NCBI RefSeq assembly: GCF_008087625.1
Contig: NZ_CP042997.1
Location: 7,626,001-7,690,000, forward strand
Reading direction: 5' to 3'
DNA: 64,000 bases
Source: Aquisphaera giovannonii
Lineage (GTDB): Bacteria > Planctomycetota > Planctomycetia > Isosphaerales > Isosphaeraceae
Part shown: positions 1-64,000 of the stretch, in pieces
How the letters are laid out: each line of letters opens with the position of its first letter
Position numbering within the stretch: the first letter of the stretch is position 1
Position numbers and translations under genes: made by a program
The notes under the pieces: generated by a model
Database searches by the model: none
The model's input: only the letters and a program-made list of their open reading frames with translations
Told to the model about the DNA's origin: nothing

Positions 1-222
1 GTGCTCCGCGAGATCGACCAGAAGCTGGCCGCGGGGCTCGGCGGCCTGGACCTCGACCGCGAGCTCCAGCGGCTCCGCAACATCGAGCACAAGGTCGTCT
101 GGGTCGAGGTCCCCCTGAGCTACATGGAGGAGTTCTATCAGCTCCGGATGCACCTCTCGATGATGCAGCAGCGTCTCCTCGACCTCCGGGACCGGGGAGA
201 GCCGGCCGACGAGCCCTCGTGA
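1..222 (+). CDS. C-terminal part of an unrecognised protein (cut by window edge)
   Basis: An open frame runs from the first base to a TGA at 220-222. The GTG at base 1 may simply be an internal valine, so this is probably the 3' end of a gene starting upstream. The 73 visible residues are charged and helix-prone (Leu, Glu, Arg and Gln rich), with a Met/Gln-rich stretch near the end, as in a coiled coil or helical bundle. No family is recognised. Third codon positions are almost all G or C, which supports real coding. Confidence 0.55.
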   Translation: MLREIDQKLAAGLGGLDLDRELQRLRNIEHKVVWVEVPLSYMEEFYQLRMHLSMMQQRLLDLRDRGEPADEPS

Positions 223-253
223 GACTCGCGGCCACTTATCGCCTGTTGGGATC

Positions 254-526
254 ATGATGATTCGAGCATGGCTAGCCGCCCCCCTTCTCCCGGGCGCCCT
301 CGCTCCCGCGACCCCGGCCGGGGAGCGGATCGCAGCCTGGCTCACCGGCCCGTCGGGCTCGGCACGGTTCGAGTCGCAGCCCGGGCCTCAGACCGCGTGG
401 CCGGATCCTGCGACTCCCGTCATGGAGGTCGATCCCGGGACGACTCATCAGTCCATCGACGGCCTCGCCAACCGAACGCGCCAGCAGCCTACGAATCCCG
501 TCACGCATCAATGCGCGCACCATTAA
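254..526 (+). pseudogene. Truncated GH30-like glycosidase N-terminus (relic)
   Basis: The first ~25 residues resemble a short signal peptide (Met-Met-Ile-Arg, then Ala/Leu/Pro). Residues 29-70 read like the start of GH30 glucosylceramidase-type proteins: a WLTGP segment, then EVDPGTTHQSIDG at 58-70. Family members continue with a Phe-Gly-Gly/Ala core, whereas here the similarity stops at about base 464 and the frame runs into an unrelated basic tail ending at 526. A full GH30 enzyme is over 400 residues; none of the barrel or its catalytic glutamates is present. I infer a gene broken by deletion or insertion, with the hairpin repeat just after the break. The GH30 link is recognised by eye only. 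Confidence 0.4.
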
Positions 527-544
527 GGTCTCAGCCCCGCCGCC

Positions 545-570
545 ATGGCTCCCCAGCCATCCGGGACGAG
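545..570. repeat. Hairpin repeat, copy 1
   Basis: ATGGCTCCCCAGCCAT at 545-560 is a perfect 6-bp inverted repeat with a CCCC loop, followed by CCGGGACGA. A second copy lies at 8552-8576 in another intergenic gap. The two differ at two positions in about 25 bases. One difference (C to T) turns a G-C pair of the stem into a G-U pair, so pairing would be kept in RNA. Weaker similarity extends about 40 bases upstream in both copies (a TTAA followed by a C-rich run). Confidence 0.45.
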
Positions 571-988
571 CCGCCGTCGAAGCCCGGTGCATTCGACGCA
601 AATTCAATTTGCATTGTGAGTTCGATGAGCGCGCTCTTGATGCGACGTAAACTGCTGGCCAGACAACAAGCCTTGCCCGTCGCTTAATTCGTGAAACCAA
701 CCCACCTCGCAGAATGACTCAGGCGGACAGTTCAAAATTCCGATCGAATTACTAGACAATGATCTTGACCAAGTCGGTCGGAATAGAGAGTATGTCCGCA
801 CGACGCCCCACGAGTCCTTGCTCGCGTGGCGAGTGCGGTTCGGTGTTGGACCTGGGTGAGGGCCGCCGGCAATCGAGCTCCGACCGAGCGGAGTCGGGCC
901 GAGATCCGGCCAGGATGGAGCGGGCTCCCGCCGTCCCGAGGGAAGGGAACCGGCGTGGGGGTCGCGCACAATCGAGGGGAATGGTTCC

Positions 989-1483
989 ATGGTCGGCGTG
1001 CCCAAGCACGAGAGCGAAAGTCGGGGGCCCGGACGCCTCGCCGGCGTGAGGAGTCGACGGCGAAACTTGCTGCGGATGGCCGCCCTGCTGGCCCCGCTGA
1101 TCGCGGTCGCGGGATGCTCCGGCAACGACGGCCGGGTGGCCGTCTACCCGGTCAAGGGGAAGGTCACGGTCGGGGGCGAGGTGCCGGAAGGGGCGCTGGT
1201 CGTCCTGCACCCGACGGGCGGCGCCGGGGCCACGGAACACTCCCCCTCGGGAAAAGTGAAGCAGGACGGCTCGTTCAGCCTGACGACCTACGAGGCCGAG
1301 GACGGGGCGCCAGCGGGCAATTACGTGGCGACCATCCAGTGGAACAAGCTCATCAAGAAGGGGAACGACTTCGTGGCCGGCCCGAACGCCGTCGCCAAGG
1401 AGTACGGCAGCAAGGACAGCTCCCCGTGGCAGGTCACGGTGGAGTCGAAGCCCAACGAGCTGCCGCCCCGCGAGATCAAGTGA
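989..1483 (+). CDS. Exported lipoprotein, carboxypeptidase-regulatory-like
   Basis: 164 residues. A basic N-region (RSRRRNLLR) precedes a hydrophobic stretch and the lipobox AVAGC, with the lipidated cysteine at about residue 43. The mature part starts [10 protein letters not shown] and looks like a short beta-sandwich of the carboxypeptidase regulatory or transthyretin-like type common in planctomycete lipoproteins. The start at 989 is preceded by AGGGGAA at good spacing; Met30 is an alternative but would shorten the signal peptide. The gene sits 56 bases upstream of a DUF1559 gene in the same direction, a frequent planctomycete pair, so co-transcription is likely. Substrate and role are unknown; a surface or periplasmic structural role is inferred. 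Confidence 0.8.
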
Positions 1484-1539
1484 CAGCGAACATTCGGGTC
1501 AACGAACGGTCCACGAAACAAGCCAGTACGGAGAATCCC

Positions 1540-2547
1540 ATGAATTCGGCACGTCGCCGCGGTTTCACGCTGATCGAGCTGCTCGTCGTCATCGCCATCA
1601 TCGCCGTGCTCATCGCCCTGCTCCTGCCGGCGGTCCAGTCGGCCCGCGAGGCCGCCCGCCGCGCCCAGTGCGTCAACAACCTCAAGCAGCTCGGCATCGC
1701 GGTCCACAACTTCCATGACGTCAACACCCAGCTCCCCTCCAGCGACCGCCCGGCCGGGGCCACGACGCTGCCCCGCATCGCGGCGCTGACGTTCATGCTC
1801 CCCTTCCTGGAGCAAACGAACGTCTTCAACGCGTACAACCAGTCGGCCAACTGGAGCAGCCCGGTCAATTCGACGTCCTCGCTCAGGAAGATTGCCACCT
1901 TCCTCTGCCCCTCCTCCGCCTACCAGGATGTCTTCGACGGCGACCCGAACCCGCCGATGACGTGGGCCGCGAACGTCACGCCGCCGACCGACTACTCGCC
2001 CACCATCGGCGTCGATCGCCGGCTGGGCGCAGGGTATCTGGGCCTCCCCGTGGCCGCGGGCGACACGACGACCATCGGGGCCTGGACGGGCATGCTGCCG
2101 AAGAACAGCAAGTCGCGACTCTCGAACGTCACCGACGGCCTGTCCAACACCATCGCCTTCGCCGAGTCCGCCGGCCGCCCGTTCGTCCTCCGCAAGGGGG
2201 GCAAGGTCTCCTCTTCCGACCTGATCAACCACCGGGTCAATGGCGGCGGTTGGAGCCGCCCGGCGAGCGACTTCAGCGTCGACGGCTCGAGCGCCGACGG
2301 CTCCATCATCCCGGGCCCCTGCCCGCTCAACTGCACCAACGGCGACGACATCGGCGGCCAGACGTTCCCCTACACCTATTACGGCTCCGAGGGCTCCAGC
2401 GAGGCGTACGCCTTCCATCCCGGCGGGGCGAACTTCCTGATCGGCGACGGCTCCGTCCGCTTCATCAAGGAGACGGTCACGATGTCGATCTTCGCCCAGC
2501 TCGTCACCCGGGCAGGCGGCGAGGTCGTCAGCGCCGACTCGTACTGA
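1540..2547 (+). CDS. DUF1559 prepilin-like protein
   Basis: 335 residues. The N-terminus has the type IV prepilin cleavage/methylation motif ([17 protein letters not shown], about residues 8-23) followed by a long hydrophobic helix and the basic QSAREAARR segment. The C-terminus has the planctomycete H-x9-DG motif ([14 protein letters not shown] from about residue 292). The family is massively expanded in planctomycetes and is thought to form pseudopilin-like or surface structures through a type II secretion-like system; the exact function is unknown. The start is placed at ATG 1540 because the prepilin leader follows directly; the open frame extends further upstream only as an overlap with the lipoprotein gene. 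A strong hairpin lies 40 bases after the stop. Confidence 0.9.
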
Positions 2548-2587
2548 GTCGCCCCGGCGGGCGACCGCGACAGGCCCGGCCGGCGAC

Positions 2588-2629
2588 GGGGCCATCGGCA
2601 CCTCCTCTCCCGAGGGTGTCGATGGCCCC
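2588..2629 (+). terminator. Terminator-like hairpin after the DUF1559 gene
   Basis: GGGGCCATCGGCACC at 2588-2602 pairs with GGTGTCGATGGCCCC at 2615-2629 around an 11-base loop; 14 of 15 pairs are Watson-Crick and one is a wobble. There is no U-tract after it, as is common in very GC-rich genomes. It lies between the DUF1559 stop at 2547 and the next gene at 2804. Confidence 0.5.
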
Positions 2630-2803
2630 GCCCGCGCGCCCGGCGACCGAACGTCGCCTCGGGCGAGGTGTCCCTCGGGAGTTCGGGAGTTCATCTCGCC
2701 GGGCCCAGCCTTGACGGCGGCATTTGGGGCAGATACAAGCAATCTCCGCGGCGAAGAGCCTCGTCCCGCATCCAGGGCGCCCGGTCGCGGGCGTTGGGCC
2801 CCG

Positions 2804-4177
2804 ATGGACCGTCGAATCGGAGCCCGGCTGGAGGGTTACTTCTGGCTGGTCGTGCTGGTCGTCCACGCGATCGCCGCGGCCGCGGGGTGGTGGCTCAGGG
2901 CCGGCGGATTCCCCTGGGACCATCCGCGATTCTGGCTCCACCGGGGTCTGCCCGCGATCGGCCTCGGCTGGACGCTCGCCGGCCTCGTCGCCCTCCACCG
3001 GCGACGCGAGGGCGTCCTGGCCTTACTGCTGCCGGCCTACCCGGCGGCGTGGGGGGCCGCGGCCGTCACCGCGAAGTCCGGCTTCCCGATCACCTTTCGA
3101 ACCCTATGGCTCGCACCGCTCGCCGCCTCCGCGGTGATGAGCTCGGCGCTGATCCTCCTGCTCATCCGGGCGGCGGAGCGACGCTCCTGGCCACTCGCGA
3201 TCGTGGCGGCCGCCGCCTCGGCCATACTCGGCTCGTGGATGGCCATCTCCCTGCGAGCCGATCCTCCGGGGACGCACCCACGCGGCGAGGCGACGGCCGT
3301 CGTGCTCCCCGAGCCGGCGCAAGGCGGGGTGGCGTCGCGTCCCCCGGGGGGGCTGCTGCGTCTCGGGCCCGACGCGGCCGTCTACGCGTCGGAGGGTTCG
3401 ATCATCGCCACTCCCGCGACGCTCAAGATCGAGGTCCATCCGCTGCTGCGGTTCCTGAGCCTGTCACCGGACGGATGCTGGGTCGTCTTCAACACCGCGA
3501 TGCAGCGTGAAGGGCCGGAGCCCCGTCTCGACGCGGTGCGCGAGGCCGGTGAGGGTGTGCGGGAGCTGACCTATCGGTTCCCGGGCGTGGGCTCCGCGCG
3601 GATGATCGTCACGCCCGACAGGCACACGAGGTGGCTTTACGTCGACGCCGCCACGACCATCGACCGCGACGTCGACTCGCACCTGAACTCGTACTGCGAC
3701 GTGGAGGTCCGGGGGCATCGGCGGCTGTCGCTGAGTTTCTCGCCATGCGACTGGGCGAGGATCGAGGTCCTGCCGTTCGGCTACCCTTCCGGCCGGCCGC
3801 TCCGCTTCGCGTACGTGGACGAGGCCCGGAGGTTCGTGGTGGCGGAGGCGGCGAGCGGCGAGAAGGGCCCGTTCCGGACGCTCGCGGAAGGCTACCTGCG
3901 CCATGGCGAACCCCTGACGATCACCTTCTACGACGAGGACCGGGCGTCGGGCCGGGTGACGCTGCGGGATTGGTCGACCCAGCTCGACACGGGCCTGTTG
4001 CCGACTGCGGGCTGGGGCGTGCCCAACAATGCGATCGAGTTCAGCCTGTCGTCGCCCGACCCGGCCTCGCCCGCGTCGGTCTTCGCGACGCTCGCCGCGA
4101 CCTCGGTCGGCCGGGGGTGGGATTGCGTCGGGCACGCGTCGGGGACCTACCGGAACCGGGTCGAAATCGGCCCGTGA
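2804..4177 (+). CDS. Membrane protein of unknown function
   Basis: 457 residues from ATG 2804 (starting MDRRIGARLEGYF); an upstream in-frame ATG at 2711 would add a charged tail without family support. Five hydrophobic segments lie in the first ~150 residues (for example YFWLVVLVVHAIAAAAGWWL and LAPLAASAVMSSALILLLI), followed by a soluble domain of about 300 residues rich in beta-type sequence (SPDGCWVVFN, RWLYVDAATT, LTITFYDED). The C-terminal part recalls repeated beta-strand folds but no family is recognised. It stands alone between a terminator-like hairpin and the DUF1080 gene. The soluble domain could be cytoplasmic or periplasmic depending on helix number. Confidence 0.7.
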   Translation: MDRRIGARLEGYFWLVVLVVHAIAAAAGWWLRAGGFPWDHPRFWLHRGLPAIGLGWTLAGLVALHRRREGVLALLLPAYPAAWGAAAVTAKSGFPITFRTLWLAPLAASAVMSSALILLLIRAAERRSWPLAIVAAAASAILGSWMAISLRADPPGTHPRGEATAVVLPEPAQGGVASRPPGGLLRLGPDAAVYASEGSIIATPATLKIEVHPLLRFLSLSPDGCWVVFNTAMQREGPEPRLDAVREAGEGVRELTYRFPGVGSARMIVTPDRHTRWLYVDAATTIDRDVDSHLNSYCDVEVRGHRRLSLSFSPCDWARIEVLPFGYPSGRPLRFAYVDEARRFVVAEAASGEKGPFRTLAEGYLRHGEPLTITFYDEDRASGRVTLRDWSTQLDTGLLPTAGWGVPNNAIEFSLSSPDPASPASVFATLAATSVGRGWDCVGHASGTYRNRVEIGP

Positions 4178-4330
4178 GGGGCCCTCGCGGGCGAGAGTCC
4201 ATCCATCAGGACCGCGGGATATGTCTCGCAGTCCGGGTCGTTCCTTGCCCCGCGCCCTCCCATGCGCTACGATGGGCGCGATGGGCCGTTGAGGCGGCGA
4301 CCCGGCACCTGGGACGAGAGGAGCGACCCC

Positions 4331-5122
4331 GTGGAAGATCTGCGATTCGACCGGAGGATCGGCCTCCGAATGGGCCTGGCGACGGGCGTCGCGGCCGCCC
4401 TCTTCGTGGCGGCGATCGCGCCGGCGAGGGCCGACGACGAGGCGGCGCCTCCGGGATTCGTCTCGCTCTTCAACGGGAAGGACCTCGCCGGCTGGAAGGT
4501 CCCGGAGGGGGACAACGGGCACTGGAAGGTGGTCGACGGGGCGATCGACTACGACGCGATGAGCGAGGCGCCGGGAGACAAGAGCCTCTGGCTCGACCGC
4601 GAGTTCGTGGACTTCGAGCTCCGCCTGGACTGGCGGATCAAGGAGGCGCCCTACATCAATCGGGGTATCCCCTACATCCTCCCGGACGGGACCCACGCCA
4701 AGGACGTCCACGGCCGGGAGTTGAAGCTGGCGCTGCCGGATGCGGACTCGGGCGTCTACCTCCGGGGCAGCGGCAACCATCAGGTCAACATCTGGTGCTG
4801 GCCGATAGGCTCCGGCGAGATGTACGGCATCCGGACCAACCCGGCCACCCCGCCCGCACTCCGGGCGGCCGTCACGCCGAGGCACCAGGCGGACCGGCCG
4901 ATCGGCGAGTGGAACCGGTTCGAGATCCGCGTGAAGTGCAACACCGTGACGACCATCCTCAACGGCGTCCTCGTGGTCCCGACCGTCGCGATCCCTGACC
5001 TCCCGCCCCGCGGCCGGCTGGCACTCCAGCACCACGGGCTGAAGCGGAACGGCGAGTGGGCCGGCCCGCCCAGCCTCCTTCAGTACAAGAACATCTACAT
5101 CAAGATTCTGAATGAGAAATAG
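4331..5122 (+). CDS. DUF1080 protein (3-keto-disaccharide hydrolase domain)
   Basis: 263 residues from a GTG at 4331, which follows GAGAGGAG at good spacing. A signal peptide ends near residue 34 (PARA-DD). The DUF1080 fold begins with the signature LFNGKDLAGW at about 46-55 and continues with LWLDREFVDFELRLDWR, DSGVYLRG and a C-terminal ALQHHGLK...YKNIYIK segment, covering the complete concanavalin-like jelly roll. The family is now called 3-keto-disaccharide hydrolase after members that cleave 3-keto-glycosides; activity here is inferred from the fold. Export suggests periplasmic or surface carbohydrate processing. A second paralogue lies at 37336-37971. Confidence 0.85.
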   Translation: MEDLRFDRRIGLRMGLATGVAAALFVAAIAPARADDEAAPPGFVSLFNGKDLAGWKVPEGDNGHWKVVDGAIDYDAMSEAPGDKSLWLDREFVDFELRLDWRIKEAPYINRGIPYILPDGTHAKDVHGRELKLALPDADSGVYLRGSGNHQVNIWCWPIGSGEMYGIRTNPATPPALRAAVTPRHQADRPIGEWNRFEIRVKCNTVTTILNGVLVVPTVAIPDLPPRGRLALQHHGLKRNGEWAGPPSLLQYKNIYIKILNEK

Positions 5123-5246
5123 CGCCCGCCGGCGTCCCGGGGGCGGCGACGGCGTCTGCCCCCCCGCCCGGCCCGGCCGCGGCCTCGTGAATTCGCGACG
5201 ACGCGACTTGCGGCGGATAGCACGTGCGGAAGCACAGGAGCCCGAC

Positions 5247-6032
5247 ATGGCCGATATCCTGGAAGGAAAGGTCGCGGTGATCACCGGAGGGGCCACCGGG
5301 ATCGGCAAGGCGGTGGCCACGCGGCTGGCGGCCCGCGGCGCCAAGGTCGTGATCGCGGGCCGCGACCACATCCGCGGCAAGACGTCCGCCACCGACCTGG
5401 CGAAGCAGGGCTACGACGTCAAGTTCCTGCGCACGGACGTGAGGATCGAGAACGCCATCGCCACACTCTTCGAGGAGGCGATCGACCTCTACGGCGGCCT
5501 CGACCTGCTCTTCAACAATGCCGGCATCGAGGGCGTCCTCGGCCCCATGTCCGCGAGCGACGAGGAGATCGTCGACGACGTCCTCGCCGTGAACATCAAG
5601 GGGGTCTTCCTCTGCATGAAGGAGGTGCTGCCGCTGTTCTGCCGCCAGGGGGGCGGCATCATCGTCAACACGTCCTCGTTCGTCGGCACCGTGCTGCCGT
5701 TCCCGAACGCCGTCCTCCTGGGCGCGACCCAGGCCGGCGTGATCAGCATGACGCAGTCGGTCGCGGCCGGCTACGCGGGGGAGAACATCAAGGTCTATGC
5801 GGTCTGCCCCTGGCTCACGGACACGCCCATGATGGACCGCCTGGCGCACCATAAGGATGCGGTGAAGGACGAGCTGGCCATGATGAACCCGAGCGGCCGC
5901 GCCGCCCGGCCCGAGGACGTCGCCAACGTCGTCCTGGCCATGTTCTCCGGCGACCCGGGGTTCCAGTCGGGCGACGCCGTGCTGGTGGACCATGGCGGGG
6001 CCACGCAGAAGATCCGGCCGATGTCCGCCTGA
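5247..6032 (+). CDS. SDR-fold protein lacking the catalytic Tyr and Lys
   Basis: 261 residues, normal SDR length. The cofactor motif ITGGATGIG (residues 12-20) and the NNAG motif (90-93) are intact, and SS at 143-144 matches the catalytic serine region. The segment that should read Y-x-x-S-K reads L-G-A-T-Q (158-162), so the catalytic tyrosine is Leu and the lysine is Gln. The C-terminus GFQSGDAVLVDHGG resembles the usual SDR end. Nucleotide binding looks preserved, while ordinary dehydrogenase chemistry is unlikely. The start at 5247 sits 7 bases after an AGGAG. It converges on the phosphoesterase gene with only 21 bases between stops. It may be a binding or regulatory SDR, or a decaying gene. 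Confidence 0.85.
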   Translation: MADILEGKVAVITGGATGIGKAVATRLAARGAKVVIAGRDHIRGKTSATDLAKQGYDVKFLRTDVRIENAIATLFEEAIDLYGGLDLLFNNAGIEGVLGPMSASDEEIVDDVLAVNIKGVFLCMKEVLPLFCRQGGGIIVNTSSFVGTVLPFPNAVLLGATQAGVISMTQSVAAGYAGENIKVYAVCPWLTDTPMMDRLAHHKDAVKDELAMMNPSGRAARPEDVANVVLAMFSGDPGFQSGDAVLVDHGGATQKIRPMSA

Positions 6033-6053
6033 CCCGGATCGTCCCGCCCGGCG

Positions 6054-7982
6054 TCATTCCACCGCCCGGGTGCCCTCGCTGGCGATCTCCTCCAGGCGGC
6101 CCTCGGCGCGGCGGGACAGGACCATGCCGTCCACCTGCTCCCCTTCGCCCGTCCACGACCGATACGTCAGCTTCCGCGTCACGTCGTCGATCTCGATCGT
6201 CTGGTAGGTCGAGGTCCCCGTGAAGCCGACCTCGATGTAGTCGCGCGGGGGCTGGTCCACGAATTTGTCGCCGGCGACGGAGACCACGTAGACGGTCCCC
6301 TCCTCGGAAGCCGAGGCCCGGCGGTTGCCTCGCATCGGATAGGTCCGCAGGTAGGCATGGTCGTGGCCCTGGAGGACGAGGTCCACGCGGTGGCGATCCA
6401 TGATCGGCACCCAGCGCTCCCGGAGGTTCGGCGAGTCCCGCCAGGGGTGCGACGGGTAGACCGGGTGGTGGAACATGACGATCTTCCAGCCCGCCCGGGT
6501 CCGCGCCAGCGCCTCGTCCAGCCATCGGGCCTGGAGCTCGGCCGAGGCCGGGTCCGAGACCGCCAGGGTGCTGTCGAGGACGGCGATGAACGCGTTGCCG
6601 GCCTCGAAGTGATAGACGAGCCCCGGGTCGATCCCCGCCGGGCCGTTCCGCGGCAGGGCGAAGTTCGCGCGGTAGAGCTGGGGCCCGCGGTCCAGGTACT
6701 CATGGTTGCCCACGCAGGGCATGACCGGCACGCGGTCGAAGAGGTCCCGCGCGCGGAGGAAGAAGTGGTCCCAGTTCGTCCGCTCGTTGCCGCGATCGAC
6801 GAGGTCGCCGGCGAGGAGGACGAACTCGATCCCCGGATGCCTGCGGTGCGCGGCCATCAGCCGCTTGCCCCAGTCCTCGAGCCCCGTCTGAGCGTCCCCC
6901 ATGTACAGGAACTCGAGCCGGCCGGGCCGGCCCTTGGCCGTCTTGGTGGCCCGCCAGGGCCCCCACCCTCCCGCCGAGCCGTCGCCCAGCGAGTAGAGGT
7001 AGACCGTATCCTCCTGGAGCCCCTTCACCTCGACGGAATGACGGCGTACCAGGGGGTCGTTCAGGACGTTGGACGTGTCCAAGAGCCGGGAAGTCCCCTC
7101 GATCACGCGGGCCGACGAGAGGTCCGGGTCGCGGTTCTCGTCCGGCTCCGCCGACTCGAACCGGGCCGCGACGAGGCGGAGCATCGACCTCTGCACCTCC
7201 GGGGCGGTCCGCCAGCCCCAGACCAGTTCGTGGGCCGGATCGGCGCCGTAGGCGAGGGTGACCTGGTCGGGCCTTCCGGATGAGGGCACGTGCGTCTTCC
7301 ACACCCTGCCGGTCGCGAGCACGGTCGAGTGCCGACCGTCGTGGGCCGGCTGGAGGGCGACGGCACCCTGGAGGCCGCGCGGCAGGTTCTCGATCGGCCG
7401 ACGCAGGTCGGACGACGCGCTCACACCCGGCCCGGCCACGACGAGACGCCAGGCCTGCCGGCAGTCCTCGGACAGCTCCACCTCGGCAGCTTCCAGGGGC
7501 GGCGAGCCGGCCTTCGCCCGCACGAAGGCGACGTAATGGGCCGCGGGCGAGCGGTCCAGGCCGTTCACCCCCAGGCCGATCCAGCCCGCGGGGAAGTCCT
7601 TGCGGTAGACGCTCCAGCGGCTGCCCTCCACTTCGAGCCCATCCCCATCCTCGATGAAGCCGCGATCGCGGATCCAGAAGGGGACGGAGGACGGCGGCGC
7701 GGCGACGGCCACGGCGACGGGCCGGTCCACTCGGAACCGCAGGTAGGCTCGCCCCAGCGCGTCGCGTTCTGCACGGTCGAGGAAGGCCAGCAAGGCCGGC
7801 CCGCGGGCGGCGAGCTCGGTCAATCGCGTCTCCGAAAGGCTCGCCCCGAGCCGTCGGCCGACATCCCGCATGGTGCGAGCGGCGTCGGGCAGCTCCTCAA
7901 CGGGGACGTCCGGCCTGCAACCGGCGAACAACCCCGCGAGCAGCACGCAGACCGCCCCCGATTTTCGCGTCCATGCGCTCAT
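6054..7982 (-). CDS. Lipoprotein metallophosphoesterase, purple acid phosphatase-like
   Basis: 642 residues from ATG 7982; a longer frame upstream lacks support, whereas this start gives a lipoprotein signal with LLAGLFAGC (Cys22). Residues from about 235 to 350 look like the beta-sandwich that precedes the catalytic domain in purple acid phosphatases. Calcineurin-like metal motifs follow in order: GDAQ (about 362-365), GDLVD (392-396), GNHE (425-428), a histidine in FHHPVYPS and GHDHAY. The protein should hydrolyse phosphate esters outside the cytoplasm, anchored to a membrane. The N-terminal ~200 residues are of unknown fold. No partner gene is adjacent, so a role in phosphate scavenging is an inference. 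Confidence 0.88.
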   Translation of the reverse strand: MSAWTRKSGAVCVLLAGLFAGCRPDVPVEELPDAARTMRDVGRRLGASLSETRLTELAARGPALLAFLDRAERDALGRAYLRFRVDRPVAVAVAAPPSSVPFWIRDRGFIEDGDGLEVEGSRWSVYRKDFPAGWIGLGVNGLDRSPAAHYVAFVRAKAGSPPLEAAEVELSEDCRQAWRLVVAGPGVSASSDLRRPIENLPRGLQGAVALQPAHDGRHSTVLATGRVWKTHVPSSGRPDQVTLAYGADPAHELVWGWRTAPEVQRSMLRLVAARFESAEPDENRDPDLSSARVIEGTSRLLDTSNVLNDPLVRRHSVEVKGLQEDTVYLYSLGDGSAGGWGPWRATKTAKGRPGRLEFLYMGDAQTGLEDWGKRLMAAHRRHPGIEFVLLAGDLVDRGNERTNWDHFFLRARDLFDRVPVMPCVGNHEYLDRGPQLYRANFALPRNGPAGIDPGLVYHFEAGNAFIAVLDSTLAVSDPASAELQARWLDEALARTRAGWKIVMFHHPVYPSHPWRDSPNLRERWVPIMDRHRVDLVLQGHDHAYLRTYPMRGNRRASASEEGTVYVVSVAGDKFVDQPPRDYIEVGFTGTSTYQTIEIDDVTRKLTYRSWTGEGEQVDGMVLSRRAEGRLEEIASEGTRAVE

Positions 7983-8320
7983 GACACGCCGCCCCACCTC
8001 AGGTCTTCCATGACCGACTCGAGGCCATAGATACTCGATCACCAGGTGTTTGGTAATCCCGGTTTCCAGATAAGCTGAGCCCATCGTAGCGGCATCCCGG
8101 ACCCCGGAAGCCGCGGAGCAGCCATTTCGCCCTCGCCCGCGAGCAGTCCACCCCTCACAAACCCGGCTTGGGTTCGATCGTCGCGAGCGGGCAAACGAAA
8201 CAGGTGCCCTATCTTTCTTTCTGGCAGGAACTTAAAGTTAACGCGAATGGTCTTGCCCGCGATAATTCTAAATGCTCAAGCCCCAACTTGAGACTTCGCC
8301 CGGGAATCCATGAACACATG

Positions 8321-8490
8321 ACCACCCGCGTGAGCGGGTGGTTCGGACGGGCGAAGCCTCCAGCCTCCGGCGTTCGCCGGATCTGCGGGGACCGACCAAG
8401 GCCCACGGGAGGAGGCTCGTCCTCGCCTCGATCCCCGGCGTACCGGGTCGCACGGTCATGCAAGTCTTGGAGGGTTCGCCCGTCCGAACC
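8321..8490. repeat. Nested inverted-repeat element, candidate structured RNA
   Basis: Three structures are visible. (1) ACCACCCGC 8321-8329 pairs perfectly with GCGGGTGGT 8334-8342 across a GTGA tetraloop. (2) A 22-base arm at 8340-8361 pairs with 8469-8490 with a single mismatch, enclosing about 107 bases. (3) Inside it, TCCGGCG 8366-8372 pairs with CGCCGGA 8375-8381, and AGCCTCC 8362-8368 can alternatively pair with GGAGGCT 8411-8417. The arms have no continuous open frame. It could be a non-coding RNA, a cis-regulatory leader or a decayed miniature inverted-repeat element; the sequence does not decide. Confidence 0.45.
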
Positions 8491-8551
8491 GCGATCTGAC
8501 GATCGTGGTCAATCGTGCATGCGGGGCGCTGCCCACTGTTAACCTCCCCGT

Positions 8552-8576
8552 GATGGCTCCCCAGTCATTCGGGACG
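8552..8576. repeat. Hairpin repeat, copy 2
   Basis: ATGGCTCCCCAGTCAT followed by TCGGGACGA matches the copy at 545-570 with two substitutions. The stem keeps 6 pairs if one G-U is allowed. It lies 60 bases after the large inverted-repeat element and about 100 bases from the end of the minus-strand zinc-ribbon gene. Confidence 0.45.
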
Positions 8577-8672
8577 ATGCCCCGAACTTGCCCTGAACCA
8601 ACAACAGAAGTCCGCGTAGGGAAAGGTTTTTCGCCGGCAACCTGGGCAATCGCGATGCCCAATCGCTCGTTT

Positions 8673-9680
8673 TCAGAATCCTGCCCCGCTCTTCGATGAG
8701 GCCGGGCGGTGCGAGGCTCCGGGGAATCCCGGGAAGCCTCCCGGGCGCGATGGCTGGTAGCCTCCTCGGACGCCTGGCGGAAATCCGGTGCCGGCAGACG
8801 GTCGGGGAGTGGAAGGCTCATCCGCAGTCCAGGTGGGCGAACGCGGAGCCACGCTTTCGTCCCCCCCGCTGGGATTCGCCGGGGCCAGGGAGGGGAGGAG
8901 GACCGCGGTCGCGATGACGACGCCGATCCCGGCGACGTAACTGAGGAAAGCGCCCTTCATCATGTCCCATTCCTTGGCAACGTAGCCGAAGATGTAGAAG
9001 GGACAGAACCAGCAGAGCAGGCCGTTCAGCAGGCCGCCGCGGAACCCGCCGACGATCAGCCCGATGCCTCCGTAGATCAGGAAGAGGAGGGCGCTCAGCC
9101 CGGCGGTCCCGAGAAAGATCAACCCGCCCGTCGGCCGCGGGACCAGCCCCGTGAGGGCGAGCACATAGGTCACTCCCATGAGCGCAGGGGCCAGGAGATA
9201 GGTCACGTCCGGGAGGCCGCTGAAGAGCTCCGCCTCCTCGCGACGCCGGCGTTTCCTCCTTGTGCCGGGGGTCGCGAGGCTCATCCCGGCCCTCCTGGGC
9301 ACGACCAGGTCGTCGGCATCGGCCGCGGCGGCCACGGGCATCCGCGGGGGCAGGTCATGCAATCCGTAGGGATCGTCGTCCATCGGCGGCGGGGCGTACC
9401 TCGGCGGCAACGGGGCCTGCGCCGCGGCCGTGCGAGGAGTCGCCGCTCGCGTGTCTCGGGATGGTGCGACGTGTCTCTTCTCGGTAGACGAGGCGGGCCG
9501 ACGCTCGGCGACCGCTCGCTCGGGGGCGGACGGCCTCCCGCTCTCCGTCACGGGCGAATGGGAAGCGGCGGGGATGATGAAGACGTGCCCGCACTGCGAG
9601 CAACGCCCCTTCTTCCCCGCCAGCGACTCGTCCTTCCGGAATTCCTTCCTGCAGAAGTCGCAGCGAAACGAGATCAGCAT
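8673..9680 (-). CDS. Zinc-ribbon membrane protein
   Basis: 335 residues from ATG 9680 (MLISFRCDFC). The N-terminus is a zinc ribbon with CDFC (Cys7, Cys10) and CSQC (Cys27, Cys30), a pattern common at the start of planctomycete membrane proteins. A disordered Pro/Ala/Arg linker follows, then four or five hydrophobic segments (YLLAPALMGVTYVLALTGL, ALLFLIYGGIGLIVGGF, LLCWFCPFYIFGYV and AGIGVVIATAVLLPSL). The tail is rich in Pro, Gly and Ser. Function is unknown; the layout suggests a cytoplasmic zinc-binding head attached to a small membrane domain. It is separated on both sides by gaps of over 600 bases, so it is probably transcribed alone. Confidence 0.75.
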   Translation of the reverse strand: MLISFRCDFCRKEFRKDESLAGKKGRCSQCGHVFIIPAASHSPVTESGRPSAPERAVAERRPASSTEKRHVAPSRDTRAATPRTAAAQAPLPPRYAPPPMDDDPYGLHDLPPRMPVAAAADADDLVVPRRAGMSLATPGTRRKRRRREEAELFSGLPDVTYLLAPALMGVTYVLALTGLVPRPTGGLIFLGTAGLSALLFLIYGGIGLIVGGFRGGLLNGLLCWFCPFYIFGYVAKEWDMMKGAFLSYVAGIGVVIATAVLLPSLAPANPSGGDESVAPRSPTWTADEPSTPRPSAGTGFPPGVRGGYQPSRPGGFPGFPGASHRPASSKSGAGF

Positions 9681-10335
9681 CGCTTTCCTCGATTGGGCTG
9701 CCGGGCCGCGCATCCTGCGCCTTCGACGCGAGGAACTTATATCGTCATTCCCTGCTCGTTACCATTCACTCAAGATCGGAGGGACGCCGTCAACCCTGGA
9801 GGGCAATTCCGCCGCGATGTCGTGCGGCTGGCGCCCGATTCGATCGCTGGCAACAGGTTTTCGTGAGGTAACCGGGCCTCGACGGGCTCATGCCGGACAG
9901 TCCGGCGTCCAACGATCACCAGTAGGCCTGCGTCGGGGGCGTCGTCTCGGTCGTCACTGCAACCTCCACGCGGCGGCGGGATGTCTCGAGGCTCCCAGGC
10001 CTGAGTTGCGTGACTTCGCGCGGCCCGATACCAGGAACGACAAGTTCCAGTCCCCGATGATGCTCAAGGTGATCGGGACGAACGTCAGGACCGGGCTCTT
10101 CATGGCCGACATGGGGAAGGCCCGCAGCCGGTGGGACTCACGCCATCTCTGGATGCCCCTCGACATCGGCGACGGCAAACTTGGCCTCATCGAGCCCCGC
10201 GAGTGGACGCTGGACGTCGCCACCGACGAAACCGTGATCCAGCGTCAACCCGCCGCCCTGGCTTACAAGCTCGGCAAGCCGAGGCTGGTACCGGGGATGG
10301 CTCTCCAGGCGACTTCGTCGTCCCGGGCCGAGACG
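9681..10335. other. Gap with an orphan coding fragment
   Basis: The first 300 bases show nothing convincing beyond a short plus-strand coding-like stretch near 9790-9866 that ends in TGA. From about 10010 a clear plus-strand coding signature appears (next entry). Nothing resembling a promoter for the minus-strand gene at 8673-9680 was identified with confidence. Confidence 0.45.
10000..10300 (+). pseudogene. Coding fragment of unrecognised protein
   Basis: On the plus strand the frame containing RNDKFQSPMMLKVIG, RHLWMPLDIGDGKLGLIEPR and EWTLDVATDETVIQ has nearly all G/C third positions over about 260 bases, unlike the other frames. It has no plausible start or ribosome site upstream, where codon bias is lost before about 10000, and no stop of its own before running antisense into the end of rtcB. 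I read it as an internal or C-terminal piece of a lost gene. No family is recognised. Limits are approximate. Confidence 0.35.
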
Positions 10336-11805
10336 TTACCCCTTGATCACGCCCACCGGCCGCAGCCGGGCGACCTTCTTGGAGATGCCCACCTTGTCCA
10401 CGACGTCCACCACGAGATCCACGTCCTTGTAGGCGGCCGGCTGCTCCTCCGCGAGGCCCTTGTGGCCCCGGGCCCGGGCGATGATCCCGATGGCGTCGAG
10501 CTCGCGGTCGATCCGGCGGCCCTCGGCCAGGCGGACGGCGGCGGTCCGGCTCATCATCCGCCCCGCGCCGTGGCAGCTCGTGCCGAAGGAGTGGATCATC
10601 GACCCCGGCTGGCCGGCCAGGACCCAGCTCGCCGTGCCCATGCTGCCCGGGATGATGACCGGCTGGCCGACCTCCTGGTAGGCCGCCGGGATCTCCGGGT
10701 GGCCGGGCGGGAAGGCCCGCGTGGCCCCCTTGCGGTGGACGCAGACCTCCTTCCGCACGCCGCCCCCGACGTCGTGCTCCTCGAACTTGGCGATGTTGTG
10801 CGCGACGTCGTAGACGAGGTCCATGCCGAGCGACTCCCAAGGCTTGCCGAGGACCGCCGCGAAGACCTCGCGCGCCTGGTGCGTCAGGAGCTGGCGATTG
10901 CACCACGCGTAGTTCGCCGCGGCCCGCATCGCCCCGAGATAGTCCTGTCCCTCCGGGCTCCGCACCGGCGCGCAGGCGAGCTGCCAATCGGGGAGCGAGA
11001 AGCCGTACTTCTTCGGGGCGTTCTTGAAGACCTTCAGGTAGTCGTCGCAGACCTGGTAACCCAGGCCCCGGGAGCCGGAGTGGATCAGCACCGTGACCTG
11101 GCCCTCGTGCAGGCCCATCACCTCGGCGGCCGCCGGGTCCAGGACGCGATCGACGACCTGGACTTCCAGGAAGTGGTTGCCGGAGCCGAGCGTCCCGCAC
11201 TGGTCCGCGCCGCGGGCGATGGCCCGATCGCTGACGCGTCCCGGGTCCGCCCCGTCGAGCCGCCCGCCGGCCTCGGCGAACTCGACGTCCCGCTCCGTGC
11301 CGAAGCCCTTCTTGACGACGAACGAGGCCCCCTGCTCCATCAGCCGGACGAGCTCCGGCTTGTCGAAGACGAACCGCCCGCGCTGGCCCATCCCGGTCGG
11401 GATGTCGTGGAAGAGCCTGTCCACGAGCGGCCGCACCCGCTCCTTGACGTCGGTCCATTCCAGGTTCGACCGGAGCAGCCGGACGCCGCAGTTGATGTCG
11501 TAGCCGACGCCCCCCGGCGAGATCACCCCCCCCTGCTCCGGGTCCGTGGCGGCCACGCCGCCGATGCAGAACCCGTAGCCCCAGTGGATGTCCGGCATCG
11601 CCAGCGATGCCTTCTGGATCCCCGGCAGCGTGGCCACGTTCACGACCTGCTCGGGCCCCTGGTCCTTCTTGATCTGCTCGATGAGGGCATCGTCCGCGAA
11701 GATGAGCCCTTCGACGCGCATGTCCTCGCGGTAGCTCCTCGGGATCCGCCACTGGCAGACGCCCGCCGCTTCCAGCGGCCCGCCGTATCCTCCGCCCTGG
11801 CCCAT
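10336..11805 (-). CDS. rtcB: RNA-splicing ligase RtcB
   Basis: 489 residues, full family length, from ATG 11805. RtcB joins RNA 3'-phosphate or 2',3'-cyclic phosphate to a 5'-hydroxyl using GTP and Mn2+. The Mn ligands are visible: GYDINCGVR (Asp103, Cys106), GSGNHFLE (His211), IHSGSRG (His242) and DVAHNIAKFE (His336). SCHGAGRMM holds the histidine (412) that takes GMP. The open frame continues upstream into the DoxX-like gene only because no stop intervenes; the RtcB start is chosen where family similarity begins. No archease gene is seen nearby. The DoxX remnant ends 98 bases upstream. Confidence 0.95.
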   Translation of the reverse strand: MGQGGGYGGPLEAAGVCQWRIPRSYREDMRVEGLIFADDALIEQIKKDQGPEQVVNVATLPGIQKASLAMPDIHWGYGFCIGGVAATDPEQGGVISPGGVGYDINCGVRLLRSNLEWTDVKERVRPLVDRLFHDIPTGMGQRGRFVFDKPELVRLMEQGASFVVKKGFGTERDVEFAEAGGRLDGADPGRVSDRAIARGADQCGTLGSGNHFLEVQVVDRVLDPAAAEVMGLHEGQVTVLIHSGSRGLGYQVCDDYLKVFKNAPKKYGFSLPDWQLACAPVRSPEGQDYLGAMRAAANYAWCNRQLLTHQAREVFAAVLGKPWESLGMDLVYDVAHNIAKFEEHDVGGGVRKEVCVHRKGATRAFPPGHPEIPAAYQEVGQPVIIPGSMGTASWVLAGQPGSMIHSFGTSCHGAGRMMSRTAAVRLAEGRRIDRELDAIGIIARARGHKGLAEEQPAAYKDVDLVVDVVDKVGISKKVARLRPVGVIKG

Positions 11806-11903
11806 GTCTCGACTCGCTTTCCTCGACGCGTCGTGCGTGACTCGATTCGATCGTACTCCGGAACGCAGAGGGCCATGTCCGAGTGCAGGTTCGCGACGCC
11901 CGC

Positions 11904-12372
11904 TCACGGGGCGGCGGTTGCCGACCCATGAACCGCCTCGTCTCGCCTCCTGCCGAACAGCAACGCATCCAGGGAGAGCGTCCCCGGGCCGACGAGCAGG
12001 AGGGCGAGCCCGACGGCCAGGTACAGCAGGGCCGTCTCGTAGGACGGCCCGCCCGCCGGCGACGAATCCATGGCCGGCCGGCACGTGGACCATCCCGATC
12101 GCCACGGCCATGGTGGCCATGATCAGCAGCGAGGCGAGCGGAGTCAGCAGGCCGAGGATCCAGCACAGCCCGCCGCCGAATTCGGAGACCGCCGCCAGGG
12201 CCTGCAAGGCTCCCGGCACCCTGGCATCCGGCCCCATCCAGGCAGTCGCGTCCTGGACCTTGGGCCATCCATGGAACACGAAGGCAAGCCCCGCGACCGC
12301 GCGGAGCGCCGCCAGGCCCACCGCCCCCGGGCCGGCGACGAAGGGCGGGAAGAGGCGGATGGTCGCGGGCAT
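11904..12372 (-). pseudogene. DoxX-family membrane protein with a frameshift
   Basis: Residues 1 to about 104 from ATG 12372 read as a normal DoxX N-terminus: VAGLAFVFHGWPKVQDA, SEFGGGLCWILGLLTPLASL and IGMVHVPAGHGF. Near 12060-12070 the good frame shifts: a different frame continues with GGPSYETALLYLAVGLALLL and SLDALLFGRR to a TGA at 11904-11906. Joined, the two parts give a typical ~155-residue, four-helix DoxX protein. Either this is a real one-base indel mutation or a sequencing error in a GC-rich run. DoxX proteins are small inner-membrane proteins linked to oxidative stress; without repair this copy would be truncated and followed by unrelated sequence. Confidence 0.75.
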
Positions 12373-12449
12373 AACTCATCCTCCGCGTCATGTGGAGATC
12401 GACCTCGACGTTCGGTCATCCTCCGTTGCAGCCGGCGTGCCGGCAAGCC

Positions 12450-15296
12450 TCATCCGTCGGGCCGGAGCGTCCGGGCGAGCACCTCCCCCGTGAGCGTGCC
12501 GGACCGGCTCACGTCCTCCGGCGTCCCCTCGGCGACGATGCGGCCCCCCTCATCGCCGCCGGCCGGGCCGAGGTCGATGATCCAGTCGGCGCACGCCATC
12601 AGCTCCGGGCTGTGCTCGATGACGATGACGGAATGGCCCAGGTCCACCAGGGCATTCAGCGCGTCGATGAGCCGGAGCATGTCGAACGGGTGCAGGCCCG
12701 CCGTCGGCTCGTCGAGGAGGAAGACCGTCGGGGCGATGTTCCCGGCCCGGTTGAGCGCGGCCTTGGAGCCGCCGAGGAAGGCCGCGAGCTTCAGCCGCTG
12801 GGCCTCGCCGCCGGAGAGCGTCGCGGCGGGCTGGCCGAGCTTCAGGTAGTCCAGCCCGATGTCCAGCAGGGACCGCAGCCGGGCCTGGATCTTCCTGCGG
12901 TGCCGGAAGAACACGAAGGCCTCGCGGGCGGTCAGGTCCAGCACCTCGGCGATGTTCCGGCCGCGGTAGGTGATCTCCAGCACCTCGGGACGATACCGGG
13001 TGCCGCGGCAGTCCGGGCAGCGCATCAGGACGTCGGGCAGGAACTGCATGTCGATCGTAAGGTAGCCGTCCCCCTTGCAGGTGCTACAGCGGCCGCCCTC
13101 GACGTTGAAGCTGAACATCCCGGCGCCGTAGTTCCGGAGCTTCGCCTCGTGGGTCGCGGCGAACGTCCGGCGGATCTCGTCGAACGCCTTCAGATACGTC
13201 ACCGGGTTGGACCGGCCCGAGCGGCCGATCGGGGACTGATCCAGGAAGACGGCCTCCTCCGGCGGCCGGGGCGACTCGATCGTCAGCCCGCCGTGCGGCT
13301 CGACCGGGAGCAGCTCACGGTGGACCTTCTCGCGGAGCGCCGGGTAGAGCGTCCGTTCGACGAGCGTGCTCTTGCCCGCGCCGCTGACGCCGGTCACCAC
13401 ACACAGGACGCCGAGCGGGAAGGCCACGGAAAGGTCCCGCAGGTTGTGCCCGCGGGCGCCGCCCAGCCTTAGGAACCCCTTGGAGGCCGACGGACTCCGT
13501 CGCTTCGGTGGGATCTCCACGCGCTTGCGGCCGAACAGGAAGTCGCTCGTCAGCGACCCCTCCACCGTTCGGAACGGGCCGAGGGGCCCCTCATACAGGA
13601 GCCGGCCGCCGGCCTCGCCCGCGCCGGGCCCGAGGTCGATCACGTGGTCGGCCGCGCGGATCACCGAGTGCTCGTGCTCGACGGCCACGAGGGTGTTCCC
13701 GGCGTCCCGGAGCCGCTCGAGCACGGCGAGCAGCCGGCGGACCTCGTGCGGATGCAGTCCGATCGTCGGCTCGTCCAGCACGTAGAGCGTGTTGACGAGC
13801 CCGGTCCCGAGCGTCCGGGTCATCGTCACCCTGCGCAGCTCTCCGCCGGAGAGCGAACGCGCCGGGCGGTCGAGCGAGAGGTAATCCAGGCCGATCTCCC
13901 CGAGGTATGCCAGCCGTTCACGGACCTGGGCCAGGATCCGCCGGGCGACCTCGTTGGTTTCGAGAGCACTCCACCCCTCGAGCCGTGCCCTCGCGTCGCG
14001 GACCGAGAGCGCGGACACGTCGGCGATGCTCAGGCCCTCCACCTTCACCGCCAGGGCCTCGGGCCGGAGCCTCGCTCCATGGCATTCCGGGCAGGGGCGG
14101 CGGGTCAGGTATCGGCCGAGGAAGGACCGGACCGACGACTTCCAGGAGCCCTTCTCCAGCCTGCCGAAGAAGGCCCGAAGTCCGGGGTACCCGGCCGCGA
14201 TGTCGCCGTCGAGGACGATGTCGATCTGGGCGAGCGAGAGGTCCTCGAAGGGCGCGTCCAGCGGCAGGCCGAGCCGTGGTGCCGCGGCGATCAGCTGCTC
14301 CAGATGGCCACGATGCGACGGGCCGCTCCACGCGGCGATGGCCCCTCCGCGGAGGCTCTTCCGGGGATCCGGGACGGCCCGCCCCAGGTCGAGGTCGGTC
14401 ACCTCGCCGAGACCCTCGCACCGGCGGCAGGCCCCCAGGGAGCTGGTGTAGCGGAAGAGTTGCGGTCGGGGCTCGATGTGGTCCGTCCCGCAGGACGCGC
14501 ATCGCCAGCCCCGGACGAAGGTGAGGGACCTCGTGGACTCGCCCTCGCTCACCAGGATCCGGCAGCGGCCGAGGCCGCGCGTGAAGGCTGTCTCGATGGA
14601 GTCGAGACGACGCCCCGGGGCTTCCTTCCCGCGCTGGAGCCGGTCCACGAGCACGTCCAGGACGAATGTGGCGCCGCCCTCCGCGGGCACCGGCGGCGAT
14701 TCGGACGCCAGGTCGATGAGCCGGCCGGCAGCCCGGGCGCGGGTCAGGCCGTCCTCGACGAGCGACCGGGCCAGGGCGGCGGGATCGGTGCTCGGGAGCA
14801 CCTCGACCGGGAAGGCGATCTCGTAGCGGGTCCCCTCGGCCAGCTCGTCGATCGCGTCTGCGACGCTCCCTGGCGTCGCGGGGGCGACGAGCCGGCCGCA
14901 TCGCATGCAGGCGATGGAGCCGACGCGCGCGAACAGGAGCGCGAGGTGCTCGTGGACCTCGGCGATGGTCCCGACCGTGCTGCGGGGCGAGGGGAGCGTC
15001 TCGCGGCCGGCCACGGCCACCGCCGGGGGGATGCTCTCGATCCGTTCCGCGTCCGGCTTCTCGAGCGGCTCCAGGAACTGCCTCGCGTAAGCCGAGAAGG
15101 TCTCCACGTACCTCCTCTGCCCCTCGGCATAGAGCGTGTCGAAGGCGAGCGAACTTTTGCCCGCCCCGCTCACGCCCGTGACGACGATGAGCGCCCCGGT
15201 GGGCAGGTCGAGGTCGATGCCCTCGAGGTTGTGGGTCCGCACCTGGCGGAGGCGGATGACCCGGCGTGAGGGGGCTGCTGACGCGGTGTCCGCCAA
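12450..15296 (-). CDS. uvrA: UvrA-family excinuclease ATPase
   Basis: 948 residues, the usual UvrA length. UvrA dimers load UvrB on damaged DNA in nucleotide excision repair. Both ABC halves are present: Walker A GVSGAGKSS at 41-49 and GVSGAGKST in the second half, signatures LSGGELRRV and LSGGEAQRL, and Walker B DEPTIGLHP and DEPTAGLHP. The family stretch AEGQRRYVETFSAYARQFL and two zinc-binding Cys sets (CASC...CRRC and CSTC...CPDC) are present. The only available start is TTG at 15294-15296; no ATG occurs before the conserved N-terminus. No uvrB is nearby. Planctomycetes often carry more than one UvrA, so this could be the main copy or a paralogue. Confidence 0.93.
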   Translation of the reverse strand: MADTASAAPSRRVIRLRQVRTHNLEGIDLDLPTGALIVVTGVSGAGKSSLAFDTLYAEGQRRYVETFSAYARQFLEPLEKPDAERIESIPPAVAVAGRETLPSPRSTVGTIAEVHEHLALLFARVGSIACMRCGRLVAPATPGSVADAIDELAEGTRYEIAFPVEVLPSTDPAALARSLVEDGLTRARAAGRLIDLASESPPVPAEGGATFVLDVLVDRLQRGKEAPGRRLDSIETAFTRGLGRCRILVSEGESTRSLTFVRGWRCASCGTDHIEPRPQLFRYTSSLGACRRCEGLGEVTDLDLGRAVPDPRKSLRGGAIAAWSGPSHRGHLEQLIAAAPRLGLPLDAPFEDLSLAQIDIVLDGDIAAGYPGLRAFFGRLEKGSWKSSVRSFLGRYLTRRPCPECHGARLRPEALAVKVEGLSIADVSALSVRDARARLEGWSALETNEVARRILAQVRERLAYLGEIGLDYLSLDRPARSLSGGELRRVTMTRTLGTGLVNTLYVLDEPTIGLHPHEVRRLLAVLERLRDAGNTLVAVEHEHSVIRAADHVIDLGPGAGEAGGRLLYEGPLGPFRTVEGSLTSDFLFGRKRVEIPPKRRSPSASKGFLRLGGARGHNLRDLSVAFPLGVLCVVTGVSGAGKSTLVERTLYPALREKVHRELLPVEPHGGLTIESPRPPEEAVFLDQSPIGRSGRSNPVTYLKAFDEIRRTFAATHEAKLRNYGAGMFSFNVEGGRCSTCKGDGYLTIDMQFLPDVLMRCPDCRGTRYRPEVLEITYRGRNIAEVLDLTAREAFVFFRHRRKIQARLRSLLDIGLDYLKLGQPAATLSGGEAQRLKLAAFLGGSKAALNRAGNIAPTVFLLDEPTAGLHPFDMLRLIDALNALVDLGHSVIVIEHSPELMACADWIIDLGPAGGDEGGRIVAEGTPEDVSRSGTLTGEVLARTLRPDG

Positions 15297-15321
15297 GAGG
15301 AGAGCCCCGTGGGAAGGAGTC

Positions 15322-15352
15322 GCGGCGAGCCCGGAGGGTCCGGGCTCGCCGC
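15322..15352 (-). terminator. Terminator-like hairpin after the 15410-17251 gene
   Basis: GCGGCGAGCCCGGA at 15322-15335 pairs perfectly (14 bp) with 15339-15352 across a GGG loop. It lies between the stop of the minus-strand exported protein (15410) and the start of uvrA (15296). No clear U-tract follows on the minus strand, so termination is likely from stem strength, or the hairpin protects the RNA end. Confidence 0.55.
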
Positions 15353-15409
15353 GGGGATTGGGGCGTCGGCCGCCGGCGTCGCGGCCGTCGCGAGGTTAAC
15401 TCGGCTCGG

Positions 15410-17251
15410 TCACGGGTTGTTCCGCCGGAGCGTGAAGCCGGTGGACAGGAACCCGTCGTCGTCGCTGACGCTGTAGCTGCCGCCGAGGGTCAGGTACTTG
15501 GCGAAGACGGAGAAATCCGGGAGCTTGTCGGGGTCGATGATCTTGGGCAGCTCGGGCGGGGCCTGGCCGGCGCGGGAGGCGCTGGCGGCCATTCCGGCGC
15601 GGAGGGCCTTCTCGAACTGGCCGCTCTTGATCATGTCGTAGGAGAGCCGGGCCTGTTCGTCCGGGCGGACGAAGGTCAGGCCGCTGACCTTGGCGGGCAG
15701 CTCCTTGGCGACGATCTGGTACTGCTCGTTGTCGGCCAGGGGGACGACGCCGGGCCGAAGGATCTGCTCCAGCAGGGTCGTGTCCGTGGTGACGAAGAGG
15801 GTCTCCTTGGCGATCGCCAGGCTGACCGGGCCCTTCACGCCGGCCTGGACCTGGCCCTCGGGCTGGCCCGGGATGTTGGGCACCGGGATGTCGAAGTCGT
15901 AGATCGTGGTGCCCTGGAAGTCACGCTTCTTGGGCGACGCGCCGGCGAGCTCGATCACGCGGCTGAGGGTCCCGGCGAAGGCCTTCGAATCCTCGAGCGC
16001 GATGCCCAGGAGCATCCGCTGGCTGTCCTCCTTGATCGGCTTCTTGAAGTCGCTGATCAGGGTGATGCGGTCGCCCAGGGGGCCGAAGATGTCCTTCTGG
16101 AAGCTCAAGGGCTGGCCGCCCTCGGGGCCGGCGAGCTGCTGCTCCAGGACGCTCAGCATGCCCTGCTGGAACTTGTTGGCCAGGTCGTTGATCGCCGTGT
16201 ACGCGGTGTCCAGGTCCCAGCTGAAGGTCTGGTAGCTGGCGACGCCGGCGGGCACCCACGACTCGGGCCGCAGGCTGACGGCCGGGAGGGTGAAGACCTT
16301 CAGGAGCCCCTGCGTCGGCTTGGGCGCCAGGAAGAACGTCTTGGTGATGCTGTTGTAGTTCCCCGAGTTCAGGGCCAGGGTGCCGCCGACCGACTTCAGG
16401 CCGTTGATGCCCAGCTCGTTGATGAGGAACTCGACCTGCTGGCCCTGCGCCTCGCCACCCCTGGCGTTGGCCTTGTTGACGAGCTGGAGGACCTTGGAGA
16501 TGTCCAGGAACCACGAGGCCTGGGCCTCGGCCGCGCCCGTCTTGGCCTGGGTCTTGGCGAACGAGTCCACCGAGGCCAGGGAGCCGGTGCTGCGGCCCTC
16601 CGCGTGGCCGGCGAGGTCCTTCACCGCGTTGGCGCTGCTGCCGATGAAGAACGTGGAGCCGACGGAGGTCCACACAAGCGGCGGGGGCGTCCGGTCATTC
16701 TTGCCCTCGCCGGCGTCCTTCTGGGGGGGCTGGACGACGTGCAGCGAGCCGCCCTGGAAGGCCTCGGTCGTGACCTTGGCCCCGGCGCCTTCGAGCTGCT
16801 TGGTGCTGCGATCCAGCACCTCGGTCATCCGCGCGGCGTTCTGTCCGGCGTCCGCGACGATGGCCAGCGCGATCGGCAGCTTGGGGTCGTCCTGCGGGAC
16901 GGCGGCGATGGCGAGCGCCCCCTGAGGGATCTCGAGCAGCTCCTTCAGGGTGACGCCGATCTTCTCCTTGAGGGTGTCGCTGGCGTTCTTCAGCTTTTCC
17001 TTGATGTCGTCGCGGAAGGCCGACATCGCCGGGTCGTTCCAGAGCTGGCCGTACTGGCTCTGCCGGAAGGCCTCGCGGAGCTTTGTGACGTCGTTGACCT
17101 TCGCGTAGAAGACGGTGGAGTCGGGGAGGACCTGTTCCGGGGGGGCCGCGGCCCGGGCCTCGCCGGCCGCCGGTCCGGAGAGACCGCTCACGAAGAGACC
17201 GATCCAGGCCACGAGGGACGGGCGAAGAATCGCCCGCTTCGCCGTTTGCAT
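15410..17251 (-). CDS. Large exported protein of unknown function
   Basis: 613 residues from ATG 17251 (MQTAKRAILRPSLVAWIGLF); the frame continues upstream without support. A signal peptide ends near residue 35 (AGEARAA). The mature start, LPDSTVFYAKVNDVTKLREAF, is typical of a planctomycete exported family that I know only as hypothetical. The rest alternates beta-type (KVSGLTFVRPDEQARLSY) and helical segments, with no catalytic motif recognised. A strong hairpin follows the stop. The next gene upstream is the HtrA-like protease 230 bases away in the same direction, so the two could be co-transcribed. Periplasmic or cell-surface location is inferred. Confidence 0.8.
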   Translation of the reverse strand: MQTAKRAILRPSLVAWIGLFVSGLSGPAAGEARAAAPPEQVLPDSTVFYAKVNDVTKLREAFRQSQYGQLWNDPAMSAFRDDIKEKLKNASDTLKEKIGVTLKELLEIPQGALAIAAVPQDDPKLPIALAIVADAGQNAARMTEVLDRSTKQLEGAGAKVTTEAFQGGSLHVVQPPQKDAGEGKNDRTPPPLVWTSVGSTFFIGSSANAVKDLAGHAEGRSTGSLASVDSFAKTQAKTGAAEAQASWFLDISKVLQLVNKANARGGEAQGQQVEFLINELGINGLKSVGGTLALNSGNYNSITKTFFLAPKPTQGLLKVFTLPAVSLRPESWVPAGVASYQTFSWDLDTAYTAINDLANKFQQGMLSVLEQQLAGPEGGQPLSFQKDIFGPLGDRITLISDFKKPIKEDSQRMLLGIALEDSKAFAGTLSRVIELAGASPKKRDFQGTTIYDFDIPVPNIPGQPEGQVQAGVKGPVSLAIAKETLFVTTDTTLLEQILRPGVVPLADNEQYQIVAKELPAKVSGLTFVRPDEQARLSYDMIKSGQFEKALRAGMAASASRAGQAPPELPKIIDPDKLPDFSVFAKYLTLGGSYSVSDDDGFLSTGFTLRRNNP

Positions 17252-17481
17252 CACTGGAAACTCCAATCGAGTCCGGGCACCCCGCGGCTCACCGGCCCCG
17301 GGACCATCGAGACAACGCCGGTCACCCGGCCGGGGACATCTGACGCAAGCAGGCTCCGAGCCTGGGCTGTCGCCGGCGGTGACCGGCGATTGCGTCTCGA
17401 TCCGTGAGCTCATCACCACTCGGGCATCCTTGATTCGAGGGGCCGGCGGCCCGTCCGGCCGCCGGGCGAGCGTATTGGGGG

Positions 17482-18537
17482 CTAGCGGCCGCCGCTCTGC
17501 CCCCCGGCCGGCGAGGCCGCCGCGGCCGGGGAGGCCGATCGGGCCGGCGAAGCCTCTCGGGGACGGGCCAGGCCCTTGGGGGCCTCCGCACGCTGCCTGC
17601 GCGGCGGGTCGAGGTAGCGATAGCCGCTGTTGGGGTTGGTCTTGTCGAAGGAGAAGGCCTCTCGGTGGCGGAGGAAGTCCTTCACGTAGGAGATGGGGAT
17701 CGCGAAGCCCAGGTTGTCCGCCATGTCGGCCCGGGCCCCCCGGCTGGTCACGCCGATGACCTCGCCCCGCGCGTTGAACAGGGGGCCGCCGGAGTTCCCG
17801 GGGTTGATGGCCGTGTCCGTCTGGAGATAGAGCTGGCCCTGGAGATTGCGGCTCCGGCTGCTGACGATGCCCTGCGTCACCGAGCGTTCCAGGCCCAGCG
17901 GATTGCCGACCGCGAAGACGGAATCCCCCGTGTTCACGTCGTCCCCATTACCCAGGACCAGGTAATTCAGTTTCAGGTCCGGCGGCAGCGGCACCTTGAT
18001 GAGGGCGAGGTCGAAGAAGGCGTTGACCGCGACGATCTCCACGTCCTCGATCCGGCGGCGGCTCAGCCCGCCCGTCGTGTTCTGGTAGAGGATGGCCGAG
18101 ATCCGGGTCTCCCCCTGGATCACGTGCGCATTCGTGATGGCATAGCCGTCCTTGTTGATGATGAAGCCCGAACCCTTCCCCGACGGGGTCTCGATCGAGA
18201 TGACCGCCTCGCCGAAGCGGGCGACGAGCTCCTTCATGGGCGTGGCCCGGAGCACGCCCGTCGAGAAGAGCCCCGACGCATCGGGCTCGACCCCCTGGGA
18301 GGGCGTGGCCGCCGGGAGCTCCCCCTCGCCCGCCTTGGTCCGGCGGACCACCTGGTCGCGGGGGATCCGCAGCAGGTCGTAGCCCAGGTCGACGTACAGG
18401 GCGTTCTGCTTCTCCGCCACCACCTCGCCGGTGATGCGCTGCCCGTCTTTCAGGACCAGCGTCTCGTAGGCCGCTTCCGCGATGCCCGGCACCGATACCA
18501 GCAAAAAGATCGCCGCGATCCCTCTCAACCAGCCCAT
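17482..18537 (-). CDS. HtrA-like trypsin-fold serine protease without PDZ domain
   Basis: 351 residues from ATG 18537 (MGWLRGIAAIFLLVSVPG), with a signal peptide ending near residue 22. Residues 23-65 (LVLKDGQRITGEVVAEKQN, then LGYDLLRIPRDQV) form a small SH3-like beta domain seen in planctomycete exported proteins. The protease domain has the full triad: His138 in NAHVI, Asp176 in FFDLALI and Ser249 in NPGNSGGP. Where DegP/HtrA proteins have one or two PDZ domains, this one has only a ~65-residue Pro/Ala/Arg-rich tail. Periplasmic protein quality control is the family role; lacking PDZ, substrate choice must differ. A candidate promoter lies at 18589-18618. Confidence 0.88.
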   Translation of the reverse strand: MGWLRGIAAIFLLVSVPGIAEAAYETLVLKDGQRITGEVVAEKQNALYVDLGYDLLRIPRDQVVRRTKAGEGELPAATPSQGVEPDASGLFSTGVLRATPMKELVARFGEAVISIETPSGKGSGFIINKDGYAITNAHVIQGETRISAILYQNTTGGLSRRRIEDVEIVAVNAFFDLALIKVPLPPDLKLNYLVLGNGDDVNTGDSVFAVGNPLGLERSVTQGIVSSRSRNLQGQLYLQTDTAINPGNSGGPLFNARGEVIGVTSRGARADMADNLGFAIPISYVKDFLRHREAFSFDKTNPNSGYRYLDPPRRQRAEAPKGLARPREASPARSASPAAAASPAGGQSGGR

Positions 18538-18588
18538 GGAGCCGCCATCCTCTGCCTGGAGCCGAGTAGCCGTACGGGTCTTGGCCCT

Positions 18589-18618
18589 AGAGTAGCACCA
18601 CCGTAAAATTCGTTGCAA
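18589..18618 (-). promoter_or_regulatory. Candidate promoter of the HtrA-like gene
   Basis: Read on the minus strand: TTGCAA (18618-18613), an 18-base spacer and TACTCT (18594-18589), about 50 bases before the ATG at 18537. The match to sigma70-type boxes is moderate and judged by eye. Confidence 0.3.
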
Positions 18619-18681
18619 CCCTTTCGGATCTCACGGGCAAGGCTTTCACGCAGGTCCGCCGATCGTCGGCGTGTGCCAAAA

Positions 18682-18710
18682 TTGCATGATTTACCAGGGT
18701 TTGCTAGATT
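18682..18710 (+). promoter_or_regulatory. Candidate promoter of the 18859 gene
   Basis: TTGCAT (18682-18687), a 17-base spacer and TAGATT (18705-18710) form a good sigma70-like pair in an otherwise very GC-rich gap. It would give a leader of about 140 bases before the GTG at 18859. With the minus-strand candidate at 18589-18618 it makes a divergent promoter region. Confidence 0.42.
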
Positions 18711-18858
18711 GCCTGCGCCGGAAGATGCCTTGACGAGTCCTGGCGATTCGGGCACGTTCTCCCCGACCCGGCCGTCCGGCGTCATCTCTCGCACTCTCGC
18801 CCGTTCGCTCCCTCATCCGATATCCATGGATTTCCCCCTCGGCCGAGGAGATTGTGCC

Positions 18859-19668
18859 GTGTCCACGTTATCGAAGCGGATGATCTCGCTCCTGCTGCCC
18901 CTGGCGGGCCTGGCATGGGCCGAATCCGGTGCGCCTTGTCTCGCGCAAGACCAGCCGCCCGCGGCTGCGGGTGCGGCGGCGCCCCAGGGCCCCGCGGGGG
19001 ACGCGTTGCCACCTCCCCAACCGATCCGGCCCGACCAGTTGGTGCCCCAGCTCAAGACCATCCCGGTGCGGAAGGACAGGCCCTCCTACAACCTGGAGTG
19101 GGTCGACTCCTCGGTACAGCCCAGGGACAAGGAAGGGATCTGGATCCTCAGCTTCGCCTACAAGCCCTTGCGGATCCAGACGGTGGAGATCCCGGGCAAG
19201 GGGCGCCAGCTCGTCTACTACCTCTACTACAAGGTCGTGAACCGTACCGGTGCGCCGCGGATGTTCGTCCCCCAGTTCACCATGGTGAACGAGGAGGGCA
19301 AGCGGTTCGACGACCAGGTGATCCCCGAGGCCATCCCGGTCATCCGGGCGCACAACGACGCGACCATCGACGTCCAGGGCGCCGTGAACATCATGGGCAT
19401 GATCCCGCCATCGACGAAGAAAGGCGTGGACGATGCCGTCTTCGGTGTGGCGACCTGGCAGACCTGGGACCGGAAGGCCGACCGGTTCAGCATCTACGTG
19501 CGAGGCCTCTCGGACGGCTACAAGGAGATCGCCGACCCGAGCGGCGGAAAGCCCGTGGTCAAGTACAAGACGTTGCGGCTCGACTTCATCCGTCGCGGCG
19601 ACGAGCACAACGTCAGGAGCGAGGAGATCGAGGTCGGCTCTCCGCCCTATGAATGGGTCTACTGGTGA
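18859..19668 (+). CDS. Exported protein of unknown function
   Basis: 269 residues from GTG 18859, chosen because GAGGAG (18845-18850) sits at the right distance and a signal peptide follows (RMISLLLPLAGLAWAES, cleaved near CLAQ-DQ). After a Pro/Ala/Gln-rich linker, the domain contains PSYNLEWVDSSVQPRDKEG, LVYYLYYKVVNRTG and FSIYVRGLSDGYKEI, suggesting a beta-sandwich. This resembles a conserved planctomycete exported family with no assigned role. A candidate promoter lies upstream at 18682-18710 and a strong hairpin terminator at 19707-19732, so it is probably a single-gene transcript. Periplasmic or envelope location is inferred. Confidence 0.78.
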   Translation: MSTLSKRMISLLLPLAGLAWAESGAPCLAQDQPPAAAGAAAPQGPAGDALPPPQPIRPDQLVPQLKTIPVRKDRPSYNLEWVDSSVQPRDKEGIWILSFAYKPLRIQTVEIPGKGRQLVYYLYYKVVNRTGAPRMFVPQFTMVNEEGKRFDDQVIPEAIPVIRAHNDATIDVQGAVNIMGMIPPSTKKGVDDAVFGVATWQTWDRKADRFSIYVRGLSDGYKEIADPSGGKPVVKYKTLRLDFIRRGDEHNVRSEEIEVGSPPYEWVYW

Positions 19669-19706
19669 GCGGATGCGGCCCCGCGTGCGGAATGGCGTCG
19701 ATGGAT

Positions 19707-19732
19707 AAGCCCCGGCATCCGGTCCGGGGCTT
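19707..19732 (+). terminator. Intrinsic terminator-like hairpin
   Basis: AAGCCCCGG (19707-19715) pairs perfectly with CCGGGGCTT (19724-19732) across an 8-base loop, 38 bases after the stop at 19668. The flanking A and T residues give partial U-tracts both ways, so it could also serve the convergent minus-strand gene at 19787. Confidence 0.65.
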
Positions 19733-19786
19733 CTTCGTGGGTGGCCTTCGAGGGGCTGCCGGAGACAGCCGGGCTCGACGTCGAGG

Positions 19787-19972
19787 TCATTTCGGCTGGG
19801 CCGACGCGGCCGGCTTGGCGGCGGGCTCTTCCTTGTGCTTCTCCATGGCCTTCTCGAGGATGCTGACGACCAGCAGGTTCAGCGAAAGCTTCTCCTCCTT
19901 CGCCCAGGACGCCAGCTTCTCATGCTGCTGAGGAGGCATTCGGATCTGGAAGTGGACCACGGACTCGGGCAT
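19787..19972 (-). CDS. Small ribbon-helix-helix (Arc/HicB-like) protein
   Basis: 61 residues. MPESVVHFQIRMPPQQHEKL is the single beta-strand of a ribbon-helix-helix fold; two helices follow (EKLASWAKEEKLS and LNLLVVSILEKAMEKHKEE), then a Lys/Pro/Ala tail. Such proteins bind DNA as dimers and often act as antitoxins or autoregulators; similar short proteins are annotated as HicB- or Arc-like. AGGAG sits 6-10 bases before the ATG. No toxin gene is adjacent (neighbours are an exported protein and queC), so an orphan regulator is more likely than a toxin-antitoxin pair. Confidence 0.75.
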   Translation of the reverse strand: MPESVVHFQIRMPPQQHEKLASWAKEEKLSLNLLVVSILEKAMEKHKEEPAAKPAASAQPK

Positions 19973-20113
19973 GGATCATCTCCTGGGAGGGCCTCATTGC
20001 AGTGACCATGGCGTCATGCTAACCACTTGCAGGCCAAAAAGAAAGAGTCTTGCACCTATCCCCCAAGCCGGGCCGCGAAGGAGCCCGCAGAATCCCCACG
20101 ACAGGCCCCCCGC

Positions 20114-20824
20114 TCACGCCCCCACCGGGCCATCCACGTAGCGTGCGGGATCGACGAGCCCGAGCCGCCGGAACGCCGCCAGTCGGATCTGGCAGGAATC
20201 GCAACGGCCGCAGGCCAGGCCCTCGGGGCTCGGGTCGTAGCAGCTATGCGTCAGCCCATAATCCACGCCCAGCGCGATACCGCGGCGGATGATGTCATGT
20301 TTCTCCAGGGTGATGAGGGGCGCGTGCACCCGGAAGCGGTCATGCCCCTCGACGCCCGCGCGCGTCGCCAGGCGAGCGAGCTCCTCGAACGCCCCCAGGA
20401 ATTCCGGCCGGCAGTCCGGATAGCCGGAGTAGTCCACGCAGTTCACGCCGACGAAGATGTCGAACGCGCCCAGGGACTCGGCCCAGGCGAGCGCCAACGA
20501 CAGGAATACGGTGTTCCGCGCGGGCACGTAGGTGATCGGGATGCCGGCCGTCATCTCCCCGGGCGGACGGTCCTTGGGGACCTCGAGCTCGGAGGTCAGG
20601 GCGCTGCCGCCGAAGGCCCGCAGGTCGATCTCCAACTCCACGTGCCGGGCGACGGCCATCGAGCGGGCCACCGCGCGTGCGGCCCGGATCTCGACGGCGT
20701 GCCTCTGCCCGTACGAGATCGTGAGCGCATGCGGGGTGAAGCCCGCCGCCTTCGCCTCGGCGAGCGCCGTGGCGGAGTCCAGCCCCCCGCTCAGCAGGAC
20801 GATGGCCTTGCGTTCCGGTTCCAC
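20114..20824 (-). CDS. queC: 7-cyano-7-deazaguanine synthase QueC
   Basis: 236 residues from GTG 20824, which places the PP-loop [10 protein letters not shown] at 12-21, as in the family; the frame is open to 21001 but the extra residues are low-complexity. QueC converts 7-carboxy-7-deazaguanine to preQ0 with ATP and ammonia in queuosine synthesis. Other signatures are [40 protein letters not shown] and the zinc site [17 protein letters not shown]. No queD, queE or folE is nearby, so the rest of the pathway must lie elsewhere. It is divergent from rpmA with about 200 bases between. Confidence 0.93.
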
Positions 20825-21025
20825 GTCCAGGTGTACCTCGCGTCTGAGTCGGCCCGGGGGCTCTGCCGGGCGGGCTTTCCGGGCTTGCCCGGGGGCCGCC
20901 GGGGCGGATAGGATGATCGATTCAACGCCGCCACGCGGCGTGCCGGCGTTTGCGCGTCGTTCGCGCCGGCCCATGGTAGCATTCGAAGGCGCGCTGTCCA
21001 AAGCGAGATCGAGGACGCATCAGAT

Positions 21026-21295
21026 ATGGCTCATAAGAAGGGTCAGGGTTCCAGCCGCAACGGCCGCGACTCGAACCCCCAGATGCTGGGGATCAAGCTC
21101 TTCGGCGGCCAGTTGGCCCGGCCGGGGGCGATCATCTGCCGCCAGAAGGGGACCAAGTGGCGGGCGGGGCGGAACGTCGGCCTCGGCCGGGACTGGACCA
21201 TCTTCTCGCTGATCGAGGGCAAGGTGACGTTCGACCAGGACGGGCGCCGGATCAACGTGCTGCCCATCGAGACGCCCGCCCCCGCCAAGGCCTGA
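21026..21295 (+). CDS. rpmA: 50S ribosomal protein L27
   Basis: 89 residues, full length. The start [19 protein letters not shown] and the core [20 protein letters not shown] are diagnostic; the N-terminal arm reaches the peptidyl transferase centre. L27 is usually encoded as rplU-rpmA-obg. Here rpmA and obgE are adjacent (51-base gap) but rplU (L21) is absent; its place is taken by divergent queC. The two genes are probably co-transcribed. Confidence 0.98.
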
Positions 21296-21346
21296 CCTCG
21301 ACGCCCGCATGCGGGCGCACCACCCGCAACAGAAGAGCCTCGCACC

Positions 21347-22477
21347 ATGTTCGTCGATCGAGTGACGCTCTTCGTGAAGGGCGGGGACGGGGGCAACGGA
21401 TGCCTCAGCTTTCGTCACGAGAAATACGCCCCGCGCGGGGGGCCCAACGGGGGGGACGGCGGCAACGGCGGCGACGTCGTGCTGCGGGCCTCGGAGGGCC
21501 ACACCAACCTCGCGCACCTCTCGCACCAGCGGCACTGGAAGGCGAGCCGGGGCGAGCACGGGCAGGGGTCGAACTGCTTCGGCAAGAATGGCCAGGAGAT
21601 GGTCATCGAGGTCCCGCCGGGGACGATCGTCCGCGATCGCGACCGGGGCAACGTGATCCGGGACCTGAAGAAGGCCGGCGAGAGCGTCGTGGTCGCCCGG
21701 GGGGGCCGCGGCGGGCACGGCAACACGTTCTTCAAGTCCTCGACCAACCGCGCACCGCGACAGCACGAGCACGGCTTCTCCGGCGAGGAGCGGTGGATCA
21801 CCCTGGAGCTGAAGGTGATCGCCGACGTCGGGCTGATCGGCCTGCCGAACGCCGGCAAGTCCACGCTCCTCTCGCGGATCTCGCGTGCCCACCCCGAGAT
21901 CGCCGACTATCCGTTCACGACCAAGTACCCGAACCTCGGGACCGTCGTCGTGGACGACTCGGCCTTCGTCGTCGCCGACATCCCGGGCCTCATCGAGGGT
22001 GCCCACGCCGGCCTCGGCCTCGGCCACGAGTTCCTCCGCCACGTGGAGCGCTCGGGGGTGCTCGTGCACCTGGTGGAGGCGATCCCGACCGACGGCTCCG
22101 ACCCCGTCGAGAACTATCGGATGATCCGCCGCGAGCTCCTCGAGTACAGCCCCTCGCTCGCGGAACGCCCCGAGATCGTGGTCGTCACCAAGCTGGACCT
22201 CACCGACGCCCAGGCGGCCCGCGACCGGATCGCCCGCGAGCTCGGGCGCGAGGTCCTGTCGATCTCCGCCGTGACGGGCAAGGGCATCCCGGTGCTCCTC
22301 CGGGCGATCCAGGACGGCCTCCGGGCCCGCGCGGAGCAGGAGTCGCCGCCGGCCCCGCCCGCGATCCCGGCCCCGCCGCCATCCACGCCCGCACCGGCGG
22401 AGTGGCCGCCCGCCGATCAGCCCGGCCTCGCCGACGAGGGCCGCTCCAGCTCGATCCTGAACAGCGACACGGCCTGA
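21347..22477 (+). CDS. obgE: Obg family GTPase
   Basis: 376 residues. The Gly-rich Obg fold occupies 1-155 (KGGDGGNGCLSFRHEKY; GGPNGGDGGNGGDV), then the GTPase domain with G1 GLPNAGKST (165-173), switch YPFTTKYPN, G3 DIPGLIEGAH (211-220), G4 TKLD and G5 SAVTGKG. Obg acts in late 50S ribosome assembly and growth control, fitting its place after rpmA. The C-terminus is a ~45-residue Pro/Ala tail instead of an extra domain. The last 61 bases overlap the end of the convergent GH39 gene, so the tail and the GH39 C-terminus are encoded on opposite strands of the same DNA. Confidence 0.97.
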   Translation: MFVDRVTLFVKGGDGGNGCLSFRHEKYAPRGGPNGGDGGNGGDVVLRASEGHTNLAHLSHQRHWKASRGEHGQGSNCFGKNGQEMVIEVPPGTIVRDRDRGNVIRDLKKAGESVVVARGGRGGHGNTFFKSSTNRAPRQHEHGFSGEERWITLELKVIADVGLIGLPNAGKSTLLSRISRAHPEIADYPFTTKYPNLGTVVVDDSAFVVADIPGLIEGAHAGLGLGHEFLRHVERSGVLVHLVEAIPTDGSDPVENYRMIRRELLEYSPSLAERPEIVVVTKLDLTDAQAARDRIARELGREVLSISAVTGKGIPVLLRAIQDGLRARAEQESPPAPPAIPAPPPSTPAPAEWPPADQPGLADEGRSSSILNSDTA

Positions 22478-24153
22478 CGCGGCAGGCGGAGTCGGAGCCT
22501 CAGGGTGCCTCGAGACGGGGTCCGTCGCGTGGGGGATTCGACCAGGTCCAGCGTCGACGCACGTTCCAGCGCGGTGACCTGCGACGCCGTCGGTGCCGCC
22601 GGGGAGCCCATCGGCTTCCATGCCTCAAAGGCATTTCCGTGGTCCGCGTCCACGCGGAAATGGTGGACCAGGGCCGACGGTACCCCCTCGGGCAGGCCGG
22701 CGAGGTCCAGGGTGACCTCCGCGTCCGGGCCCGGCACGTCGTCGTCGTGGTAGTGCCAGAGCAGGACGGCCAGCCTGTCGCCGTCGATCGAGGCCAGCGC
22801 CGAGACGTCGGCCTCGCCCCGGATCCCGCGGGCCAGGACGTCGTCCAGGCCGATGGCGTGCGTGCTCTCCACCGCGAGGCGCCGGCCGCCCATCAGGCTG
22901 AGCATCCGGAAGACGTTCAGCACCGGGAGGTCGATCCCCCGGGTGGCCAGGGCCCGGAAGCCGGCGAAGTACGGCTGGTCCTCGAACTCGAAGGCCCAGG
23001 TCAGGGCCCCCTCCAGGTTCACGCCGACCCGCTCCGCCAGGTCCAGCTTGCGCGCGAAGCTCGCGGCCGTGTAGCTCGAGTACATCGTCCCGTTGCGATA
23101 CCCGAATCGCGGCCCCTGGCACGCGGCGCAGCCCTCGGGATCGGACTCGCCGATGATGATCGGCTTGGCCTTCAGCTCGGGGAACGAGGCGACCAGCCGG
23201 AAGCCCTCCTGGACGGTGCGGAGGTGCGTGGCAATGCCCATGCGGACGTGGCCGTCCACGACCTCCGGCGAGCCCTTGGCGTGGAAGGATACGAAGTCGA
23301 GCGGCGTGCCCACCTTGCCCGTCGCGTGATTCGTGCCGCGGAGGCAGTGCTCCAGGAAGTCCCGCGTCCACTTGCCCCCCGACCCCGCCGAATCCGGCCC
23401 GCCGACCCTCGCCGTCGGGAGGGCCCGCTTCACCGCGTCGATCGCGAAGTCGTGCAGCTTGCGGAACTCCTCGGGCGTGCCCCGCCAATAGCCGATGTTG
23501 GCCTCGTTCCAGGTCTCCCAGTACCACGACTCGACCTCGGCCTTGCCGTAGGCCTCGACGCAGTGCCGCGTCCATCGATAGACGAGCTCCGCCCACTTGG
23601 CGTAGTCCTTCGGCGGATACGCCCAGCCGGTGTAGATGTCGTCGTAGCGGGCCGTCGGGGTCCAGCGGTGCTGGTACGGCTCGGGCTTGATCGAGAGGTC
23701 CTTCGGCATGAAGCCGATCTGGACGTAGGGCTTGACCCCGTGATCGAGATACGTGGCGAAGATGCGATCGAGGATGGACCAGTCATAGACAGCGCCCCCC
23801 CGCTCGTCCTCCCGATAGGCGCCGGTCGAGCCCCACTTGAGGGCGGGTGTCCCGTCGCCGGAGGTGAGCAGGTTGTGCGCCCGGAAGTAGACGGCCCCGG
23901 GCCGCAGTCCCCCCAGCTCCGAGATCAGCTTCCGACCGTCCTTCATGGTGGCGTAGTTCGGCTCGTCGGCGCCGAAGAACCGCCAGATCGGTGTCAAGGG
24001 CCCGCGGGGCTTCTGCACGTCCACCACGACGCCGACCGGGAAGGGAGGCATCGCGGGCGGGGCCTCGCCGGCCGCCCGCCCGGCGGCGAGGAGCCACGGG
24101 ACGACGAGCCAGGCGGCGGACGCGGATCGGGCCGGGCGGGCGGGATGTCTCAT
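22417..24153 (-). CDS. GH39-like glycoside hydrolase (beta-xylosidase type)
   Basis: 578 residues with an N-terminal signal peptide (to about residue 29). A TIM-barrel GH39 pattern is visible: YWETWNEANIGYW with acid/base Glu217, and PIIIGESDPEG with nucleophile Glu336. The C-terminal ~120 residues look like a beta-sandwich (LAVLLWHYHDDD; TLDLAGLPEG), as in GH39 xylosidases. Expected action is release of xylose or related sugars from oligosaccharides outside the cytoplasm; substrate choice is not readable. The 3' end overlaps obgE by 61 bases. It is divergent from coaX. Confidence 0.85.
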   Translation of the reverse strand: MRHPARPARSASAAWLVVPWLLAAGRAAGEAPPAMPPFPVGVVVDVQKPRGPLTPIWRFFGADEPNYATMKDGRKLISELGGLRPGAVYFRAHNLLTSGDGTPALKWGSTGAYREDERGGAVYDWSILDRIFATYLDHGVKPYVQIGFMPKDLSIKPEPYQHRWTPTARYDDIYTGWAYPPKDYAKWAELVYRWTRHCVEAYGKAEVESWYWETWNEANIGYWRGTPEEFRKLHDFAIDAVKRALPTARVGGPDSAGSGGKWTRDFLEHCLRGTNHATGKVGTPLDFVSFHAKGSPEVVDGHVRMGIATHLRTVQEGFRLVASFPELKAKPIIIGESDPEGCAACQGPRFGYRNGTMYSSYTAASFARKLDLAERVGVNLEGALTWAFEFEDQPYFAGFRALATRGIDLPVLNVFRMLSLMGGRRLAVESTHAIGLDDVLARGIRGEADVSALASIDGDRLAVLLWHYHDDDVPGPDAEVTLDLAGLPEGVPSALVHHFRVDADHGNAFEAWKPMGSPAAPTASQVTALERASTLDLVESPTRRTPSRGTLRLRLRLPRQAVSLFRIELERPSSARPG

Positions 24154-24338
24154 CGGGCTGCAATCCTGGAAGGCCGGAGGGGCGAGGGGCGGAACTCGAC
24201 GGCCATGATCGCCGACGCGAGTGTCCTCGGCGACCGGAAAACGTAGAATCCGTGTGGGCCCCCGCCGGGCCTGGCATGGAGGCCGGTGCCGGGCCTCCGG
24301 GTCATCACGTGCAACGCGAGAGCAGGAGTGCCCGCAGC

Positions 24339-25154
24339 ATGCTCCGGATCGTCGCCGACCTGGGCAATTCGAGGATGAAGTGGGCCCGGCTGGATAGCTC
24401 GGGGCGGGCCACGAGCTCGACGGCGCTGCCGCCCGACGATCCCCCGGCCTGGGATGCGCTCTGGCAATCGTGGGCGGATGCCGTCGGCCGGGGGCGGGAC
24501 GACGGCGCGGGCGAGGAGTGGGCGATCGCGTCCGTGAACCCGCCGGCCGCCGCGAGGATGAAGGCCTTCCTCGCCGCGCGCGGCGTCCGTCGGGTGGCCT
24601 GGTACGAGACCGCCTCGGACGTGCCGCTGTCGATGGACGTGGAGGACTCGAATCAAGGGGGAGCGGACCGGGCGCTCGCGGTGCTCGCCGCGGCCTCCCG
24701 GAAGCCGGCGGGCCGGCCGGGGCTGGTCGTCTCCTGCGGCACGGCGATCACGATCGAGCGGATCCGAGCGGACGGGACCTGGCTCGGCGGTGTGATCGCC
24801 CCGGGCCTCTTCCTCTGCGCCCGGGCGCTCCACATGCTGACCGCGCAGCTGCCCCTGATCCACCCCGACGCGTCCGCGCCATCCTGGGGGCGGGGCACGG
24901 TCGATTCCATGGAGGCGGGCCTCTTCTGGGGCACGGTGGGGGCGATCAAGGAGCTGCTGGCTCGCCAGGACTTCGACCCTCCCGGCGAACCCTGGGTCGC
25001 GTGGACGGGCGGCGACGCGGATCGCCTTGCGGGCGCCGTATCGGGCCCTTCCGCGCTCGTCCTGCCCGACCTTGTGCTCGAAGGCATGGTCGCGGCTGCG
25101 TTCGGCGCACAACGGGCCCCGGGGCCGCGGGGCGGGCATGGCCTCGCCCCTTGA
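24339..25154 (+). CDS. coaX: Type III pantothenate kinase
   Basis: 271 residues from ATG 24339. CoaX phosphorylates pantothenate, the first step of coenzyme A synthesis; type III enzymes use the ASKHA fold and need a monovalent cation. Motifs: DLGNSRMKW (7-15, phosphate loop 1), NQGGADRALAVLAA with Asp110, and SCGTAITIE (132-140). The frame is open far upstream, but those codons only overlap the divergent GH39 gene. It sits among sugar-degradation genes with no obvious functional link. Confidence 0.92.
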   Translation: MLRIVADLGNSRMKWARLDSSGRATSSTALPPDDPPAWDALWQSWADAVGRGRDDGAGEEWAIASVNPPAAARMKAFLAARGVRRVAWYETASDVPLSMDVEDSNQGGADRALAVLAAASRKPAGRPGLVVSCGTAITIERIRADGTWLGGVIAPGLFLCARALHMLTAQLPLIHPDASAPSWGRGTVDSMEAGLFWGTVGAIKELLARQDFDPPGEPWVAWTGGDADRLAGAVSGPSALVLPDLVLEGMVAAAFGAQRAPGPRGGHGLAP

Positions 25155-25274
25155 TTCCGGCGGAAGGGCCGCTTTATCCTCGATCCTTGCCTCGGGTCCG
25201 CCCCTGCCTCGCCTCTTCCTCGCCGGGCCCACGTTCCGCCGGCGGCCCTGACATCCGGAGAGATGTTCCTTACC

Positions 25275-27653
25275 ATGCGATATTCACTCGCCGCCGCGTG
25301 CCTCTGCGGCCTGGTCGCCTGCCCGGCCCTCGCGGCCGACGGCCCCCCGCTCAAGCTCCGCCCCGTCCCGTTCACCGACGTCGAGATCCGCGACGCATTC
25401 TGGAGCCCCCGCCAGGAGATCAACCGCACCGTCTCGATCCCCATCAACTTCGCGATGCTCGAGAAGTCCGGCAACATCAAGAACCTGGAGCTGGCCGCCG
25501 CCCGGGCGAAGGCGGGCTTCATCGGGCCGGTGTTCATGGATTCGGACATCTACAAGGCGCTCGAGGCCGCCTCGTACTCGCTCGCGACCCATCCCGACCC
25601 GCAGCTCGAGGCGCAGATCGACGGCATCGTCGCCAAGATCGCCGCGGCCCAGCTCGAGGACGGCTACCTCGACACGTACTACGTGGTCAAGGAGCCCGGC
25701 CGCCGGTGGACCAACCTCCGCGACAATCACGAACTCTACTGCGCGGGGCACATGATCGAGGCCGCGGTGGCCCACTACCGGGCCACCGGCAAGAAGAACT
25801 TCCTGGACGTCGCGACGAAGGCGGCGGATCACATCGCCTCGGTCTTCGGGCCGGACAAGAGGCTAGGATACCCCGGCCACCCGGAGATCGAGCTGGCCCT
25901 CATCAAGCTCTGGAAGGCGACGGGCGAGAAGCGCTACTTCGAGCTCGCCCGCTTCTTCATCGAGAACCGCGGCCGCAAATTCTTCGCCACGGAGCACCAC
26001 ACCCCCGAGAACGAGTACGACGGCGCCTACTGGCAGGACGACGTGCCGATCTGCGACCACAAGAACATCAAGGGCCATGCCGTCCGCGCGGCGTATCTCC
26101 TGAGCGGTGCCACGGAAGTGGCGGCCGAGACGCAGGACCCCGCGCTCCTGAAGATGATCAAGCGGGTCTGGCGGAACACGGTCGAGCGGAACATGTACGT
26201 GACCGGCGGCATCGGGCCGAGCGCGTCGAACGAGGGCTTCACGCACGACTACGACCTGCCCAACCTCACGGCCTACCAGGAGACCTGTGCCTCGGTCGCC
26301 TTGGCCCAGTGGAATCACCGCCTGGCGCTGCTCTACGGCGACTCGAAATTCGCGGACGTGGTCGAGCGGGCGCTCTACAACGGCGTCCTCGCGGGGGTCT
26401 CGCTGGACGGCAAGCGGTTCTTCTACGTCAACCCGCTGGAGAGCACGGGCCGGCATCACCGCTCCGAGTGGTTCGGATGCGCCTGCTGCCCGCCCAACGT
26501 CGCCCGCACGCTCGCCTCGCTGGGCGGCTACGCCTACGCGGTCGGCGATAGGTCCCTGTGGGTCAACCTGTACATACAGGGCTCGGCGAAGGCGGAAGTG
26601 GACGGACACAAGGTCAAGCTGGACGTCACGACCGAGTACCCATGGGACGGCGACGTGGCGTTGAAGCTGACCCTCGACGGGCCCGCGAAGTTCGATCTCC
26701 GCCTCCGTGCCCCCGGGTGGTGCCATGATGCTTCGGTGGCCGTGGGGGGCGAGCCGTACGCCGCGCCCGAGGTCGATCGCGGCTACTTCGTCCTTTCCCG
26801 GGAGTGGAAGACGGGCGACACCGTCCGGCTCCGCCTCAAGATGCCCGTCGTCCAGGTCGCCGCGAATCCGAACGTGGAGGCGGACCACGGGAAGCTCGCG
26901 TTCCAGCGCGGGCCGCTCGTGTACTGCATCGAGGCCGCGGACAATGGCTCTTCCATCGAATCTCTCTACGTGCCTCGCGGGACCCAGATGAAGGAGGAGA
27001 AGGCCTCCGACATCCTCGGCGGCGTCGTCGTCCTGAAGGGCTCCGCCGAGACCGCCCCGGATGTGGACTGGCACGCCCGCCTCTACCAGGCGGTCCCCGC
27101 CTCAACCACGGTGCCCCTCACCGCCATCCCGTATTACGCCTGGGACAATCGCAAGCCCGGCCCGATGAAGGTGTGGCTGCCCACGGCCCCCCGCACGCCC
27201 GCCCCCGGCGGCCCGGAGACGCAGGCGACCGTCAAGTTGTCCTTCCGGAGCGGCAACGCCCAGCCCTGGGGCGTGAACGACGGCATCGAGCCGAAGAGCA
27301 GCGGCGAGCAGCCCCAGGCCCTCTGCCACTGGTGGCCCCATTCCGGGACGCGGGAGTACGTCGAGTACTCCTGGAAGACCCCCATCACCGTCGGCGGCAC
27401 GAAGGCCTACTGGTTCGACGACACCGGCCGGGGTGCCTGCCGCTATCCCGCGTCGTGGGGCGTCGAGTACAGGGACGGCGACGCCTGGAAGCCCGTCGAG
27501 GCCGCCGGCACCTACCCCATCGTCAAGGACGGCTGGAGCGAGGTGAAGTTCGCCCCCGTCAAGACCACCGGCCTCCGCCTGGTCGTCCAGCTCCAGCCGC
27601 GGTGGGCCGCCGGCGTCCACGAGTGGAAGGTGGAGGAAGCCGAGGAGGACTGA
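25275..27653 (+). CDS. GH127 beta-L-arabinofuranosidase-like protein
   Basis: 792 residues from ATG 25275, giving the signal peptide MRYSLAAACLCGLVACPALA and a GGAGAG ribosome site 12 bases upstream; ATG 25263 is too close to that site. The (alpha/alpha)6 barrel carries family signatures TENEYDGAYWQDD-like (HTPENEYDGAYWQDDV), HDYDLPNLTAYQETCASVA and WFGCACCPPNVAR with Cys402, 404 and 405, matching the zinc-thiolate catalytic centre of GH127. An extra ~130-residue C-terminal module (GVNDGIEPKSSGEQ, WWPHSGTREYVEYSW, WFDDTGRGACRYP) looks carbohydrate-binding-like. Likely removes L-arabinofuranose from plant-type glycans. Confidence 0.9.
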   Translation: MRYSLAAACLCGLVACPALAADGPPLKLRPVPFTDVEIRDAFWSPRQEINRTVSIPINFAMLEKSGNIKNLELAAARAKAGFIGPVFMDSDIYKALEAASYSLATHPDPQLEAQIDGIVAKIAAAQLEDGYLDTYYVVKEPGRRWTNLRDNHELYCAGHMIEAAVAHYRATGKKNFLDVATKAADHIASVFGPDKRLGYPGHPEIELALIKLWKATGEKRYFELARFFIENRGRKFFATEHHTPENEYDGAYWQDDVPICDHKNIKGHAVRAAYLLSGATEVAAETQDPALLKMIKRVWRNTVERNMYVTGGIGPSASNEGFTHDYDLPNLTAYQETCASVALAQWNHRLALLYGDSKFADVVERALYNGVLAGVSLDGKRFFYVNPLESTGRHHRSEWFGCACCPPNVARTLASLGGYAYAVGDRSLWVNLYIQGSAKAEVDGHKVKLDVTTEYPWDGDVALKLTLDGPAKFDLRLRAPGWCHDASVAVGGEPYAAPEVDRGYFVLSREWKTGDTVRLRLKMPVVQVAANPNVEADHGKLAFQRGPLVYCIEAADNGSSIESLYVPRGTQMKEEKASDILGGVVVLKGSAETAPDVDWHARLYQAVPASTTVPLTAIPYYAWDNRKPGPMKVWLPTAPRTPAPGGPETQATVKLSFRSGNAQPWGVNDGIEPKSSGEQPQALCHWWPHSGTREYVEYSWKTPITVGGTKAYWFDDTGRGACRYPASWGVEYRDGDAWKPVEAAGTYPIVKDGWSEVKFAPVKTTGLRLVVQLQPRWAAGVHEWKVEEAEED

Positions 27654-27691
27654 TCGCCCCCGTTCCGGGCCGGCCCGGAAGATCGCAACCG

Positions 27692-27724
27692 CCCGGGCGT
27701 CCAGGCTCCCCTCGGACGCCCGGG
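27692..27724. terminator. Bidirectional terminator-like hairpin
   Basis: CCCGGGCGTCC (27692-27702) pairs perfectly with GGACGCCCGGG (27714-27724) around an 11-base loop. It lies exactly between the convergent ends of the GH127 gene (27653) and the molybdenum oxidoreductase gene (27750), and can serve both. Confidence 0.6.
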
Positions 27725-27749
27725 GAGAATCCGACGCGTCGCGAGGCCT

Positions 27750-29978
27750 TCAGCCCTTCTGCTCGGCGGCCGGGATGACCCCGTCGGGCACCATCGGCAT
27801 CGAGCGGATGCGGACACCCGTCGCGTCGAAGATTGCGTTGGCGATGGCCGGCGCGATCGCGACGATCGGGATCTCGCCCGCGCCGGCGGCGGGGAGGTCC
27901 CGGCGATCCCGGAGCACGACGTCAATCTTCGGGATGTCCCCGAACCGGGGCACGCGGTAGCGAGAGAACCGGGGATTGAGGACCTTGCCGTCCTCGAAGC
28001 GGATCGCCTCGCCGAGGGCGCCGCCGAGTCCCATGACGAGGCAGCCTTCCACCTGGTTCCGGAGCTGGTCGGGGTTCACGATGGCGCCGCATTCGAAGGC
28101 GGCGACCGCGCGGACGACCCGGACGGCGCGGGTCGCCTTCTCGACGGCGACCTCCACGCAGGTCGCGACATAGCCCCCCTTCTCCGCGCCCCCCGCGAAG
28201 CCGTACCCGTGCCCCTCCGGCGGCCTCGACTTGCCCCAGCCGAACTTCTCGGCGGCGTCGCGGTAGACGTCGCAGAGTCGCGGATCCTCGAGGTTCCGCA
28301 TCCGAAATTCGAGCGGGTCGAGCTCCAGGGCGTGGGCCAGCTCGTCCATCAGGGACTCGCGAGCGAAGTGGTTCGCGGTGGCCGCGAGCGCCCGGTAGGA
28401 TCCCTGCCGCAACGGTGAGCCCGTGGCGTGGAAGGCCACGTCCTTCGTCTTGCAGGCGTAGGGCGAGGTCAGCCCCGATGAGCCGGAATTGTAGTTGTGG
28501 AAGTCCCAGGCGACGAGCTTGCCGTCCCGGTCGGCGCCGGCGGACGCCTCGATGAGCCCGGCGGGGCGGAAGTAGGCCCACTGGAACTCTTCCTCGCGGG
28601 TCCAGACGAGCTTCACCGGCTTGCCCGCCGCGTGCGCGAGCCGGGCCGCCTCGACGAGCGCCTCGCCGGTGTGCTTCCCGCCGTAACCGCTGCCCGTGTC
28701 CGGCACGATGACCCGCACCCGCTCCTCGGGCATGCGGAACGCCTCGGCGAGCTCGGACCGGCCGCCGAAGGGGCGCTGCGTGCCGGCCCGGACCGTGAGC
28801 CGGTCCCCGTCCCATTCGGCGACCGCCGCGCGGGGCTCCAGCGGGGCATGGGCGATGTAGGCGACCGTGTACCTCGACGAAACCTTCGCGTGCGCGGAGG
28901 CCAGCTCCTTGCCGACCGGCCCCGCCTCGCTCGCGGTCTGGCGATCCCGGTTCCTGAGGCCCCCCTCGGGATGAGCCTTGAGGTACTCGTAAAGGGTCCG
29001 ATCGTTGCAGCGGGGCGGCTCGAGGGCCGTCCATTGCGGCCGGAGGGCCGCCAGGGCGAGCCCCGCCTCGTGCTCCGTCGGCGCGACGACGCCGACGAAG
29101 TCCCCGTCGCGGACGACCTTCACATCGGGCATCGCCTCGGCCTTCGAGGCGTCGAGCGAGGCGAGCTTCGCGCCCGGCGCGGGCGGCCGCAGGACCTTGC
29201 CGCGGAGCATGCCCGGCCGCTTCATGTCGCTGGTGTAACGGTGTTCGCCCGTCACGAGGCGGCGGGCGTCCACCTTGGGCACCGACTTCCCGGCGGCCTT
29301 CCATTCGGGCGCGGGGATCGCCCGGACGTCCTCGCCGATCGTCTCCACGAGCTTGCGGCCGCTCGTCAGCTCGCCGAAGCCGAGGGAACGCCCGCTCGTC
29401 GCGTGGAACGCCTTGCCGTCCCGGATCTCGACGGTGCCGCGGTCGACGCCCCAACGCTCCGCCGCGATCGACGCGAGCAGGGCCCGCGCGGCCGCCGCGG
29501 CGCGGCGGATCAGGGGGACCATGCGCGGGGTCGTGAGGCTGCCGAAGGTGCCGATGTCGTAGGGCACTCGATCCGTGTCCCCCATGACCATCCGGACCGA
29601 GGCGACCGGGATCGTCAGCTCGTCGGCCACGGCCTGGGTGAGCGACGTCCGCGCGTTCTGCCCGACCTCGACCTTGCCGGTGAAGGCCGTCACGGTGCCG
29701 TCCTCGCCGACGTGCACCCAGGCGTCGATCGCCTGCGGGAGCTGGCCGCCGCCCCCGCGACGGCGGCCGTTCCGGCCCGACTCCTGGGCCCGCACCTCCG
29801 CGTCTCCGCGCAGCCCGACGCAGAGGATCAGCAGGCCGCCCCCCAGCGTGCGGAGGAACTCGCGCCGGCCGAGCTGGAAATCCCAGGCGGGGTCCTCGCG
29901 GAACTCGTAACGCTCGGGCTCGAGGTCCGGCCCGGGGTCGAACGATGGGATGCCGCCCGAAGTCTCGTCTCGATTCAT
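27750..29978 (-). CDS. Molybdopterin-binding subunit, xanthine dehydrogenase/isoquinoline oxidoreductase family
   Basis: 742 residues from ATG 29978. The N-terminus has a Tat-type signal (GRREFLRTLGGGLLILCVG, twin Arg at 38-39), so the folded enzyme is exported. Family features follow: KVEVGQNARTSLTQAVADEL, GDTDRVPYDIGTFGS, GSGYGGKHTGEALVEAA, SPLRQGSYRALAATANHFA and the end GAGEIPIVAIAPAIANAI holding the catalytic Glu. This is the periplasmic single-chain large subunit type (IorB-like). It overlaps the iron-sulfur gene upstream by 4 bases (ATGA), so translation is coupled. Hydroxylation of an aldehyde or N-heterocycle is inferred; the substrate is unknown. Confidence 0.9.
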   Translation of the reverse strand: MNRDETSGGIPSFDPGPDLEPERYEFREDPAWDFQLGRREFLRTLGGGLLILCVGLRGDAEVRAQESGRNGRRRGGGGQLPQAIDAWVHVGEDGTVTAFTGKVEVGQNARTSLTQAVADELTIPVASVRMVMGDTDRVPYDIGTFGSLTTPRMVPLIRRAAAAARALLASIAAERWGVDRGTVEIRDGKAFHATSGRSLGFGELTSGRKLVETIGEDVRAIPAPEWKAAGKSVPKVDARRLVTGEHRYTSDMKRPGMLRGKVLRPPAPGAKLASLDASKAEAMPDVKVVRDGDFVGVVAPTEHEAGLALAALRPQWTALEPPRCNDRTLYEYLKAHPEGGLRNRDRQTASEAGPVGKELASAHAKVSSRYTVAYIAHAPLEPRAAVAEWDGDRLTVRAGTQRPFGGRSELAEAFRMPEERVRVIVPDTGSGYGGKHTGEALVEAARLAHAAGKPVKLVWTREEEFQWAYFRPAGLIEASAGADRDGKLVAWDFHNYNSGSSGLTSPYACKTKDVAFHATGSPLRQGSYRALAATANHFARESLMDELAHALELDPLEFRMRNLEDPRLCDVYRDAAEKFGWGKSRPPEGHGYGFAGGAEKGGYVATCVEVAVEKATRAVRVVRAVAAFECGAIVNPDQLRNQVEGCLVMGLGGALGEAIRFEDGKVLNPRFSRYRVPRFGDIPKIDVVLRDRRDLPAAGAGEIPIVAIAPAIANAIFDATGVRIRSMPMVPDGVIPAAEQKG

Positions 29979-30466
29979 CGCGCGGCCTCCTTCGTCATCC
30001 CGGCCGCGCGACGGATCGCGGCGACGATCCGCGTGTACGTGCCGCAGCGGCAGACGTTCCCCTGCATCGCCTCGACGATCTCCGACTCCGCCGGTTCCGG
30101 CTTCTCGCGGAGCAGCCCGGCCGCGGCCATGATCATGCCGGGCGTGCAGTAGGCGCACTGGAATGCCTCCAGGTCCAGGAACGCCTGCTGGAGCGTGTGG
30201 AGCCCGCCGGACGGGCCGGCGAGGCCCTCGATGGTCGTGATCGACCGGCCGGCGAGCGTGCCGACCTTGATCCGGCAGGAATGCGCGGCTTGGCCGTCGA
30301 TCAGGACGGTGCAGGCCCCGCACTTGCCCTCGCCGCAGCCGTACTTCGACCCCGTCAGGTCGAGCTGGTCCCGGAGCACGCCCAGGAGTGTGGCCTCGGG
30401 ATCCGCGTCCAGCGCGCGGGATGCCCCGTTCACCTTGAGCTCGGTCACGCGTCTCGCCGAGGCCAT
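29975..30466 (-). CDS. [2Fe-2S] subunit of the molybdenum oxidoreductase
   Basis: 163 residues. The plant-ferredoxin-type cluster site is CGEGKCGACTV plus Cys64 (Cys44, 49, 52, 64), and the second cluster uses CAYC (104, 107) and CRCG (139, 141). The sequence order and length match IorA/CoxS-type small subunits that pass electrons from the molybdenum site. It has no signal peptide and would travel through Tat with the large subunit. No cytochrome subunit or XdhC-type maturation gene is next to it; the Gfo/Idh gene follows 23 bases away on the same strand only after the large subunit is passed in the other direction, so the pair forms its own operon with 30490-31803 upstream. Confidence 0.9.
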   Translation of the reverse strand: MASARRVTELKVNGASRALDADPEATLLGVLRDQLDLTGSKYGCGEGKCGACTVLIDGQAAHSCRIKVGTLAGRSITTIEGLAGPSGGLHTLQQAFLDLEAFQCAYCTPGMIMAAAGLLREKPEPAESEIVEAMQGNVCRCGTYTRIVAAIRRAAGMTKEAAR

Positions 30467-30489
30467 GCTCGCCCCCCCGGTTTACGGTC

Positions 30490-31803
30490 TCAGAGCGCCC
30501 AGCCGGGGCGGTAATCCCGGCGGATGTAGATGTCATCGGTCGGCCCGTTCGCGACGCGCATGCCGGCCGCGTCCCACTCGATCTTCCGGCCGGCACGCAG
30601 CGCGACGTTGCCGAGCAGGACGACCTCCGTGAGGGGGCCCGCGTAGCCGAAGTGCGTGCCCGTGGGCCTCGCCGGATCCCTGCACGCCGCGAGCCATTCC
30701 TCGTGATGCCCGGGCGATCGCGGGATGTCCCGGCCGGGCAGCTTCGCGCCGGCGAATTGCTTCTCGGGCAGGAGACGCGGCCCGCCCCGTCCGCCCTGGC
30801 CGACGAGGAGGCGGCCCTTCTCGCCGACGAACAGGCTGCCGTTGGCCCCCTTGCCCGGCGGCTTGCCGTCGAACAGTTCGGCGGGCGGAAGCTTACCCCC
30901 GTCATACCACGTGAGGTTCACCGTCTCCCGTCCCCCGTTCGCCGGGAACCGGTAGCGGACGATCGACCAGGCCGGGGCGGTGTCGGGGTGATCCTCGATC
31001 GGCGGGCTCTCCGCCTCGATGCTCGTCGGGGCACCCAGGTCCAGGGCCCAGAAGGCGGCGTCGATGATGTGGCAGCCCATGTCGCCGAGCGCCCCGGTTC
31101 CGAAGTCCCACCAGCCCCGCCACTTGAACGGGTGATAGGCCGGGTTGTAGGCGCGGGCCGGCGCGGGGCCCAGCCAGGCGTCCCAGTCGAGCGACCCCGG
31201 CACGGGCGGCGCGTCGGTCGGCCGGTCCACGCCCTGGGGCCAGATCGGCCGGTCGCTCCACGCGTGGACCTCGCGGACCGGCCCTATGATGCCGCTCCGG
31301 ATGATCTCCACCACGCGACGGGTCGATTCGCTGGAGTGCCCGGCGTTGCCCATCTGCGTCGCGACCCGCTTCCGCGCGGCCGACCCGGCGAGCACGCGGG
31401 CCTCGTGGATCGAATGCGTCAGCGGCTTCTCGCAATAGACGTGTTTTCCGAGGTCCATGGCCGCGTTGGCGATCACCGCATGGGTGTGGTCGGGCGTGCT
31501 GACGACCACGGCGTCGATCCCGTCGTGGATCTCGTCGAACATGCGGCGGTAATCGCGGAAGGCCTTCGCGTGCGAGGCACGCTTCGACGCGGCGCCCAGC
31601 GCGGTGGCATCCACGTCGCAGAGCCCCACGACCTCCTGGTTCAGGACGCTCCCGAGGTTGTCCGCCCCGCGCCCCCCCACGCCGACCAGCGCGATCCTCA
31701 CGAGGTCGTCCGGCTTCCGGCCCAGCACGATGCCCGGCATCGCGAATCCGCCGGCCAAGCCCGCCGCGACCCGGCCCGAGAACTGACGTCGATTCATGGC
31801 CAT
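30490..31803 (-). CDS. Gfo/Idh/MocA-family oxidoreductase, Tat-exported
   Basis: 437 residues from ATG 31803, preceded by AGGAGG at good distance. A Tat signal is evident (NRRQFSGRVAAGLAGGFAM). The NAD(P) fold has GVGGRGADN, then VVVSTPDHTHAVIA, GKHVYCEKPLTHS (catalytic Lys in EKP) and the C-terminal domain with GWWDFGTGALGDMGCHIID. These planctomycete proteins are known as exported Gfo/Idh enzymes, likely acting on sugars or their oxidised derivatives in the periplasm with tightly bound cofactor. The stop is 23 bases from the start of the [2Fe-2S] subunit, all three reading the same way, so one transcript is likely. Confidence 0.9.
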   Translation of the reverse strand: MAMNRRQFSGRVAAGLAGGFAMPGIVLGRKPDDLVRIALVGVGGRGADNLGSVLNQEVVGLCDVDATALGAASKRASHAKAFRDYRRMFDEIHDGIDAVVVSTPDHTHAVIANAAMDLGKHVYCEKPLTHSIHEARVLAGSAARKRVATQMGNAGHSSESTRRVVEIIRSGIIGPVREVHAWSDRPIWPQGVDRPTDAPPVPGSLDWDAWLGPAPARAYNPAYHPFKWRGWWDFGTGALGDMGCHIIDAAFWALDLGAPTSIEAESPPIEDHPDTAPAWSIVRYRFPANGGRETVNLTWYDGGKLPPAELFDGKPPGKGANGSLFVGEKGRLLVGQGGRGGPRLLPEKQFAGAKLPGRDIPRSPGHHEEWLAACRDPARPTGTHFGYAGPLTEVVLLGNVALRAGRKIEWDAAGMRVANGPTDDIYIRRDYRPGWAL

Positions 31804-32114
31804 CGGAGGGTCCTCCTGCGGGACGGTGACGCCGTGGGTCGGCCCGTCCGGCCCAACCCTCAGCATGCTCGGGGCGGATGGCCCCCGCAAGTGAGTACCA
31901 TGCAAACTATCTATTGTTCATATTTAAATATCTTTCAGAGTACGTCTGTCGCAGCGCGGGCCCTCCGCGTTTGGTGGCCGCCGAGGCCAGCCACGCAAAT
32001 GCCGGCGCGGCCTCCGCCGGCAGCGAGCCGATCGTCACGAGGTACAACCCCCGGGCGACGAACCCGCATGGCCACGGCGCCGGCGAACACGCAGGCGACA
32101 GGCCCGACCGCTCA
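31804..32114. other. Gap with an AT-rich patch and a possible decayed minus-strand frame
   Basis: 311 bases between two minus-strand genes. An AT-rich patch at 31903-31945 is the best place for the promoter of the Gfo/Idh operon, though no clear box pair was found. At 31945-32110 the minus strand shows G/C-biased third positions in one frame (around GPVACVFAGAVAM) that switches to another (LYLVTIGSLPAEAAPAFAW), as in a frameshifted remnant of a hydrophobic protein. This is weak. Confidence 0.3.
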
Positions 32115-33161
32115 TTAGATCCCCAGGAGGCTCCGATTGCGGGCCGCGTCCGTCTTCACGCCGGCGAAGTCGTCGAACGCCACGGTCGTCGCGTCGATGA
32201 TGTGGCGGGCGATGAACGGGGCGCCTTCGCGGGCGCCCTGCTCCGGGCTCTTCACGCAGCACTCCCACTCCAGCACCGCCCAGCCCCGGAAGCCGGCCTC
32301 GGTCAGCATCGTGAAGATGCGGACGAAGTCCACTTGCCCGTCGCCGGGCGACCGGAATCGACCGGCGCGCTTCGTCCACGGCTGGTACCCGCCGTAGGCG
32401 CCGGTGCGGCCGTCCGGGCGGAACTCCGCGTCCTTGACGTGGAACGCCGCGATCCGATCGCCGTACCGCGCGATGAAGTCCAGGTAGTCGAGCTGCTGCA
32501 GGACGAAGTGGCTGGGGTCGTAGTTGATGCGCGCCGCGGGATGATCCTTCACCCGCTCCAGGAACATCTCGAACGTCGCGCCGTCGTAGAGGTCGTTGCC
32601 CGGGTGCAGCTCGAAGGCGAAGCTCAGCCCGGCGTCCGCCGCGGCGTCGAAGAGGGGCACCCACCGTTTGGCGAGCTCGGCGAAGGCCTCGTCGATGATC
32701 CCGGCGGGGCGCTGGGGCCATGGGTACGCCATGTGCCAGGCGAGGCCGCCGGAGAAGGCCGGGATCGTCTTCGTCCCGAGCCGGGCCGACGCGGCGATGA
32801 CCTCGCGGAGGCGCTCGTCGGCCCACTTCGTCAGCGAGGCCCCCTTCAGGCCGGCCGGGTAGAACGCGTCGAACATCGGCTCGTAGGCCGGATGGATCGC
32901 GAGCACCTGCCCCTGAAGCGCGGCGTTCAGCTCGGTGACGCAGAGGCCCTGGTCCGCAAGTCCGGCCCGGTAGTCGTCGCAATAGGCCTGGGAGCTCGCC
33001 GCCGTGGCCAGGTCGAAGACGTGCTTGTCCCAGGACGGGATCTGCAGGCCCTTGTAGCCGTAACCGGAGGCCCAGCGGGCCAGCGACTTCAGGTCGTGAT
33101 GGGGAGGCTCGTCGCGGATGAATTGTGCCAGCAGAATCCCCGGCCCGAGAATCCCGTTCAT
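32115..33161 (-). CDS. Sugar-phosphate isomerase/epimerase-like TIM-barrel protein
   Basis: 348 residues, typical for the xylose-isomerase-like AP endonuclease 2 superfamily. Metal ligand positions can be placed at FAFELHPGNDLYDG (Glu, His), INYDPSHFVLQQ (Asp, His), AAFHVKDAEF (His, Asp) and VLEWECC (Glu). There is no signal peptide, so it acts in the cytoplasm. Such proteins in planctomycetes accompany Gfo/Idh oxidoreductases in the use of rare sugars or inositol-like compounds; the Gfo/Idh gene downstream fits. Exact substrate is unknown. Upstream is a 173-base gap with nothing notable. Confidence 0.85.
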   Translation of the reverse strand: MNGILGPGILLAQFIRDEPPHHDLKSLARWASGYGYKGLQIPSWDKHVFDLATAASSQAYCDDYRAGLADQGLCVTELNAALQGQVLAIHPAYEPMFDAFYPAGLKGASLTKWADERLREVIAASARLGTKTIPAFSGGLAWHMAYPWPQRPAGIIDEAFAELAKRWVPLFDAAADAGLSFAFELHPGNDLYDGATFEMFLERVKDHPAARINYDPSHFVLQQLDYLDFIARYGDRIAAFHVKDAEFRPDGRTGAYGGYQPWTKRAGRFRSPGDGQVDFVRIFTMLTEAGFRGWAVLEWECCVKSPEQGAREGAPFIARHIIDATTVAFDDFAGVKTDAARNRSLLGI

Positions 33162-33334
33162 GGATGCCTCCGGTTCGTGATGGGGCTCGCAACCCGGGCG
33201 TCTCCGCCGGGATGCCCATCAGCATAACGCGACCCGAGGCCAGGGGAACGATGCGGGATCGGAATTGCGACCCGGATGCCGAGTTCTCTCCTCAACGCAT
33301 GTCGCCGACGGCGCGGGGACGCTCCGCTATGTGG

Positions 33335-34594
33335 CTATCGCGACGGTCGAGGCGCGCGGCTCGTCCCGGCGGCCGGGGACGAACCCTCGTTGAGCCAGAT
33401 GTCGAGCCGAGGGGTGTCCCAGTTGTATGGCTTGCTGAGGATGTCGGGCCGTCCGTCGCCATTGAGGTCCGCGACGCGGGCCTCGTGGAAGTCCATCCCC
33501 GTCTGGAAGACCGTCTTCCGGAAGCGGCCCGCGCCGTCGCCGTAGAACAGGAACGCCTGCGCGTGCGGGTTGTCGGGGTCCTTGAGGTCTTCGGTCCACT
33601 TATTCATCTCGGCCACGAAGATGTCGAGATTCCCGTCGCCGTCGACGTCGGCGACCTGGAGTGAGTGCGGGTGGACCATCGTCCGGCCGACGAGGTCATG
33701 CCCTTTCCAGCTCTTCGACTGGAGCGGATCCCCATCGCATTCATACCACCTCACCGGACCCGTCCCGTCCCCGGGCGCGATGACCAACTGGGGGAACTTC
33801 GACGCCCGGTCGAATCGGCCCCCGAAGATCAGGCCTCCGACGTCGCCGACCTGCGTCGCCCGCCATTTGCCCGACCCGTCGAGTGTGAACAGGGAGTTGC
33901 CCGCGAGGATCTCCGGGCGGCCGTCGCCGTCCACGTCGCAGCTCGACATGCCCTCGGCATATTTGCCTGGCCCCTCTCCGGCATGTCCGCGGAAGACGAC
34001 CTCGAGGGGCCACTCATCCGCCTCGCGTGGGTTGCGCGGAATCTCGGCGAGGAAGAGGGTGCTCGCCCCCTGATTCCAGAACGCCAGTTGGGCCCGGCCG
34101 ATCCCCTTGAAGTCGGCGATGCACTGGTCGTGATGCTGGGTCTGGCCCGACCTCTTGATCGTCCGACGCTCCCAGCGCGTGCCCGACGCCCAGCCCCTCC
34201 CGGGGTTGCGCCACCACCAGACGGCGTCGCTCTGCCAGTCGCCGCCAAAGACGAGGTCGGGCCATCCGTCGCCGTCGAGGTCGTGGCAGGCCCCCCCGGC
34301 CTCCACGGTCAGGAAGTCGGGCTCGATCACGACACGTTCCCACCCGTTGTCCCTGGGCCGATACCAGACGAGGGCCGGCCCGGCCTTCCGGAACCCCAGG
34401 ACGAACCCATTGACGCCGCTCCGGTCGAGGTCCGCGACCAGGCACGCGGTCTGTTGGGTCGAGGTGCCGGGGACGGGAAGGTCGCCCGCCTTGCTCGAAA
34501 GATGCCGCCACGAGGGCTCGGCCGCAGCCAGGCCGGCGCTCGGGAGGGACACGACCAGGGCCACCAGGGATGGCAATCGCCGCGATGATCTCAT
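33335..34594 (-). CDS. Exported FG-GAP/VCBS repeat protein
   Basis: 419 residues with a signal peptide (MRSSRRLPSLVALVVSLPSAGLAAAE). Repeated calcium-loop-type motifs D-x-D-x-D-G mark blades of a beta-propeller: DLDRSGVNGF, DLDGDGWPDLVFGG, DVDGDGRPEILAGN, DVDGDGNLDIFVAE and DLNGDGRPDIL, about seven blades. FG-GAP propellers mediate surface binding or sensing; catalytic residues are not evident. It is one of many such exported proteins in planctomycetes. The neighbouring sugar isomerase gene reads in the same direction after 173 bases, but a functional link is not shown. Confidence 0.88.
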   Translation of the reverse strand: MRSSRRLPSLVALVVSLPSAGLAAAEPSWRHLSSKAGDLPVPGTSTQQTACLVADLDRSGVNGFVLGFRKAGPALVWYRPRDNGWERVVIEPDFLTVEAGGACHDLDGDGWPDLVFGGDWQSDAVWWWRNPGRGWASGTRWERRTIKRSGQTQHHDQCIADFKGIGRAQLAFWNQGASTLFLAEIPRNPREADEWPLEVVFRGHAGEGPGKYAEGMSSCDVDGDGRPEILAGNSLFTLDGSGKWRATQVGDVGGLIFGGRFDRASKFPQLVIAPGDGTGPVRWYECDGDPLQSKSWKGHDLVGRTMVHPHSLQVADVDGDGNLDIFVAEMNKWTEDLKDPDNPHAQAFLFYGDGAGRFRKTVFQTGMDFHEARVADLNGDGRPDILSKPYNWDTPRLDIWLNEGSSPAAGTSRAPRPSR

Positions 34595-34910
34595 GGACCT
34601 CGACCCTCACTGGTTCATGACGCTTCGGCTCGTACGCGGGGACTCGGCACTCTCGTCCATCAGATCTCATGCGGAGGTCGGTGAGTCTACCCCCGGCCGC
34701 GAAGCCCCGGGATGATTCCGGAGTCGTAACGCCCCTCCGAGAACATCCGCTCGATTCGGACGGAACCGCATGTTAAACAATTTGCGAACAAATCGTGGAC
34801 AGATCGCGTGGTGGGGGATAGGATGCGAGTCGACCTCGACGATAGGCCGCGCCGATCGCACCCCAGCGACGCGATGCCGACTCGTCCCTTGTTGACAGGG
34901 GAACTCATCC
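34595..34910. other. Divergent promoter region
   Basis: 316 bases between the divergent FG-GAP and DUF1559 genes. The stretch 34760-34800 is AT-rich (around GTTAAACAATTTGCG) and probably holds regulatory sites, but no convincing -35/-10 pair was assigned. AGGGGAAC at about 34897-34904 serves as ribosome site for the gene at 34911. No gene is seen. Confidence 0.4.
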
Positions 34911-35987
34911 ATGAGCTCGCGTCCGACCCTGCTGCGCGCCCCGGCACGCGCCCGCGTCGCATTCACGCTGATCGAGCTGCTGGTCGTGATCGCGATCATC
35001 GCCGTCCTGATCGCGCTACTGCTGCCGGCGGTCCAGTCGGCGCGGGAGGCGGCCCGCCGCGCGGCGTGCGTCAACAACCTCAAGCAGATCGGCCTGGCGC
35101 TCGCCAACTACGAGAGCGCGGTGGGGGCCTTGCCGCCGGCGGGGAAATCCACGTATCGCAACGGTCCCACGGTAGGCATGCAGTTCGTCGACGGGATGGG
35201 CCTGTTCCCGCGGATCCTGCCGTTCCTGGAGGCCTGGACGACCTTCGACGCGATCAACTTTTCGCTCGATTACAACCACATCACCGGGGCCAACTTCACG
35301 GGATGCAGCCAGGTGCTCTCCGTCCTGATCTGCCCGTCGGCCACGCGCGTGCCGGACGGCGGCAGGGACGCGCCGGAGCCCGCGGACCCGGCCTCGAGCG
35401 CGACGGGCAGCGGCTATGGCGTGACCGATTACAGCGGCCTGGCCGCGACGACGATCGACCCGCTGGGCCGCACCGGCCAGCCGGGCAGCAACCCGATCGC
35501 GGTGTATCGCAACAGCCCTTCCATGACGGACGGGATGTTCAAGCAAGGCTGCCGCCGCTATTCGTCGATCACCGACGGGCTGAGCCAGACGATGGCCATC
35601 GCCGAGTGTGCCGGCCGTGACGCCCGATTCCTGAGCGGCGCGACGGAGGACTACTACAGCCCCGTGACCTCGAAAGTCCGGCCTGTCCCCCCGGGGCACC
35701 GCCGCTGCTGGCGATGGGCGGAGGCGGACGGCGCCCTCATCTCGTCCACGGTGATCAACAACAAGGGCACGCCCAGCCACGAGGACTCCCAGTACCCGCA
35801 GTCCGGCCCCTCCATGGACAACGGCGCCGGGGCGAATGACGAGATCTACGGCTTCCATCCCGGCGGCGTGAACCTGCTGATGGGCGACGGCTCGGTGAAA
35901 TTCGTCCGCGAAGCGCTCAACATCCTGATCCAGCGCGCCTTGATCACGCCCAACGGCTCGGAAGTCGTCTCGAGCAGCGACTACTGA
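34911..35987 (+). CDS. DUF1559 prepilin-like protein, second copy
   Basis: 358 residues. The prepilin motif [17 protein letters not shown] starts at about residue 17, followed by the family's [16 protein letters not shown]; the C-terminal motif [18 protein letters not shown] has the H-x9-DG pattern (His316). The middle part, with [16 protein letters not shown], matches the family. Unlike the copy at 1540 it has no lipoprotein partner. The GH5 gene starts 67 bases downstream and may be co-transcribed. Confidence 0.9.
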
Positions 35988-36054
35988 CCCGACATCGTCA
36001 GAATCACGCGCCGTCCCCGACGGGGAGGCAGGACGACTCGAGGAGGATACGCTC

Positions 36055-37278
36055 GTGAAACGTGGCATCCTTGCGGTCCTCGCGGTCGCCGCCTGCCTCC
36101 CCGCCCGGGCCGCCGCGCCCACCAAGGGGTTCGTCGCCGCCGACGGGCCCCGACTAGTCATCGACGGCCGGGAATTCCGCGCGGTCGGCGTCAACGTGCC
36201 CCACCTCCATCAGATCTACCTGGGGACTTGGTTCCACCTCGATCAATTCTACGGCACACGAGAGAAGGCGAAGGCCGCCGCCGTGGAGGCGGTGGAGGAC
36301 GCCTCGCGGAGCGGGATGGCATTCATCCGCTTCTTCGCCGGGCCGGGCTACCCGATCGAGGCCCATCGGCTCTACGGACGCGACCCGGCCGCTTATTGGC
36401 GGGGGATGGACGAACTCTTCGCCCTTTGCCGGAGCAAGGGGGTCCGCCTGATCCCTTGCCTGAATGTCGCCTCATTCCACGCCGACGCAGGAGAGCCGCG
36501 GGGCGCGGTCCTCGATGCGAGCTCCAGGACCCATCGCGCCTGCCGCAGTTACGTCCGTGCCTTCGTATCGCGTTACAAGGACGATCCGACCGTCCTGCTC
36601 TGGGAGCTTGAGAATGAGCTCATGCTCGCGGCCGACGTGGACATGAGGGGCGACGCGCTCCTTCCCCGCGGCGTGTATCCCGAAGGCGCCACTGTGCGAG
36701 AGGTCGGGACTCGCGAGGACTCCCTGACCTGGGAGATGACGCAACGACTCTATCGCGACCAGGCCGCGTTCATCCGCTCGATCGACCCGAATCACCTCGT
36801 CACCAGCGGCGACGCGGGCGTCCGCCCCGAGGCGACGAGCCGCCGCGAGACTTTCCCCGATTTCCGGTACCGCGACGACTCCTGGCGCGAGCACCTGGCC
36901 AACGAGTTGGCCGCCCAGCCCGAGCCCCTCGGCGTCTACAGCCTTCACCACTATGGCCCGGCCGACCCCGGCCCGAAGGGCTGCGGCCTCGACGCCCTCG
37001 AGCGTGCCCGACACACCGCCCGCGCCATCCGCGCGGCCGGCGTGCCGCTCCTCATCGGCGAGCTCGGGCAGGACAAGCCAACGTTCCGGTCCGACCCGGA
37101 GGCCCGCTGGGCTAGGGCCTATCTCGACATGGCCGAGGCGGAGGGCATCTCCTTGATCGCCCTCTGGGTCTGGCATTTCCCCTGGCAGCCGGAGCTGACC
37201 CTCGACGGCCGCTCGCATCCGACGCTCATCCGGCGAGCCCGGGAATTCAACTCCCGGCACGCGGCCAGCGGCCGATGA
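36055..37278 (+). CDS. GH5-like glycoside hydrolase (mannanase/cellulase type)
   Basis: 407 residues with a signal peptide ending at about residue 20 (PARAAA). The GH5 barrel shows VGVNVPHLHQIYLG, FIRFFAG, LLWELENELML with acid/base Glu188 after Asn187, GVYSLHHYG, and LLIGELGQ with nucleophile Glu336. Family members of this shape cleave beta-mannan or other beta-glycans. The C-terminus LIALWVWHFPWQPE resembles the barrel closure. Export suggests extracellular or periplasmic polysaccharide breakdown along with the GH39, GH127 and DUF1080 proteins of this region. It converges on the DUF1080 gene with 57 bases between the stops. Confidence 0.85.
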   Translation: MKRGILAVLAVAACLPARAAAPTKGFVAADGPRLVIDGREFRAVGVNVPHLHQIYLGTWFHLDQFYGTREKAKAAAVEAVEDASRSGMAFIRFFAGPGYPIEAHRLYGRDPAAYWRGMDELFALCRSKGVRLIPCLNVASFHADAGEPRGAVLDASSRTHRACRSYVRAFVSRYKDDPTVLLWELENELMLAADVDMRGDALLPRGVYPEGATVREVGTREDSLTWEMTQRLYRDQAAFIRSIDPNHLVTSGDAGVRPEATSRRETFPDFRYRDDSWREHLANELAAQPEPLGVYSLHHYGPADPGPKGCGLDALERARHTARAIRAAGVPLLIGELGQDKPTFRSDPEARWARAYLDMAEAEGISLIALWVWHFPWQPELTLDGRSHPTLIRRAREFNSRHAASGR

Positions 37279-37335
37279 CGGCGAGGCCGCGTCTCGCGGC
37301 GAGTGCGGCCCCGCCGGATGTCCCGCCAGGCCTCG

Positions 37336-37971
37336 TCAATCCAGCTCGGTGATCTCGATGTCCTTGAAACGGACCTCCATGGGCGGGCCGGCGTGGGTCT
37401 GGAGGGCGATGATGCCCTCGTCGTCGAACTTCTCGTCCTCGCGATCGATGACGCAGGTCCCGTTCAGCTCGACCTTGAGGTGCTTGCCCTTGAACGTGAT
37501 CACGAATTCGTTCCAGTCGCCCGGCCTGACGAGCTCCTTGGCCTTCTGCTCGTCGTAGCGCTCGAGGATGCCCCGCCCGCGCTCCTCGTAGAGCAGGCCC
37601 CAGTAACCTTCGGCGATGTCCGCCTGGGGGCCCGACACGGCGCCGTCGGCGGCCCGCTTGCTCCGGATCTGGATCCCCGAGTTGCCGTCCTTGTACTTCA
37701 CCTTGGCCTTGAGGACGAAGTTCCGGTAGGGCTTCTCCGTCACGAGGAACTCGTTCTTCTTGAGCTGGCCTTCCCTGGTGCGGCCGACGATCTCGCCGTC
37801 CTCGACGGAGAAGATCTCCTTGTCGTCGGGCGTGACCCAGCCGGAGAGGTCCTTGCCGTTGAACAGGGCGTGGGATTTGCCGGTCTCCTGGGCGGTGGCC
37901 GACGCGGGCTGGAGGACGAGCGTGCCCAGGACCGTCAATCCTGCGGCGAGGAGGCGCGGGGTCTTTCGCAT
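37336..37971 (-). CDS. DUF1080 protein (3-keto-disaccharide hydrolase domain), second copy
   Basis: 211 residues from ATG 37971 with a signal peptide to about residue 28 (PASATAQ). Signatures: HALFNGKDLSGWVTPDD at the N-terminus of the fold, KVKYKDGNSGIQIRSKR, PQADIAEGYWGLLYEER, GDWNEFVITFKGKHLKVELNG split by the usual beta-turns, and the end MEVRFKDIEITELD. This is the short, single-domain form. The role is as for the paralogue at 4331: hydrolysis of 3-keto-glycosides outside the cytoplasm, by family inference. The start region overlaps nothing; hpnC is divergent 180 bases away. Confidence 0.88.
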   Translation of the reverse strand: MRKTPRLLAAGLTVLGTLVLQPASATAQETGKSHALFNGKDLSGWVTPDDKEIFSVEDGEIVGRTREGQLKKNEFLVTEKPYRNFVLKAKVKYKDGNSGIQIRSKRAADGAVSGPQADIAEGYWGLLYEERGRGILERYDEQKAKELVRPGDWNEFVITFKGKHLKVELNGTCVIDREDEKFDDEGIIALQTHAGPPMEVRFKDIEITELD

Positions 37972-38150
37972 GGTTTGATTCCAGCATGGCGGGAGGGTGC
38001 GGCGGCCCGGGTGGCCGCCCCGGCTGGCGATTGTCGCCCGGCCGGAGGCGACGGTCAACGAGCGACCGCCCGGCTGGCAAGCGGCCGGCCCGGCCATTAG
38101 AATCGACGCCTTGCCGGCCTGGGGGCCGGATCGCGAGGGCACTGCGGCTC

Positions 38151-39134
38151 ATGTCTTTCCAGGACGACCTGCGGCGGTTCGGGCCGGGCTCCTCGGCCCG
38201 CGTGACGCGTGACGAGGCGATGGCCTATTGCGCGCGGCTGGCCGCGACGCACTATGAAAACTTCAGCGTCATCACCTGGCTCACGCCCCGCGAGCACCGA
38301 CCGGCCTTCGCGAGCATCTACGGCTTCTGCCGCTGGGCGGACGACCTCGGGGACGAGGTCGGCGACCGGGATGAGTCCCTGCGGCTCCTCGCATGGTGGC
38401 GAGACGAGTTGCGGGCGATGTACGCCGGGGAGGCGAGGCATCCCGTGATGATCGCCCTGCGCGAGACCGTCGCCCAATACGCCATCCCCATCGGGCCCTT
38501 CTCGGCCCTCATCGACGCCTTTGTCCAGGACCAGCACGTCGCGGAATATCAGACCTTCGAGCAGCTCCTGGACTACTGCAGGCGATCGGCGGACCCGGTG
38601 GGGCACCTGGTCCTGTACGTCGCCGGTGCCTTCGACGAGGAGAATGCGAGGCTGTCGAACCAGACCTGCACGGCGCTGCAGCTCGCCAACTTCTGGCAGG
38701 ACGTCGCCCGCGACCTGGCCATCGGCCGGATCTACCTTCCGCGAGAGGACCGCGAGCGATTCGGCTACCCGGACGCGGACCTGCGTGCCCTCCGGTTCAC
38801 CCCGCAATTCCGGGAGCTACTCCGGTTCGAGGTCGGCAGGGCCCGCGAGATGCTCGAGCGCGGGCGTGCCCTCGTGCCGCGGATCCCGGGGCCGATCGCG
38901 GTGGACGTGGACCTCTTCTCGAGGGGCGGGCTGGCCATCCTCGACCGCATCGAGGCCAGGGGGTACGACGTGCTGTCGTCCCGGCCGGCGCTGAGCAAGC
39001 TGACCAAGGCCGGCCTGCTCGCGAGGGCGGTCGTCTCGCTCACGCTGGCCCGCCGCGGCAGGAGGGCCGCGAGGGCGGCCTCGCCCCCCGTCGAGATGGC
39101 CCCGGCCGGATCCTCCGGCGGGAGGCGGCCGTGA
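38151..39134 (+). CDS. hpnC: Squalene synthase HpnC
   Basis: 327 residues from ATG 38151. HpnC converts hydroxysqualene diphosphate-type intermediates in the three-step HpnCDE route from farnesyl diphosphate to squalene. The trans-isoprenyl synthase fold shows the first Asp-rich motif CRWADDLGDEVGD (Asp64-68) and the second LANFWQDVARDLAIGR, with family segments TREHRP-like (LTPREHRPAFASIYGF) and RIYLPREDRERFGY. The stop overlaps the hpnD GTG by 4 bases (GTGA at 39131-39134), indicating translational coupling. Confidence 0.95.
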   Translation: MSFQDDLRRFGPGSSARVTRDEAMAYCARLAATHYENFSVITWLTPREHRPAFASIYGFCRWADDLGDEVGDRDESLRLLAWWRDELRAMYAGEARHPVMIALRETVAQYAIPIGPFSALIDAFVQDQHVAEYQTFEQLLDYCRRSADPVGHLVLYVAGAFDEENARLSNQTCTALQLANFWQDVARDLAIGRIYLPREDRERFGYPDADLRALRFTPQFRELLRFEVGRAREMLERGRALVPRIPGPIAVDVDLFSRGGLAILDRIEARGYDVLSSRPALSKLTKAGLLARAVVSLTLARRGRRAARAASPPVEMAPAGSSGGRRP

Positions 39135-40036
39135 CCGGCGACGGGGCGCTCGCCGCGAGCTACGCGTTCTGCGACCGCCTCGCCCGCCGCGAGGCCAGGA
39201 ATTTCTACCCGGCCTTCCGCCTCCTCCCGGCGGACCGTCGCCGGTCCATGTGCGCGCTGTACGCCTTCATGCGGCACACGGACGACCTGGCGGACGGGCC
39301 GGGTACCGAGGCAACCAAGGTGGAGGCGCTCGAGGGATGGAGCCGGACTCTGGACGACGCGCTCGCCGGCGGATCGGGCCAATGGCCGGGCCTGCCGGCG
39401 CTCGCGGACGCCGTCTCCCGGCACGACATCCCGGCCCACCTGCTCCACGATGTCATCCGCGGGGTCTCGATGGACATCCGGCCCAGGCCGTTCGCGACCT
39501 TCGAGGACCTGGCGGAATACTGCTACCTGGTCGCCTCCGTCGTCGGCCTCTGCTGCATCCACATCTGGGGCTTCCGCTCCGAGGGGGGCCGGGCCGAGCG
39601 GCTGGCCGAGGGCTGCGGCATCGCCCTCCAGCTCACGAATATCCTCCGGGACCTCCGCGAGGATGCGAGGGGCGGCCGAGTCTACCTGCCCGCGGACGAC
39701 ATGGCCCGCTTCGGCGTGACCGCCGAGGACCTCCTGGCGGACCGGCCCAGCGAGCGCCTGCGGGAGTTGATCGCGTTCGAGGCGTCCCGCGCGTACTCAT
39801 TCTACGAGCAGTCCCGAGACCTGGTCCCGCTGGTCGACGCGCCCGGCCGGCCCGTGCTCGTGACGATCTCCGGCATCTACCGGGCCCTGCTCGACGAGAT
39901 CGTCCGGCGCGACTACAACGTGCTGGAGCGGCGGGTCCGCGTGCCCGCCTGGAGGAAGGCCGCCATCGCCCTTGCATCCCTACGCACCCGGTTCCTCCGG
40001 CCCCCCGCGACACGGATCCAGACCCCGGTCCCATGA
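39131..40036 (+). CDS. hpnD: Presqualene diphosphate synthase HpnD
   Basis: 301 residues from GTG 39131. HpnD condenses two farnesyl diphosphates to presqualene diphosphate, the first step of the HpnCDE route. Motifs: ARNFYPAFRLLP, MRHTDDLAD (Asp51-55), YCYLVASVVGLCCIHIWG and LTNILRDLREDARGGRVYLP. The start overlaps the hpnC stop and the stop overlaps the hpnE start (ATGA at 40033-40036), so the three proteins are made in a coupled fashion. The C-terminus ends with a short basic tail. Confidence 0.95.
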   Translation: MTGDGALAASYAFCDRLARREARNFYPAFRLLPADRRRSMCALYAFMRHTDDLADGPGTEATKVEALEGWSRTLDDALAGGSGQWPGLPALADAVSRHDIPAHLLHDVIRGVSMDIRPRPFATFEDLAEYCYLVASVVGLCCIHIWGFRSEGGRAERLAEGCGIALQLTNILRDLREDARGGRVYLPADDMARFGVTAEDLLADRPSERLRELIAFEASRAYSFYEQSRDLVPLVDAPGRPVLVTISGIYRALLDEIVRRDYNVLERRVRVPAWRKAAIALASLRTRFLRPPATRIQTPVP

Positions 40037-41541
40037 CGATCGAGCTCCCCGCGCCCCCCCATCCGACGACTCCCCTCCCCCCCCCTCCGCACGTCGCCAT
40101 CGCGGGCGGTGGGCTCGCCGGCCTGGCGGCGGCCGCCGCGCTCGCCGACCGCGGGCTCCGCATCACGCTGCTGGAGAGCCGCCCGAGGCTCGGGGGACGC
40201 GCCAGCTCGTTCGTGGACCCGGCGACCGGCGAGAAGGTCGACAACTGCCAACACGTGAGCATGCGATGCTGCACGAACCTCGCGGATTTCTGCCGTCGCG
40301 TGGGGATCGACGGCCTCTTCCGCACCGAGCCGGCCGTCACCTTCCTCGGCCCCGCGGGGAAGGTGTCCCGCCTCGCCGCCGGCATCCTGCCGGCCCCGCT
40401 GCACCTGGCCGGGAGCTTCCTCCGCGCCCGCTACCTGGGCCCGGTCGAGAAGCTCCGCGTGGGCTACGGACTGGCCCGGCTGGCCCTGGATCGGGGGGAT
40501 GAGGCCGGCCGCGGCGAGTCCTTCGCGGGCTGGCTCCTGCGTCACGGCCAGACGCCCCGGACGATGGACCTCTTCTGGTCCACCGTCCTGGTCTCCGCCC
40601 TCAACGAGCGACTCGACCGGATGGACGTCGGGCACGCGCGTAAGGTCTTCGTGGACGGCTTCCTGGCCACGAAGCACGGGTTCGAGATGGAGCTCCCGCT
40701 CGTCCCGCTTGGGGAGCTGTACGGGTCCAGGCTGGAGGACTGGCTGAGTGTCCACGGCGTCGACGTCCGCCTCACCACGGGGGTCAAGGAGGTGGAAGTC
40801 GACGACGAGGGGGCGCTGCGGGGCATGCGGCTACGCTCCGGCGAGCTGGTCGCCGCCGACTTCGTGGTCGTGGCCGTCCCATTCGATCGGGTGCGCTCGC
40901 TGCTGCCCGAATCGGCCGCGGAGCGGATCGAGGGCCTCGACCGCATCGGGCAGATGGAATCGTCCCCCATCACGGGGGTCCATCTCTGGTTCGATCGGGC
41001 CGTCTGTCCGTTCGACCACGTCGTCCTCCCCGGCAGGCTCGTGCAGTGGGTCTTCAACCACACGGCGATCCAGGGTCGCCCGGCGGCCGGGCCGGATGGC
41101 GGCCAGTACTTGCAGATCGTGATCAGCGCGTCGTACGACCTGCTGGGCAAGGGGCGTGATGAGATCCGCGAGGCCGTCCTCGCCGACCTGGCCGAGGTCT
41201 GGCCGGTGGTGAAGGACGCCCGGCTGATCCGCTCCTGGGTCGTGACGGAGCACGGCGCGACCTTCGCGGTCCGCCCGGGCGTCGAGGCGATCCGGCCGCC
41301 GCAGCGGACCGCCGTGGACGGCCTCTTCCTGGCCGGCGACTGGACCGACACCGGATGGCCGGCGACCATGGAGGGGGCCGTGCGGAGCGGTTACGCCGCG
41401 GCCCAGGGCATCCTGGCCGACCTCCAGAGGCCGGAACGGCTGATCCGGCGCGAGCTCGAGCCCGACCGGTTCGCGCGGTGGCTGTTGGGCGAAGGCCCCG
41501 CCCGCCGATCCGCCATTCCCCCGGCCCGCGTCCCGTGGTAA
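40033..41541 (+). CDS. hpnE: Hydroxysqualene dehydroxylase HpnE
   Basis: 502 residues. A flavin amine-oxidase/phytoene-desaturase-type protein: the FAD motif AIAGGGLAGLAAAAALADRG lies near the N-terminus after a Pro-rich leader, then LLESRPRLGGRASSF and the C-terminal FLAGDWTDTGWPATMEGAV motif that contacts FAD. HpnE reduces hydroxysqualene to squalene, completing the pathway. The product feeds hopanoid or sterol-like lipids; no shc cyclase is in this window. Translation is coupled to hpnD by a 4-base overlap. Confidence 0.95.
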   Translation: MTIELPAPPHPTTPLPPPPHVAIAGGGLAGLAAAAALADRGLRITLLESRPRLGGRASSFVDPATGEKVDNCQHVSMRCCTNLADFCRRVGIDGLFRTEPAVTFLGPAGKVSRLAAGILPAPLHLAGSFLRARYLGPVEKLRVGYGLARLALDRGDEAGRGESFAGWLLRHGQTPRTMDLFWSTVLVSALNERLDRMDVGHARKVFVDGFLATKHGFEMELPLVPLGELYGSRLEDWLSVHGVDVRLTTGVKEVEVDDEGALRGMRLRSGELVAADFVVVAVPFDRVRSLLPESAAERIEGLDRIGQMESSPITGVHLWFDRAVCPFDHVVLPGRLVQWVFNHTAIQGRPAAGPDGGQYLQIVISASYDLLGKGRDEIREAVLADLAEVWPVVKDARLIRSWVVTEHGATFAVRPGVEAIRPPQRTAVDGLFLAGDWTDTGWPATMEGAVRSGYAAAQGILADLQRPERLIRRELEPDRFARWLLGEGPARRSAIPPARVPW

Positions 41542-41698
41542 TGTCCGCTCCATCCGGGCGGGGCATGCCGCATTTCTCGCGTCCTCGGCATGTCCAGACC
41601 AATAGGTTCAAGCCGTCGGCGGCCGAACACCGAATCGTACATCCAGAGTTCCTGCGCATCGCGGCCCCCGGCCGGATCACGAACCCTCAGGATGAACG

Positions 41699-42562
41699 AT
41701 GGCAGCCTCCACGGACGGACGGACCCAGGGCAAGACGGTGAAGTCCCGTCCGCGATGGCTGCGGGCGCTCGGCGCGGACTCTCCGCCCGGGGAGCTCGAG
41801 ATCGGCGGGCGAGCCCACGCGCTGAGGGAGGTCTTCAAGCACGACTCCTGGGCCGCGACCGCGCTCTACGAGGGCCCGGGCGGCCGGCTCCGGATCGTCA
41901 AGCTGCACCGGCGGGCGCCGCTCGTGTTCCTCCCGATGCGCTGGGTCGGGCGCTGGACGGCGCGGAATGAGATCAGGCTCCTGGAAAGGCTCGGCGAGTT
42001 GGACGGGATCCCCGCCCTGGCCGGAGCGGTCACTCACGGGGGCGGCCCTCCGCTGGACAACGCGGTCGCCCGGGAGTTCCTCGAGGGGCACCCGCTCGGG
42101 GCCCGGGAGGCGGTCCCGGACGCGTTCTTCCCCCGCCTGCGGGCGCTCCTGGACGAGATGCACGCCCGGCGGGCGGTTTACGTGGACCTGCACAAGCGCG
42201 AGAACATCATCGTCGGCGAGGCTTCGCAGCCCTGCCTGATCGATTTCCAGATCAGCCTCCTCTGGCCGTCCTGGATGCCCAAGGGGGCGCTCTTCCGCAT
42301 CTTCGCGGGCAGCGACGACTACCACCTGATGAAGCACTGGAGCCGTTGCCGCCCGGACCAGTGCGGGATCGATCCGGAGGACTTCCGGAGCCGGATCCCC
42401 TGGTGGATCCGCGCCCACCGCTTCGTCGCGCGGCCCGTCCGCGAGCTGCGCCGGCGGATCCTGGTCCGCGTGGGCGTCCGCTCGGGCAAGGGGCGGGTGG
42501 AGACGGAAGCCTTCGCAGAACACGCGCTCCGTGATATAACGCCCCGCGAACGGGCCGCCTGA
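41699..42562 (+). CDS. Lipopolysaccharide-kinase-like protein
   Basis: 287 residues, no signal peptide. A small protein-kinase-like fold: LREVFKHDSWAATALYEG, a lysine in RIVKLHRR, a catalytic loop YVDLHKRENIIVG (Asp then Asn) and the metal site LIDFQIS in place of DFG. The pattern is closest to Kdo/WaaP-type lipopolysaccharide kinases, which phosphorylate sugars of lipid A core, rather than protein kinases. It follows hpnE after 157 bases and precedes a membrane phosphatase in the same direction. A role in phosphorylating an envelope lipid or glycan is inferred. Confidence 0.75.
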   Translation: MAASTDGRTQGKTVKSRPRWLRALGADSPPGELEIGGRAHALREVFKHDSWAATALYEGPGGRLRIVKLHRRAPLVFLPMRWVGRWTARNEIRLLERLGELDGIPALAGAVTHGGGPPLDNAVAREFLEGHPLGAREAVPDAFFPRLRALLDEMHARRAVYVDLHKRENIIVGEASQPCLIDFQISLLWPSWMPKGALFRIFAGSDDYHLMKHWSRCRPDQCGIDPEDFRSRIPWWIRAHRFVARPVRELRRRILVRVGVRSGKGRVETEAFAEHALRDITPRERAA

Positions 42563-42631
42563 GGCGGGGAGTCCGGGTTAGGCTCCCTCGGAAGGTCGAG
42601 CCGAACTCGCCTGAATCGAGGACTCGAACGC

Positions 42632-43990
42632 ATGACGCGCCCCCCTGCGCCAGGATGGCGATCGCGGCTGTGGCCCTGGCTCGTGCTCGCCGCGTCGGTC
42701 GTGCCGGCGGTCTGGTACGTGCTCGACTTCGAATCCGACGTCGACCCCGAGTTCCCCCGGGTCGTCCGGCCGACGTTCAACGCGTATCCGCCCCCCGCCT
42801 ACCGGTTCGCCGAGGCGGGCGACACGATCGATCACGTCGCGGTCTACGTCTCCTCGGCCGCGTTGGTCCTCTCCGCCTGGGGCGTCGCGCGCGGCCCGGT
42901 CCGCCGGCTCTGGCTCGCGGCCCTTGCGCTCTCGATCGCGGGATTCTGGCACGCGGCGACGCCGGGGCCCCTCGTGGATGGCTGGCACGGGCTCGGCTGG
43001 AGGAATCTCTGGAACCCCGCCGCCCCGACGGGCCTGAGGCTGGCGCTCGGCGCGGCCGCCTGCCTGCTGGCGGTGGCGGCCGCCCTCGGACTGTCGGGCA
43101 TCTCCCCAAGCCGGGCCTGGGAGGCGGCAAAGGGGCGTGGCATCCTCGGCCTGCTGATCGCCGCCGGCCTGCTCATGATCGCCCGCCAGCTATCCTGGAT
43201 CGATCGCGAGCCGTTCGGCTTCTGGCCCCGCTGGGCCTACGTCTGGGGACTGCTCGCCTGGGCGCTGGCGCTGGTCCGGGTCGTGCCGGCCGCACCGCCG
43301 GGATGGTCGCGTGCTGCGATCGTCGGAGGCATGGTGGTGGCGTCGCTGTCGCTCGATGTCACGGGCCGAGGCCTCTTCCGCTACCAGCGGCCCTTGCAGC
43401 GGCTGAGGGAGATCGTGCCGGGGCGCATCTACCTGAGCGCGATGCCCACGTACGAGGGCCTCGCGTTGGCCCAGCAACGCCACCACTTCAAGACGATCAT
43501 CAACCTCTTCCCCGAGTTCACGAAGGAGCGGAGCGAACGCCTGCCGGACGAGCTCCGGTTCGTCCGCGATCACGGGCTCGCGTACATCGGCAACGAGCCG
43601 ACCGACGACCCGACGGGCGAGGAGTTCATCGCCCGCACCCTGGAGGTCGCGAAGGATCCCGCGGCCTGGCCGATCCTGGTCCACTGCCACGCGAGCATGG
43701 ACCGCTCTCCCGCATGGGTGGGCCTCTATCGCTTCGCCATCCAGGGATGGCCGCTGGCCGACGCCATCCGCGAGATCGAGGTCCACCGCGGCCTGCGGCC
43801 TAAGGCGTCCGTCACGCTCCTGTACAACCGGATGATCCCGAGGCTGGCCCCCGACCGGGCCTCCAAGGATCCCACGGTCTCCCTGCTCCGCCAGTGCGCC
43901 GCGGGCGTACCCGATCCGGTCGCGGCGAGGTCCCGTCTTGCCGGCGGCCCGAAGGACAGGCCCGACGATCCCCCGCCACCCCGTAGGTGA
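42632..43990 (+). CDS. Membrane protein with dual-specificity phosphatase domain
   Basis: 452 residues. About seven hydrophobic segments in 1-250 (for example PWLVLAASVVPAVWYVL, AAACLLAVAAALGLSGI and AYVWGLLAWALALVRVV) anchor a C-terminal cysteine phosphatase domain. That domain has IYLSAMPTYEGLALAQ, a loop Asp in NEPTDDPTGEE and the P-loop VHCHASMDRSPA (Cys352, Arg358; C-x5-R). Similar DSP domains act on lipids (phosphatidylglycerophosphate-type) as well as proteins. Placed 69 bases after a sugar-kinase-like gene, it could form a phosphorylation/dephosphorylation pair at the membrane; this is inference. Confidence 0.82.
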   Translation: MTRPPAPGWRSRLWPWLVLAASVVPAVWYVLDFESDVDPEFPRVVRPTFNAYPPPAYRFAEAGDTIDHVAVYVSSAALVLSAWGVARGPVRRLWLAALALSIAGFWHAATPGPLVDGWHGLGWRNLWNPAAPTGLRLALGAAACLLAVAAALGLSGISPSRAWEAAKGRGILGLLIAAGLLMIARQLSWIDREPFGFWPRWAYVWGLLAWALALVRVVPAAPPGWSRAAIVGGMVVASLSLDVTGRGLFRYQRPLQRLREIVPGRIYLSAMPTYEGLALAQQRHHFKTIINLFPEFTKERSERLPDELRFVRDHGLAYIGNEPTDDPTGEEFIARTLEVAKDPAAWPILVHCHASMDRSPAWVGLYRFAIQGWPLADAIREIEVHRGLRPKASVTLLYNRMIPRLAPDRASKDPTVSLLRQCAAGVPDPVAARSRLAGGPKDRPDDPPPPRR

Positions 43991-44002
43991 CGGCCCGAGA
44001 TT

Positions 44003-45631
44003 TCATCGGTCCCCATCGTCGACGTCCGCCGTCTCGGGATCTTCGCCGTACTCGCGTCCTTCCAGCCTCGCCCTGAGCCTGGCCGCGGCGAGCCGAGGGC
44101 GATCCGCGCGGACGACCGAGGCGCTGACGGCGATCCGCGTGGCCCCGCCCTCGATCACGCGATCCACGTTCTCCGGCGTGATGCCCCCGATGGCGAACCA
44201 GGGGAGCGACGTCGCCTCGGCCGCGGCCCGCACGTGGGCGAGGCCCGCCAGCTCCGGCTCGGCGAAGTCCTTCGTCGCGCTCGGGAAGACGGGCCCGACC
44301 CCCAGATATCCGGCCCCGGAGAGGATCGCCGCGTCGAGCTGCGGACGGTCGTGGGTGGAGACGCCGATGAGCATGTTCGGCCCCACGATGCGGCGGGCGT
44401 CGCGGACCGAGACGTCGTCCTGGCCCAGGTGGACGCCGTCCGCCGACGCCAGGCGGGCGAGGTCGGGCCGGTCGTTCAGGATGAACCGGGCCTTCGCCTG
44501 GGCGGTGAGGATGCGCACCTCCCTGGCCCGGCTGAGCAGCTCCCGGTCGGGCAGGCCCTTCTCCCGGAGCTGGATCACGTCCGCCCCCCCCGCGAGGGCC
44601 TCGCCGACGATCCAGGTCAGGTCGCCGAGCGTCCGCAGGCCGCCGACGAGGACCATCAGCCTCGCGTCGCCCAGGCCGCGGTAGGCCTGGATGGCCGAGA
44701 GCGTCAGCTTCTCCAGGGTATACACGTCGTATCGCAGGACTTCGAACCGGCCGGCGACCCAGACGTCGACGAGCTTGCCGTACTCCTCGAGCGTCCGGAG
44801 GGCCTCGGCGGCGCGCTTGAAGTTCGCCGTCAGCACGGCGCGCGGGTTCTCGCGAACGCCCTCCGAGTGGGTCATGATGTGCGTGCCGACGTCCCCGCGG
44901 GTATCTCGCGAGCCGATGAGTAGGTCCACGTCGAACCCCCGGAGTGCCTCGGCCAGCCGATGGCGGACCTCCTTGAGGCGGCGGGTGAGGCCCGGATCGT
45001 CGAGGACGAAACGCACGTAATCCTCGGCCACGCGCAGCCCCTCGCGCGCCCGGTTGGCGGATGCGTCGAGGATCCGGGCGATCTCGACCGACCGGACCGG
45101 ATCCGAGAGGTCGAGCGGGGGCATGCCCTCGAGGGGTGCGATCGGCTCGGCCGGCGGATCGAACGCATGCTCGAGGTGGTCGCGGAGCGGCGCGAGCTGG
45201 AGCTCGGGGCCGAGCCGGTCGGCGAGCTGCGTGGAGGGCGCCGAGAGCAGGCCGGCGAGGAGGTGCTCCGTACCGACGTCCGCGCCGCGGTCGCGCAAGC
45301 GGGCCCGCGAGGCGGCGTGGTCCAGGGCGGACTTCGAGTCGCTGGAGAGCGGCAACGGTGCGGGGAGGGACGCCGAATCAGGGGGCCCGGGCAGGGCGGC
45401 CCCCACCGCCGGTTCGTCCGATCCGCCGCCGGCCTGAAGCCCCAGGGACTTCAGGATCGCCGTCGGGTCCAGGCCGAACCTGGTTAGGAGCTCCGCGGCC
45501 AGGCTCTCCTCCTCATCGACGAGGCCGGCGAGCAGGTCGACCGGCTCCACGGCCGTGCCGTTCCTCTGCCTGGCCCGGGCCTGGGCGTGGGTGAGCACCC
45601 GCTGGGCCCCCGGTGTCATTGCCTCGTACAT
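44003..45631 (-). CDS. thiE: Thiamine phosphate synthase fused to a Clp N-terminal domain
   Basis: 542 residues from ATG 45631, more than twice a normal ThiE. Residues ~1-150 carry two Clp_N-type repeats (MTPGAQRVLTHAQARARQRN...VEPVDLLAGLV and ALDHAASRARLRD...GTEHLLAGLL), the double helical repeat that begins ClpA/ClpB/ClpC. Residues ~185-320 (RILDASANRAREGLRVAEDY) match the helical domain that precedes ThiE in cyanobacteria and planctomycetes. ThiE proper fills ~345-530: GADVIQLREKGL, FILNDRPDLA, DGVHLGQDD, YLGVGPVFPSATK and WFAIGGI. ThiE joins the pyrimidine and thiazole moieties of thiamine. No AAA+ module is present. The gene is divergent from the glutathione peroxidase. Confidence 0.92.
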   Translation of the reverse strand: MYEAMTPGAQRVLTHAQARARQRNGTAVEPVDLLAGLVDEEESLAAELLTRFGLDPTAILKSLGLQAGGGSDEPAVGAALPGPPDSASLPAPLPLSSDSKSALDHAASRARLRDRGADVGTEHLLAGLLSAPSTQLADRLGPELQLAPLRDHLEHAFDPPAEPIAPLEGMPPLDLSDPVRSVEIARILDASANRAREGLRVAEDYVRFVLDDPGLTRRLKEVRHRLAEALRGFDVDLLIGSRDTRGDVGTHIMTHSEGVRENPRAVLTANFKRAAEALRTLEEYGKLVDVWVAGRFEVLRYDVYTLEKLTLSAIQAYRGLGDARLMVLVGGLRTLGDLTWIVGEALAGGADVIQLREKGLPDRELLSRAREVRILTAQAKARFILNDRPDLARLASADGVHLGQDDVSVRDARRIVGPNMLIGVSTHDRPQLDAAILSGAGYLGVGPVFPSATKDFAEPELAGLAHVRAAAEATSLPWFAIGGITPENVDRVIEGGATRIAVSASVVRADRPRLAAARLRARLEGREYGEDPETADVDDGDR

Positions 45632-45690
45632 CGCGGCGTCTTCTCCTGCCGTCCGCCGGCGCGGCCGCCATCGATCCCGGCCGCGGAAAC

Positions 45691-45719
45691 TTGAATTTCC
45701 CTGAATCCCTTTGCATGAT
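45691..45719 (+). promoter_or_regulatory. Candidate promoter of the glutathione peroxidase gene
   Basis: TTGAAT (45691-45696), a 17-base spacer and CATGAT (45714-45719) lie about 135 bases before the GTG at 45856. The -10 box covers the ATGATG at 45715, which argues against that codon as the start of translation. Confidence 0.33.
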
Positions 45720-45855
45720 GAAAAAAGAGGTCGGGGAGGCACGCCGCCGCGAAGCGGTGCGATCTTCCGCGATCGATCTGCCCGCCACCCCTTGGCCCGA
45801 TGTCCCGACTTTCCCGCCCGGACCTTCTCTCACCCGCCACAGAGGAATCCTCAAC

Positions 45856-46452
45856 GTGCTCTATTCGATCGCCGCCCTGGTCGCGCCAGCCGCCGCGGCC
45901 GCCCTCTTCGCCGTGGCCTGGCCCGCCCCCTGTCTCGCACAGCAGACCTCGAAGGAGCCCGCCTCCGTCCTCGACTTCACCGTCAAGGACATCGAAGGCA
46001 ACGAGGTTCCCCTCTCCAAGTTCAAGGGCAAGGTCCTGCTGATCGTCAACACGGCCAGCCAGTGCGGCTACACGCCGCAATACAAGCAGCTCCAGGAGGT
46101 CTATCAGAAGTATAGGGACCAAGGATTCGAGATCCTGGCGTTCCCGGCGAACGAATTCGCCAACCAGGAGCCGGGGACCGACAAGGAGATCAAGCAGTTC
46201 TGCAGCGCGAACTACAAGGTGAGCTTCCCGCTGTTCTCGAAGATCGTGGTCAAGGGCGAAGGCATCCATCCCCTCTACGCCTTCCTGACGAGCCCGGCGA
46301 AGGATGCCAAGTACGCCGGCGAGATCCCCTGGAATTTTGCCAAGTTCCTGGTCGATCGCAAGGGTGAGGTGATCGGCCGCTTCGAGCCCAAGGCGAAGCC
46401 GGACTCCGCCGAGTTGACCTCGGCGATCGAGAAGGCGCTCTCCGAGAAGTAA
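45856..46452 (+). CDS. Exported glutathione peroxidase (thiol peroxidase fold)
   Basis: 198 residues from GTG 45856, preceded by AGAGGA and giving a signal peptide (LYSIAALVAPAAAAALFAVA, cleaved near CLAQ-Q). The thioredoxin-like peroxidase has the catalytic site VNTASQCGYTPQY with Cys70 in the place of selenocysteine, then EILAFPANEFANQEPG and the WNFAKFLVDRKG block with the conserved Trp-Asn. It should reduce peroxides using thioredoxin-like donors, in the periplasm because of the signal peptide. A longer frame upstream (from 45613) has no family support. A hairpin terminator lies 38 bases downstream. Confidence 0.88.
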   Translation: MLYSIAALVAPAAAAALFAVAWPAPCLAQQTSKEPASVLDFTVKDIEGNEVPLSKFKGKVLLIVNTASQCGYTPQYKQLQEVYQKYRDQGFEILAFPANEFANQEPGTDKEIKQFCSANYKVSFPLFSKIVVKGEGIHPLYAFLTSPAKDAKYAGEIPWNFAKFLVDRKGEVIGRFEPKAKPDSAELTSAIEKALSEK

Positions 46453-46490
46453 TCACGCGGCCACAGGTCCGCGGCCCTTGAGCGGTCACG

Positions 46491-46510
46491 GCCCCCCGAC
46501 GCCGGGGGGC
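46491..46510 (+). terminator. Terminator-like hairpin after the glutathione peroxidase gene
   Basis: GCCCCCCG (46491-46498) pairs perfectly with CGGGGGGC (46503-46510) across an ACGC loop. A T-poor sequence follows, so it is a stem-only terminator candidate. Confidence 0.5.
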
Positions 46511-46684
46511 AGGTTCCGCCTCCACGAACAGCTGGCGGTTTCGCGAGGCGTCCACGGTCGAGTGGGAGTCTCCCTGGCAGGGTGAACTACAGGGCATCCC
46601 CTGCGCGTGGGAGGAGATGCGAGTCGGAGAGACGCCGGCGTTCAGGTCGTCTCGCGGACACGAACTCGGAAGGTTTCGCGCAAG

Positions 46685-46713
46685 AAAAACCCCGACCTGA
46701 TTCAGGCCGGGGC
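46685..46713 (-). terminator. Intrinsic terminator of the Pro/Ala repeat gene
   Basis: On the minus strand CCCCGGCCTG pairs with CAGGTCGGGG (nine of ten Watson-Crick pairs plus one G-U) across an AAT loop, followed directly by TTTTT. This is the clearest classical intrinsic terminator in the window, 31 bases after the stop at 46744. Confidence 0.8.
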
Positions 46714-46743
46714 GAGGATGGTACGTTCGCCCGCGTCGATCGA

Positions 46744-47730
46744 TCAGGCCTTCTTGACGCTCAGCGAGGCCGGCTTCGGGACCGGAGGGGCGGGCGACGG
46801 AGGAGCCGGGGGAGCCTCCTCGACGGCAGGGCTCGGCACGGAAGGCACCGGGGCCGCCGGGGTGACCGCGGGAGCGGCCGGTGCAACACCGGTCGCGGCG
46901 GCCGGAGCCGGGGCGGTCGGGACCGTCTTGGCAGGCGTGGCCGGAGCCCCCTGATACGACGGAGTCATCTTGGCCGGGGCGGCCGGCGACTGAGCCGCGG
47001 GATAGGACTTCGCCGGGGCGGCAGGAGCCTGAGCGGCCGGGGCCTGAGCCGCGGGGTAGGACTTGGCCGGGGCCGCCGGGGCCTGCGCGGCCGGCGCCTG
47101 AGCGGCGGGATAAGACTTCGCCGGGGCGGCGGGCGCCTGAGCGGCGGGGTAGGACTTCGCCGGGGCCGCCGGGGCCTGGGCGGCCGGATACGACTTGGCC
47201 GGAGCGGCCGGGGCCTGAGCCGCGGGGTAGGACTTGGCCGGGGCCGCCGGCGCCTGGGCGGCGGGATAGGACTTCGCCGGGGCGGCGGGCGCCTGGGCGG
47301 CCGGGTAGGACTTCGCCGGGGCCGCCGGAGCCTGAGCCGCGGGGTAGGACTTGGCCGGGGCCGCCGGCGCCTGGGCGGCTGGCGCCTGCGCGGCGGGATA
47401 AGACTTCGCCGGGGCGGCGGGCGCCTGAGCGGCCGGATACGACTTGGCCGGGGCCGCCGGGGCCTGGGCGGCCGGATACGACTTGGCCGGAGCGGCCGGG
47501 GCCTGAGCCGCGGGGTAGGACTTGGCCGGGGCGGCCGGAGCCTGGGCGGCTGGCGCCTGGGCGGCGGGATAAGACTTCGCCGGGGCGGCGGGCGCCTGCG
47601 CGGCCGGGTAGGACTTGGCCGGGGCCGCCGGCGCCTGGGCCGCGGGCAACTGCTTCGAGGGAGCTTGCGCGAATGCCGAGCCGGCGACCAGCGCCGCGGC
47701 AACCGCACCGAGAGCCCGAGAGGTCAACAT
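46744..47730 (-). CDS. Exported Pro/Ala tandem-repeat protein
   Basis: 328 residues from ATG 47730 with a signal peptide (LTSRALGAVAAALVAGSAFAQA). Residues ~30-250 are about fifteen near-perfect repeats of the 13-residue unit KSYPAAQAPAAPA, four of them lengthened by an inserted QAPAA. Each unit has one Lys and one Tyr at fixed places. The C-terminal ~70 residues are Pro/Ala/Val/Thr-rich without repeat, ending in SLSVKKA. Such a chain should be extended, cell-wall- or surface-associated, with regularly spaced Tyr and Lys that could be cross-linked. Function is unknown. A promoter candidate (47864-47892) and a clear terminator frame it as a single-gene transcript. Confidence 0.8.
   Translation of the reverse strand: MLTSRALGAVAAALVAGSAFAQAPSKQLPAAQAPAAPAKSYPAAQAPAAPAKSYPAAQAPAAQAPAAPAKSYPAAQAPAAPAKSYPAAQAPAAPAKSYPAAQAPAAPAKSYPAAQAPAAQAPAAPAKSYPAAQAPAAPAKSYPAAQAPAAPAKSYPAAQAPAAPAKSYPAAQAPAAPAKSYPAAQAPAAPAKSYPAAQAPAAPAKSYPAAQAPAAQAPAAPAKSYPAAQAPAAQAPAAPAKSYPAAQSPAAPAKMTPSYQGAPATPAKTVPTAPAPAAATGVAPAAPAVTPAAPVPSVPSPAVEEAPPAPPSPAPPVPKPASLSVKKA
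46975..47640 (-). repeat. Tandem 39-base coding repeat array
   Basis: About fifteen copies of a 39-base unit encoding KSYPAAQAPAAPA, with some 54-base units. Copies differ mainly by synonymous changes such as GCC/GCG and TAC/TAT. Boundaries are approximate. The array can change length by slippage or recombination. Confidence 0.85.
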
Positions 47731-47863
47731 GGAAGCGTTCTCCAAGGGTGCAACGTCAGCCAACCGGGGACACGACGCCGCCTCACAATGACGGCCTCGT
47801 GCGGCGTCATCGAAGGATGAATTTCGACGACAGCGAGGTTTAGGAGTTTTGCGGGTTTTCAGT

Positions 47864-47892
47864 AGAATAAGCCGAGCATAATGAGGAGTCCA
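47864..47892 (-). promoter_or_regulatory. Candidate promoter of the Pro/Ala repeat gene
   Basis: On the minus strand TGGACT (47892-47887), a 17-base spacer and TATTCT (47869-47864), within an AT-rich stretch about 135 bases before the ATG at 47730. Confidence 0.38.
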
Positions 47893-48265
47893 GGGCGAAC
47901 TCGATCTTTAGAAGAAAAAAAGGCAAGGGAGTGAGTTTGGAGGGCCTGTTCAGATCAAGGGGATTGTACCGCCCCCTGGCTGGGGGTGACAGTAGCCTGT
48001 CCCGCTGGGTCATCACGGGTCGCCTCGCAGATGCCGTCGCTGTGCCCTGAGCCACGCCGTCGCCTCGTTTTGAACCCGCCGCAACTGCGGTATCTCTGCG
48101 CAGGACTTGAGGATTCGATCGGGGGGTTGATAGAAGGGAATGGGCTGCTGGAGCTTATCGAAGGCCGACCTGATCGCACCGAATTCGGATGCGATCGGGT
48201 CATTCTCTCAACTCCCGGTGGCGCCCCGTACGAATCGGAGATGAGGGAGCGTACGCGGCAGGGTC

Positions 48266-48274
48266 AGGGAGGAG
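48266..48274 (+). promoter_or_regulatory. Ribosome binding site deciding a TTG start
   Basis: AGGGAGGAG lies 9 bases before TTG 48284, the only start that gives the TPR protein its signal peptide. No ATG or GTG is available before the hydrophobic core. Confidence 0.55.
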
Positions 48275-48283
48275 TGCTCGACG

Positions 48284-51200
48284 TTGATCCGGTCCCTTTC
48301 TCACCCGGGCTGGAAGGCATCTCGCACGCGGCGAGGTCGGTTTCGGCCTGCCTCGTTGCCGATCCGCCCATGCGCCGCGTTCCTCGGCCTCGCGCTGATC
48401 TGCCTCCTCCCGGCCGGCGGGGTCGCTTCGGCACAGGAGAGCCCATCGCGGCCGTCCGGTGCCGCCCGACGGCAGATCCCGGATGACCTGGCCCTCGCAC
48501 ACGGGCTCTTCCGGCAGCGCAAGTTCGACCTGGCCGCGGAGGAGTATGAGAAGTTCCTGGGAACCGGCCCGTCCCGCGCCGACGCCGACGACGCCCGATT
48601 CGGGCTGGCGAGCGCCCGCCTGTTCCAGGGGCGCTACAAGGAGGCGAGGCGGGCGTTCCGCGACTTCCTCGACAAGGCGCCGGACCACCCCCGGGCGAGG
48701 ACGGCCTGGTATCGACTCGGCGAGCTGGGCTACATGCTCGGCGACCTCGACGCGGCGCGGGCGGCCCTGGAAAGCTTCGTGGCGGACCCGGCCAAGCACG
48801 CCAACCTGGAGACGGCCTGGACCTATCTCGGGGATGTTCGCCTCGGCCTCGGGGACCTCCGGGCCGCGCGGGACGCCTACGAGCGCTCCCTGGCCCTCTT
48901 CCCGAACGGGCCGCTGGCGGATCGCGCCCGCTACGGCATCGGGCGTGCTCTCTCCGACCTGGGCGAGACGGATGCCGCGGTGAAGGCGTTCGCCGAGCTG
49001 GCCGCGCGGAAGAACGACGACTGGAGCGACCGCGCCTACTTCCAGATGGCCAGGGTTCAGGCCGCGGCCGGCCGTCATGCGGAGGCCGTGAAATCGCTCG
49101 AAGACCTCGCCCGCCGGGCTCCCCGTAGTTCCCTGAAGCACGAGGCGGACCTGCTCCGCGCGGAGGAACTCATCCAACTCGGTCGCGGCCCGGAGGCGGA
49201 CCCGCTGCTGCGCCCCCTCGCGGCGGAGGCCGGCGAACCGCTGGCGCCCCGCGCTGCGCTGGTGCTGGCCACGTCGCTCCTGGGACGCGAGGAGGCCGAC
49301 GCCGCGAGGCGCCTGCTCGACGCGGCGGTCGAGAAGTTCCCCCGATCGCCGCTCGCTCCCGCCCTGATCTTCCGATCCGGCGAGGCACTGGCCAAGCAGG
49401 GCAAGGTCGACGAGGCGCGGAGACGATTCGCCAAGGTGGCGGACTGGACGCCGCCGGACGAGTGGTCGGACGACGCCCTCTCGAGGGCGGCCCGCCTGGC
49501 CGTGGAGGCCCGCGATCACGACGAGGCCATCCGACTCGCGAGGTCCTTCTCCGACCGTTTCGCCGACAGCCCGCTCACGAACGAGGTCATGGTCACGGAG
49601 TCGCGGGCGTTGATCGAAACCGGCCGCGCGTCGGAAGCCGTGAAGATCCTCGAGCCCCTGGTCGGCCTCGACGGCGACGGCAGCCTCCCGAAGGATACGC
49701 CGGCCGCGGGCGGGCGCCTCTCGCCCGCCACGGCGGCGGCCGCGCGATTCGACCTGGTGAGGGCCTATCGCGAGGCGAAGCACCCGGAGAAGGCGTCCGC
49801 CTTGCTGGGGAAGATGGCCGGGGCCGGGGCGACGCCGCTGGCGGCCGAGGCCCAGTTCCTCGTCGGGCAGGACCTCGCCGAGAAGGGCCGACATGCCGAG
49901 GCGATCGGGCCGCTGATGGCCTACCTGCAGGCCAACCCGCGGGGCGACGTCGCCGACGCGGCCCTCGCGCAGCTCGCCGCGGCGCAGGCCTCGACGGGGA
50001 AGCTCGACGACGCCGAGAAGTCCCTCGCCGACCTGGCGACGCGATTCCCTCGGAGCAAGGGCCTGGCGCCGACGCGACTCCGGATCGCCGAGGCCGATGC
50101 GGACGCGGGCCGAGACGCCCATGCGGCCGATCTTTTCCGCCTCATCCTCTCCGGCAAGGCGAGCGAGGCCGGCCCGAATTCTCCGCAGGAGGTCGACCCG
50201 GCGATCCTGGGGCGAGCTCGACTCGGCCTGGCGCGGGCCCTGTGGAAGCTCGATCGGCCCGCCGAGGCGGCCCCCTTCTTCGCGGATTATCTGAAGGGCT
50301 CGGCGAAGGACGCCGCGGCCCCCGCGGCGGCACTCGACCTGGCCGCCGTGCTCGCCGCATCGGGCAGGACGCAGGATGCGATCGAGGCCTACCGCTCGCT
50401 GGCGGACGCCTACCCCCAATCGCCCCAGCGACCTCGGGCCGATCTCGCCCGCGCCCGGCTCCTCGTGTCGTCGGGCCATCCGAAAGAGGGCGCTGAGGTC
50501 TACGCGGCGATCCTCGCGGCCGGCCCCAGGCCGTCGGGCCCGGACGCGACGGGTGGGGCATCGGCAGACCTCCTCGCCGAGCTCGGCTGGGCGCTCATCG
50601 AGGCGCGGCAATCCCAGGAGGCGGACGCCGCGTTCGAGCGCCTCCTGAAGGAGCACCCGACGAGCCCCAGGGCCCTGGAAGCCCGATTCAACCTCGCGGA
50701 GTCGGCCAGCGAGGCCGGCCAGCCTCGGCGCGTCCTCGAGATCCTCGAGCCGGCGACCGCGGCGAAGGCCGGCGGCACCGCCCCGTCCGGGGCGGCCGAC
50801 CGGTTCCTGCCGCTGATCCTCTACCGCAAGGCTCGCACCCAGGCGGAGCTGGACGATTGGGCGGGGGCGTCCGCCACGGCGGAGCGGTTGAACCGCGAGT
50901 ATCCGTCGCACCCCCGGGCTCGAGAGGCCAGGTTCCTGGGCGCCGAGGCGGCCTTGCGGCTCGGCCGCGCCGAGGCCGCGGAGGCGGAATTCGCCGCGCT
51001 CGAAGCCCAGCCCGAGGCGAAGGGGGCCGCCGACCCGGATGGGCTGTCCCGACTCATCCGCGAGCGCCACGTCCAGAGCCTCCTGGGCGTGAAGCGGTGG
51101 AAAGACGCCCTGGATCGCGCGGAAGCCCTCAAGAAGGAGCTCCCCGCCACCGACCCGGCCCTGGCCGACCTGGACCTCGCCCGCGGCCGCGCCTTGCTCG

Positions 51201-51559
51201 GGCTAGGGAGGCCGGACGACGCGAGGAACGCGTTCCAGGCCGTGATCGCCGCCCGGAAGGGGAGCGAGCTGGCGGCCCAGGCCCTCCTCCTGCGGGGCGA
51301 GACCTACTTCCACCAGGACCGGTTCCGCGAGGCGCTCGCGGAGTATCTGAAGGTGGATGCCCTTTACGACGCGCCCCGATGGGAGGCCGCCGCCCTGCTC
51401 GAGGCCGGGAAGGTCTACGAGCGGCTCCAGCAGTGGGCCGATGCGGCTGAGACGTACGATCGGCTCTGCAAGGACGCGCGCTTCCGCGACGATCCCCACG
51501 CCTCCGAGGCGAAGGCACGCCTCGAGGCCGCGCGACGTCGCGGCGCGTCGCGACCCTAG
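48284..51559 (+). CDS. Giant exported TPR-repeat protein
   Basis: 1091 residues from TTG 48284. A long signal peptide (basic stretch, then CAAFLGLALICLLPAGGVASA) is followed by tetratricopeptide repeats over almost the whole chain: for example FRQRKFDLAAEEYEKFL, ARRAFRDFLDKAPDHPRAR, ARDAYERSLALFPNGPLA, and near the end FREALAEYLKVDALY and QWADAAETYDRL. I count more than twenty helix-turn-helix units, some degenerate. It resembles YbgF/BamD-type envelope scaffolds but is much longer. An ExbB/TolQ gene starts 71 bases downstream, which suggests a Tol- or TonB-like energised envelope complex. Partners are inferred. Confidence 0.88.
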   Translation: MIRSLSHPGWKASRTRRGRFRPASLPIRPCAAFLGLALICLLPAGGVASAQESPSRPSGAARRQIPDDLALAHGLFRQRKFDLAAEEYEKFLGTGPSRADADDARFGLASARLFQGRYKEARRAFRDFLDKAPDHPRARTAWYRLGELGYMLGDLDAARAALESFVADPAKHANLETAWTYLGDVRLGLGDLRAARDAYERSLALFPNGPLADRARYGIGRALSDLGETDAAVKAFAELAARKNDDWSDRAYFQMARVQAAAGRHAEAVKSLEDLARRAPRSSLKHEADLLRAEELIQLGRGPEADPLLRPLAAEAGEPLAPRAALVLATSLLGREEADAARRLLDAAVEKFPRSPLAPALIFRSGEALAKQGKVDEARRRFAKVADWTPPDEWSDDALSRAARLAVEARDHDEAIRLARSFSDRFADSPLTNEVMVTESRALIETGRASEAVKILEPLVGLDGDGSLPKDTPAAGGRLSPATAAAARFDLVRAYREAKHPEKASALLGKMAGAGATPLAAEAQFLVGQDLAEKGRHAEAIGPLMAYLQANPRGDVADAALAQLAAAQASTGKLDDAEKSLADLATRFPRSKGLAPTRLRIAEADADAGRDAHAADLFRLILSGKASEAGPNSPQEVDPAILGRARLGLARALWKLDRPAEAAPFFADYLKGSAKDAAAPAAALDLAAVLAASGRTQDAIEAYRSLADAYPQSPQRPRADLARARLLVSSGHPKEGAEVYAAILAAGPRPSGPDATGGASADLLAELGWALIEARQSQEADAAFERLLKEHPTSPRALEARFNLAESASEAGQPRRVLEILEPATAAKAGGTAPSGAADRFLPLILYRKARTQAELDDWAGASATAERLNREYPSHPRAREARFLGAEAALRLGRAEAAEAEFAALEAQPEAKGAADPDGLSRLIRERHVQSLLGVKRWKDALDRAEALKKELPATDPALADLDLARGRALLGLGRPDDARNAFQAVIAARKGSELAAQALLLRGETYFHQDRFREALAEYLKVDALYDAPRWEAAALLEAGKVYERLQQWADAAETYDRLCKDARFRDDPHASEAKARLEAARRRGASRP

Positions 51560-51630
51560 TCCCCGTCACCGCCCAAACGGGCCCGGCGAGGCATTCCGCC
51601 CTTTCGATCCTTTTGGGAAGGAACCCGATC

Positions 51631-52632
51631 ATGCGATTAGGAGCGGCCTCGAATCGATGCCTGCGGGTCCTCGCGTTGTCGTTCGGGATGGCCGCGGCGA
51701 CGGCCGGCCCGACGGCGGCCTTCGCCGAGGAGCCGGCGCAGGCCGCGCAGCAGCGCGAGTCGGGGCCCGCGACCGTCGCCGAGAGGCGGCCGCAGGCGGA
51801 TCCCTTCGACCCGAATCTGCTGGCACGACAGGCGGCCAGGGCCTTCCTCGCCGCGGCGTCGTGGTACCGGACCACGCCTCCCGGCGAGCGGATGACCTGG
51901 GGCGGGCTCTCCGCCTCCGCGGTCCTCGGCGCGTGGGTCTTGCTGGAGCGGCTGTTTCGCTTGCGGCGCAAGCGGATCGTACCCGCAGAGTTCGCGGCCC
52001 GGTTCCTGGATCGCCTCAACGAGGGCCGGCTGGACGGCGGCAAGGCGCTGGACTATTGCGAGATGAACCCGAGCCCCGCGGCCCGCGTGGCGCTCGCCGC
52101 GGTCCGCCGGTGGGGCCGGCCGGTGGCCGACCTCGAGCGGGCCGTCACGCTCGCGGGGCGCGTCGAGGCCGATCGCCTGAGGCGCAACGTCGGGACGCTC
52201 CGGCGGATCGCGGTGCTGGCGCCGCTGATCGGCCTGCTCGGCTCCCTCCTCGCCCTCGGCCGGGTGCTCGCGGGGGATGTGTCCGCGACATGGGGCGCCG
52301 GGCTCGCCTCGGCGTTGACGCCGCTGACCCTGGGCGTGGGGCTCGCGACGCTCGCCCTGGTGGCCTACGACGCCCTCGCCGTCAGGATCGAGCGGCTCGC
52401 CGGCGCCCTCGACCGCCTCGGCGCCGAGACCATCGACGCGATCGCGATGGCCAGGCCCTCGCCGGCGCCGCTGCTGTCCGTCGAGCCGCCGGGGCCGCGA
52501 TCGTACGAGCCGCATCCGGGGCACGGATCCTCCGCCGGCGGCGATCGCTCTCCGCACCAGGCGCAAGGCGTGCGTCGCCATGCAGCCGATGGCCCGCGTA
52601 GGACGGCGGTCGATCACGAGATCGGATTCTGA
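51631..52632 (+). CDS. MotA/TolQ/ExbB-family proton channel protein
   Basis: 333 residues from ATG 51631 (AAGGA 10 bases upstream). A signal-like N-terminus is followed by a periplasmic stretch and the first membrane helix (GLSASAVLGAWVLLERLFRLRRK). A cytoplasmic region with FLDRLNEGRLDGGKALDYCE precedes the two pore helices: VLAPLIGLLGSLLALGRVL and LASALTPLTLGVGLATLALV, the typical TolQ/ExbB pattern. The family works with ExbD/TolR to couple proton flow to a periplasmic partner. No exbD/tolR is found here: the 97-base gap to the next gene is too short. The last ~45 residues are low-complexity. Confidence 0.87.
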   Translation: MRLGAASNRCLRVLALSFGMAAATAGPTAAFAEEPAQAAQQRESGPATVAERRPQADPFDPNLLARQAARAFLAAASWYRTTPPGERMTWGGLSASAVLGAWVLLERLFRLRRKRIVPAEFAARFLDRLNEGRLDGGKALDYCEMNPSPAARVALAAVRRWGRPVADLERAVTLAGRVEADRLRRNVGTLRRIAVLAPLIGLLGSLLALGRVLAGDVSATWGAGLASALTPLTLGVGLATLALVAYDALAVRIERLAGALDRLGAETIDAIAMARPSPAPLLSVEPPGPRSYEPHPGHGSSAGGDRSPHQAQGVRRHAADGPRRTAVDHEIGF

Positions 52633-52729
52633 CCGACGGCCCGGCATGACGGCTCGCGGCCGTGCCGGGACGCGGGCTATGATGGGTCGCCGGGTCGGCC
52701 CTGGGGGCGAGCGGAAGGAGCGTCAGGTC

Positions 52730-54832
52730 GTGGCGGACGGCGGGCTGGACCTCGAGACTTTCCTGATCCTGTCCCGGACCGACCTGGGCATGTGGGCCTC
52801 GATCGGGGTCGGCACGCTGGCCATGGGCCTCCTCGTCTGGTCCTGCTGGGGCTCCCGCCGGGCCCTCCGCAAATGCGTCGCCCTGTCCGTCGCGGCCCAC
52901 GCGGGCCTGGCGCTCTACGGGAGCACCGTCCCTTCCCTCTATCGCTCGATCGGCATGCGCGGCCGCGACGCCGCGGAGGACGACCGTCACATCCGGCGGA
53001 TCCGGGTCGCCCCGGTGTCGTCGGCCGACGGCCGTGAGCCGGCGAGTGGCCGGCCCGAGGTCGGTCCCGCACCCTCGGCCTCGTCCCGGCCGCCCGACCT
53101 CGTGCTCGAGCCCCTGGCGCTGGCGTCGGCCCTCCCCGCGGAGGCCCGGCAGGAGGGCCTGAGGGCCAGGGAGACGCCCGGGCCCGACCTATCTCCGAGC
53201 AGCGAGCCCTCGCCCCACGCGCCGGTCCCGATCGCACGGGCCACGCCCGCGGTGGCGATCCCCGCGACGACGTCCTCCCCCGAGGCGAGGGCCGCCCCCG
53301 CGCCGGCGGAGCCCGCCGTGGCATCGGCCGCCCCGACCGCGATCGCGCCGGGGGACGTGACGCAGTACGCGCCTCCGGTCGAGAAGTTGAAGGCCGCCCC
53401 GACCCCGGGGCGGTCGGCCATACCGGCCTCCGCGATCGCGGCACTGCCTCGAGCCGAGCTGCGACGCGAGGGCGGACGCGGGCGGCCGGCCGCGGGCGTG
53501 CTCGCGGATCCCCCGGGCGGCCGCACCACCCCGGCCGCGTCCCCGCCGATCCCCCTGCCCCGGGCGATTCCGAACGCCTCCCGGTCGTCGGAGCCGGCCC
53601 CGCTGGCGGACCTGACCGGCTCACCGGGGGCGAAGGGCCTCGCGGCCGTCCCCGAGATCTACCGGTCGCGACTGGATGCCAATCGGTCGGCCCTGGCCCA
53701 GCGCGCCGGCGCAACGACGGCCAGCGAGCAGGCGGTCGAGCGGGCGCTCGACTGGCTCGCCCGCCACCAGGATAGCGACGGGCGGTGGGACGGCGGCACG
53801 GCCCGCTACGACGACGGCGGCACGGTCGCCGGCGACGACGACTTCACCGCCCATTGCCCGGCCGGCGAGACGTGCTTCGGCGAGTGCGCCTACTGGGATG
53901 CGGACACGGCCCTCACGGGCCTGGCCCTCCTGACGTACCTGGGGGCCGGATACACGCACAGGGACGGGAAGCACGTGTCGACCGTCGCGAAGGGGATCGA
54001 TTTCCTCACGTCCTCGCAGAAGCCCGACGGCGACCTTCGCGGGCCGAGCCGGGCCGTCGGGATGTACTGTCACGCGATGGCCACCCTGGCGCTCTGCGAG
54101 GCCTACGCGCTGAGCCTGGACGAGCGCCTGAGGGGCCCGGCGGAGCGTGCCATCGGTTTCCTCGTCCGGGCGCGGGCCGCGGACCGGATGGCCTGGCGCT
54201 ACGCCCCCGGCGCCCCGGTGGGGGACACCAGCATCCTCGGCTGGGTCGTGATGGCCCTCAAGTCGGCCCGGGAGACCGGCCTCAGCGTCCCCGACCAGGC
54301 GGGGGTCGGGCGCGGGGCGCTCGCCTGGCTGGACCGCGTGGCCGCGGGGAACGAAGGGGGCCTGGCCCGCTATCAGCCCGGGGAGCCCGTCACCTCGACC
54401 ATGACCGCCGAGGCCTGGGTCTGCCGGCAGTTCCTCGGGGTCGGCGGCCCGGGCGCCGCCAGCGACGAGGCGGCGTCCCACCTGCTCCTGCACGCGTCCG
54501 ACCGCGGCGACTCCAACTTCTATTACTGGTACTACGGCACCCTTGCCATGTACCAGCACGGCGGGCCGTCGTGGGCCCGCTGGAACGCCCGCGTCCGCGA
54601 CCGGATCGTCCAGCTCCAGCGGAAGAGCGGGCACATCTCCGGGAGCTGGGACCCGGACGAGAGCCTCTACGGCCCGCGCGGCGGCCGGATCTATGGCACG
54701 GCCCTCGCCGCATTGACCCTCGAGGTCTACTACCGCTACCTGCGGCTGTACGACCGGCCCGACCTGCCCGCCGACGACACCGCGGCCGGGGACGACGGCC
54801 CGCAGCTGGAGGGCCCCTCGCCGCGGCGTTGA
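52730..54832 (+). CDS. Membrane-anchored terpenoid-cyclase-fold (prenyltransferase/squalene oxidase repeat) protein
   Basis: 700 residues from GTG 52730, set by AAGGAG ten bases upstream. Two N-terminal membrane helices (WASIGVGTLAMGLLVWSCWG and VALSVAAHAGLALYGSTV) lead into ~280 residues of Pro/Ala/Ser-rich linker, then an alpha/alpha toroid from about 340: QAVERALDWLARHQDSDGRW, TALTGLALLTYLGAGYTH, GIDFLTSSQKPDGDL and AIGFLVRARAADRMAWRY. These are QW-like repeats of the prenyltransferase/squalene cyclase fold. A local Cys cluster is CPAGETCFGEC. The DXDD motif of true cyclases is not seen. The helix plus Pro-rich linker layout is TonB-like; with ExbB upstream, a force-transducing or scaffold role is a reasonable inference. 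Confidence 0.85.
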   Translation: MADGGLDLETFLILSRTDLGMWASIGVGTLAMGLLVWSCWGSRRALRKCVALSVAAHAGLALYGSTVPSLYRSIGMRGRDAAEDDRHIRRIRVAPVSSADGREPASGRPEVGPAPSASSRPPDLVLEPLALASALPAEARQEGLRARETPGPDLSPSSEPSPHAPVPIARATPAVAIPATTSSPEARAAPAPAEPAVASAAPTAIAPGDVTQYAPPVEKLKAAPTPGRSAIPASAIAALPRAELRREGGRGRPAAGVLADPPGGRTTPAASPPIPLPRAIPNASRSSEPAPLADLTGSPGAKGLAAVPEIYRSRLDANRSALAQRAGATTASEQAVERALDWLARHQDSDGRWDGGTARYDDGGTVAGDDDFTAHCPAGETCFGECAYWDADTALTGLALLTYLGAGYTHRDGKHVSTVAKGIDFLTSSQKPDGDLRGPSRAVGMYCHAMATLALCEAYALSLDERLRGPAERAIGFLVRARAADRMAWRYAPGAPVGDTSILGWVVMALKSARETGLSVPDQAGVGRGALAWLDRVAAGNEGGLARYQPGEPVTSTMTAEAWVCRQFLGVGGPGAASDEAASHLLLHASDRGDSNFYYWYYGTLAMYQHGGPSWARWNARVRDRIVQLQRKSGHISGSWDPDESLYGPRGGRIYGTALAALTLEVYYRYLRLYDRPDLPADDTAAGDDGPQLEGPSPRR

Positions 54833-54847
54833 TGGCCGGCCGCCGGC

Positions 54848-56062
54848 TCACTCGTGCCGCAGGGCGTCGATCGGGTTCAGGAGCGCCGCCTTGACGGCCG
54901 GGATCAGGCCGAAGACCACGCCCGTGCCGGCCGAGATCCCGAAGCCGAGCCCCACCGCCCACGGCGGCACGACGACGTCGACCATGCTCGGGTGGAGGCT
55001 GGCCAGGGCGCAGAGCCCGTAGCCGAGGCCGATCCCCGTCGCGCCGCCGAGCCCGCTCAGGCACATGGACTCGGTCAGGAACTGGACCAGGATGTCCCGC
55101 CGCCGCGCGCCGACCGCCTTCCGGAGGCCGATCTCCCGGGTCCTCTCGGTCACGCTCACCAGCATCACGTTCATGATGCCGATCCCGCCCACCACCAGCG
55201 AGATCCCGACGATCCCCGCGAGCACCGCCGTCGCCACCAGGCTGAGGCTGTTGAACGTCTCGAGGATCTCGTCCTGCGTGAGGACGTTGAAGTCGTTAGG
55301 CTGGTTCGCCGACAGGCCGTGCCGCCGCCTCAGGAGGTTGACGATCTGGGCCCGGGCCTCGGGGACGGACTTCTCGGTCACGGCCTGCGCGGTCACGGCC
55401 ATCTTGCGGCGGAAGGCGGGGTACATCTTCAGGGCCATCGTATACGGGACCAGCACGACGTTGTCCTGGCTGTTGCCGAGGAAGCTGCCCTTCTCGCCAA
55501 GGATGCCGACGACGCGGAACCGCCGCTGCCCGACGAGGATCGCCCCGCCGAGGATTCCGTCGTCCAGGTTCAGCTTGCGGAGCACCTCCCGCCCCAGGAT
55601 GCAGACGTGGTGCCCCTGCTCGATGTCCACCACGGAGAACGGCCTGCCCGCGTCCACCGCGAAATTGCGGATGGCGTGATACTCGGCGGAGACGCCCTCG
55701 AGGGGGACCTTCGCCTGGTCCCGCCCGGCCTGCACCAGCGCGTCCGGCGGCCGGATCAGCGGGGAGGCCCGGCGGACGGCCGGGCACCACAGCTCGATCG
55801 CGTCGACGTCGCGCCCGTCCAGCTCGATCCGCCCCAGGCGCTTGCCGGCCTCGCCGGCCGGCCGCTCCGGCCAGACCCACATGGCGTTCGTCCCCAGGCC
55901 CTGGAGGAATTCGGAGACGTATCGGGTGAAGCCCTGGATCACCCCGACGACGGTGATCGTGGAGGTGACCGCGATGACGACGCCCAGGACGGTCAGCAGC
56001 GAGCGCAGGCGGTGCGTCCAGAGCTGCTCCACGGCGTTGGCGACGTTGGCGGCGACGATCAC
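54848..56062 (-). CDS. ABC transporter permease, MacB-like
   Basis: 404 residues from GTG 56062. The FtsX/MacB layout is clear: one N-terminal helix (LTVLGVVIAVTSTITVVGVI), a ~220-residue periplasmic domain (RPFSVVDIEQGHHVCILG), and three C-terminal helices (AVLAGIVGISLVVGGIGIMN; GATGIGLGYGLCAL; FGISAGTGVVFGLIPA), with RTREIGLRKAVGARRRDIL between. It overlaps the ATPase gene by 4 bases (GTGA). Works with the ATPase and adaptor below to export or extract a substrate from the outer leaflet; the substrate is unknown. No TolC-type gene is adjacent. Confidence 0.92.
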   Translation of the reverse strand: MIVAANVANAVEQLWTHRLRSLLTVLGVVIAVTSTITVVGVIQGFTRYVSEFLQGLGTNAMWVWPERPAGEAGKRLGRIELDGRDVDAIELWCPAVRRASPLIRPPDALVQAGRDQAKVPLEGVSAEYHAIRNFAVDAGRPFSVVDIEQGHHVCILGREVLRKLNLDDGILGGAILVGQRRFRVVGILGEKGSFLGNSQDNVVLVPYTMALKMYPAFRRKMAVTAQAVTEKSVPEARAQIVNLLRRRHGLSANQPNDFNVLTQDEILETFNSLSLVATAVLAGIVGISLVVGGIGIMNVMLVSVTERTREIGLRKAVGARRRDILVQFLTESMCLSGLGGATGIGLGYGLCALASLHPSMVDVVVPPWAVGLGFGISAGTGVVFGLIPAVKAALLNPIDALRHE

Positions 56063-56787
56063 GGGGCGTTCTCCTCGTCGCTCTCGACGCGCCCGTCACG
56101 GATCCTCACGATCCGCCGGCAGCGGGCGGCGATGTCGGGCTCGTGGGTGACGATGACGATCGTCTGCCCTTCGCCGTGCAGGTCGGCGAAGAGGTCGAGG
56201 ATCTCCTCCCCCGTCCGGGTATCCAGGTTCCCCGTCGGCTCGTCCGCCAGCAGGAGCGCGGGCCGCTGGACGAGCGCCCGGGCGATCGCCACGCGCTGCC
56301 GCTGGCCGCCCGACATCTGGTTGGGCCGATGCCCCATCCGATCGCCGAGCCCCACCCGCTCCAGCACCTCGGCGCCGCGGCGGCGACGCTCGACGGCCGA
56401 GGTCCCGGAGTAGATCAGCGGCAGCTCGACGTTCCGGGCCGCCGTCTGGCGGGGGAGCAGCTCGAACGTCTGGAAGACGAATCCGATCCGCCGGCCCCGA
56501 ACCGCCGCCAGCGCGGACTGCGACAGGCCGGCGACGTCGCGGCCGTCGAGCAGGTACCGCCCGGAGGTCGGGACGTCGAGGCAGCCGACGATGTTCATGA
56601 GCGTGGACTTGCCGGAGCCGGAGGGCCCCATGATCGCGACCAGGTCGTTCTCCCGGACCGTCAGGTCCACGCCCCGCAGCGCGTGGACCGTCTGCTCCCC
56701 CATGGGATAGGCCTTGGTGATCCCCTCCAGCTCGATAATCGCCGGGCGGGGATCGTCGTGGTGCGTCGCGTCGCGGCACATCGGCAT
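56059..56787 (-). CDS. ABC transporter ATP-binding protein, MacB/LolD-like
   Basis: 242 residues from ATG 56787. Complete nucleotide-binding domain: Walker A GPSGSGKST (54-62), Q-loop FVFQTFELLPRQTA, signature MSGGQRQRVAIARAL, Walker B LLLADEPTGNLD and the H-loop IVTHEPDIA. GCLDVPTSGRYLLDG is typical of the MacB/LolD subfamily. It begins 1 base after the HlyD stop and overlaps the permease start by 4 bases, so all three are coupled. Powers the neighbouring permease. Confidence 0.95.
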   Translation of the reverse strand: MPMCRDATHHDDPRPAIIELEGITKAYPMGEQTVHALRGVDLTVRENDLVAIMGPSGSGKSTLMNIVGCLDVPTSGRYLLDGRDVAGLSQSALAAVRGRRIGFVFQTFELLPRQTAARNVELPLIYSGTSAVERRRRGAEVLERVGLGDRMGHRPNQMSGGQRQRVAIARALVQRPALLLADEPTGNLDTRTGEEILDLFADLHGEGQTIVIVTHEPDIAARCRRIVRIRDGRVESDEENAP

Positions 56788-56788
56788 T

Positions 56789-58108
56789 TCAACCCGTCGT
56801 CTCGAGTTCCGTTGCGGACGCGACCGGCACGACCGCCGCGCCGTCCTTGAGCTCATCGAGCGCCCGGAAGGGCCCGACGATGACGCGGTCCTCGGGCTCC
56901 AGTCCGGAGAGGATCTCGACGCGTCGCTCGTCGCTGAGTCCGGTCTCCACCGGCCGGGCCCGGGCGACGCCCCCGTCGAGCACGAAGACCAGCTTGACGT
57001 AGCGCAGCTCCGCATCCCGCGCCTTCTCGCCGGGCGACCGGGCATTGCGCTCGGCCCAGCTCCGGACGGCCGGCGTGTCCGGCAGGTCCTTGCGGCGGCG
57101 GTGGACGACGGCCTGGGCCGGCACGCTGATCGCGTCGTCGGAGCGGCGGACCTCGACTTCCACCGTCGCGGTCATCCCGGGGCGCAGGCGGTGGTCCTCG
57201 CCGCTCGTCGAGGTCTGCGCCGGCGCGTCGATGGCGATCAGCGTCTCGAAGTTCACGACGTCGTCCTTGCTGGCCTTGCCCTGGGGCGCCACGGTCTCCA
57301 CGCGGCCGGCCAGCGGCTGGAGCTGCGACGCTAGCAGGTAGGCCTGCGCCGGCTGCCCCCGCCGCAGGCTCAGCACGTCGGTCTCGTCGACGTCGGCCCG
57401 CACCCTCATGCGGCCCATGGCGCTGACCTTCATCAGGACCGAGCCGGGGAGGTTGGTGGTGCCCGCGATGACGATCTCCCCCTCGTCCACGTTCAGGTTC
57501 GAGACGACGCCGTCCATGGGGGCGACGATCAGGGTACGCCTCAGCTCCTCGTCGCTGCTCCGACGCATGGCCTCGGCCTCCCTGAGCTCGTTGCGGCTCA
57601 TGGCGAGCGCCGCCCTGGCCTTCTCCAGGAGGGTGACGGCGTCGGCGCGCTCGGTGGGCGAGGCGAATCCGCGGACGCGGAGCTTGGAGAACTGATCGAC
57701 GTCGCGCTCCGCCTTGGCGAGCTCCGACTCGGCCTGCGTGATCGCCGCCGTGAGCTTGGCGATCCGGGCGCACGCCGAGTCCAGGCGGGCCTTCGCATCG
57801 GTCGCGTCCAGCTCCACGAGGGGATCGTTGCGGAGCACGACGTCCCCCTCCTCGACGTAGACGGCGACCACCCGCCCGATGAGCTGCGAGGCGACCTCCG
57901 CCTCCTCCACGGACTCGACCTTCCCCGGCGCCGTGACCGTCTGGACGATCGGCCCGCGCGTCGCGGGCTCGGCCAGCACCTTGCGCGGGGGCTCGCGGAG
58001 GACCCTCCAGTCCAGGTCCACGGCGCCGGGCTCACGCCTCCTGTTGGCCGCGAAGAGAGTCAGGAGGAGGAGCCCCAGCCCGACCGCTATCAGTGTCTTT
58101 CGCAACAT
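56789..58108 (-). CDS. HlyD/MacA-family periplasmic adaptor
   Basis: 439 residues from ATG 58108 (MLRKTLIAVGLGLLLLTLF), with AAGGGG at proper distance; ATG 58117 is possible. One N-terminal membrane helix, a lipoyl-type half (VTAPGKVESVEEAEV), a helical hairpin of about 80 residues (KLTAAITQAESELAKAERDV), the second lipoyl half (APMDGVVSNLNVDEGEIV) and beta-barrel/membrane-proximal domains (RPGMTATVEVEV; GLEPEDRVIVGPF). This is the MacA layout. First of the three-gene adaptor-ATPase-permease set; it should link the pump to the outer membrane. Confidence 0.93.
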   Translation of the reverse strand: MLRKTLIAVGLGLLLLTLFAANRRREPGAVDLDWRVLREPPRKVLAEPATRGPIVQTVTAPGKVESVEEAEVASQLIGRVVAVYVEEGDVVLRNDPLVELDATDAKARLDSACARIAKLTAAITQAESELAKAERDVDQFSKLRVRGFASPTERADAVTLLEKARAALAMSRNELREAEAMRRSSDEELRRTLIVAPMDGVVSNLNVDEGEIVIAGTTNLPGSVLMKVSAMGRMRVRADVDETDVLSLRRGQPAQAYLLASQLQPLAGRVETVAPQGKASKDDVVNFETLIAIDAPAQTSTSGEDHRLRPGMTATVEVEVRRSDDAISVPAQAVVHRRRKDLPDTPAVRSWAERNARSPGEKARDAELRYVKLVFVLDGGVARARPVETGLSDERRVEILSGLEPEDRVIVGPFRALDELKDGAAVVPVASATELETTG

Positions 58109-58175
58109 CGCGGGCATCCCCTTAATGACGCCTTCGCACGGGGACCCGGCGGGCCCCCTTGCGGGCGGGGAGCGA

Positions 58176-58931
58176 TCATTCGACCAGCGGACTGAGCCGC
58201 AGTGCCCCGCCCATCCCCAGCGCCGCGGCCACGCGCACGGCGCACTCCAGGAATGCGAGGAGGAGGCAGAGCGTCCACGCCAGCCACCGAGGCGATTCGC
58301 CGCGCCGCCCGGCTGCATGGGCCATCAGGGCCCAGCCGGCCATGGCGAAGAGGTCCACCTGCCGGAGCGCGAGCCACAGGGCGGCGGGATGACGGCCGGG
58401 CGGCAGAAGGAGGGCCGCGGAGGTTTCCACGTCGGCCTCGCCCCTGCCGAGCGATGCGGCGAGCGCCAGCCGCGCCGCCAGGCCCAGGACCCAGAATCCT
58501 TGCGCCTTCGACGATTCGAGGAGTCCGAGGTCATACCGCGGCGTCCGTCCCGAGAGGGCCGCGATCCCGGAGAACAGCGTGGCGACCGCCACGGCCCGGG
58601 CCGCCAGGGAGAACGGCTCGACCAGGAAGTCGCCCAGGGCGGTCACGACCGCCCAGAAGGGCAAGGTCTCCCGCTGGCTGCGGATCGCCTTCCTGATGAC
58701 CTCGTCGCCGACCTCTCCTCGCACTCGAGACTCCGCACGCGACGCCCCCTCCTCGACCCCCGCGGCCAGGATGTCCCCGGGCGTGCCCGCGGCCCACCGC
58801 AGGGCCTGGACCAGGACCATCAGCCCCATCCATCCCAGGAGGATGCGGTCGAAGCCTCGTCCCCGCGTCGGCGTCGCATCCTCGATGCCCGACTCCTTCG
58901 CGGAGGAGTGGGACGTCGCGGGAATGGCCAT
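58176..58931 (-). CDS. Small integral membrane protein of unknown function
   Basis: 251 residues. After a polar N-terminus, about five hydrophobic segments occur: ILLGWMGLMVLVQALRW, FSLAARAVAVATLFSGIAAL, GFWVLGLAARLALAASLG, LRQVDLFAMAGWALMAHAAG and WLAWTLCLLLAFLECAVRV. The spacing and the polar LPPGRHPAALWLALRQVDLF segment recall Yip1-like membrane proteins, but the match is not firm. It lies 67 bases upstream of the adaptor gene in the same direction, so it could be the first gene of the exporter operon. Confidence 0.68.
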   Translation of the reverse strand: MAIPATSHSSAKESGIEDATPTRGRGFDRILLGWMGLMVLVQALRWAAGTPGDILAAGVEEGASRAESRVRGEVGDEVIRKAIRSQRETLPFWAVVTALGDFLVEPFSLAARAVAVATLFSGIAALSGRTPRYDLGLLESSKAQGFWVLGLAARLALAASLGRGEADVETSAALLLPPGRHPAALWLALRQVDLFAMAGWALMAHAAGRRGESPRWLAWTLCLLLAFLECAVRVAAALGMGGALRLSPLVE

Positions 58932-59099
58932 GCGGGCATCCTCCTCGGGTCCGAGCGTCCACGCGGCCCTCCGCGCAGTCGCGAGGACTCGCCCTCCATA
59001 ATACCTCGCGACGCCAGCCGTAGTTTCGCACGGCCACGATCGCCCGGCGGAGGTCCGCCGCCTCGACCGTCGCGAGTCTTTCTAAAGCGGGAAGGCGAT

Positions 59100-59134
59100 C
59101 GGGCCCGCCTCGCGAGGCTGCGAGGGCGGGCCCG
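59100..59134 (-). terminator. Terminator-like hairpin after the YTV gene
   Basis: A 14-bp stem with one bulged base: 59100-59113 (CGGGCCCGCCTCGC) pairs with 59120-59134 across GAGGCT. It lies 50 bases after the minus-strand stop at 59184 and before the 58931 start. Confidence 0.55.
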
Positions 59135-59183
59135 GACCGAATCGGCGAGGTAGACGAACGTCCGGCTCGACCGGCGATCCACA

Positions 59184-61088
59184 TCAGTGCTGCGGCGTGG
59201 CCGCGGCCGCCGGCGCCTGCGGCGAGGTCTCGGCCGGCACCATCACCTGGCGGGTGACGGCCACCTGGCGAGGGACCTGGTAGGTCTGCGTGGTGCAGAC
59301 GGTCACGGGGACGGAGTAGGGGACCTGCTCGGCATACCGCTCCGTCACATACTCGGTCTCCTGTCGCTGGACGGGCTTGTAGGTGGTCAGGGCGACCGTG
59401 TAGGGGACCTGGACGGGGACCTGCCGCGTGACGTTCTCGGTGACCTGCTTCTGCTGGAGTTGATAGGTCGTCACCGGGACGGTGTAGGGGACCTGGACGG
59501 CCACCTGCTGGTTCACCGTCTCGGTCACCTGCCGCCGCTCGGCGCGGTACGTCGTCACGGGGACGGTGTAGGGCACCTGGACGGCCACCTGCTGGGTCGC
59601 CGTCTCGGTCACCTGCCGCTGACGGGCCTGGTACACGGTGGTCGGGACGGTGTAGGGCACGCGGACGGCCACCTGCTGGGTGGTATTCTCGGTCACCTGC
59701 CTGTAGACGACCGTAGGCACGGTCTCCGTCCGCTGCTCGGCGACCTGAACGACGGTCGTCACGGGCACGGTCTCGGTCACCTGCGAGGCCTGCATCGTGG
59801 TCACCGGGACCTGATACTCCTCGAGCTGCTGCACGTTCTCGACGTCCTGGACGGTGGTCGGCACGTACTCGACGCGGCTCTCGGGGACCTGCACGGTCGC
59901 GGTGACGGGGACCTGACGCGTCCTCGTCTGGGCGACGTACGTGGTCTCCGTCACGTTGCGGACGACCGGCCGGGAGACGTAGACCTGCTGGCAGACGGTT
60001 CCGACCTGAGTCGCCGCGCCGCCGCAAGACCCGCACCCGCCGCCGCAGCGGTGGCCGCACTTGTGCCCGCAGCCGTGTCCGAAGAAACCGCCGCAGCCGG
60101 CGGCCACGCTCGCCACGCCGGGGGCGCAGCCGCTGAGGACGCTCGTCGTGACCGGGATGGAGCGGAGCTCATACCCCCCCTGCTCCTCGACGACCTGGCG
60201 GCACGTCGTGACCGGCACGTTCTCCGTGTACGACTCGTTGACGAGCTGCGTCTGAGTCCTGTTAACCATCGTCGTCACGGTCTTGGGCTGCATGACCGTC
60301 CGGGTCACCGGCCTCTGCACCGTCACGTACCGCTGCTGCTTCTGCATCGTGGTGACGGGGTTGTAGACCGTCTTCGTGACCTGCTGGTTGACCGTCTGGG
60401 TCTTCGGGACATAGACGGTCGTCGTCCGCGGGACGTTGGTGGTCTCCGCCACGGTGCGGGTGACGGGAACGGCCTGGCTGCGATACTCGACCCGGTACTG
60501 GGTCTGGTTGACGGTGACGGGGACCTGCTCGGTGTAGGTGCGAGTGACCGGCACGGTCTGGGTCTTGTACTCCGTCCGGTACTGGGTCTGGTTGACGGTG
60601 ACGGGGACCTGCTCGGTGTAGGTGCGAGTGACCGGCACGGTCTGGGTCTTGTACTCCGTCCGGTACTGGGTCTGGTTGACGGTGACGGGGACCTGTTCCG
60701 TGACCGTCTTCGTCACCGGCACAGTCTCGGTCTTGTACTCCGTCCGATACCGGGTCTGATTGACGGTCTCCGGGACCTGCTCGACGATCGTCTTGGTCAC
60801 GGGGATCGTGCGGGTCTGCCATTCGCAACGGTAGCGGGTCTGGTTGACCGTCACGGGGACCTGGACGGTCTGGAGGTCGTAGACCGTCTCGTACGTCGTT
60901 TGGCATTGCGGGACGAGCGCCGTCGCTCCACCCTGTGCCGCCGCAACGGCCTGTCCCTGGGCGCTCGGGGCCGCCTGCGGAAGGGCCCATGCCGAAGGGG
61001 AGCTGCCCAGCCCCGCGACCGCGGCGAGCAACGCCCCGATCGCGATGCAGGGGCCGAGCTTGTCGTCTTTTCCTGGCTGCAACTTCAT
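59184..61088 (-). CDS. YTV-repeat cell-surface protein with Cys/His/Gly-rich core
   Basis: 634 residues from ATG 61088, with GGAGG upstream and a signal peptide (CIAIGALLAAVAGLGSSPSAWA). Almost the whole chain is Thr/Val/Gln/Tyr repeats: N-terminal units such as VPVTVNQTQYRTEYKTQ and C-terminal units such as QVPYTVPVTTYQ with VTETVNQQVAVQ. These match the YTV domain of planctomycete cell-wall/surface proteins. Between the repeat halves, residues ~330-360 hold GCGGFFGHGCGHKCGHRCGG and more Gly/Cys, eight or more Cys with interleaved His. The repeats suggest an extended beta structure; the core suggests metal binding or disulfide cross-links. Transcribed away from the NYN gene. Confidence 0.88.
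   Translation of the reverse strand: MKLQPGKDDKLGPCIAIGALLAAVAGLGSSPSAWALPQAAPSAQGQAVAAAQGGATALVPQCQTTYETVYDLQTVQVPVTVNQTRYRCEWQTRTIPVTKTIVEQVPETVNQTRYRTEYKTETVPVTKTVTEQVPVTVNQTQYRTEYKTQTVPVTRTYTEQVPVTVNQTQYRTEYKTQTVPVTRTYTEQVPVTVNQTQYRVEYRSQAVPVTRTVAETTNVPRTTTVYVPKTQTVNQQVTKTVYNPVTTMQKQQRYVTVQRPVTRTVMQPKTVTTMVNRTQTQLVNESYTENVPVTTCRQVVEEQGGYELRSIPVTTSVLSGCAPGVASVAAGCGGFFGHGCGHKCGHRCGGGCGSCGGAATQVGTVCQQVYVSRPVVRNVTETTYVAQTRTRQVPVTATVQVPESRVEYVPTTVQDVENVQQLEEYQVPVTTMQASQVTETVPVTTVVQVAEQRTETVPTVVYRQVTENTTQQVAVRVPYTVPTTVYQARQRQVTETATQQVAVQVPYTVPVTTYRAERRQVTETVNQQVAVQVPYTVPVTTYQLQQKQVTENVTRQVPVQVPYTVALTTYKPVQRQETEYVTERYAEQVPYSVPVTVCTTQTYQVPRQVAVTRQVMVPAETSPQAPAAAATPQH
60493..60695 (-). repeat. 84-base tandem repeats inside the YTV gene
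   Basis: Bases 60493-60576 and 60577-60660 are identical 84-base units (28 codons); a third copy begins at 60661 and is identical for about 35 bases before diverging. They encode the unit around VPVTRTYTEQVPVTVNQTQY. Identity at synonymous sites points to recent duplication or conversion. Confidence 0.9.
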
Positions 61089-61479
61089 CTCCGTGTTCCT
61101 CCAGACATTCAGGCAGGCATGCGATGGCTTTGCGGTTCCGTGGGCGGAAAATCCCGGCACCATCTTTCATAAGCACGAGGCGACGCATTTGCCATAACCA
61201 TGAGATTTTTTCTGCTCATCACGAATCGCCCAGTCTATGACAAGCTGTATTATCCTCTCATTGATCCCAATCGACGCAAACCGCACGCTGAGAATGGAAG
61301 TCCTTGCCGCGACGTTCCTTGGTTGCGAAGCCCGGCCATTTCGCTTAGCCTAGCCTTCAAGGCCGTGTCGAAAGTGCGGCAGTCATCCGGCCCTCGGAAT
61401 GATGTCTCGCCCGTAGCGAGCCGCCCGAATCCCATCCTTCCTCGACATCCGTCCAGCCATGCAGCGAAGCCTTCAACTC
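61089..61479. other. Divergent promoter region of the YTV and NYN genes
   Basis: 391 bases between divergent genes. 61170-61290 is AT-rich (for example GAGATTTTTTCTGC and CTGTATTATCC) and must contain the promoters of both genes, though no pair of boxes is convincing. No open frame with coding bias is seen. Confidence 0.45.
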
Positions 61480-62391
61480 ATGTCCAAGACCGAGCGCGAA
61501 CGCAGCCTCGCCGTATTCATCGACCTGGAGAACCTCGCGATGGGGTTCCAGGGACACCGCAAGATCCGGTTCGAGGTCGGGAAGGTCCTCGAGCGCCTGG
61601 TGGAGAAGGGGAAGCTGCTCGTCAAGAAGGCCTATGCGGACTGGAGCCGCTACCCCAGTTACACGGCGCCGTTCCACGAGTCGGCCATCGAGCTGATCGA
61701 GATCCCGAAGCGTTCGCAGACCGGCAAGAACTCCGCGGACATCCGGCTCGTCGTGGACGCCATGGACCTGGCGTGGAGCAAGCCCCACGTCGACACCTTC
61801 GTGATCGTCTCCGGGGATTCGGACTTCTCGCCGCTCGTCTCGAAGCTGAAGGAGAACGGCAAGCACGTCATCGGCCTGGGGATGAAGGGCTCGACCTCCG
61901 AGCTCCTCCGCGACAACTGCGACGAGTTCATCTACTACGAGGACCTCGAGCGGCAGGAGGAGAACGAGCAGCGGCTGGCCACGAACCTGAACTCGTACCT
62001 GCCGCCCTCGCTGAACGAGAAGCAGCGCGAGGTCTTCAGCCTGCTCGTCGAGGCGTGCAATGCGCTCCGACGCGAGAACCACGAAGTCCTCTACGCCTCG
62101 ATGATCAAGGACACGATGAAGCGGAAGAAGCCGTCCTTCGACGAGAGCTACTACGGCTACCGCAGCTTCACGCACCTGATGGAGGACGCGGACAACCTCG
62201 CCCTCGTGGACATCGAGCGCAACCCCAAGAGCGGCACGTACGTGGTCACCCGGATCTGCGGCGAAGGCGAGGACCGCTCACCCGGGACGATCGCCGCCCG
62301 CCCGTCGGATTCGGCGGACTCGCGCCCCGCCTCCAGGTCCGGCCGGGGCCGGTCGGGGAACGAAGGCCAGGGCGGCGGCCATCGCCGCTGA
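61480..62391 (+). CDS. NYN-domain (PIN-like) protein with LOTUS/OST-HTH domain
   Basis: 303 residues from ATG 61480 (MSKTERERSLAVFIDLENLA); ATG 61459 would add seven residues. The NYN nuclease-like domain has the acidic set: Asp in FIDLENLA, NSADIRLVVDAMDLA and VIVSGDSDFSPLV. After a linker, residues ~185-260 (REVFSLLVEACNALRRENHE; SYYGYRSFTHLMEDADNLAL; GTYVV) form a winged-helix LOTUS-type RNA-binding domain. The tail is disordered (Ser/Arg/Gly). This LabA/NYN-OST-HTH layout is widespread in bacteria and thought to cleave or bind RNA; the target is unknown. Confidence 0.9.
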   Translation: MSKTERERSLAVFIDLENLAMGFQGHRKIRFEVGKVLERLVEKGKLLVKKAYADWSRYPSYTAPFHESAIELIEIPKRSQTGKNSADIRLVVDAMDLAWSKPHVDTFVIVSGDSDFSPLVSKLKENGKHVIGLGMKGSTSELLRDNCDEFIYYEDLERQEENEQRLATNLNSYLPPSLNEKQREVFSLLVEACNALRRENHEVLYASMIKDTMKRKKPSFDESYYGYRSFTHLMEDADNLALVDIERNPKSGTYVVTRICGEGEDRSPGTIAARPSDSADSRPASRSGRGRSGNEGQGGGHRR

Positions 62392-62567
62392 TCCGAACGC
62401 GGCCGCCTCGTCCCCATCGGATGGTGCCCCTCCGGACGACCTGCCCGGGCGGCCCTTCCCTGCACGCAGGACCTGGAATACAGTTGAGCGAAGGGTCGAC
62501 GTGCAGGGTCCTGCTCTTTCACGCGTCTCGGCGTCCGCATACCGGACTTCCGGCGGGAGTGTCGGCG

Positions 62568-63929
62568 ATGTTCGCTTCTCAACTCGTCCCCCGTCTCGCC
62601 ATCGCCGCTTCGCTCCTGCTCGCCGCCCAGGCCGCGGCCCAGGGTCCGCCGGCGCCCGCCGCGAACGATCCCGCCCAGTCGAGCCCCGAGGAGGCCCTGA
62701 AGGGCCAGTCGCTGAAGAAATCCGGGGCGGCCTGGATCCTCCCCGACGAGGCGTCCATCCTCAAGGACCTGCGCGATGCCCGCGAGCTGTACCGTCGCGT
62801 CGAGCAGGGCATGGCAGGTCAGCAGCAATTCGAGATAGAAGCCCAGCGGCAGAAGATGGAGATGACGCAGCTCCGCACCCAGAGCTCCCTGCTCCAGCAG
62901 CAGGTCGAGCACTACGATCAGCAGCTCGAACAGATGGGCTCCTCGGTCGCCGGGAATCCGCTCTTCAACTACCAGCGGGATGAGCTGAGTCAGGAGAGGA
63001 ATCGGATCGTCGGCGCGTTGAACCAGGTCAACAACCGGCTGAACCAGCTCGACAAGGAAGACCGGGACCGGGACAAGAACCGCGACAGCGACCCCTCGCT
63101 CCTGCTCAACGCCGAGGTCGCGGAGGCACGCGAGAAATACATGCAGTCGATCTACGACCTCCGCAAGGCCGTGGATGCATTACGCGACAAATATGCCGAA
63201 CTGGCGAAGAAGCCGGAAGTGACGCAGGCCCTCGACGCCCTGTCCGCCTCGTCGAGGTCGAAGCAGCGACTCGGCCCGTCGAAGCCCCTGCTGGAAGCCA
63301 TCAAGTTCCTGGAGAAGGCCGAGGGCTCGGTCAAGAGCGAGTCGATCGAGCTGCACAGGGAGGGCGGCGTCTTCCACGTCTACGCCACCTTGAACAAGGT
63401 GCCGACGAAGATGGTCTTCGACACCGGGGCGGGCCTCACGACCCTCTCGGCGAAGCTGGCCCAGAAGATCGGCGTGAAGTCCAGCCCGACCGACCAGGAC
63501 GTCGAATTGAAGACGGCCGACGGGACCCTCATCAAGACGAAGGTCCAGATGATCCCGTCGGTCCGGGTCGGCAAGTTTAACGTCCCCAACGTGGAGTGCG
63601 CCGTCATGCCCGAGGACAAGGGCGACATCGACCCGCTCCTCGGCCAGAGCTTCTTCAAGCACTTCAAGGTCGAGTTCCGCCCCGACGCCGGCCGCCTCAG
63701 CCTCAAACGGCTGGAGACCGAATCCGACAACGGGGCGAAGGGCGTGGCCGGCTCCGGCAACGAGTTCAACTCGGACCCGCCCGCGAGCACGAAGGCCACG
63801 GACAAGGCGAGCCCCAGGTCGCGTCGACCGACCCGGACGACCAGGCCGACTCCCCGGGGCAGGCGGCCCGCGACACCCAAAGGCGACATGCCGGCCGATC
63901 CCGCGACGGGCAATTCATCGCCCAACTGA
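62568..63929 (+). CDS. Exported coiled-coil protein with retropepsin-like aspartic protease domain
   Basis: 453 residues from ATG 62568. Signal peptide (FASQLVPRLAIAASLLLAAQAAA), then a coiled coil at about 70-230 (QQQFEIEAQRQKMEMTQLRT; LQQQVEHYDQQLEQMG; RIVGALNQVNNRLNQLDKED). Residues ~270-380 are a retropepsin-type domain: KMVFDTGAGLTTLSAKLA with catalytic Asp285 in DTGA, then DVELKTADGTLIKTK, VRVGKFNVPNVECAVM and LLGQSFFKHFKVEF. The last ~70 residues are Lys/Arg/Pro/Thr-rich. Such single-domain retropepsins act as homodimers; the coiled coil could supply the dimer. It follows the NYN gene by 176 bases. Confidence 0.87.
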   Translation: MFASQLVPRLAIAASLLLAAQAAAQGPPAPAANDPAQSSPEEALKGQSLKKSGAAWILPDEASILKDLRDARELYRRVEQGMAGQQQFEIEAQRQKMEMTQLRTQSSLLQQQVEHYDQQLEQMGSSVAGNPLFNYQRDELSQERNRIVGALNQVNNRLNQLDKEDRDRDKNRDSDPSLLLNAEVAEAREKYMQSIYDLRKAVDALRDKYAELAKKPEVTQALDALSASSRSKQRLGPSKPLLEAIKFLEKAEGSVKSESIELHREGGVFHVYATLNKVPTKMVFDTGAGLTTLSAKLAQKIGVKSSPTDQDVELKTADGTLIKTKVQMIPSVRVGKFNVPNVECAVMPEDKGDIDPLLGQSFFKHFKVEFRPDAGRLSLKRLETESDNGAKGVAGSGNEFNSDPPASTKATDKASPRSRRPTRTTRPTPRGRRPATPKGDMPADPATGNSSPN

Positions 63930-64000
63930 ATCGGCTCGTCCGGGCCCGGCCGCCGGTCGCTCGCCGAGCGCCTTCAGTGCGTCGTCCAGCTTCTTCTCGA
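63915..64000 (-). CDS. C-terminal end of an unrecognised minus-strand gene (cut by window edge)
   Basis: On the minus strand the window edge reads EKKLDDALKALGERPAAGPG and then ADSVGR before a TGA (63917-63915). Codon bias is strong and the helix-type sequence looks real, but only 27 codons are visible. If correct, it overlaps the last 15 bases of the convergent retropepsin gene. Confidence 0.4.
   Translation of the reverse strand, partial: EKKLDDALKALGERPAAGPGRADSVGR

Follow-up and report, generated by a model that had tools for sequence, protein, structure and literature searches.

A predicted ClpC-type N-terminal domain joined to the ThiD2-ThiE thiamine enzyme in Aquisphaera giovannonii and its relatives

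Introduction

What is a domain of the Clp proteostasis machinery doing on an enzyme of vitamin B1 synthesis? The question is raised by an open reading frame of Aquisphaera giovannonii, located in a 64,000-nucleotide stretch of the genome (contig NZ_CP042997.1, positions 7,626,001 to 7,690,000), which is called the window below. The frame runs on the minus strand from an ATG at 45631 to a stop at 44003-44005 and encodes 542 residues. A sequence-only reading had proposed that two Clp_N repeats and a ThiE barrel share this single frame, and Pfam, NCBIfam and the predicted structure have since confirmed that arrangement. Its further suggestion, that the N-terminus might subject ThiE to Clp-adaptor control, has points both for and against it.

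A proteostasis domain is thereby joined to vitamin B1 synthesis, and the joining was found in a large part of one bacterial class. Some relatives have the domain and others do not, and clpC adjoins the gene in some and not in others, which constitutes a natural experiment. Should the domain control the enzyme, a metabolic role would open for Clp N-domains and for the phosphorylation of arginine; should it not, the protein would be a clear example of a captured domain that has drifted into a different use.

Domain organization of the enzyme

The domains and their positions are given in Table 1. Profile searches with both Clp_N and TMP-TENI gave scores over the cut-off. The helical domain that had been described as ThiE-associated is indeed present between them, but its identity is corrected to ThiD2 (140.2 bits against a cut-off of 23.5). 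The ThiD2 family is strictly one of HMP-phosphate kinases. The NCBIfam ThiD2-ThiE model PRK02615 covers residues 181-524 with a score of 338.8, barely over its cut-off of 335. In 64 aligned proteins, R356, K358, N386, D387, S425 and K454 of ThiE are among the invariant columns, and these are presumably the known catalytic residues. No AAA+ ATPase domain was detected in the fusion protein, none of the four Pfam families listed for it (E up to 1) being an AAA family.

Table 1. Features of the Clp_N-ThiD2-ThiE gene, in window coordinates
Feature	Position	Strand	Evidence
Whole frame, Clp_N-Clp_N-ThiD2-ThiE	44003..45631	-	ORF, Pfam/NCBIfam and model
Shine-Dalgarno-like AGGAG, 11 nt upstream of the ATG	45643..45647	-	By eye; chance not weighed
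Clp_N repeat 1, residues 1-63, from the conserved start codon	45443..45631	-	Pfam Clp_N 16-63; model helices 7-62
Variable inter-repeat linker, residues 64-92	45356..45442	-	Low pLDDT, about 65-90
Clp_N repeat 2, residues 93-160, GTEH motif (E122)	45152..45355	-	Model helices 97-156; VIA Z 18.7 against ClpC N-domain over 1-162
Linker before ThiD2, residues 161-180	45092..45151	-	pLDDT <50 at 164-171
ThiD2 domain, residues 186-308	44708..45076	-	PF17792, E 5.9e-41
ThiE (TMP-TENI) barrel, residues 337-505	44117..44623	-	PF02581, E 1.4e-54; TIGR00693 over cut-off; Foldseek to solved ThiE 3o63, E 1.7e-14

Because the classical ThiD family (PF08543) has only two matches in the A. giovannonii genome, both partial, the fusion protein is probably the main or only source of HMP-P kinase and ThiE activities in this organism. 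Rfam models, that of the TPP riboswitch for example, all stayed below their gathering scores throughout the 64-kb window. Elsewhere in the window, a 339-residue ORF at 46744-47763 on the minus strand consists mostly of PAKSYPAAQAP-type repeats, and a glutathione-peroxidase-like ORF (45613-46452, plus strand) lies near it; both were named by eye.

The N-terminal domain

The Pfam Clp_N family (PF02861) matched the N-terminus with an E-value of 1.7e-10 and 41.3 bits, against a cut-off of 20.7, and the best stretch was residues 16-63. In the window protein the score is carried by repeat 1, and repeat 2 is weak alone (a single stretch at E<=0.01). When 115 of the 130 fusions found were given to Pfam one by one, 104 of the N-termini matched Clp_N individually at E<=0.01 and 11 had no match. 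Since so many homologues match separately, the Clp_N match is beyond chance.

An AlphaFold2 model of the whole protein, built on an alignment of 64 proteins, had a mean pLDDT of 89.5 and a pTM of 0.73. The matches listed for a Foldseek search with this whole model were chains of ThiE, TenI and THI6 together with a few Trimbody entries and no Clp chain, and for this reason a separate model of the N-terminus was built and searched. Residues 1-179, modelled with 115 N-termini, formed two four-helix repeats (pLDDT 89.3), and the best Foldseek E-value was 5.8e-8. By VIA, model residues 1-162 matched solved ClpC N-domains (4p15, 5gui, 2y1q and 8otk) at Z 18.7, with an rmsd of 2.8-3.4 over 131-139 aligned residues. 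The model also matched Arabidopsis ClpT2 (Z 18.0) and the C-terminal domain of mycobacterial ClpC2 (Z 15.9-16.8). The Clp chains found by phmmer were ClpC or ClpC2, save one weak ClpA sequence (E 0.24). The N-terminus is thus predicted to adopt the double four-helix fold of a ClpC-type N-domain, and the assignment of residues 1-150 to Clp_N, which a missing profile match or fold would have overturned, was upheld by both (41.3 bits; Z 18.7).

Occurrence of the fusion

In total, 176 loci were read, 166 from the class of the window and 10 from other classes of Planctomycetota; the best matches were taken first and then loci spanning the families, which makes the sample non-random. The fusion was present in 131 of the 166 and in none of the 10. 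The figure of 131 comprises 130 proteins that an iterated profile, whose model includes the members themselves, detected at E<1e-5, and one further protein, that of genome G297. Some part of the protein was matched in 294 of 297 class genomes and in 270 of 294 genomes of a phylum sample, counts that include genomes with a weak match or a ThiE match only. A few of the counted matches (e.g. G416 and G517) may be ClpC instead of a thiamine gene.

A survey of the window's own family (f1) found the fusion in 34 of 35 loci, the 35th being truncated by a contig end. It was also present in 43/49 loci of family f2, 31/32 of f94, 3/7 of f4, 5/5 of f97, 4/4 of f103, 3/3 of f95 and 2/2 of f98, and in the single locus read from each of f96, f102, f105, f107, f108 and f109. 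Among the class loci read, it was absent from all those of f3 (0/10), f100 (0/6) and f104 (0/3) and from the single loci of f99, f101, f106 and f110. The enzyme stands without a Clp_N extension in 34 class loci, plus the one truncated by a contig end. Among the best 80 genome loci kept, the fusion occurred in 14 of 34 from Planctomycetota and in none of 46 others, two of which are of unassigned phylum, some loci being truncated by contig ends. The fusion is carried, among others, by Singulisphaera acidiphila DSM 18658, Planctomycetes bacterium Pan216 and metagenome-assembled genomes labelled Isosphaeraceae, Gemmatales, Gemmataceae, Planctomycetaceae and Pirellulales.

Three loci have unusual forms. 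In G297 (L180, G297:C155:34860-41341; 4527-5624, plus strand) Clp_N is joined straight to ThiE, without ThiD2, and the gene stands head-to-head with clpC. Two loci counted as non-fused (G451:C197:21475-22836 and G547:C67:46752-47804) are possibly decayed fusions, in which the alignment upstream of ThiD2 crosses a stop.

Linkage of clpC and thiD2E

A clpC gene lies head-to-head upstream of thiD2E (divergent, <3.5 kb) in at least 59 of 155 class genomes, some with a fused and some with a non-fused enzyme; the number is a lower bound, as 69 of the 96 non-adjacent genomes have clpC and thiD2E on different draft contigs. Nineteen of the positives came from reading the flanks and 40 from clpC searches of the genomes. 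The 155 genomes leave 11 of the 166 class loci uncounted (8 of f1, 2 of f94 and 1 of f97); these were outside the clpC search, save G339, which had no match, and the short flanks of all 11 are without clpC. The divergent gene was found in 35 of 121 genomes with the fusion and 24 of 34 without it. By family, it was present in 27/49 of f2, 7/10 of f3 and 6/6 of f100, and it was not seen in f1 (0/27), f94 (0/30), f95 (0/3) or f97 (0/4). The remark in the sequence-only reading that no AAA+ gene is adjacent therefore holds for the window, with A. giovannonii clpC 5.5 Mb from the fusion gene, but not for the many relatives in which clpC adjoins.

The neighbouring gene is judged to be of ClpC type because its product is 76-92% identical to A. 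giovannonii ClpC, whose middle region has a UVR motif; the ClpC-type equivalogs of NCBIfam all scored below their cut-offs. In 40 genomes from other classes, 39 of them with a ClpC-like match, comparison of the listed places revealed no divergent pair within 3 kb. G117 and G148 have a divergent ClpB-like match at about 5 kb, and in G185 clpC occurs on the same strand at a distance of about 8 kb. Since the divergent pair occurs in the class and was not seen in these 40 genomes, it seems to be old within the class. A locus in a record labelled as a Candidatus Kuenenia stuttgartiensis metagenome-assembled genome (L314) has thiD2E with a divergent clpC and without a Clp_N extension; the pair may predate the class, or the record may come from a mixed bin, and the locus was excluded.

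An apparent trade-off between clpC adjacency and fusion (86 of 96 unlinked genomes fused, against 35 of 59 linked ones) was rejected, as it vanishes in independent tree pairs (median p = 1; starred branches gave 5 or 7 pairs, and hence little power). In two genomes whose clpC is away from thiD2E, mcsB is a close neighbour of clpC in the same orientation (G398:C67:11983-13595 and G333:C84:388320-391909).

Origin of the N-domain

The 46 fusion N-domains sampled from 111 form one clade in a quick tree, with a modest, unstarred SH-aLRT support of 86. In a tree of the ThiD2-ThiE core, which left out G440 (contig end) and G297 and G472 (both ThiE without ThiD2), non-fused enzymes are scattered among fused ones and the fusion occurs in most clades. 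This tree is poorly resolved, requires 16-17 changes of state and cannot tell gain from loss. An early single gain followed by repeated loss, with the enzyme kept, appears likeliest. Repeated gain of the N-domain is the alternative, and it draws on the same two trees, as the support for the clade is unstarred and the many changes fall in a poorly resolved core.

By profile the domain looks ClpB-like. The ClpC profile outscores the ClpB profile in only 8 of 111 fusion N-domains, ClpC being so conserved that its profile is narrow, and the diagnostic columns are mixed (summed match of 5.3 for ClpC and 7.3 for ClpB). The fusion start codon falls at the same column as the ClpC start, and position 11 is basic in the fusions (R 96%) as in ClpC (K), whereas ClpB has E in 85%; both features point to ClpC. 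R11 was considered as a fusion-specific residue and ruled out, since ClpC has K there. By comparison, E42 (90% of fusions; S in ClpC; E 50% in ClpB) and R44 (75% of fusions; L in the window protein; V in ClpC) are conserved in the fusions and not in ClpC.

The fusion domain may have come from a copy of the 5' end of clpC at the head-to-head locus. Such a copy would be the simplest origin, and the divergent pair, which seems old in the class, is a plausible birthplace of the fusion. Copies of this kind do arise at the locus, as indicated by a 297-residue ORF in G257 (L240, G257:C40; 1116-2006, minus strand) with three Clp_N matches, which lies between clpC and the fusion in the orientation of clpC.

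Clp_N also occurs in other settings. Several planctomycetes have free-standing Clp_N proteins (L233-L239 and L241-L246) in which no AAA+ part and some membrane-like tails were noted by eye; Pfam scans of four (L233, L236, L239 and L246) gave six Clp_N matches in one protein and a UVR motif in one. A. giovannonii itself has a further Clp_N-bearing AAA+ protein with a 918-residue frame, possibly of TssH/ClpV type by eye (L198, G000:C1:3158500-3165500).

Selection, phosphoarginine pockets and function

Against a background of 1% ATG among the codons there, 110 of 130 fusions have an ATG no more than 4 residues from a shared profile column; the choice was made among nearby starts, which favours agreement. 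Median dN/dS was 0.40 for the N-domain (252 pairs), 0.53 for the linkers (242), 0.14 for ThiD2 (251) and 0.22 for ThiE (256), from simple Nei-Gojobori counts on overlapping, non-independent pairs of related proteins. The N-domain is thus under purifying selection, with a constraint below that of the enzyme domains. Conservation of the start codon and this selection together suggest that the N-terminus is translated. For comparison, the leading ClpC N-domain match in each class genome is 85-100% identical to that of A. giovannonii ClpC (86-100% and 85-93% in two sets).

According to one study, two pockets of the ClpC N-domain, containing E32 and E106, bind phosphoarginine (pArg) and join in the resting state, and T7 and K85 are also named (PMC12583610). 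The same study places the action of pArg and partners at the N-domain and includes a mutant of R9 of Staphylococcus aureus ClpC in a primer list (PMC12583610). These five positions were mapped by the present authors onto 111 fusion rows. The pArg2-site glutamate (E32) is lost: V31 replaces it in the window protein, E remains in about 4% of fusions and no residue exceeds 15%. The pArg1-site glutamate (E106) is kept as E122 (E 77%, D 16%). The T7 site has T in 77% and S in 23%, the R9 site G in 59% and A in 35%, and the K85 site R in 43% and K in 7%. By this mapping, the canonical ClpC surface is only partly kept. E122 may be structural and need not signify pArg binding, because its column is acidic in ClpB too. 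The McsB arginine kinase was found in all 148 class genomes searched (145 over cut-off; name checked on one protein). The phosphoarginine system is thus widely available, and its presence alone does not account for the distribution of the fusion.

The explanation proposed here, which is given about an even chance of being right, is that of a three-part enzyme that gained a clpC-derived double Clp_N domain early and in frame and now uses it as a putative accessory module for interaction or stability. Early in the class, a duplicated 5' end of the clpC gene standing head-to-head with thiD2E would have been joined in frame to the bifunctional ThiD2-ThiE enzyme. The joined N-domain would then have diverged from ClpC, and it would now serve the thiamine enzyme as an accessory protein-interaction or stability module rather than as a standard ClpC docking domain. 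Its contacts might be intramolecular, might link one copy to another, or might involve some partner distinct from the canonical phosphoarginine ligand. This accessory role is considered the most likely, ahead of two rivals of similar weight to each other.

The first rival, a distinctly less probable one, places ThiD2-ThiE under ClpC/ClpP-McsB control: the N-domain would bind pArg proteins, McsB or ClpC adaptors, or would compete with the N-domain of ClpC, and either thiamine synthesis or ClpC activity would shift with protein stress. The divergent clpC neighbour in 59 of 155 class genomes, McsB in every class genome searched (148/148), and the retention of E122 and of T or S at the T7 site are in its favour, as is the placing of pArg and partners at the ClpC N-domain (PMC12583610). 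In mycobacteria, ClpC2, a partial homologue of ClpC1, is reported to be a sponge and sensor (PMC10030653). Against control by Clp or McsB stand the loss of the pArg2-site glutamate, the replacement of R9 by G or A (94%) and the presence of K or R at the K85 site in only about half of the fusions. The N-domain also evolves faster than the enzyme (dN/dS about 0.4), whereas the leading ClpC N-domain match of each class genome is 85-100% identical to that of A. giovannonii. Even the retained E122 is ambiguous, the column being acidic in ClpB also, in which one of the pArg sites is described as partially conserved (PMC10149685). Furthermore, enzymes without the N-domain are scattered through the class tree, and the fusion does not follow clpC adjacency once relatedness is considered, with few usable pairs.

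Of comparable, tentative standing is the second rival, a near-neutral passenger: an accidentally joined domain that folds harmlessly and is kept since misfolding variants are purged. It agrees with the weakest constraint among the folded parts (dN/dS 0.40), with the absence of the N-domain in 34 class loci in which the enzyme stays, and with the 11 of 115 N-termini without a Clp_N match by sequence. A mere passenger is harder to reconcile with its retention in 34 of 35 f1 loci (the 35th at a contig end) and 31 of 32 f94 loci, with its retention in G297 despite the missing ThiD2, or with the near invariance of R11 and E42.

A bolder and somewhat more doubtful idea is that the enzyme took over the sensing nose of its neighbour ClpC. 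One kept pArg-type pocket would tie B1 synthesis to ClpC-McsB proteostasis, or the enzyme would buffer ClpC through competition for ligands. If true, regulation of a biosynthetic enzyme in cis by a Clp N-domain would, to our knowledge, be without precedent. Finally, it is very improbable that the N-terminal part is not made at all, with translation starting near ThiD2 and the upstream frame open through high G+C. In the stretch from 25 codons upstream to 3 codons downstream of the ThiD2 start, 37 of 130 fusions have an in-frame ATG and 94 of 130 some ATG, GTG or TTG. Against this reading, 93 of the 130 have no ATG in that stretch, a start codon is conserved at the first Clp_N column, dN/dS is below 1 and the fold profile is kept across families.

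Comparison with known systems

No open-access paper was found that joins Clp_N with thiamine phosphate synthase or links thiamine phosphate synthase to degradation by Clp protease, in a search that left subscription literature mostly outside. For Clp_N fusions in Planctomycetes, a paper on vWA-MoxR systems was the sole mention of Clp_N among the open-access matches listed. Both halves of the protein belong to known families; their joining, its class-wide spread and the clpC neighbourhood were not found in open-access print.

The enzyme half resembles the PRK02615 ThiD2-ThiE enzymes of cyanobacteria and many planctomycetes, which have the same two domains in the same order. Cyanobacterial loci are 33-43% identical to the window protein over residues about 156-533, and all 26 among the matches listed, a few of them truncated by contig ends, are without a Clp_N extension. 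The other half resembles the ClpC N-domain (e.g. 5hbn and 2y1q) in its predicted double Clp_N fold (Z 18.3-18.7), its start column and the GTEH of repeat 2. Identity to the solved ClpC N-domains is about 19-28%, and, unlike ClpC, the fusion protein has no AAA+ domains and lacks the pArg2 glutamate in repeat 1.

Mycobacterial ClpC2 and plant ClpT1/ClpT2 likewise hold a Clp N-domain apart from an unfoldase and match the predicted structure (Z 15.9-18.0); the titles of their structure entries and the ClpC2 abstract make no mention of fusion to a biosynthetic enzyme. Similarly, the vWA-MoxR conflict systems are described as having ClpN repeats in a non-Clp protein, as does the fusion (PMC7159879). 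The context given there is one of conflict (PMC7159879), whereas that of the fusion is metabolism.
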